Shown piece by piece: positions 1-64,000 of a stretch of DNA of 64,000 nucleotides. How positions within the stretch are numbered: position 1 is the stretch's first letter; each line of letters starts with the position of its first letter. A model generated the notes under the pieces. The model searched no databases and was not told where the DNA came from. It was given only the letters and a program-made list of their open reading frames with translations. Both the position numbers and the translations under genes were made by a program. This DNA is from Sycon ciliatum (lineage: Eukaryota > Porifera > Calcarea > Leucosolenida > Sycettidae). The DNA lies in assembly GCF_964019385.1 (NCBI RefSeq), contig NC_088646.1, positions 16,120,823 through 16,184,822 on the forward strand, written 5' to 3'.

Positions 1-115
1 AAAGGTACTACACGAAAAATGAAACTTTCATATCCTGTAGAGTTTCGGGCGCTGAGTTGAATGGTCTTGGTCCGAAGTCTCTACGAAAAAGCGTTCTTGA
101 GATATTTCACTTTGA
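1..115. repeat. Diverged fragment of the Kolobok MITE family
   Basis: The stretch around 45-85 (gcgctgagttgaatggtctt, then ggtccga) closely resembles the segment that follows the terminus of the palindromic Kolobok MITEs near 23035-23065 and 36597-36625. It looks like an old, incomplete copy of that family. The fragment runs off the window, so its ends and target duplication cannot be seen. Confidence 0.4.
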
Positions 116-261
116 AATTACAAAAAGGGGGGCCGCGCCATGATGTCATGCGGCCATTTCGCTTTGTCATCACGGCCTGCCTACGTCATTGTGGCACGGT
201 CTCAATCTAGGAGCACTATTTTAGTATAAAATTTCAAGGAAAGATGAGCTATTCCGAATAA

Positions 262-525
262 TTCTCTGTACCCAGCAATGAAGGCAGCGATGCTGAGGTC
301 AGTGAAGACCACCATCAACCCACCGCCACGTATGGTTGGGGCAGGGAGCCCAGATACTCTGCTGAGGAGCTGCCATCGCGTGTAACAAATGTTGAGGAAG
401 AAGATGCCTCAGCAGCTGTGTCCGACAGAAGACGAATAGCTTGGCCACCAGAATCTCGACTCGATTGGGACATGTCATCTGACGATGTTGTTCAGAACGA
501 CGAAACGTCTGGAAAAGTATCGTAA
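262..525 (+). other. Open frame without recognised function (88 codons, no in-frame Met at its start)
   Basis: A stop-to-stop frame runs from a TAA at 259-261 to the TAA at 523-525. It encodes an acidic, Glu/Asp/Ser-rich segment that includes the motifs YSAEELPSRV and RIAWPPESRLDW. The composition is that of a real but disordered coding stretch, and it lies beside a Kolobok-like fragment. It could be an exon of a transposon accessory protein or of an unannotated gene. No family is recognised. The 540-740 stretch to its right shows no convincing gene. Confidence 0.25.
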
Positions 526-752
526 CAAATTCTATCTTTGTTAATCATAATTATGTACCACTCTTGGTCTAAAAAGAGGACTTGATTCTACAATGAAAGT
601 GGCTAACCAATGGCTTGTCCACCAACTCTTTGTACTGCATGCCATTGCCGCTGCATGGACAGATGGAAGCCAAGGATCTGATCGGACTAATCTCCATGGC
701 GTCAGTTTAACTAATAGCTGGTAACACAGTGCTTGGTGGACAATTCACTCAC

Positions 753-10658
<9,906 letters not shown>

Positions 10659-11376
10659 AGTCAATGTAGAAAGGGGTCAGATAGGTCCGACAAACTGATA
10701 CTAGTATTTCACTTCCCACAGTTTTTCACACCAAATAATGTAAGCTCGATTAGGCGACACTAGTATCGGCACTCGGATCGGGAACAACGGGACTAGTCTA
10801 CACACGTAGAGAGCAATACAATGACTATGTTCGTTTGTCAGCTCCAAGTCCAAAGAAAAGATTTGCAATCTGCCAACAGAATCATTTCGCCCGGCGTCTT
10901 CTTTTTCTTCATCGATCATGATTCATGGGCGACATGGCATGTCATCGATCATGCATGAAATCTAAGTCACTGTGTTTCAGCTAGCGCCGCGCTAGCGATG
11001 GGGTACATGCAGCGTCCGCCTTCCGCCCGCGCGGCCGCCTGCCCGCCCCCCGCCCGCGCCCGCGGCCTAGCACCCCGGCCGGCACCATATGAGGCCCGTT
11101 CGCGGTGCAAGGAAGCGCAAAAGAACTGAAAGAAGTCGATGGTGAGTCATATCTACCTAGCTACGTAGATCTACAGCGAATCAGTTCAAAGACGTCGACG
11201 TAGTTGCATGCATGCAGCCTCAAAGGAGGATAGTTTTTGACAAAGACTTCAGTGTTTGTGGTGCTCAGCAAAAAAGCTAAACGATCTTGACTTGACCAGT
11301 GGGAGCACAGCACGTCCTTACCTTTCCTTGAATTATTCTGGTTGTTGAAACCTATACGCGGTTCTTGGGAGTGCAG
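10659..11376. promoter_or_regulatory. Bidirectional promoter region of glycerol kinase and RAD23
   Basis: The start codons of the divergent genes are 10658 (minus) and 11381 (plus), 722 bp apart. A GC-rich island at about 10985-11100 contains several ccgcccgc/ccccgccc words that resemble GC boxes. A candidate 5' exon for RAD23 ends at 11141 at a gtgagt donor, and an acceptor (ttgggagtgcag) at 11371-11376 precedes the ATG by four bases. Promoter function is inferred from arrangement and base composition. Confidence 0.55.
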
Positions 11377-11380
11377 CAAG

Positions 11381-14300
11381 ATGAAGGTCACACTGAAGAC
11401 GCTAAAGCAGCAAACCTTCTCTATTGAACTAGAAGAAGGATGGAAGGTAATAAAAAAAACTTTAAATTTCAATTCGTCTTGCTCAAACCGAGAATGAGTG
11501 CTCATCGATTTTTCCTTGTCTATTTGCAGGTGAAGGACCTGAAGAATAAAATTGCGGACCTGAAAGGAGATGAGTTTCCCGTTGATGGACAGAAGCTGAT
11601 TTTTTCAGGTTGGTTTGATTTGATCTCTGGTATTAGCTGTTTAGGTAGTGTAGAAAGTCATGTCATGAACGTGAATGGTTTGTCTTTCCTTCTGGTAGGT
11701 AAAATTCTACATGATGACTCAAGTCTAAGCGAGTATACCTTTACTGACACGAGCTTCATTGTAATAATGTGCAGCAAGGTAAGCTTCCTTTTGGACCTGA
11801 ACTGTTATTATTATTCTCTTATTTTCCACAGGGAAAGTTCGAAATTGAAATTTTACTTACCAAATTTCTCCCTGTTCTCTCTTCTATCTTTCGCAACTTG
11901 CGCAGTCTCTAAATTTAAGTAAGGAAGAAGGCATTTAGCCTTGTACTGAACAAGTAGTGGTTTGATTATAGAAGGATGGTGACGAAAGTAGTTAATCAAC
12001 TGATGACTAAAACCAAAATATGATATAATCTGATCTTTTATTCATATCAGTTTTATATCAAGCACTTTCTATTCACAGCTATTCAGAATGTGCAGTCCTG
12101 GTGCTAATATGCTGTAAATTCAAATGTTTCTCAATCTGCTCAATCTGCTTCGCTTCCTCAGACGTTACACACACATGCGCAGCATACAATTCATCAGTGG
12201 AGGTAATGTCTGATGGCATCAACGACACATCTGTCGTAGCAGTAGCAGGCTCTTCCTCGCCTGATGAGCAGCTAGTAGAATCACTGCCACCATCACTTTC
12301 ACTGCTACTAGCTTCCGAAGGGAGAGGCGAGGGCTGGAGAAGGTGGAGGTTCCGTACATCTTCACACGGCCAGAATCGTCAGCTGCTAAACTGTCGTCCT
12401 CAATTGCTTTCAGTGCACTGGTCAGCTCAGCAACTCGAAGCGGGTTGAGCAAGCGCATGTTTGTAGGTCGTGGGTCGTAGAACGGTATCTTCTTCTTCCG
12501 CGCCTTGTCCCATCTGGCAAACATGTCTTTCCGCAGGTGAACGGTCATGACTCGCCGGGGCTTAATGCGAGTTGTGCGAGGGCGGTTCCACTGCATTAGC
12601 TTCTCCGTACATGCCTCGGCTACCTCCTCCCGAAAACCCAGCCGTACAAAGTCCTCCAGTACGTAGAGCAAACCAGCAATATGGTTGCATGATCCAGCCA
12701 ATCCTGCGGGGCACGTGCAGAGTGCAACACTAACGACAGAGACGTGGGCCCTGGGATTCTCAGAGGTGGTGCAACACAGACGCACCTGGTACTTCCTGTC
12801 CTTGCGCATGGACGGTAGAACTGTGGCTCGAACGTAACAGAGTCCAGGATTGCTGGGAAGACCATGGAATTGAAGCTTCTGTACATGGCCCGGCTTGAAG
12901 AAGCGGTATCCCTTGTCAAGACCATGGTAGGCACGGACTTTCTGGTTCACTGCTTGAACATCACTGTCATCATCACCACTCATGACTCGCCGGGGCTTAA
13001 TGCGAGTAGTGCGAGGGCGGTTCCACTGCATTAGCTTCTCCGTACATGCCTCGGCTACCACCTCCCAAAACCCAGCCGTACAAAGTCCTCCAGTGCGTAG
13101 AGCAAACCAGCAATATGGTTGCATGACCCAGCCAATCCTGCGGGGCACGTGCAGAGTGCAACACTAACAACAGAGACGTGGGCCCTGGGATTCTCAGAGG
13201 TGGTGCAACACAGACGCACCTGGTACTTCCTGTCCTTGCGCATGGACGGTAGAACTGTGGCTCGAACGTAAGAGTCCAGGATTGCTGGGAAGACCATGGA
13301 ATTGAAGCTTCTGTACATAGCCCGACTTGAAGAAGCGGTATACCTTGTCAAAGACCACGGTAGGCACGGACTTTCTGGTTCACTGCTGCTTGAACATCAC
13401 TGTCATCACAACATCACTAGGGACGGCGCTACTACAGACAGAGCTGCAAGGGACAGGGTCCTGTGAGCTCGCGCAGGCACTGGTGTCCACAGATTTCCCA
13501 GTAACCACTTAATGCTCAGATCTCTCAGTGAAATGTTGACAAATCGTGCGGAATGTGAACATGGGAAGACTGGCGAGGTTGGTCTCCCACCCATCAGCTG
13601 GATACGGTGGAACAGCTTTCAGGTTGGGATAGGCCGTCGAAGTCTGACGTCACAGCTTCATGACAACGCGTAGTTACTTGGCCAAGTGGTGACAAACAAA
13701 AGTCGCATCACCTGCACTTGTCGTGTTTCCAGTGGCAGCAGCATGCGGTGAACACAGCTACAGCATCATTTTGACTGAGGAGCGCACGCGAGACTATTTT
13801 TATTTCAAATAAACTCCTACTTGTCGCCGAGTTTGTAGTTTTCGCTTTGTAGAGAAGCGAAGGAGAAGCCGTAGCTGATTTTTTGCTTGGCCACTGCTGT
13901 GCCTGTACTGTTGTTCGGCTTTACATGTAGTCGCCGGCCAAGAAGTCTCTGTTGTAGGCTATCGCAGTGATCGCTGATTTCTTTTAGTTCTGAGATCAAC
14001 CAACTCCGGCTCGTTTCCTTGTCCAGCGGCAAGCGAAACTCAGAACTCTTATCTCTCAGATCCTGGTGAACACTCAGCAGGAAAACACTGCACGTTGGCT
14101 TGAGAGCGAAGGAGAAACTTCTTGAAGTAAAACAAAATTTGAAGTCTCGATCTTGCTCCAGCGTGCCCCAGTCAAAGTGATGCCGTGACCGTTGGAAACA
14201 CGACAAGTACAGGTGACGCGACTTTTGTTTGTCACCACTTGGCCTTGTAACTACGTGTCACTACGAGTTTTCAAGCAGCGTGACATACAGTAGACTTGTA

Positions 14301-17300
14301 CGCCCAAGAACGTCCAGGCTGGAAATATAAGAACGCCCCAGCCTGGATTTAAGAACGAACTCCAAGATCTTTAAGAAGAGAGAGAAAGAGACGTGATATT
14401 TGAGCGCCGGTTTGTTTTGCAAGCGGATTGCACCTTCATGATCTTGTCCGAGTACACGAAAAACAAGTCCGCAACCACAAACTCTTGTCGGGTCCTCGCG
14501 AAAAGTTAAAACATCACCCAGTGCAGCGCTACATACTACACGTGCATGTAAAGTGTACAACCGGTACATGTAGCGCAAAGTGCATTGTACATGAGCATGA
14601 GTCATGTTGGACGCGTAAGAACGCGAAATAAGAACGTAGCCCGGGGCGCTGAAAAATAAGAACTTTGCTAGGCTGGCCCTCTGAAACCGCGTTCTTGGGC
14701 GTACGAGTCTACTGTAGGCACTTCGACGGCCTATTGGAAACTCCAGCAGATCTCAATTTCTCCGCCTTCGCAGCAACATTTGCTCCACCATCAGGGTCGA
14801 CGATTTTGGAGTCCAATCCAGCATTGATGTAGTCCTTCACTCTGCAATCACGACATGAAAATAATAGCAAAAGTAATAAAATCTACTCAAGATCAGAAGC
14901 AAAAGAAATCTACTCAAGATCACGGAACTACGAATAACCAACCAAGAAGCAAACAACTTACCGCTTCAACAAATCGGGTTTCTTCCCTGTCCTAGCTCCA
15001 CGACACGCAAGCCATCGCTTCTATTCTTGGACATTCAGCTGCTCCGGTACTCGACAAGATCCATCGGGGTTGGTACCAAGTGAGCCTCCAGGAACGTTGT
15101 CCTCCGTCAAACGAATCTCAGCCATGACCGGTGTCAGGTAGACAACTTTCGGATCCTAAGACTACCGGCATACGAGTTACTAGCTACGACTGAGGTGCTG
15201 CTGCTACTGTTAGAAGACAAGAACAAAAACAGCGTACGCTGCAAGCCTTCAGACCTCAACTCCAAGGCAAAAAAATTCGGCAGGCTTCTTCTGCAGACTG
15301 CATGCCCACAATTTGGCACGCGCAAAAGTGATGAGTCACCGGTGACGTCAATGCGCAATGGGTCTATTCACAAATTTCTTTGTACAGCGAGGTTGAGCTT
15401 CATCAGTAAGAATGATGCTGGCAATTTCAAATGCGTCTAGTTTCATACAATATACCAAATTGTGGCACATACAAATTACAAAATATTCTATGCGGAATAC
15501 TTCGTAATTGGGAAACTCAACCCCCTAATATTGCTAACAGCAATATACTCCTCCACCGTGTTGGTACTTTGCAAGTATCAGAAGTTAGTAGTGCCTCACT
15601 GTCCTTGTCAAGAGTCCTTTGTGGTGGTGGTGTCAGAACATGTTGAACGCAGATTTCTGTTCCAAAGAGGAGTTGTGTAAACAAACATTCTGTGTCCACG
15701 CACGCGGTGATTCACTATTCTGCTTACAGCCACGTCAACCTGCTAAAGCTGCAGCTGCTCCGGCTGCACAGCCTGACAGCGTACCCGAGCAGGCCCGCGC
15801 TGCATTGCGTGCCGCTGGCATCGAGGTATGTACTGTACATGTGTATGTGTAGGCCCCGACAGTTTTATGAATAAAGTTAGAGTATAACCCCTTCCTCAGG
15901 GTGTGCATAGCCCATTGCATAAATTAGAGGAAGTTAAAAGACCTATGCTTAGAGGGTGGTTCAGTCCTACTTCCTGGTCAAGACTTATGAATACCAGTTA
16001 CTACTGGTGTTAGTTTTGTTGTTGTTGTTGTTGAATGATGGCAGGTAGGTAGAATCATTATTATATGCAGGGGAAGATACTGCTCAAGTGTGGTAGTTTT
16101 CTTGTGTGCAAGGAACACACTCAAGCCTCCGAGTCTCTTGGCTATGTATGTCCTGTATGCATGATGTCTTGAAGGAATCTGGAATGACAGCCCAAGTGCC
16201 ACTGGTTTCTGGTCAGTCATCTACAGGTGATTCGTCCCGGCAGCCGGAAGCGGAAGGCTCGAGCTCCACGCCTGCACCAGCGTCGACACAGTAAGTACAT
16301 GTAGGCACTGGACCTGTGTACGGAGCCGGTGTTGCCTGCACGCCATGTAGTGCTAGTATGTACTGTGTGCGCTCATATCTCGCTTTTCCCGGAGCTCCAG
16401 CAATTTGGTGTATGACTTCAACTAAAAGTGATCAATAGCTGTAATATAACAGTTATCTACTAAAGCTCATCCAAATAGTGCCCGATAGACCCAAGTGCTC
16501 GTAACTGCGATGGCCGGATAACTGAGGTATGGGTGTATGCATACAGTAATACCTGTCAAAGCGATCACCTGTCTCAAAAGACCACTCCTACCAGGACCAA
16601 GGGATGCTACTTCCAGTCAAATGACCCTGGATAAGGTGACCGGGTAACAGAGACTGCGTTTTGAAGGTCCCTTGAGCTGTCGTTTTAGACAGATTTCACT
16701 GTACTTGTACATGCGCGTATGCTTTGTATGCACTGCTGCCGCTGTTGTTCTTGTACCACCTTGTGGAACTTTGTGGAGCTGCTGAGCTCATCTCGACCAA
16801 CGGAAAAGGTGGTTTCAATTGCTGTCACATTTGTAGACGATTAGACAGTGTAAGCTGTAGATTACAAGCAGATGTTTGTTATTGGACCATGCAAGATAGT
16901 CCTCTCCTGTTCTCAAAAGGGCTTCACACAGACCACGATCGATTATTGGATCTGTTCTATTGCGAAAGCCTTTCTTGTGTTTGATCGATCAATCGAAGCT
17001 TACATTCACGAGCGCAGTATGCACTGAGAGGAACCAGTAAGATACTGTTACACACTGGTTGGTCATTGTGCTGATTTGATGGTGCCATGTCTTACATGCT
17101 ATTGTTCTCCTGTATGCCAATCTTCAGGCCGGCATCAACACCTGCAGCGGAGACTAGTACTACTGCTACTACATCCTCTGACGGTGGCTCGAGCCAACCA
17201 CCTGCGGCTGAAGATCCTGCTGGTACTGGTAAGACACCATGGAAAGTGCTGAATTTGTGTCCTGGAAATATGCCATGGCCTACAGTTGCAGCATGCTTGT

Positions 17301-20300
17301 ACATGTCCTACAGGTCTGGCTAGTGAAATCCATTACCTTGTTCGATCACAGTATCGTCATCATGTCTGCCTCGTGCACGAACATCTCGTGCACGAACATC
17401 TCGTGCGGACTTTCGGAGCTCGTGCATAAATTTGAAGGTGCTAACTACGATAAAGCCGTGTACTTCCACCCGAACGTGAATAAAATCGGACAAGATGCAT
17501 GGAGAATCGACAGCGCCGATATCAAAACCTATCTCAAACCCCTCGTAGGTGAAGAGACCGTCATCTGGGCGGGCATTTACAAAACTCCCATGTGGTACCT
17601 TCAACCGACGGATTTGATTGCTTTCCACGCTTTTGTCGTCTTTCAAACGAGAAACTGGTGGTGGTCGGCGGAAAAAAACCACCGACGGTGTCAGCATATG
17701 CAGAGGCAAGACTCGTTCAAGCGTGAGATCTTCCTATCGAAGTACCAATCGAAAAACTCCGATAGAGGAGATTATTGCTGACCAATCACATGTAAATCTG
17801 CAGGATATGATATATTTCCTCTACGACTCCAATCTCGTCAAGGGTATTTACGTGTCAACAAACAGCTGCCATACGTTTGCCTCCGCTCTGTTCAACGAAC
17901 TTGCAGCTACCCACTACGTCAATCGCATCGAACTTCAACATGCCAAACCCATTGACTCGGAGCATGCAATCGAATGAGTACTCGACCCCCATCCAGACAA
18001 ACATTTAACACAGATATGTTGGTTTAAAGCTGTTTAATTATAGGGATGTTAATATAGCATTTGCTGTTATCAATGTTACGATGCTGGTTGCTCGGAGCTC
18101 CCCGTAGTGATGTCTAAGCTTCTCCATATAGAAATGAAGATGGCCTTCCGATGTTGCGTGCTCCTTGATGCTCTCCATGGACCTCCATTGATTGCCACTG
18201 CATCGAGGAAACAGATAAAAACAACATGTATAAGATCTCTGGTATTTCAAATAAAGAGAATTGCATGACAGATCACTTACCACGAGCAAAGAAACTCAGG
18301 CTGAAAACCGGCCTCCAGCTTCTTGACAACAAACAACTGCCATACGTTTGCCTCCGCTCTGTTCAACAAACTTGCAGCTACCCACTACGTCAATCACATC
18401 GAACTTCAACATGCCAAACCCATCGACTCGGAACATGCAATCGAATGAGTACTCGACCTCCATCCAGACAAACATTAACCCTTTGTGTACCAGCCCCATC
18501 TCGAACCGTAACGTACGTTACGGTTCGACGCACCGCACTGCGCCGCGCCGTTCGGCGGCGTCCTTGCTCCGATCGACTCGCGGTTTTCCGCGCTGGGCAG
18601 CTGAGATCCCACTGCAAATTTTGATGTATGATGTGGGTAGGTTGCCATTTGAAAGTATGGAGAACGATCGCGGCGAAAAGTGCGCTTTGCAATTTCAGCG
18701 CTCTGCGATATATTTTAGCAATTTCGATCGTGTTTTCGTTCGGTTACGCTGCTTGTATCTGGAATATAGCTTGCTCTAGCTGTTGTCGATGTCTACTAGT
18801 GATGGTGAACGCCAGGAGAGTGTTGTAGTAGCGATATAATCTCAGGATCTGAATCGAAAATGAGAATTTCCATCGCTGAAGCCATTGCAGTATTCGCTCT
18901 CCAAGCAGCAGTGAGAGGGAGCGCAGCGATGGCCTGAAATAATCAAGGCAGGTGAATTTCCTCTCCCATCGACTATTCCTGGTCTTCTCAATCGCCAATA
19001 CCCTCGCTGGACGCAAGTAGATAAGTGAAAAGTACATATTCAAATCTGACACAATTTCAATAATTTGAAATTTTGATGCAATTGTTTGGCATCTGGTATT
19101 CACGCAATATGGCTCTTTTCCGTCCATTTCGCTATTGTTGAAGCATGCAACTGGCGGCTATACACTAGTGCAGTGGTTTCCTGTTGCTCTGTGTGAAGAA
19201 GGGCAATATCAGCAAGTATATTCACGATTCCAAGTACACGGATCTAAATTGTCAGGAATATGGGTGACAATTGACTCAGAAATAGGTATTCCAGGTATGG
19301 CCTGTATCTGTAGTTGTGTGCTCGGTCAAAATATTTTCTTACCTGGACACATTGATACCAACAGATTCAGAAAAAACATAACTTGCACATACAAAATGTG
19401 TCTTAGTTTTATGCTATAGGTCCATCATTACCGATGAGTACCCCGCGCATACATTAGATGCCTGGTACACAAAGGGTTAAACACAGATATGTTGGTTTTA
19501 AAATGTTTAATTATAAAGATGATAACTCGGCATTTGCTTGTATAAGAGCAATAATACTATGCATTGGTAGCTCCCCATAGAAGTGCTGAAGCTTCTGAAG
19601 ATAGAAGCCGATGTGAGCCGTCGTCTTTAGGTGCTCCTTCATGCCGGTGAGGCTCTGCCATTCGTTGTCACTGTATGGGGGAAACAGATAAAAACAAGAT
19701 GTATAAGATCTCCGGTATTTCAAATAAAGAGAACTGCACGACAGATCACTTACCAAGAGCACAGAAATAAAGGCTGAAGACCGGCCTCCAGATCGGCGAA
19801 CGGCTGGAGGCCGGTTATTGTTTTAGCACAGACGGAGCAGCTAAAAAGCATGGTTGTTGGTTGGTTGAATGGGACTGATCAAGGTGGATCCAATCACTTT
19901 TATCCCCACCCAGTTGTTTGATATTCGTTGGTTGAAGGGTGCGGCGCGCGCGCAGTTCAACATTAAAACTCTGCGCGATGATCATGGAGTCCGCCGCTCA
20001 GGATGTGAAGCGGGTAAATTGGGCGGTAGCGTGAATACCACATGGTGAACATCTCTTTGAAACGGTGGTAGATTGTTGAAACTCGCGCGATAAAGATGAT
20101 GATCATGGTGGCCACCACTCAAAAAGGATGTAAAGTGGGTAAATTGAGCGGTGACGTGAGTACTACATCTCTTTGAAACGTGCGCGATTCATATAGTTGA
20201 AAACCGCTAAAGATGATGGTGATGGACCCCGTGTCGCGCTCAAACTTGTCGTCGGTTCTAGTTGATTCCAGAAACTTGCGCCCGATCCGAGTACGCTGTG

Positions 20301-22722
20301 CGTACTATGAGCATCGCGAGGAGGGGGAAAATATCGACATTTTGCTGCTCTCCGGTTGATGCAGACAGTGTGCACACATAAAAAGAGTAGAGTTGACATG
20401 GCAATAGGATTGTCATGGTGATAGGGTTACAAGGGCTACTAGGGTTATTGTCTCCAGAAAAATTACGGGTTATCGTCATGGTGTTAGGGTTATCGTCACA
20501 GGAAATATTAGGGTTATCGTAATGGTGATAAGGTTATCACCACCAGTAAAATTTAGGGCTATCGTCATGGTGATAGGGTTATCAGGAATATTAGGGTTAT
20601 GGTCATGGTGTTTAATAGGGTTAGGGTTATCATCATGGTGATAGGGTTATCATCATGGTGATAGGGTTAGGGTTAACTTGGGGTTATCATCATCAGAAAT
20701 ATTAGGGTTATCGCCTTGGTGATAGTAGGGACTTCAGACCATTTTTTCAAATTGGTTTTCTGTGGCTTATGTTTTGCTTTTTGGATAGGTTAGAGCTTCC
20801 TGAGGAGTTTGGTCTTTAGTTTTTCTAAATCGGACAAAGGAAACTAAAGTTACAAGCAAAATAGTCATCGCCTATCACCGGATTTGTCCAACAAACGTCC
20901 CACACATTTGAGATCAGAGAGATATGTCAAACTGAGAGAACCCACTGTCCTTGGCAACGCATAGCAACCGTACACCAGATCCAAAAACAATCTTGATTCT
21001 CCGCATGAAATAGCTGAATAGTATGGTTTACAATGTAGTGGTTAGTAACAGGAGACATTGATAATACAGTCCTGAGATAGCTTCGGACTGTTGGCGTGGT
21101 TGGTGTCAAGAAAAAGAATGATCACGGAAGAGGCACTGACTAAGCTCAACATGTACATGTACAGGACATTGTATTGGCTGGGGTAATCGTAGCACGCACA
21201 TCATCATCGGCAGAGATACAGCAAATAGCAACAAGAGTATATAGCACATCTCCCAGTTCGGCACTCTTTCAGCTATTCTTGCGGAGCTCAACCAGATCGA
21301 GCATAACAGCATCGGAGACAAGAATCGAGGCATGGACCGAAACAGCCAAGAGCAATTCAATTTGTACATCAGCATCATTTAGCGCAGGATACTTCTCGCT
21401 GCTTTCCATACTGTGACTATGGCGGCGCTGCACGGCAAAGTACAAAGAGGAATAATGCAAGAAATAGGTCTTCTGGAAGGTGAAAACAATAAAGATTACC
21501 TTCTATCTAGACTAATTCGAGGTCGTAGAATACGAATGTCACATTTTCAAGAAGGGGACCCGGACGGATCATATGGTTTCTCACCTTTCCCTTCCATCCG
21601 CATACGTAACTCCGTCAAAAATGAACGTAACAGCTCCATTCTTGCTGGTCCCAAACGAAGGCAAGCTCCAACAAGACGAACCGAAACTTTCTCCAACTGT
21701 ACAAGACTTCCTTCATTTCGAAAAACGGTTCCACATTTCTCTACACGACTTGACATATGACCATCACACGATTTGTGCAGGCGTCGATTTGCACGCTTTT
21801 GGGCCAAGAAGTCACGTGGTCTGAAGTCCCTAGTGATAGGGTTAGGGTTACCGGGATTATTAGGGTTAATATGCCCCGATTTTTAGGGTTAAAACGCCTC
21901 GGTTATTAGGGTTAAATCGCATTACGTCATATGTAAAACGCTCCGATTTTAGGTTAAATCGCAAAAATTACCGTAAATCGGAAAATTAGGGTTAAATCCC
22001 CCGGTTTTAGGGTTAAATCGCTATGACGTCATCGATGATGTCAGTGAGTTGGTACATGTCTACAGTCCATTTCAAAACTAGGGTTTTTGAAATAATTCAA
22101 ATTTGGCTAGAACTTTTTGAGAATAGTTTTCGGAATATTGCTCAGGACCGCTCCACAATTACTCTCATAATTATAGTTTCTAAACGATTGGATAACAGAC
22201 GCCCAATTTGGAAAAAATTATGCACAAAGTGATCACAGATTTTATGTGGTATAGATGCTGGCATAACGGTTTTTGCCTAGGTACGCGTCTATAGTTTTGA
22301 AATGGACTCGTAACATGTCTAATACTTTCTACTGATCACGACAAAGTTATGAATGTTTTACTTTCAGAATACGTCTGCGTAGAGAGGTCGGAGTTGTGTG
22401 AGCCGTCAGCTATGACTTTCCACCTCTGTTGTAAAATTGGTGAATATTTAGCAAGTTACAATAGTTTGCACATACCACACTTTCATCACTCCAAGCTGTT
22501 GAATTTGATTGTCCAGATTTCAGAAGTTTAAATCGTGACCAAGAAGACAAGCTGCACTGTTACCCTTAAGTTAATCCATGTCATCCTTTTTCTCCGGCAC
22601 AGTGGTAAGGCTGCCTTCCAGCTTGGTGAAAGCACGCAACAGAGTAGACTCACTGAGGAAAAACGGCTCCGTGCTACTCCTTGATTCTACCTGTTGAAGT
22701 CAACACGGTGTGCATTGAACTG

Positions 22723-22811
<89 letters not shown>

Positions 22812-25800
22812 ACGCCACAGCAGTGGATGCCGAGTTTGACGGCATGGTAGCTCAGCTCTGTCAGATGGGATTTGAAGCATCACAGGTCAGTGAGAAGATT
22901 GTGTTCTGCGTCTGGTGTTCTTTTTGCAGCTGATTGCAACTTTGCCTTTCCTTTGTAGCAATGTTTTGCCTTTGCTTGTCCGATAAAAGGGGAAGTTAAG
23001 GCAAAAATTAAAATTTCACCAGTTGTAGTCTTCGGGGTGCTGAGTCGAATGGTCTTGGTCCGAGAAAGCTGAGACGCTCCCTTCCTACTTGAATCCCAAT
23101 CGAACTCGCGCACTTCCACCGAAACTGGGTGACTGGGCCCTACTAGATGGGGATTTGTATGCAAAATGTCACTAAAAGCGCCATTTCGTTCTTATAAAAG
23201 CACGGATGACCGCGATTGGCCCATATGTTGTAGTCTTTTGGACGCTGAGTCGACTGGTTTTGGTCCGAAAAGGCTGCGATGCAGCGTTCCTCCTTTATTC
23301 CCAATCGAACATGGTTGAAGAAACGGTCACGTGCTCCTGCGTACACCAGTCAGCTGGTCACCGTGCCTGCAGGGTACAACTTACTAGCCTGTTTGACCTT
23401 TTTTGGGTGCAGTCCTGTCACTCGAGTTGAACCCGAGTTGAACCTTGGTGTGAAAGTTGTCACCTGCTGGCGTGGTGACCAGGTGATTTGGGCACCCAGG
23501 ACCACGTGACCGCTTCTTCAACCATGTTCGATTGGGAATAAAGGAGGAACGCTGCATCGCAGCCTTTTCGGACCAAAACCAGTCGACTCAGCGTCCCAAA
23601 GACTACAACATATGGGCCAATCGCGGTCATCCGTGCTTTTATAAGAACGAAATGGCGCTTTTAGTGACATTTTGCATACAAATCCCCATCTAGTAGGGCG
23701 CAGTCACCCAGTTTCGGTGGAAGTGCGCGAGTTCGATTGGGATTCAAGTAGGAAGGGAGCGTCTCAGCTTCCTCGGACCACGACCATTCGACTCAGCACC
23801 CCGAAGACTACAACTGATGAAATTTTAATTTTTGCCTTAACTTCCCCTTTAATGGATTGGTCCAATTGCTCTTGCACTACATGTAGTGTACACCGCTAGG
23901 TGCTCATCACTGATCTACTCTATGTGATTTGCTTGTATCTCTCTTTGGGTTCTGTGTATTTTTTGTTCCCTTTCTGTCACTCTCGTGTTAGGTTCGTCTT
24001 GCTCTCCGTGCCAGCTTCAACAATCCAGATCGTGCTGTAGAGTACCTGATGACGGTATGTCAAGCTTTTCCTTTGCTGTGTTCTCTTTTGCTGACGAGCA
24101 CTGGTATTGTTCTCAATGCTTTGTACATGCAGTTCCATTGGAAAGATAGTTGTGGAGACACAATCTATTTTCTAATATGGCGAAACCTGTCCTTGCGGAC
24201 ACCTGTAAAGTGAAGACAGCTCGTCGCAGTCCCATTTATTCCCGTAGCTATGCAGAAGACGTTACTTCAGTAACGTCTGGCGCTAGCCAGGGTCCACACA
24301 GCTTTAATTTGGTGTTTGTTTGTTTGTTTGTTTGTGTCACGCCTGGCGCTATCCCGTATCTGTACCGTACTGTATCGTACCAGCAAAGACAGCTGGCTAC
24401 TATATGTTTGTTTGTTTGTGCCATCGACATGCCTGGCGCTATCCCCTACCTGTCCCGTACCATCAAGAGTACGGTACCATCAAGAGAATGAGTATATATG
24501 CGAAGTGTATCGGGGGAATGCATTCAGTGCAGTAACATTTTGTGTGGATTTGTGTGCGAGGCCGAGAACCCACTAGCAGGCTGGCTGGTCCGCCTGTCGA
24601 CCAGCCCGGGGATCGCATGTAGGCTGATAGCATAATAATTATAACGTATCAGATTGAGTAATTATAACGTATATACAGTCATGTAGATCTATAGCAGGGA
24701 GTCATATTATGTAAACGACTCCCAGCTGTATGGGGAGATTTTCTGAAAAAAATACGAAGTAGGGAGACGAGTGAATGCAATCAGAAAATCTCCCCATACA
24801 GCAGGGAGTCATATTATGTAAACGACTCCCTGCTGTATGGGGAGCTTTTCTGAAAAAAATACGAAGTAGGGAGACGAGTAAATGCAATAGGAATGGATGT
24901 TAGTTGCCGTCAGTATAATAATAAGAAGAAGAAGAACGCCCGTGATCGGCAGAGTCAGCGCCGGTCCCAAGAAACGTCAGGACAGACATCCCGTCGACTC
25001 CAGAACGCCCGTGATCGGCAGAGTCAGCGCCGGTCCCATAGCTATGCAGAAGGCGTTACTTGTACTTCAGTATATCATTGAAACGTTTTTGCAATACAAT
25101 GATGTAGCTAATCAAAGGAAAAAGCATTTCCATCAGATCTAACAACATGCACGATGAGCTAGGCAACAAAGCATAGCGCAGGGCCCTGAGCTTCCAAGCT
25201 CTCTCGTTTTGTGTACATTTTAGTTTGGGCTGGCACTTGAAAATTGTGGTCACCTGTGAAATACAAAATGCGGACACTATTGCGTCCCCGCGGTACTGTG
25301 CTGCACTGATCTGAGCCTGACAAAATCCAGACACACTGTACCGTGTGTACGGGATTGCTTGCGGTGACTTGCCAGCCCAGCTAGCCCGGTACATATTAGT
25401 ACACAATTTCACAATGGCGGGAAACTTTGTTTTGTCATAGCTCGAGAGTTTAACCCTTTGGCTCCCCACTATACAAATTTCGACGGTATTCCGTCGATGA
25501 CTTCAAACAGCCATAACTCATTCAAATATTGCACTATCGTGAAAATCGAAGTATGTAGGGTGTAGCTGAAGTCCTCAGCTTTCCGTTGGTGCAATCGTTT
25601 TCACGATAGCTCCAACGGTTGTTGAGATATCGCGCTCGAAAGTTGGAGGACGGCACTTTTCTCGTTCCGAGCACATTTTTGAGCATGAACCGGGGAATTC
25701 CCCTTGTTCTCAAGTACCTGTGATGAATTTTTTTGCGTAAATCATGGTGCAGGCTACCTGCTACGGCAGTACAAAAAAAATCAGAGCTGGGCGAGCAAGG

Positions 25801-28800
25801 AAATTGAAATGGCTGAAGAAGAAAGGGATTGAGGGCATTCCCAGCGATGTGGTACCTTCGCTGGGCTGTAGAGCTGGGCCTGCTACTCTGATTTCACTCG
25901 GTGATGGCGCATTGTGTTCGCGCTGAGAAGAGCTTTCCGGAGAGCCCAAGAATGTGGAAATCAGGCTACTAGAACGTAAGTTATGACCAAAAGTTGACAC
26001 AATTTGAGCGAAAATTATGGCTATTGCTAAATAGTGGAGTTATGGGGGAGCCAAAGGGTTAATGGCAATAGGGCCAATCATCAGACAACATAACGCCTCT
26101 CCAAGCTACTCGATCCTGGGCCATGGCGCTGAGTTCTGAAGTCCGTTCTTCTGCGCCCGACAGTACTGTGTCGATCCACTCGGCTCAGCCGTCAGAACGA
26201 TAACCATGATGATGACTTGCACTTGAAGGGGGAATAACATATTTGCGCGAACTGTTTTGTTGACAAATCAAACTGAGCTTTATCGTCATAATGATGAACA
26301 CTACTTGTTTAGATATCTACGTGTGAGCATCCATCTCTACAGTCATGTACAGTGCGTAGCGGTTATAGTGTGGTCGTGTAAAAGAAAATACTGCCTACAA
26401 GAATGAACTCTCATATGTTTTCTTTTTACGACCAAATTCTTACAACCAAAGTCGCATAGTAGAATATATCGGTCCTAAGAATGGACTTTGTGTAGCAAAA
26501 CATGCCAGATTAGTATCGCCTGTAGTAATACCATCTGTCCAATGCAGTTCTGATCCGACTCGCACTGCATTGTAGTGCTGCATGTTCAACTGTTGTTGTC
26601 ATGTAACTCATAACTTAGTGCATAGCCACATGGTGAGCTTATGGGACTATGAACACCCGCATGCACAGCAGCGATACTTTACATGTATGATGGCCCCCCT
26701 ACCTCTGCGCACATGCATCTTATAATTATGTCACACTTGATTTATCACGTGTAAGAAATATCGAAAATAAGAATAGAAAGTCCCTCCCCCTCCCTACCTC
26801 TGCGCACATGCGTATTATATGTCACCCTTGATTTATCCCGTGTAAGAAATATCGGAAATAAGAATAGAAAGTCGTTTTTCAAACACCCCCTCTATAACCG
26901 ATACCAAGAGTACATGAAAACCAGAGTGTGCAGCTCGGATGGGTGGCTGTCACGGCGGAATTCCGTGATTACATCATTTTAGTGATGTAGTGCGTACAAG
27001 CAGGATTCAAGCAGGTCTCTTTCTGCACAACTGCAGCTCAGTTGTACGCACTACGCCATTTCCCGCCTCAGATCTGGGCCAAATATGATGTAATCACGGA
27101 ATTTCGCCGTGACAGACACCCATAGCAGAAAAGGCCCCAAGCTGCACACTCTGGTTTTCATGTACTCTTGCCGATACCCACTGTACATGTACTTGGTTCA
27201 AGTGTGTCTTGTTATGTATGTGCTTATGCAGTTGGAACTCATATCGAGCACACATTGAAGACCCTGAAATGTAGTTTCATGACACTCGGGTTGCGTTTGG
27301 TTGGGCATTTTCAGAATGTATGACAGCCATTCTGGAATGGGAATCGGCAAGAATCACCTGACCAAACTAACGCGCCAGAATCAATTAGGAATCACTTGAT
27401 ATAACAATTCCATGATGTCGTTGTGGAACGGCGGCTGTCTTTTCATTTACCCGACTCAAGTTTCCTTGAGAGAGTCATGGTACTTCTGAGTGCATGATTT
27501 GAGGCACTTGAACCTGTTGCTACATTGTTTGGCTCGTGGCAGCCATTATCATTTTTGATTCCGGAATGAGAATGCTCATTCCAGCATGTGAGGTGGAATG
27601 ATCATTCTCCAAAAAGAATCGTTCTCAGCGATTCCCATTCTGGAATCATGTGGAATGTGACCAACCTAACGCACTTTTTTGACCAACCAAACGGGCGAGA
27701 ATGATTCCGAGTGATTCCAAGTGATTCCCATTTGGGAATGTGACGCTATTTGACATACGATCTTTGTCGTTCAATTTTGCTTTTAGGGTATTCCTGAGAG
27801 TGTCAAAACCGACTTAGGCCTAAACGCCCCAGCAGCTCCTGCAACTACAGCACCGCCATCCTCTGGCGGTGCACCAATGGATACATCTGCTGGTACATCT
27901 TCCTCATCAACATCTCAGCCGACACCAGCTTCAGGTGCAGGTCAGTTGAGCACTCTCGTTGATGTTGCGCTTCTGATAAATCAGATCGATTGTTGTGTAA
28001 AGCTGTCAATGTATACGGGAGCTTGTCAGTTTGTTGCTGGTGGTTGATCGCTTCAGAAGTAAAAAAAGTAGTGAAGCTCTTTGTTGATGAATATTAGAAG
28101 AGGGCACACTCCTCTTCCACAGGTGAACGAGTAGTTCAACTGTCTACCTAGAGCAGGGGTGCACACTGTATTCTGTATCGCCATGTCGGCTATTCCAAGG
28201 ATCATACTCGTAAAGATTGGGTCTTCGCATTTCACATGCTCTCGAGTAGAAATAGAGCATTGGTGTTTACCGTGCAGTGCATTTTGTTCTTGATGCTTGG
28301 TACACGACTGTTATTCCTTTGTCACATACCTTCCTGTGTTTCTGTGGACACGTTATGTGCACCTTTTTTCATGTGTTGCCGCTTTCATATGGTTGATGTG
28401 TAAACGTGTCCTCCTTGTTTCCAGGTAATGCACTGGCAGCACTACGCACAATGCCGCAATTTGATCAGGTTCGAAATGTTATTCGTCAGAACCCTCAAAT
28501 GCTTCCAGCTCTGCTGCAGCAGATCGGCTCTCAGAATCCAGGTCTCCTGGAGCTGATCAGCCACAATCAGCAAGATTTCATTGACATGATGAACGAGCCT
28601 GACCTCAACTTTCCCGCTGAGCAAGGTGGCACAGCAGGCCAGCCCGCTGGCGGTAGCGCTCCCACTATCGGTGGACAGCCCGTCATGCCGGGAGGCGAGG
28701 GTTCTAATGTCATGTATGTGACTGCTGAGGAGAAAGAAGCTATTGAACGGGTAAGAGAGTACCTCGCGTATCCTTAGCATGAAAGGTTAATGGATGTCCC

Positions 28801-29782
28801 ACAGGGCCTCCAGCCGTGCTAGCATGCTAAGAGGAAACCAAGAACATTTCTCAGACCTTCCAAAGTGACTACATGTACAATCATCATGTATGTAGCCTTT
28901 TTTTTGTTTCTACCGCACATACAGTCAACTTTGCGTATAACGACACTCAGTGGGGCATCAGAAAAGTGTCATTCTACCCGAAGTCTCATCATATGTATCA
29001 CAGTTAGATGGGACTTTGCTCTGGGCATGGAAATTCTGTCGTTATACGCGAATTGTCGTTATATCCGTAGTCGTTATTAGGCTGTCATCACACCATGGTA
29101 CAAAGCGCTGCGTCTACGTCCACGTAAGGGTTTTTTTGTCGGTTGTCATGATCCGTATACGGGTTGAAAACGGGAAACGTAGACCTGGTAGGGAGGGGGG
29201 GGGGGTATACGACTTTTTGGATGAACGTGCGTATCTCCCCCAGCCATTTTTCCGAGCGACCTTGTACTTCGATGTACTTTCGTTCATATTTCTCCAAAAC
29301 CGTGACTGTGGGTACGCGTCAAGAACTGTGCCTGTCTGATGACACGACTACATACCCGTTTTGGTTTTTTCACTGTAGACGTAAACAGGAGTCGGAGAAC
29401 GTAGTGTGATGACGGCCTTAGCGAAGTTGACTTTACACACTTACACACACACACACACACGTGTACGCGCACGCACCCCCCCCCCCCCCCCCATATGCAT
29501 GCATGCATGATATCTGTCCTTCCGTCTATGACTAACGTTATTGACACTACCGTGTGATGTATGTATGGTCGTGATGCTTTGCAAAAGCTAGGAGTATGTA
29601 CGTCGTTTCGGCACACTGTCACTAATGCAGCTGGTTATATCTACTTTTCTTTTCTTTTTTTTCTGTTCTAGCTGAAGGCTCTTGGATTTGCAGAATATAA
29701 AGTGGTTGAAGCATACTTTGCTTGTGACAAGAACGAGGATCTCGCAGCAAACTTCTTGCTTCAGCAAGCATATGATGATTGA
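11381..29782 (+). CDS. RAD23: UV excision repair / proteasome shuttle protein RAD23, 404 aa
   Basis: RAD23 binds ubiquitylated proteins, delivers them to the proteasome and stabilises XPC in nucleotide excision repair. Coding exons: 11381-11446, 11530-11608, 11699-11778, 15730-15825, 16217-16290, 17128-17228, 22821-22885, 23992-24054, 27787-27940, 28425-28750, 29672-29782; 1215 coding bases, all phases matching. The domains are the expected four: an N-terminal ubiquitin-like domain (residues 1-75, starting [13 protein letters not shown]), UBA1 about 168-208 ([13 protein letters not shown]), an STI1/XPC-binding domain about 261-318 ([19 protein letters not shown]) and UBA2 about 357-404 ([16 protein letters not shown]). 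The length matches RAD23B. Exon 5 must use the acceptor at 16216, because the closer AG at 16226 would break frame. An in-frame upstream ATG at 11089 could add 19 basic residues by splicing. Introns 3, 6 and 8 hold most of the transposons. Confidence 0.95.
12219..13390 (-). pseudogene. SWIM zinc-finger gene fragment with internal tandem duplication
   Basis: An open frame on the minus strand (13148-12219) encodes a SWIM finger, [19 protein letters not shown], followed by [16 protein letters not shown] and [12 protein letters not shown]. That order is typical of metazoan SWIM proteins that precede a YqaJ-type nuclease and are often repeat-associated. A second, frame-broken copy of the finger lies at about 13200-13130. 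The blocks 12545-12960 and 12985-13390 are about 95% alike, so a duplication of about 440 bp has created the long frame. The nuclease part is absent. It lies in RAD23 intron 3, opposite strand. Confidence 0.6.
13669..14255. mobile_element. Non-autonomous DNA transposon with about 63-bp inverted repeats
   Basis: The left arm begins cgtagttacttggccaagtg and the right arm ends cacttggccttgtaactacg. The match continues about 63 bases to cgtgtttcca/tggaaacacg. The interior contains a minus-strand open frame (14206-13817) of unknown character. It lies in RAD23 intron 3. Confidence 0.6.
14286..14716. repeat. TA-flanked MITE with 27-bp inverted ends
   Basis: The left end tacagtagacttgtacgccc mirrors the right end (gggcgtacgagtctactgta). 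The word aagaacg repeats at both ends. Pogo/Tigger-like ends. RAD23 intron 3. Confidence 0.65.
16542..16703. repeat. MITE family A, copy 2
   Basis: Same family as 1070-1245: it starts tacagtaatacctgtcaaag and ends ttcactgta, with the shared core aggaccaagggatgctactt. It lies in RAD23 intron 5. Confidence 0.6.
17350..17977 (+). pseudogene. Papain-like fold protein (NC-x2-FA type), frame broken at an A7 run
   Basis: Two overlapping plus-strand frames make one protein-like sequence. The first (to about 17670) includes [20 protein letters not shown], then FHAFVVFQT and WWWSAEKN. The second (to the TGA ending at 17977) includes [34 protein letters not shown] and a C-terminus HAIE. The switch falls at a run of seven A (about 17669-17676), a likely slip or indel. 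The order of a conserved His (FHAF) followed by a Cys in N-C-x2-FA resembles permuted papain-like folds (LRAT/NlpC/PPPDE), but that is inference. It may be a transposon passenger or a retrocopy. It lies in RAD23 intron 6 and converges on the small gene at 18038. Confidence 0.45.
18038..18325 (-). pseudogene. Small two-exon Cys/His protein, copy 1, lacking its start
   Basis: Exon 2 is 18197-18038 (160 bases) and ends ANAILTSL. It is preceded by an 83-base intron (18280-18198, gtaagt...gatgcag) and about 40 bases of exon 1, after which the sequence switches to the next cassette copy at about 18325. Cysteines at the junction (C-S-C) followed by KEH-x5-GH suggest a metal-binding U1/C2H2-like finger, which is unproven. 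Length and phase equal those of the copy at 19511-19851. Confidence 0.5.
18326..18478 (+). pseudogene. Duplicate of the C-terminal end of the papain-like gene
   Basis: Bases 18331-18448 repeat 17868-17977 with only a few changes and stay open to the same TGA. They encode [14 protein letters not shown] and the C-terminus HAIE. The segment before it is missing. It is the left part of the second copy of the cassette and continues, across a piggyBac MITE, into 19481. Confidence 0.6.
18479..19476. mobile_element. piggyBac-type MITE, 998 bp, TTAA duplication and preserved empty site
   Basis: The ends ccctttgtgtaccagc and gcctggtacacaaaggg are inverted and flanked by TTAA (18475-18478 and 19477-19480). 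TTAA plus CCCTTT termini are diagnostic of piggyBac. The paralogous cassette has the uninterrupted site at 18005-18008 (acaaacatttaacacagata). Interior short frames are not recognised. Confidence 0.85.
19511..19851 (-). CDS. Small two-exon Cys/His protein, copy 2, 85 aa, complete
   Basis: Exon 1 is 19851-19754 (starting [16 protein letters not shown]), the intron is 19753-19671 (83 bases, gtaagt to atacag), and exon 2 is 19670-19511, ending ANAELSSL. The joined frame gives 85 residues with C-x2-C near the N-terminus, C-S-C at the junction and KEH-x5-AH, then a conserved FY, KL and YGEL. A U1/C2H2-like zinc-binding fold is possible but no family is recognised. No signal peptide or membrane segment. 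It is convergent with the papain-like sequence in the ancestral cassette. Absence of indels and stops relative to copy 1, despite heavy substitution, argues that it is or recently was coding. Confidence 0.5.
19975..20225. repeat. Two diverged tandem copies of a roughly 125-bp unit
   Basis: The phrases gatgatcatgg, ggatgtgaagcgggtaaatt / ggatgtaaagtgggtaaatt and atctctttgaaacg occur in the same order twice. No coding potential was recognised. RAD23 intron 6. Confidence 0.5.
20405..20725. repeat. GGGTTA/GGGTTATC(A/G)TCATGGTGATA satellite, left part
   Basis: Irregular tandem units built from agggttat and catcatggtgata fill this stretch. The core TTAGGG matches the animal telomere repeat, but it is embedded in longer degenerate units, so this is interstitial satellite rather than a telomere. 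It resumes at 21833 after an inserted MITE. Confidence 0.7.
20728..21830. mobile_element. 1.1 kb TA-flanked DNA element splitting the satellite
   Basis: The left end gggacttcagacca is inverted at the right (tggtctgaagtccc), with TA at 20726-20727 and 21831-21832. Satellite sequence (gatag...) continues on both sides. The interior has overlapping open frames of about 85-115 codons, none recognised. Confidence 0.6.
21833..22020. repeat. GGGTTA-type satellite, right part
   Basis: Units such as attagggttaaatcgc and ttttagggttaaa continue the array interrupted at 20725. From 22058 to 22318 an inverted pair (agtccatttcaaaacta and tagttttgaaatggact) bounds another probable MITE. Confidence 0.6.
22723..22808. 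repeat. (GT)43 microsatellite next to the RAD23 exon 7 acceptor
   Basis: A pure GT tract of about 86 bases ends 12 bases before the acceptor AG at 22819-22820. It occupies the place of the polypyrimidine tract of RAD23 intron 6. Confidence 0.9.
22988..23848. mobile_element. Palindromic Kolobok MITE, copy 1 (861 bp)
   Basis: The element starts aggggaagttaaggcaaaaa and ends with its inverse. The arms stay nearly identical for more than 330 bases, so the element could fold as a long hairpin. The right flank is TTAA; the left is TAAA, one base changed. Termini of the form TTAAAGGGG match the Kolobok/T2 group. It is the same length as the copy at 36550. It lies in RAD23 intron 7. Confidence 0.75.
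24692..25045. repeat. Local tandem duplications with hairpin
   Basis: A unit of about 110 bases starting cagggagtcatattatgtaa occurs at 24692 and again at 24802; each contains an inverted gggagtc/gactccc pair. The segment agaacgcccgtgatcggcag also occurs twice, about 65 bases apart (24934 and 24999). RAD23 intron 8; no gene. Confidence 0.6.
25454..26058. mobile_element. piggyBac-type MITE, 605 bp, TTAA duplication
   Basis: The ends ccctttggctcccc and ggggagccaaaggg are perfect inverted repeats flanked by TTAA (25450-25453 and 26059-26062). The interior holds short unrecognised frames. RAD23 intron 8. Confidence 0.85.
26905..27170. repeat. Foldback MITE with long inverted arms
   Basis: caagagtacatgaaaaccag near 26905 is inverted at 27151-27170, and the arms continue through gagtgtgcagct and the gtgattacatca/tgatgtaatcac pair. 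No gene. RAD23 intron 8. Confidence 0.6.
28921..29432. repeat. MITE family C, copy 2, interrupted by a Harbinger-type MITE
   Basis: The left part (acagtcaactttgcgtataa onward) and the right end (gcgaagttgact) together equal the copy at 56711-56902. The interruption is 29080-29417. RAD23 intron 10. Confidence 0.7.
29080..29417. mobile_element. PIF/Harbinger-type MITE, 338 bp, TTA duplication
   Basis: The ends ggctgtcatcacacca and agtgtgatgacggcc are inverted and flanked by TTA (29077-29079 and 29418-29420). Removing it restores the family C sequence cgttatta|gcgaagttgact. A G run lies at about 29197-29206. Confidence 0.8.
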
Positions 29783-31807
29783 ATTAGCTGTCGCCGACCG
29801 TGCTCTTATGCCGCATCGTGCTGCACTGCTGTGCCTGCTGCTCAACCTGTTAACTGCACTGAACACAAGTTGCGTGCTGGTTGTGAGACATGTGCTCTTC
29901 TGTAGATATACGCTGTCTGTTGTGCCGATCTCTTTCCCTCTCTATTGCCCAACAGTATACACTTTCCTTGTCGAGCGTGTTGAGTTCCTGTGGAGTACGC
30001 CTGTACAGGTTGCATCTCTATATCCCACCAGCCGAATCGTCCATGTCCCCGCAGAGCCAGGCACGGCACTGTGTCTGTATGAGCGGGTTGCCACCTCGTG
30101 CAGATCATGTGGGTGTGCCAGTAATGGCAAATTGTCATTGTTTGCAGCTTACCATACAGAAGCACAATTCATATTTTTTTAAACAGCAAACTTCTGCCTC
30201 CCTTGCCCTCCAGGTGTGCTTATGTGTTTGTGTTTGTGTGTGTTTGTCCTCCTGTATGCTACCCTCTCCTCCTAGTGTTCTCGTGTTGTACGTGTTATGT
30301 TGCTATGAACATAGTTGTGTGGATCACACATGTGTGCTGCTTTTACGTGTGTTTTTTTTCTTTGCTTTCGTTACATGGGCAAAATTATGATTTTCTTTCT
30401 CTCGCAATGACGTTTTAAAATTAACACAAACACAGCGTATATTTGAGATGAGGCATACTGTGGCAGATGTTATGAGGAAATGGACTTAGCTAGCTGGAAG
30501 GTTTGTTGGTGCCTATCACTTTGAAAGCTGTGGAATCATCTGCTTGGTTGCCTTGTATGAAGACAACTCCTCGCCGGAACAAAGCTGAATGTCTAGATAG
30601 GGGGAGAGGGGATGCCCCTGCTCTCTTTCTTTCTAGGGCCGAAACGATTACCAGTATACCAATTACTCGCTATTCAATCGATATTTCCTGAACAATCAAC
30701 TAATCAGCTAATCGTTACGTTATAGATTACTCGTTAGGGATTTAGAGTCCAAAAAGACTGAAAATCCCCATATGGGCGAAGTTCGAATCAGTTTTCGCTG
30801 TGAGTATGCAGTTGCCAAGGGTATGGCTCATGTTCTGCGATTCAACTGACTTCTTCAAAACGACCGTGTTTCAGAGCTACCCTTTCACTAATGCAGATTT
30901 GTTGGTATTATGAAGACCAGGCTTGTGGAAACAGTAATTTTTGCACAAATTTCTGACACTATTTGCTACGATGGTTTCAGCCCTATTCGTTTCCTATGTG
31001 CTTTCACTGTTGCACCGTGTGCTTCAAGTCCAACTCTACTGTATAGAACACCGACTCGACTGTGCACGGCCTGTTCACTTGTTTCGGTACGATTAATAGC
31101 AGTTATACTAGGCGCAGCTAGAAATTCTCAAAACAGACGAAGAATTGTATCAAACAAGGAGTAGAAGTCCTGGTACATGTAGTCTGCCTACATTTCGGAC
31201 AGCAGCCAAATACAGCTAAGTATAAACGTAAGCTGTAAAAAATAAAAAACTTAAAGAGCAGCAAAAATGTATACAGCGCCTTGGAAATAGAAACAAATTG
31301 TTTCGCTCTGTGGACGAGACTGCTGGTAACATCTGAAATTGGAAAGTACGATATGTAGAAAACAATAGTTTACCTAGTGTTTTTACATCTTTGTCCCAAA
31401 AAAAGGAGCAACACAAGCCAGCAGTAAAAAAACAAGACCCTGGTAATACTGCCACCGCATTGGAACTGATGCTTGCGGAGCTGTAGAAGTTTTGGGCATG
31501 CATGTTACTCAATTTTCAAACAAGTCCACAAAGACATGCTTGATCTCAGTAAAGAATAAACAATGTACACTACACATAGACTATGTATTTTATACACAAA
31601 CACGCCTACGTAGTGTAGGTACTAGTACATGTATAGAGTTGCAGAGGAGCGGCTTCGGCGATAGAAGATTTTTCGGTATCAGCCGTGCATATAAACTGTA
31701 CAGCAAAACATTGTTTCGCCTAGATTCATGCATATTAATATTCTAAAGAAGGATCCTACTCTAATGGCATAAGTACAAAGGGGGGGGGGGGGGGGGGGAT
31801 TGGTGAA
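29783..31807. other. Intergenic region between the 3' ends of RAD23 and DPY30
   Basis: The genes converge here, so both 3' UTRs should lie in this 2 kb. Open frames near 29890-30390 are pyrimidine-rich and show no family. A 19-base G run lies at about 31780-31798 just past the DPY30 stop. No RNA gene was recognised. Confidence 0.5.
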
Positions 31808-34083
31808 CTACGTCGGTTTGGGTGTTGGCGCTGGGCTAGCTAAGCTTTTTGTAGCTGTGCTAGCTGTTTCCGTCGCTGAAGAGAACTGTTCGACCATGTC
31901 CTTGTTTTTAAGCAGAAAGGCAGCTAGGTATTCCACTGGATTTGGCGGCCTGGAAACACAAGAACCCAAACCCAACTTCAACATGAATAGGACATCGGCT
32001 GTCACATTGGTCTTCCCGTGACACCAAGAAATGATCCAGTGATAATGCCTTCATCTACTGCCAAGGGATGCAGTTTCAATCATTATCATGGATATTGAAA
32101 TGATTCCAGTGCAGGATACAAGACTTACCTCTCCCTGGCTGTTTCGGCCATTGCCTGCAGTAGGATCGGTACTACAGTCTGGTCTAAGTATTGTCTGGTG
32201 GGTAGTGACTGCAAGTCGACAACATTCTTGCCGGACGCTAGGCTTTGCACGGCAGCCTCATCACCGGCAACCAGTTTCTGAAGAGAAGCGACACACACAC
32301 GCACCGAATCAGTATTTCCATACAGCTGGGCTTCACCAGGTAACTGGCTGCATGCAGATTGCAAGAGTAAGAGTGCATTAACAAAAAAACAGCAATCAAC
32401 AGTAGCACCATATACACACTTCACTCAGATGCGGTCTTAACCCTTTATTACCGGCCTGCAGACTTTCGATCATATATGATCGAAAGTCTGCAGGCCAGTA
32501 ATATCTTCGTAACTCGATCATTTCTTGTGCGAATTCAACAATCGAAAGGTCTATTTGGTAGCGGAAACTCCAAGCTATCCAATGCAACAATCACCGAAGA
32601 GTTACGATGTCGGACACCAGAGATATCGCGCGCCGTATTCTCACCTCGGCAAATTCAAATTTTTGATCGATCACTTCGCCATTTTTTGGGATAATCCCTT
32701 TTCGTGCACTCTTTGAGCGACTAAGCACATGATAATGACGTAGTCAGCTGAGGTTTGAATCGTCTCAAACAAATTTGAGCGTTCTGCGAAGAAGGAGAGT
32801 GGAATGGCGTTGATGGGACGAATTTGCTTGCATATCAGGCTTGGAGACGACTTTGCTATGTTACCGCGCCTGATCTGTGGCGATTGGATAATGGAGCTTG
32901 GTACCCTGGCGTTGCTCTCGCCAAGAGCTTTCCAATGAGCCCTAGATTTTAAAAATCAAGTGAAGGAGACCAAAGTTATGACCTGGTGAACTTGGAAATT
33001 GTGCTGAAATTCGTAATCCTGGTGCATGCTGTGCAAGTAATCCGGTAATAAGGGTTAATATAATGCTAGTACACGTAACCGACTCACGACTGCCAACCAG
33101 AGCACACAAGAAGCCTACTCAAGCTCAGCTGACGGGGGATGACAATTGACCTTGCACACAATAGTTGAGGGTGTCCTACATCGGCATTGTGTATCGTTCC
33201 GTCGAGGAGGGACAGCTTGTGATGCTGTCATGAATCTTACAAACGTGCACTCTCCTATGAAATAGAGCTCTAGGTATGATAGCAATGAATAATATTAGTT
33301 CCGCGGTCATGTCACACAACCGCGGAACTACATGTAATATTATTCATTGCTATCATTTCTCTAGAATTTGTTCGTGACAGCTCAGTAAAACCTTAGTGAC
33401 ATGACGCTTCAGCTGATTCTGTTTATTGCCGTCCTTATGCCATCATTAAATTATTGTCTCCACGTCGCTTATTTAAATAGAGGTATGCTAGTGATTTCGG
33501 TGATGGTAGAGAAACTATGTGTGTTGCTCCATATGTGGGGGGTTGTGCATCTCCCGCCGTCTTGACTTGACTGACCCACGATTGATATCCAGAGCACACG
33601 GGAAGCACACTCAAGCTCAACTTATGAGTTATGAACTGCCCGAAACACTGTGTATTAAGCCGGGAGTGGTGTATTATTCCAGGTTTGCCCAGTAGAAGGT
33701 TCTATGGACTTCTCGTGTGCTGTAGACGGCAGTCGAGATTCGAGACTCATGAGTCAGTCAAGTGTCAAGACGGTAGAAAATACGTGGGCTCCCATGTAGG
33801 AGTAACACACACTGTATGCACTCTCCTCTCTGATGAATCCACAAGTAACTAGTAAAACTTCTACTACAAGTATGACCTAATAATACCTATCACGTGTACT
33901 GGAGCACACACAATGATTGACTGATTCATACGAGTACTGGTAGACCATTCTTTTTACTAAATTCCCCAGTGCTCAGCGTAAAATTAACAAAAAAAATACC
34001 TCGACTTGAGCTGCCTGCATAGCAGTATGGGTGCCTGATCCATTCGGCTCACCAGAAACAGCTTCGGGCTCCTCTGTTGCCAT
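31808..34083 (-). CDS. DPY30: DPY30 histone methyltransferase complex subunit, 124 aa
   Basis: DPY30 is the dimeric core subunit of SET1/MLL (COMPASS) complexes. It binds ASH2L and supports H3K4 methylation in the nucleus. Coding exons: 34083-34000, 32277-32129, 31949-31808, in matching phases (375 bases with the TAG). The DPY-30 dimerisation motif is clear at residues 49-94: [20 protein letters not shown], then [17 protein letters not shown]. The N-terminus ([17 protein letters not shown]) is acidic and unlike the vertebrate form. About 27 residues rich in Ser, Thr, Ala and Pro follow the motif, making it longer than the usual 99 residues. An acceptor 21 bases before the ATG means an upstream 5' exon is likely and could add residues. 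Intron 1 contains a piggyBac MITE. Tail-to-tail with RAD23. Confidence 0.92.
32441..33054. mobile_element. piggyBac-type MITE, 614 bp, TTAA duplication
   Basis: The ends ccctttattaccgg and ccggtaataaggg are inverted (one indel) and flanked by TTAA (32437-32440 and 33055-33058). A perfect hairpin (gcctgcagactttcgatcat and its inverse) lies just inside the left end. DPY30 intron 1. Confidence 0.8.
33276..33357. repeat. Short foldback element
   Basis: atgatagcaatgaataatat and its inverse (atattattcattgctatcat) bracket ttccgcggt/accgcggaa. The arms are about 32 bases with a small loop. Confidence 0.6.
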
Positions 34084-34790
34084 TGGCTCACCTACATTCT
34101 CCTGACAATGAAAAGGAACAAAAATGCAGCATAATAGATAATCGAGTGTGTTCATTCTCGAATCCCAAGCGGATAGCGATCATGACCAACCGTATCTCCG
34201 GCTTGTTCCATGCTGAAGATGCCAACAGTAAAGGACCCCTTGTGAAGCTCTCCAGACAAGAAGATTCTGAGTTGAACGGCTGCCAAATAGTTCACTTTTC
34301 TTTGAAAGGCAAATGAATCAGACACTGCTAGCATGCTGCTACCGGCCCGACCTGTACTGTGTGTCGATTGTTTTCAAAATGAACAAAAAATTAAAAGCGA
34401 GCTTTTCGTACCGTGAAAATCAGCGCGTCTCCTACGCATTTTTGTTACCATGACGTTGGTATGAGCGGTCGCGTCGCGCTCGCATGCGGCTACATATCGT
34501 AAAAAATTAATATTAAAACTGCACTGATGAGGGGTTGTTGTTGTTGTTGTTACTTTATTTTACTTCACCAGAATATACAGGCAGTAGAATGCCTTCTCAC
34601 TAGACCAGGTCTAGTTCTCACAAATGATGAAGAATGGGGTGAATTCCCCGAAACACTGTGAGCAGGGAGTGGTGCTTTCTTGCAGGTTTGCCGAGTGGAA
34701 CCAGGCTGGAAGGTGCGACGTGCTCCTCGTGTGCTCCGGATGGCAGTCGTGAGTCAGTCAAGTGTCAAGTTCGGCAGGAAGCGTGTGTTC
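33630..34790. repeat. Two copies of an unclassified dispersed repeat
   Basis: Segments 33635-33800 and 34645-34790 share ccgaaacactgtg, gggagtggtg, aggtttgccnagt and gagtcagtcaagtgtcaag in order. The first lies in DPY30 intron 1, the second upstream of the gene. A third, weaker resemblance is at 33090-33160. The span includes DPY30 exon 1, which is not part of the repeat. Confidence 0.45.
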
Positions 34791-35089
34791 CTAGTTGGAA
34801 CAATCAACATGACTATTACCGCCGAAGTCGCAACTTCTAACTTGAAGTAGTTCCTTCTCTTTATACTCCAACTTCTGCCCATGGATATGGCGTCCCTCTC
34901 TCAGCTCGTCAGCTGACAACAGACTCAGTTTAATACTGTCACCACCATGACACTGTCGTGAGAAGGTGCTCTCTGTAGACGAGGCCGAGGTTGGTCGGAT
35001 GTTCCGACACGGCAATAATGATAATACAAAAGAAAAGTGCCAAGTGCCGGGGAAGTACAGTCAGTGGTGTCCGCCGAGTAGATCCCATG

Positions 35090-35715
35090 TATGTACATCT
35101 GTTTATAAGAAGATAGGAGCATTCCGCCGCTGCCGCCGTACAGTAGATCACACAACTAAGCGAATATTTTATTTATCTCTCATCCAATCCACTATTGAAT
35201 ACGCCAGCAACTCGTATCATGCGGCTCACTGTCTGACACCACCTTTATACTCTCGCCTTGTTACTTTAAGTCATATCAGCATGAAAAAGGTTTTTGGTCT
35301 CCCTCTCCGTACCCCGACTGTCTTTGTTTTGCGGCACGCTAAGTTATACTCCCTCGAATCTCGTCTCAACTTGAGGCTTTTTATTTTTGTTTTCCGCTGT
35401 ATTCATAAGCTTACAAGTCCTCTTCTTTCCTCAATGTTCACCCTCCAGTCGGCTGCTACTTGCACCGAGAGACGCACTAGAGGGCAATCGTTCTCTTCAT
35501 TTTCTTTGCCCGCTGCTGCCACTAGATATGGCATGTTCTGTATTTCTTTCCTTGGCGCTGATAGGTGGAATTCTCTGCCTGTCTCGTGTCGTCAGGTTGA
35601 GCATCTATCCGTTTTTGTTCCGCTCTGTAAAGAGCACTTAGAGTTCCCTGTAACAAGACGGCAACGTCTGTAGGGCCTTCCCTATCAAAATAATAAATTC
35701 TACTACTACTATCTA
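35090..35715 (+). pseudogene. LINE fragment: C-terminal end of a non-LTR reverse transcriptase
   Basis: The frame ending with the TAG at 35671-35673 encodes the tail of ORF2: RRTVDHTTKRIFYLSLIQST, then IEYASNSYH, and near the end GADRWNSLPVSCRQVEHLSV. That RWNSLP-type ending is typical of Jockey/CR1-like LINEs. It is followed by a short 3' UTR and a (CTA)n tail at about 35694-35710, so the 3' terminus is intact and the 5' part is truncated, as usual for LINEs. The catalytic YADD region is missing. Confidence 0.65.
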
Positions 35716-35768
35716 CGTGTACTGTTACATGACTTTGTTACTTCAACTAAATTACTTTTCAAGATTTA

Positions 35769-36186
35769 GGCTATGATCGTTTGGTCGGATCCAGATCCAG
35801 ATCCAAATCTCAGATCCGTCGGATCCTTCAGAATCAACCGAACACTTTTTTGCGGACCTTGGCTGTTGCCATGTTGACGAAGTAAAAAATGGCGCTGACA
35901 GGTCACCCAAAAAAGGCACAAGTCGTACTGATCGCCCGCGTCGTACGAAAAGTCAACAAAAGTCCACTAGACGTACGACAATGAGTATAAAAATGATTTT
36001 TACCCACCATATACATGTACGCACAAAGGTCACATTTGGATCCGATGGATCCAGTCAACCCTGCTCCCGGGGCAGGGTTGCTCGGATCCAAATCCGAAGG
36101 ATCTGGATCCGGATTCGACCAATCGATCATTGCAGATCCAGTGGATCCGATGGATCTGGATCTGGATCCGACCAAACGATCACGGC
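35769..36186. repeat. MITE with 37-bp inverted ends rich in GGATCC
   Basis: The left end ggctatgatcgtttggtcgg mirrors the right end (ccgaccaaacgatcacggcc). Multiple ggatccagat/atctggatcc words are inside. The left flank is TTA, the right ATA, so a Harbinger origin is possible but the duplication is not exact. Confidence 0.6.
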
Positions 36187-37668
36187 CATAGTTCAAGTAC
36201 GTGTACAATGTAGATTCTACATGAATAGAAATGAATCATCGGATTCAGTGTCATCGACTCATCGATCATCGGCGGAAGTCATTCCACCGTGTGTGCACGT
36301 GCACGTACGTGCGAGTACACACGGTTTCCGTATCGCAGAATCGGGATCTCCGAACATACCAATCGTATGTAACCGTGGCGTCATACGGTAGAATGATAAA
36401 GAAGTCAACTCGCTGCTGACGCTGTCAACTACCGGTATGCATTATGGTCAACTGTTGTCAGTCTCTCCGAATGTCTGAGCTCAGCGAGCTGCAAAACTCA
36501 CTGACTGTACTGTCTGTCAGTCTCACTCTCACTGAGTCTCAGCATTTAAAGGGGAAGTTAAGGCAAAAATTAAAATTTCACCAGTTGTAGTCTTCGGGGT
36601 GCTGAGTCGAATGGTCGTGGTCCGAGGAAGCTGAGACGCTCCCTTCCTACTTGAATCCCAATCGAACTCGCGCACTTCCACCGAAACTGGGTGACTGCGC
36701 CCTACTAGATGGGGATTTGTATGCAAAATGTCACTAAAAGCGCCATTTCGTTCTTATAAAAGCACGGATGACCGCGATTGGCCCATATGTTGTAGTCTTT
36801 TGGACGCTGAGTCGACTGGTTTTGGTCCGAAAAGGCTGCGATGCGGCGTTCCTCCTTTATTCCCAATCGAACATGGTTGAAGAAGCGGTCACGTGCTCCT
36901 GCGTACACCAGTCAGCTGGTCACCGTGCCTGCAGGGTACAACTTACTAGCCTGTTTGACCTTTTTTGGGTGCAGTCCTGTCACTCGAGTTGAACTCGAGT
37001 TGAACCTTGGTGTGAAAGTTGTCACCTGCTGGCGTGGTGACCAGGTGATTTGGGCACCCAGGACCACGTGACTGCTCCTTCAACCATGTTCGATTGGGAA
37101 TAAAGGAGGAACGCTGCATCGCAGCCTTTTCGGACCAAAACCAGTCGACTCAGCGTCCAAAAGACTACAACATATGGGCCAATCGCGGTCATCCGTGCTT
37201 TTATAAGAACGAAATGGCGCTTTTAGTGACATTTTGCATACAAATCCCCATCTAGTAGGGCGCAGTCACCCAGTTTCGGTGGAAGTGCGCGAGTTCGATT
37301 GGGATTCAAGTAGGAAGGGAGCGTCTCAGCTTCCTCGGACCAAGACCATTCGACTCAGCACCCCGAAGACTACAACTGGTGAAATTTTAATTTTTGCCTT
37401 AAAGGGGAAGTTCACCCTAAAATCAAAATCAGATATGTTATTGGGAAAAATCAGCTGAGTCGATTGGTGTATGTCTCGTCTTCATCCGGTGACTGTAACC
37501 GGAGATATACGCAACTGAAATATCACTTTGATCCCCGGTTTTTGGCGCCGCCATGGCGTCACGGAGCTGTGACGTCAAAGAGATAGAGGAGCTCCTGGAG
37601 CTCGGAAGTTTTACCTGGAGTTGGACGGAGAAGAAAGTGAAGTCGTGAATGTCCAAGGCGGAAACAGT

Positions 37669-38961
37669 ATGAGCGGAGACGATTCAGACGGTAGGTCTAG
37701 CTCCTTGTCAGGAGATGACAGCGACTCCGAAGAGAGCGAGTTGGACGCCAGTGATGTCCTCGCATACGCGAAGGAACCAGAGTATACCGAGGATGAGATC
37801 ATGCAGATGGCGAGTGCGGAGCAAGTTGGTGTAAATGCTGACGAAGCTGCAGCAGCTGCTGCCGACACTGACCCTGCAGCTTGCTTAGAGGACTGCTGGC
37901 CACCTGCCGATCGCGTTGGCAATACGTCGTGGTGTGAATGTGGCAAATGCGTCGTTCAGTTATTGCGGAACGACTGCATTTGCTGCAAAGATGTTCCGGA
38001 ATCGGCAGCGATTGGTGAGTCTGGCTGCATTTCTTGCACCTCACAGTTCGAGGAAGGCTGCAGCAACCAGCACGCGCTCTACATTGCACTGCGCGGCTAT
38101 TTGGACACCATCCATCAGCCGGCCGGATCGAAGCCATCTGAATTTGAAAACCGGTACGTGCTAATACTGTAGTGTAATACTGTCGTTGATGTTGCATTGG
38201 AGAAATGTATTTCCTCATCAAAATAAATAGTGTTCCCTGGTGCAAAGATATAGCCAGGATATTGGCTTGTATACTTCGTCAAAAATAATTGTGTTGTAGT
38301 GTGCTGCTGTTACAATGAAATGTACGTCGACATGGGAGACTAACAGCAGGAAAATCTACTCTCCTGTTCCCCACTGCAGCTCGTACCGTTATGCAGCATA
38401 CCGACAATACATATGGCTGGTATTCGGAAAACTTGGCCGAGGAGTCCGGTACCGAATACCATCATGTGCAGTTTCAGCTATAAGGCGGAAGTACCCTAAT
38501 GCTGAAGGTGAATTCTCTTCGTACACGTCATTGGTTATTGTGTGCAAATAACTTCAAATCTAGCCGGAAATGGCGCACATCTTTTCTAAGAATTTGTACA
38601 TTATCTTGTCATAATAAGAAGACTAAACTAAATAACACTTTAGCACACATGTACACAGAGAAGCACTATAACAAGTAACGGTCAACAACAACTGCAAAAG
38701 ACAAAATTTCCTTCAAATCCTGAACTTCGTACATCCAGTCATGTAATGTTCTGATGCAGCGCGAATTGTTATTGAATTATATACAGATGTAATAAAAAAA
38801 GTATGGTGAAAAAAGGAGGACAAAATGTTACGAGTTATGACTAAAAATTACATTGGCGAAAGCTCATTGCTACAAATCTCTGTGGATTTATATTTTCAGG
38901 TGAACCATACCATGGATTTGCAGAAGCAACAGATGATGACCAGCCACACTGGCCTGGCTAA
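37669..38961 (+). CDS. Transposon-encoded protein with P2X7 ballast-like cysteine domain, 224 aa
   Basis: Exons 37669-38153, 38380-38507 and 38900-38961 join in phase to a TAA. Residues 1-80 are acidic and Ser-rich. A cysteine-rich domain follows: SWCECGKC (87-94), CICCKD (103-108), GCISC (119-123) and a further Cys near 131. Exon 2 then gives YRYAAYRQYIWLVFGKLG and IPSCAVSAIRRKYP. This order of W-C-x-C-x2-C, C-x-C-C and AYRQ...LG...IPSC matches the zinc- and nucleotide-binding cytoplasmic ballast domain of P2X7 and related stand-alone invertebrate proteins. No membrane segment is present. Its role in the transposon is unknown; DNA or partner binding is a guess. The ATG at 37669 is the first in frame before the acidic region. 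Its stop lies 99 bases from the stop of the opposing transposase gene. Confidence 0.8.
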
Positions 38962-39060
38962 GGGAAGCAGCAGAGGAGAGACAAGAACGTACCAAAATCT
39001 TATTCCTACCGTACTTTATTATATACACATAGCCTATCTGTCACATAATGATCAGTTCGG

Positions 39061-39552
39061 TCAAACATCATCTTTCTTGTCGCTTAGCTTTGCCATTCTC
39101 GATTGCAACTTGGCTACCACATCTGCCTTCTTCTTTGGCGTCTGGCGCGAAATGCTGACACTCTTGTACATGGGTATAGACGGAAACTCTTTTCCGAATG
39201 CCGCCTGCTGCACGTTGTTCATCAGCTGGCCGACATAGTCGTAGGACTTCTCCACATACACCTTCTTGGCTACGTAGTCACCCTTGTGACGCGAAAATTG
39301 ACTTTTGTAGCGGAGCTCTCCGCTGGTTGTCTTGGCTTGATGCCGGCCAACATTGAAATTATGGTCCAGGGCAGCTAACTGTGTCCGAGCTTCCATACCC
39401 GCCCGGCTGAAGTGGATGCGCTTGGGGACATACTTCGTCATGACACTGTGGAACACCTGCATAATGGACACACGGCAAAGCAATCATAAACTGTTACTAT
39501 TGTGTAGCCAGCCAAGTGCATGCACGTTGTGTGTGTGTGTGTGTGTGTGTGC

Positions 39553-39583
<31 letters not shown>

Positions 39584-41128
39584 CGCGTGCACACGTGCGT
39601 GTGTGTGTGTGTGGGTGTGTGTGTACATTACCTCTAAGTTTCCCGTGTGCTGAAATCCAGTCAGCTGTGGCAAGTCATTCAGGAGTCTTGTGTCAAACAC
39701 CACGGAATGGAGTACCTTGTACGGTGCTGAGTCTACAAGTAATAATTAGGACAGCAAAGACAGAACGAAAAAAAAAGAAAAAAGAACAAAGTTCACTACC
39801 TTGTCGCAAGCGCGAGGTAATTACGGAAATAAGGCTTTATCGTTGATGCGATGGGCAAACATCCAAGTTATTTTCCTAGCCAAAAACGAAGAAAATACGT
39901 ACCGGGTTTAAGCCACTTTTTGCGCTTCTGGTCCTCTTCAGTCAGTGGTTTGTGCGAGCACTTCAGAAACAATTCGGCAGAAGTCCAGGCATGCTGATTG
40001 CAGATGTGGTATAGAATCGATGTCCACATCTCTCTCAGAAGCTGTGGGTTGCGCTGGCATGATCTGCTGCAATACCACAGGTGATTGATGATGGCAGGTA
40101 TCCACTCTAGTAAGGGTTGCTGATCTTTCTTTTTGGAGCCTGCTCGAAGCTTGGATGCAACATTTTTTGCAAAATGCCAAACATCGAACTGGTGGTCTAT
40201 GTCCTTCTTTGCCTTCATCAATTTCTTGATGGACTGGCTCCGATCTGTGACAATCGTGGCCACCTCAAGCTTCTCCTCCAAGCAGCGGGACAACACGTTC
40301 TCAAATGCAAACTTCTCCATAGCTTGGCTGCTTGTCGTTTCCGTGCACTCTGTTACCTACAGAATTCAAGTCAGAGTCACACAGAACAATGTAGAGTGTC
40401 ATAAAAATATCAAGCCAGTCTCAGAGGTGCTACCCAACCAATAGTAACAATAGCCGCTGAGTACGTCAATAACACACTTTTCAGCAGTAGTAGAAGTAGC
40501 CGTATGTGTAGCGGTAGCAGCAATACCATGACATGTTGTCTGAGCATTTACCTGGAAATCAACGATCAAGTCCGTTTGGACTTCCATCAGTGTATACGTT
40601 CCGTACTTGGCGCTATACCCTGGGCTGTCACACCTACCATCACCGGCCAATTCAAGTTTCTTCCCTGTTAAGAAGCGCGACAAAGAAGCACAAGCACCAA
40701 TCAGTACAAGCAATGAAGAACTACCGCATGCAACAAACCAAGCATGTAAACCACCAAATGCCTTTGGGTTCTCCTTGATATTACATACCTGCAAAGAAAT
40801 TCTTGACGCGTGTCCTTTCAGCAAACCAAGCTGCCTGGATGATTGGAAGTACAAACTGTTCTTGGATGGAGTACATAGTTGTTTTGTGGATGACAGAAAG
40901 TTTGAGAAACTCAGCAATGCGAGAGAAAACGTTGAATGTGGATCCAGAGAAGACAATAGCTGCAACAAGAAGGATGGAGCCTGCAGCAGTAGAACAGGGG
41001 AGAGAAAATTCACAAGAACATGCAGGCAAAGATTTAGTGAAATTATCCATTGCTTGATTTCCGCAAACCATGTACATGCAGGTAAGGATGATGCATTCCC
41101 CCACCTTCGAAGTAACAGGAACGTCACA

Positions 41129-41197
<69 letters not shown>

Positions 41198-42537
41198 GGG
41201 AGGTACTTACAGAGTGACTGGTTGCTGTTGGCCGTTGTTCGATGTGATCTCCATGTAACGTCACAACCTCTCGCACATGTTAATTTCACAACCAGCATGC
41301 CGCCAATTAGCTGATCATTTCGGTCAATGACAACAGCTCCACATGTTGGACAGCGCCTTAGCAACTCGTCCAGCGAAGACTCGTGCACCATGTGAATGCT
41401 GTCTTTCTCCTGCTGCGGACTCTGGAGCTGTTCTGATGCCTCACTGCACGAACTTGGGCAGTATTCAGCCTCCGACTCTGACATAGGATCAACGCCCACA
41501 CTCACAGCTGACTCCGCACTCGAACACGTTAAAGACACAGCGGGCCTGGTTGGTGTCAACAGGTGGGACGCCATATGCGTTCTTAAAAGGGGCTTTCCCC
41601 GCCGTGGTGTTTGAGTTGATTTCTCTTGCATGTCGATGGAGGCTTGTGTGCCGCATTCTGCCATGGACATGCAGCTACTGACAGTTTGCGTTCCAGATTC
41701 AGCCGTTAACGTCTCCAGTAAAGACGACTGAAGCGTTTGCGTGCTTGAGTCCACCATCAGTACGACTGGGGTCTGTGTGCACGCATCAGCAGATGTCATG
41801 CCATCGTCTGGACTCACTGGGCCTGCAACTGGAGACCGAAATGCTGCGGCGTATGGCTCAGCATAGGCTTGAGCTAGGATCTACTCGCAGAATACACACA
41901 GACAACAGTGACAATGCAATACAAGACCCTCTTGCCAAGCAGAGTACAGAGAGTGACCACTGTATGCCTTTTCACGACATGTAAATAATGGAAATAATTT
42001 CAAATAATTATATTGTGCGATCTTCTGCCTTCAATACCTGGCAATCAACACACTGCAAACAAAATACCGGCACATGTAAATAATTTCCTCTCTAAGTACG
42101 ATGTACTCAACGCAGTGGGTGAAACTGCGCTCTCCAACTCGCGATGTACAAACAAAATTTCAACGCGCTCTCAATGCACGAAATCACCAGAACCATTCAC
42201 TCACCTCTTCTCTCTCCTTCCTCTCCTGATACTGCGATATCCTTCGCTTCGCTGGGGGAGGCCTGCCCGGGAAAATCGATGGCACAGCGTCTGCTTTTAG
42301 CTTTCGGCGGCACGTTCCACCCAAAAGCTCTTCCTGCAAGTTCCTCTGGAAGGCATCCTCTTCAAAATGTGCCGAACAAATCACAGAACTCTCCTCAAAC
42401 TTAGGTGGCAAATTCTCGCGGTGAATCGCTGCAACCCATTCCGCTCGGAGAGCTTTATCCCGCGGAATACGATGCACCGTAGTCCCAGGGGGCTTGCCAG
42501 ACTGGTTAGAGCAGCCGAAAGCACAGCAAAACGGCAT
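39061..42537 (-). CDS. Kolobok-type THAP-domain transposase, 752 aa
   Basis: Exons, in order: 42537-42205, 41880-41211, 40980-40789, 40664-40552, 40356-39903, 39732-39632, 39456-39061; 2259 bases, phases all agree, no internal stop. Residues 1-90 form a THAP zinc finger (CCAFGC..., ICSAHF, AVPSIF box). A Ser/Thr-rich linker with repeated T-Q-T motifs leads to a second probable zinc site (RRCPTCGAVV and LTCARGCDVTW). The catalytic region starts with AGDGRCDSPG (Asp 407/411), then TIVTDRSQS (Asp 474), FDVWHFAKNV, WIPAIINHLW, CSHKPLT and KWLKPG; the last exon has YVPKRIHFSRAGMEAR and LAALDHNFN. The assignment of the third acidic residue is not certain. The product should bind the element's ends and catalyse cut-and-paste at TTAA. 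Confidence 0.82.
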
Positions 42538-43450
42538 CCTGGCTGAAACTGTTCATATCGCAAGAAAGAAACTCCACAAACGCCACTCTTTCTTGCTCAC
42601 AAAAAGCAAGCAGGTTCGAGCCTCTATCTCTTTGACGTCACAGGGTGTGGAGGGGGTGTGCGCCGGCCGCATGACGTCATTTTGGATGACGTCATGGGAA
42701 ATTTCAAATTCAAATATCTCCAGAACGGCGTATCGCACGGCGATGGGACCTTCACCACCGAACTCAGCGCCTCGAAATCTACAAACTGTGAAATTTTGAT
42801 TTTAGGGTGAACTTCCCCTTTAACTTCCCCTTTAATCCCCTCAAGTCAAGACAAGTGACAGTCGGACTGTGAGTGTGAGTCAGACCCAGAGCGTTCGCAA
42901 AAACTGTAGATAAAGACAAGTGGTAGGTAGACCTTCTTTCCTGGGTTGGCTGCATCATGACATGAGTAGATCTACGAACTCCGGCAAGTGGAGCTGATCA
43001 GCCGATCCGATCCGAGGCGATCGCGAGGAAGACCTACGCCAGGCTACGGACTCCCGGCGTACCGACCGTGCATCCCGCATAGCAACACAAACATCATTCG
43101 CTCGGTTACTAGTCTTGTAGCTGGTCAGCTTGAGACGTGGAGTCCGCGAGCAGAGGAGGGAGTGAGAGACGCTGGTTGTTTGTGTGTGAGCAAAAACAAC
43201 GATACAAATTAATACGAGTTTGGTGGAGGACACGGAACGTAGTGTACTGCTACGCTGCTTTGTGTACCAGTTGGGGAAGCTGAGGTATTAGATAAACCTT
43301 GTTTTGTTGAAAACAAGCTGAGTTCCAACGGTACGATCCTGCTGTTAGCGTAGGCGATTCCAGTCAGTGTGACTCTACGACGAGCAAGCAGCAGGGGCTG
43401 GAGGTACTAGGTAGTAGCCCGTCGATGCGCGCAAACCAGTCGAAAAGAAG

Positions 43451-46400
43451 ATGACTACGTCGCGAAGAGGAGTTGGCTGGTGGCTGGCATGGTTGACGGT
43501 TACCTCTCTGTTGGTGGCTAGTACTAGCGGCCATGCAGCCCACAACGGAATCCGTTCGGCGTTTACACCGTCCACTTGCAAGCTGGAGAGGAAACAGCTG
43601 AAGACAATCCCAAACCGAATGATCAGCACGAGATCGTCATTTCGTAACGGTGCCAAAGAGGTTCGTTTCCTTCGTGCAAAGAGTCGCAGCGAGTGCAACG
43701 ACTGGTGTTGTTCGTATGATGCTTGCGACACGGTCATGTTCATCGGCCCCGATGCGTCTGTGTGGAGATCTCGGACGCCAGAGCAGGTAGCAACTGAGGA
43801 GAACTGTGCACTGCTCGCTTGTAATCACTTCTGTGTGGTGGACCGTGCCGCTCACCAGGGTATCTACATTTCCAAAGTCTCCGACGCACCCTTCGGGAGT
43901 CAAGCATTGCCTGAACGAATAATTCAGCATTCTGTGACTGGTAAGCAGTATGGCATACTGTGTAGTGCAGTACTAGTACTTCCTTTTTTCTCTACAGTAC
44001 TGTGCTGCTCATTGAAATCCAGCCGCGTCACTCAAGTACGCGCCGGGCGTTGCGCAGCCCGAGACCTGCGAACACTGGGCTGCGAAATGATGCAAGGCGC
44101 AAACTTGAGAGACGCGGCTGGATTTCATTGAGCAGTGCTGTGCTAACTACTAAGTAGTGTAAACAAATGAACACACCAAGGCCAGTCCGTCACTGTATTG
44201 GGGATACGAAATCCATTTAGGAATACACGTAATGCACACCACGGAAAATCAGAGGAGGGTGAACCAGCACAAAACTAGATGCCTTATGGAAGTAGCCAAT
44301 GATACATGCAATTACCCTCCGGTGCCGTACCCATTGCCTGGCATCCTAGGCGAGTGCACACATCCCATAGTTGCACAGAAATCACAGCGCTCTACCCGCT
44401 TTCACCTCCCTTGCAGTACATCGGCCTCTATAGCAATGTGCGTCCATGCATCGGGGATTTGTAGCACCCAGGGAGACAATATAGGCGACTGTAACGCCAA
44501 ACAATCATGCGGAGTTTCACTGCTGCAGGTCAGTGCAGTGGTTCCAATCACCGAAGTTGGCCCAGGGCCGGCGTATCCGTACTCGCACATACCGTAGAAT
44601 CCCGCGGATAAGCCCACCCGTGTATAAGCCCATGCTCGCGCATAAGCCCAGGCCAAGTTCGAAAATCACGAAGCTTCGTTGTACAAGCTCATGGGCCCAG
44701 GTCGTACCATGTACGTTTTTCTCGTTTTTCTTTGGTACATTTCAACACAATCATCGGGTGTTTTTGTTTGCACAGTGATTTTCAGCAATGTATTTCTTAC
44801 TTCTTTTCAATAGCACATTTTTGGTGTCGGCGTATAAGCCCACCAAAATGTCCTTATGAAACAGATAAGCCCAGGAGCTTATCCGCGGCATCGCTGGGCT
44901 GCATGGGTCACACTTGCGGTCAGCAGTTCAAGATCATGATCGCGAGTTGCCTAGACCACGGCCCGGGGCACATATAAGTTCCAAATCTCAGGTTGAACGC
45001 ATATCGTTTCGGTTCTTCATGCCAGAATTTACTAATCGGCAGTAATTCCGAAATTATGTGCATAGGTATTAGGGGCCGAAGCTGCCTTATTATGCAGCCA
45101 TTTACTAGTTTACGTTACATTCGCCAAAAATCCGCCCTATGGTGCACATGGCAGTCGCTTTATACCATGCACAGCATTAGCTGGATTTTTTTATGCATTC
45201 TGCAGAGCTGGCAGACTACGCAGAGAGAGAGACCAAGTATGTGATTATGCGCCCGGCCGCTCTAAACGCGCAAGACCCCCACAACAGTCTATCCGTTTGC
45301 GAAAACGGCATGGGGGCCGGGGGGGGGGGGGGGGGTCAAAGGTACTTTACAGTAGTGTATAAATATTCGTCTGGAATTTAATTTCGTCTTTTCGTCCAAG
45401 GAGCTTTTGGACTAAATTAAATGCCGGACTAATGTCGATTTGTCGAGCTTTTCTATACATGCTTATGGTCCATGAACGAAATTTTCAACCGGACGAACTT
45501 CCTTTCTGTGGAGTTGGACGAAATTATTGACCGACGAAATTTTCTGCCTCTACAGTACACGATCAAGTTGTGTACATGTCGACAGTACAACATACTTCAG
45601 TAGTAAATTTACGACTGCACTGAGACGAATCTATGATTCGTGTTTCGACTACTACTTTTCGGAAAGAAAAGAGTGAAGTTCACTTCCCAGTTCGCGTGCC
45701 GAAAGGTGTTCGCGAACTTGAATGTGAGATCCGTGATGCTAAAGCTTCTTATATTTATACCACATGTGCGTGTAATACAGTCCGTGTGTTGATGTAGCCC
45801 GAACTGGTTAGTGACGACTTTGACATGATTTCTTTTGTTCTAATGCGCTCCTTTGCAGATGTTGAACGCATTGAAGCAACACAGCCAGTGGTCACAACTC
45901 ACTCAGTAGAAACAACAAGCAAGCCCTCGCCCACTACTACTCCGCTCATAGCAACGACTAGCGTGACAACGACAGTTGCGGTAACCACGCACACAGTTAC
46001 AACTCGGCAAGACCTCGCCACAACCAGTAACATCCCAACTACGCAGAGAGCTACATACACATCTCCAGCTATGGACCAGACGTCTGAATCTGCATCGGAA
46101 CAAGAAACCGGAACAGCAGTGGCATCATCTGATAGTGCCATGATGTCCAACATGTCTGGAACTGACCCGCCACCCACGGATGCTCATGCGGAACCATCGG
46201 AATCCTCCACTGATGCTGCACGGGCAACTGGGCTAAAGGGCGATGCACTATTGAAGGCTGTGTCATCCACACCAGACCCTATCAATGCAAACGCCAGGTT
46301 CTCTGGTACATCAACATTGATTATTGGGTTGGCAGTGGGCCTGCTTGCGTTCTTTGCCGTTTTCTTCATGGTGTCGAGGCAATGGGTGAGATTCGCTCGA

Positions 46401-46454
46401 ACGAGAGTTCACAAGCAGAAGGAAGATTATTTGATCAATGGAATGTATGCCTAA
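43451..46454 (+). CDS. MANEC/MANSC-type eight-cysteine type I membrane protein, 361 aa
   Basis: Two exons, 43451-43940 and 45859-46454, join in phase. Residues 1-26 look like a signal peptide (hydrophobic WWLAWLTVTSLLVA). Residues 43-150 contain eight cysteines in the pattern C, C, CC, C, C, C, C (SECNDWCCSYDAC, then CALLACNHFC), as in the MANEC/MANSC domain of animal surface proteins. Exon 2 encodes a Thr/Ser-rich, probably O-glycosylated stalk of about 130 residues, one membrane segment (about 317-335, LIIGLAVGLLAFFAVFFMV) and a short basic tail ending DYLINGMYA. The tail contains a tyrosine and could carry a sorting signal. No second extracellular domain is present, so it is simpler than vertebrate MANSC1, LRP11 or KIAA0319 relatives. 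The stop lies 264 bases from the GFER stop on the other strand. Confidence 0.75.
43995..44143. repeat. Short foldback element in the MANEC gene intron
   Basis: ctgctcattgaaatccagcc and its inverse (ggctggatttcattgagcag) bracket a spacer of about 80 bases. The arms extend over tactgtgctg/cagtgctgtg. Confidence 0.6.
44592..44888. repeat. TA-flanked MITE family B, copy 2
   Basis: Starts ccgtagaatcccgcggataa after TA, and repeats ataagccca in the inverse of the 8151-9022 copy. The right terminus has diverged after cttatccgcgg. It lacks the hAT insertion of copy 1. The remaining intron to 45858 has an 18-base G run at about 45317-45334 and no recognised gene. Confidence 0.6.
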
Positions 46455-46718
46455 CTATCTTGAGCAATACCTTAAACTCGGCAATCCGCAAGCATCAGCG
46501 ACATAAGCAGCTAGTGAAGAAAGTAGCAACAGCATAATTATGTATGTGTGTGGGTGTGTGTGGGTGTGTGTGTGGGCGTGTTCACGTTCTTCAACGTAGG
46601 AATATTTTTCTAGAATATCAGCTCAAAATAACGTTAAGTTTGGTACTGTGAGGTGCTGGCATATTTCATGGTGTGGCTCTGTCATGATTGTACGGCTACT
46701 CTCTATATACTATCCGGC

Positions 46719-49700
46719 TTAATCACAAGAGCCGTCTTTCCACCCATGTTTCCATCTTTCGTTGACAAGCGAGCAGTCGTATGCTTTTTTCCCCAGCCTA
46801 ACGTTGACTTCATTGTGGGCACTGCACATCCATTGGGATAGCTGATGTTGGCTTCTGACATCAGGGGGATTGTCCTTCATCCTGGATGCCGGATAAGAAA
46901 GATGGAAAAAAGTGGGGTTATAAATTCAGGAGATGTTCTGTCCATCGCCATTACACGAAACCACTTGAAAGAACTCAGTCTCGGTTATTCTTTTAAAATC
47001 TTGTTATGGAATGTGCAGTGTATGGCCAGGGACAATTTTCAGTAGTTGATATACAAATCAAGGGCTTGTGGTGTTGGCAAGCAGAAGCGTCAGCATGGCA
47101 CATACGTGTTCATCAGCTACGCTGATTATTATTGACAACATAGGGAAAGGATGCATGCCACAAGCACGCACGTCTTTCCCGACCTCCATCAGTCATCTGA
47201 ACAATATTGGGCAATTGAGCTCATTTAAAAAAGCTCAATACAGTGTATAGGCAAATGCATTACCTCCACACATGCATGTGCACTCTAGCACACCAATGTT
47301 CATGGAGTGAAGATGATAAAATACAATGCTTTTTGCACGTACAATAACTAGTTCCTGTTTCCTGTCCGCAGGACGTGAAGTAGGACAGTAGAGTACCGGT
47401 AGTTACATTGGATACTAGTACATGTATTACCAAGAGTACATACCCCCCACCCCCCCCCCCCCCCCCCCCCCCCCAGAGCGTGCAACGCCTGATACAGCTC
47501 TGCATAGGGTCTTGGTCGAGCGTAATCGGATCTTCTGATGTCACGCGTACACTCCACACCAGCGCAAGGCCGGTCTCGAGGCAGGGCACCGTTGTTTTTG
47601 ATCCGAGAGTACCCGCAATTCCCCGGGTTCCCCTCAGATGTGTACGGTATTATGACGCAAAGATCCGATTACGCTCGACCAAGACCCTGTGCAGAGCTGG
47701 ATCAGGCGTTGCACACTCTAGGGGGGGGGGTTATGAACTCTTGGTATTAGGTTAGTATTATAATGTGAGTAATAACATTACTCACCATACTTGCAGGTGC
47801 TCAGCGCAATCGTCGCAAGGATAAAACCGAGAAAAGAGCCTCATGAACTGCTTCGCTTCTTTCTGTTTCTGCTCACTGGGCTTGTCTGGATAGTATGCAG
47901 CCATTGTGTGAAGAAAGGACCAGGTTGCCCTTCCTAAAGACACCCGATCCTCAGGGCATGGCTTCTCCTCAGCTGGTGCCTGTGCGGCTGGTGCAACCTT
48001 GGGCACAGTCTGCAGAAAGGAGAGAAGAGTAGTACATGATTTATACAGTGCAAGCAAAGATCCATATTTTATATAATTCAAATTTTGATTGTCCGGATAA
48101 AGCTGGGCAGAGGTCACAGACGCATTTGGAGATGAAATTATCTAGGAAACTCCATACGGGCAAAGTGTACACATTCAACATGCGGCATTCACCCCATCTG
48201 CATTTACAATGCTGCTCAATGATACCTGAGCATGGTGAAGTAGCTAGCACTGGGTACTGTGCAGACCTCTAGACCTGTAAACACTGCTGGCTTGTGCAGG
48301 GCGATGACTTAAAAAAAATGTGCATGGATTTTACTGAGCACGAACAGTGCATTTCACATACTCGTACCGGTATACGGCGATCAATGTACGAGATGACTGG
48401 ACAGTGGGTTGCAAGTCTAAGCCCAAAGTATAGCATAGATGATGAATAGCAATGTAGTACATGTAGTATGCGACCAATCATATGATAGTATATTAGCAAG
48501 AGTCCACAAACCAGAGTATGGAAGTGAGTGTGATCTCTTTTCTATGGGCCAGCGGCGCGCTGCCTTCATTACATCATTCAGCTGCAGTCTGCATACTGCG
48601 GAATATCAAACGCCACACTTTCCCTCTGGTTCGAAATGAACTTTCATACGGAACTGGGGTTCACACGCCAAAATTTAGAGATCGTGTAGGTACTGGAACG
48701 AATCGAGTAAAAATGGATGTGCTCGTACGAGAAATGGTGGGTTTGAGTGCATGCTTTCAGAGCGTGATGGAGGCAAGTTACGCAATGAAGGCAGCGCGCC
48801 ACGCACGGTCCCACAATCACAGTTGCATACTCTTGTTTATGCACTCTTGATATTAGGGGAATCAAAATTTGGCTCCACGGGTAGTAGGTGGAGAGTTATG
48901 ACTCCCCAGCTGTGATTGCCCACCACACGCACCACGGCAGAGGCAGGCACTGTCGGTTGGGATACAAAACAAAAATGCAGAAAACACAAACAAGCTGCGC
49001 TGAGCGGCTACCAAGTAACACCCTGAACCTGGAAAGCGAAAGGACTTAATGCACAGACTCAACAATGTGTACATGCATGCAAATGCATTGCACAGTGAAC
49101 TCTTCGCGGTCACATAAGTTACTCTTTGGCTAAGGATACATGCGACCAACAGTCCATTCAGGGGGTTGTGGACTCTTCATGGAATGCTGTGTCACTACAA
49201 CCGAGTCACAGGCACTGCAGGTTGTTGCCTGCACGGTGCACTACACAGGCACGGTGACCAGGTGACTGGTGTACGCATCTGCCATCAGTACGGGATGGCG
49301 TACGGGACTGCGTCCGATTGGGAAAGGGGCCGAGCGCTGTCTTGAAGAATGGTCAAACCAAGAGTCCAAGACCATTTGACTCAGCGTCTAGATGACTACA
49401 GGTTCTAGGGGTTTCACGTTCATCTTCTATAAGAACGAAGTGGCGCTTTCAGGGACAATTTTCGACACAAAACTCTATCCAATGGGGTACACTCACTCGG
49501 TTTCGGGGAAAGGCGCAAGTTGGATGGGGAATATAAGACAAAGGGAGCGTCTCAGCTTCCTCAGGCCAAGATCATTCAACTCAGCATCCCAAAGACCAAA
49601 AGTAATGACATTTTTTTAATTATAAACTAGGAGAGCATGTACATGTAACTGCATAATTCCAACATGGTGTATACAACCCCAACTGTTTTGATATTGAGGC

Positions 49701-50278
49701 TGTGCAAGGCACTCTTGAAATCTCCTACATGTTTGACTGTTTCAGTGCTGTCCGACGACCCTCATGAATACCATCCAAGTGTCCTTGATGCCAGTATCAA
49801 CCACATGAAAGTCGAGATTAATCTGCACAATTTCGCACAAACGGATCTGCACTGCACGTACACCGGAGCTGTGAATACGTCGAGCCGAGACTACCCGCAG
49901 CCATCAAAGACCAGACATGCTCAGTATCCTGCCAAACTTCTAGACTTACTACAGTCATGACACGGTCGGCCCATACTGTCATAGTGAGAAAAGTGCCATA
50001 CATGTAAGTAAAATTTGAAGCGGTTCAAGCTTCACCATGTGTTTCCCCCTTTCTAATCCCTTGATTGTAACCAAGTGAATAAATATACTACGTAGTAAAA
50101 CGTTACATTGCCATGTAATTTCCGGATGAAAATCAAGTGCAGCATATGTACGTATTGCATATCTACATGACTGTATACTCACCCCCTTCTTACTAGTATC
50201 CTTTGCCCACGACTGGAAATCTGAACAGGCCCGGCATGGAGGTTTTCCAGCTTTCGACTCTGCAGTTGCACTGGCCAT
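46719..50278 (-). CDS. GFER: FAD-linked sulfhydryl oxidase ERV1/ALR, 160 aa
   Basis: ALR reoxidises MIA40/CHCHD4 in the mitochondrial intermembrane space, passing electrons through FAD to cytochrome c or oxygen. Exons 50278-50183, 48009-47786 and 46881-46719 join in phase (483 bases). The N-terminus has the family motif [12 protein letters not shown] (residues 13-24) with the shuttle C-x2-C. The core has [16 protein letters not shown], the active-site [11 protein letters not shown] (Cys 97/100), [17 protein letters not shown] and the structural C-x16-C pair ending YDC, then WKDGSCD at the C-terminus. The first exon donor is gtgagt. Exon 2 must use the donor at 47785 rather than the nearer gtatgg to match exon 3. 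No presequence is visible, so it resembles the short form. Intron 2 of the gene (46882-47785) contains a foldback MITE. Confidence 0.93.
47428..47746. repeat. MITE with about 80-bp inverted arms and C/G tracts
   Basis: The left arm taccaagagtacata, a long C run (about 47444-47474), then gtgcaacgcctgatacagct. The right arm is the inverse and includes a 10-base G run and tgaactcttggta. The C/G runs lie at the same place in both arms, so they are part of the element. Confidence 0.65.
49140..49615. repeat. Diverged copy of the right half of the palindromic Kolobok MITE
   Basis: tcttataagaacgaagtggc, gggagcgtctcagcttcctc and cattcaactcagca occur in the order and spacing of 23630-23810. Overall similarity is roughly 70-75%. 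The left arm is only partly recognisable. It lies in GFER intron 1. Confidence 0.55.
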
Positions 50279-51015
50279 TTCTATGTAAAACGTCTGGTAA
50301 AATAGTACCGTGTGAGTGCCTTCAGTTCAAGATCATTGACCTCGGGTGTATGTTCGTTGCTCAATTCAAGTACATGATTGCGAAATCAAGCTGCGAACAC
50401 TTTAGCATGAAGTAAATACTCAATGTAATCCTTCTTCTCACAAAACTAGTCTTTGCCCCATGGATGAGAACAATGAGGATAAAAGTAACGTTAGTTACTA
50501 GTGGTGCTGTAGTAGTTGATTCGATAGAGCAACATCCTGATGATCCATACCAAGCAGCTTGTTGTGGAAGTATCCTGCCAACATTTGCAACTAAACTGAT
50601 TCAGTGATATACTGACCCAATCATGTAGCGATCTAGAATAGTAGAATGATGTACATGATGTAGGCCACACAGCAATGCATGGGGCCGGGGAAACACCGAA
50701 AACGGCACGTGGTGCAAGGATTTTTTGGCACATTTCTTGTTTCTTTTTTTTTGCTACCATCATGACGACATACACCGATACGGCGTCCATGGCAACAGCG
50801 AGGCCACGTAGCTTTCGCCATCTTTCACATTTTGTTGAATCTCCGGGGGAAGAAGTCTGTGTGGCCAAGGTGTTTGTGTCCTTGGAAATTTGATTTTGCT
50901 TTGGTGTTATTCACCGTTCGCCAAACACACTACGAAAGGTAGCTTACACTTGAGGTGCTGTCTCCGACAGTTTTTTAGCCTGACGATTTGGGATTTCTCT
51001 CAATTTGTGGTCCAG
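50279..51015. promoter_or_regulatory. Probable shared promoter of GFER and RPN2
   Basis: The divergent start codons are 736 bases apart. A minus-strand frame beginning at 50868 (MATQTSSPGDSTKCERW) could be a short exon but has no recognised homology and no clear downstream partner. No TATA box stands out. Regulatory function is inferred only from arrangement. Confidence 0.4.
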
Positions 51016-63747
<12,732 letters not shown>

Positions 63748-64000
63748 AGGCAGTGAATGCCGTGGTCATGAGAACGCCCAGTGCGCTCGCTTGCTTTCTA
63801 TCTTATTGTCATGGCTGCTTGCTACAACCGCAAGCAATGTCGCTTGGCTTGCAAACGGCTTGGCTGCTAGGACCGTTAAACTCTTAACCCTGCTGCATGT
63901 ACTAGATGTGGAAGAAGGCCAACAACTGCAACAATCACAACCACAGTTTTCATCTCTTCCTTCTTCACTGATTGAACATAAAAATATTTCATTATATTCA

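Follow-up and report, generated by a model that had tools for sequence, protein, structure and literature searches.

The window, a stretch of 64,000 nucleotides of the genome of the calcareous sponge Sycon ciliatum (C4:16120823-16184822), very probably holds a cut-and-paste Kolobok DNA transposon of the KolX-bearing (Kol0) kind, in which KolX, a protein similar to the ballast domain of P2X7, is a resident and most likely an accessory of the transposase. The link between Kolobok and P2X7 is not new here, having been reported by Kojima & Bao in 2022 (PMC9587614). In their account, Kol0 elements, with Kolobok-1_XT as the type element of the lineage, encode KolX as a second protein with the ballast fold, seven cysteines and similarity to residues 476-595 of human P2X7; P2X7 originated when a P2X4-like gene was fused with KolX, and Nanor is probably a domesticated KolX. 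What we add is modest: the Sycon families, the convergent gene layout and the parallel divergence of KolX and transposase. The main text of that paper contains 0 occurrences of "Sycon" and does not name sponge families, and in the literature searched (Repbase lay outside its scope) we found no joint report of Sycon ciliatum and Kolobok, nor any mention of KolX beyond Kojima & Bao 2022. The features of the element are the following (window positions):

36546..37402, palindromic repeat hit by the element, left part (right remainder 42824-42835)
37399..37402, left TTAA target-site duplication, from inverted-repeat comparison and the empty site
37403..42819, Kolobok element, TTAA excluded
37403..37429, + strand, left terminal inverted repeat, 27 bp, AG start (5'-RR), 100% complementary to 42793-42819
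37567..37589, + strand, left subterminal inverted repeat, 23 bp, perfect
37669..38153, + strand, KolX exon 1: acidic N-terminus, W-C-x-C-x2-C, C-x-C-C
38380..38507, + strand, KolX exon 2: YRYAAYRQ, IPSC; junction supported by P0001
38900..38961, + strand, KolX exon 3 with stop: EPYHGF...HWPG; junction supported by P0001
39061..39456, - strand, transposase exon 7 with stop
39632..39732, - strand, transposase exon 6: E621, presumed third catalytic residue
39903..40356, - strand, transposase exon 5: D474, D494-x2-H497
40552..40664, - strand, transposase exon 4: GDGRCDSPG, presumed first catalytic D
40789..40980, - strand, transposase exon 3
41211..41880, - strand, transposase exon 2
42205..42537, - strand, transposase exon 1: THAP domain, residues 4-89
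42621..42643, - strand, right subterminal inverted repeat, 23 bp
42793..42819, - strand, right terminal inverted repeat, CT end (YY-3')
42820..42823, right TTAA target-site duplication, from inverted-repeat comparison and the empty site

The outer inverted repeat is perfect over 31 nt, i.e., TTAA plus 27 bp (37399-37429 / 42793-42823), and the second, inner pair of 23 bp is likewise perfect (37567-37589 / 42621-42643). With the TTAA duplications left off, the span of the element given by the first-pass annotation was reproduced, as were the exact duplications, while the inverted ends of "about 29 bp" were corrected to 27 bp of element end. When the two flanks are joined, they correspond to an uninterrupted copy of the palindromic repeat elsewhere in the window (22986-23853; 98.7% over 868 bases), which reads through the TTAA, so the duplication is a true insertion product. 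The 4-bp TTAA duplication and the 5'-RR...YY-3' termini (AG...CT) are those of the Kolobok superfamily. The palindromic repeat itself is approximately 868 bp long, matches its own reverse complement at 91.7% and has a weaker relative at 49366-49614; its ends, AAAGGGGAAGTTAAGGC, are similar to Kolobok ends, and the target TTAA of the element lies inside one such end.

Both genes are open and splice in phase, the plus-strand KolX gene with three exons encoding 224 aa and the minus-strand transposase gene with seven exons encoding 752 aa; they are convergent, with 99 bp between the two stop codons, and all eight introns are GT-AG. The lengths and stop spacing agree exactly with what had first been described. 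P0001, a EukProt protein derived from another copy and assigned to its species by the match itself, spans both KolX junctions with 90% identity over the matched part and supports the predicted splicing of both introns. Judged by its open frames and splice signals, the element looks intact.

The transposase has a THAP domain at residues 4-89 (Pfam, E = 2.5e-19) and a Mutator-like transposase domain at residues 439-558 (E = 1e-7). Its putative catalytic residues, assigned by motif, are found in GDGRCDSPG (406-414; D407 or D411), D474 and E621, with D494xxH497 in between, which corresponds to the DDD/E transposase of Kolobok with C/DxxH between the second D and the E. In the sister families described below, GDGRCDSPG, D474 and D494xxH497 are kept in all five that can be read there (L064 has no reading at these positions), and the E of E621 in six of six, an alignment artefact set aside. 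Between DxxH and E, where the Kolobok superfamily has a zinc finger, candidate zinc-finger residues of the window copy are H528, C536, H553 and H558; the histidines are kept in 6/6 families and C536 in 5/6 (window and L059-L063). Thus far the element shares with the Kol0 elements of PMC9587614 the TTAA duplications, the RR...YY ends and a DDE transposase with DxxH, together with a KolX gene separate from the transposase, ballast similarity and seven cysteines, and differs from the description there in the convergent layout, the introns and the empty site documented here. P element / THAP9 transposons (PMC7776569) also combine THAP with an RNase H-like domain, and the C/DxxH motif is common to P and Kolobok (PMC9587614); the P element, in contrast, has a GTP-binding domain within its transposase and makes 8-bp duplications, where the window element has a separate ballast protein and TTAA.

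The first-pass annotation had likened the 224-aa protein to the cytoplasmic cysteine domain of P2X7, and this likeness was borne out. The protein is acidic (40 D+E vs 18 K+R; computed pI 4.3), carries W-C-x-C-x2-C, C-x-C-C, AYRQ and IPSC as noted then, and matches PF20478 with 61.8 bits (E = 1.1e-16), a score that exceeds chance given the curated cut-off of 23.5. PF20478 is the sole Pfam domain in the 224 aa, the P2X channel part being absent. The comparison of predicted structures, for which a sister KolX was modelled, also gave a match to P2X7 with the ballast fold. Profile and sequence establish the similarity for the predicted window protein, and the model establishes it for the sister. 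Seven candidate zinc cysteines (C89, C91, C94, C105, C106, C120, and C191) are invariant in 6/6 KolX proteins; C105/C106 were paired with the C-C of P2X7 by motif, a pairing that the phmmer alignment does not make. Two of the five GDP-site residues of rat P2X7 (R546, H547, R574, R578, K583) are kept, as R165 and R197, the equivalents of R546 and R578, and these arginines are invariant across the KolX proteins compared; H547, R574 and K583 are Y, V and N in the window protein. KolX resembles the P2X7 ballast / ZCD and Nanor-like proteins (PF20478, PTHR36981; PMC7016195) in its profile match, seven cysteines and R546/R578 equivalents, and differs from P2X7 in these three replacements and in having no fused P2X channel; the GDP-site differences are similar to those that Rump et al. 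report for invertebrates (PMC7016195). In the model of P0006, residues 1-40 are of low confidence (block means 44-53).

The 538 Mb genome was searched with both proteins. KolX gave at least 153 matches, exon by exon (best 150 of 677 candidates scored), and the transposase at least 74 (best 60 of 1733 candidates scored); copy counts are thus lower bounds, and a gene without a listed match may still be present. Counting each transposase locus once, and calling core those matched outside the THAP exon, 19 of the 24 core loci among the matches listed have a KolX match within 10 kb, convergent in 19/19, and five have none, one of which, fetched in part, is a truncated relic; the other four lie at C1:24.2, 48.97, 51.3 and 63.9 Mb. 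Loci with the THAP exon only (n = 22, again among the matches listed) comprise 19 with a convergent KolX match, two without, and one, in a tandem pair of copies, paired with the KolX of the neighbouring copy. Among 20 loci fetched from these matches (L039-L058), one copy, on C12 (L040), is collinear with the whole element at 95.5%, with both genes present and both broken. Among the loci fetched there was no full-length copy without the plus-strand gene, the case that the first-pass annotation had named as refuting its reading.

Other copies are partial. Ten copies of approximately 2.5-3.1 kb with internal deletions, spread over nine loci (L049-L057), retain parts of KolX and the THAP exon and apparently form one non-autonomous family; their junctions are nearly common (element 1052/2050 and ~2144/4366), and KolX is broken in them by frame shifts or stops. 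Three loci (L039, L041, L042) match the element on the KolX side only. The first of these (C12, 154 kb) has three KolX exon matches without a stop, covering residues 21-224, and no transposase match in the 7.5 kb fetched; it is possibly a solo KolX, or a product of chance. At a distant KolX locus (L058), no transposase match was found. Six further loci (L043-L048) belong to a cluster of at least 11 truncated copies within 2.5 Mb (C3:26.0-28.5 Mb), where four of the six fetched share one inner junction (element 1668/4171) and similarity continues into the flanks, which looks like local segmental duplication.

Six loci represent other families (L059-L064), five picked for hits in both searches and L064 as a KolX-only hit. 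KolX and transposase are convergent in 6/6, L064 being degenerate, and an intron after residues NR recurs. Pairwise identities among six families (L064 left out) are 0.42-0.63 for KolX and 0.40-0.62 for the transposase, and the two are correlated (r = 0.87; 4/720 permutations as high). Across families, KolX has thus been about as slow to evolve as the core of the transposase, and this speaks for long-term selection. Two of these KolX genes have database entries from Sycon ciliatum named uncharacterized or P2X purinoceptor 7-like: the NCBI protein P0002 (LOC135809328) is L061 on C2, with 100% identical matches, and P0006 is L060. Each is the KolX of a Kolobok element, so some genes that look like host genes belong to transposons.

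A chance capture of a host gene by this one copy, as the origin of its ballast gene, is very improbable. Free-standing P2X7-like proteins do carry host-gene names in several animals, and Rump et al. (PMC7016195) treat such proteins as host genes; against this stand the convergent KolX at 19/24 core loci among the matches listed and in 7/7 families read (with the selection of the other six as given above), the recurring NR intron, the parallel divergence of the two proteins, and the KolX reported for Kol0 elsewhere (PMC9587614). An older capture, in which an ancient ballast gene of animals passed into Kolobok, and not the ballast from Kolobok into animals, is unlikely, although less so. The ballast domain is widespread in animals (Rump et al. 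2020, PMC7016195; no words beginning with "transpos" occur in its main text), and the linkage of ballast genes to two markers that is reported there, in animals ranging from sponges to molluscs and sea urchin, would suit such a history; our phylogeny of 24 sequences, in which P2X7 is not placed (support 61/24), leaves room for it; P0002 and P0006, with their host-gene names and Kolobok locations, speak against it. For the direction of transfer we follow Kojima & Bao (2022), in whose view the P2X7 ballast came from KolX.

For a resident KolX, the question is what it does. From the ends, the motifs and the empty site, the THAP-DDE transposase would bind the element ends and move the element into TTAA, and KolX would most likely act as its accessory factor, e.g., in a complex at the DNA ends; we consider the chances of such a direct part in transposition to be about even. 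Somewhat less probable is that KolX stays outside the DNA reaction and helps the element via transcription, nuclear entry, protection from silencing or copy-number control. The acidic N-terminus and the low model confidence over the corresponding part of P0006 would fit this, as would the spread of deleted copies without intact KolX, though helper copies could supply the protein; the invariant arginines matching R546/R578 would then need another reason, and nothing here is decisive. Within the accessory reading, a more specific and improbable version, drawn by analogy, has KolX bind guanine nucleotides and act in trans as a partner of the Kolobok transposase, with the nucleotide site of P2X7 as a relic of a role in transposition. 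It builds on the binding of guanine nucleotides by the P2X7 ballast, whose zinc and GTP/GDP sites have functions called unknown (PMC9859053), and on the P element, also a THAP transposon, which requires GTP, bound within the transposase itself by one of its domains, a trait described as unique to it (PMC7776569). Of the five contact residues of the GDP site, KolX retains just two.

The element provides, from an early-branching animal with several families in one genome, independent confirmation of a P2X7 ballast-like protein as a resident of transposons, diverging in parallel with the transposase that it accompanies, and it shows that P2X purinoceptor 7-like proteins in databases can be transposon genes. 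It also sharpens the question of the role of the ballast fold in transposition, and perhaps in P2X7; if the guanine-nucleotide version were true, a separate ballast protein in Kolobok would take the part that falls, in the P element, to the GTP-binding domain of the transposase.
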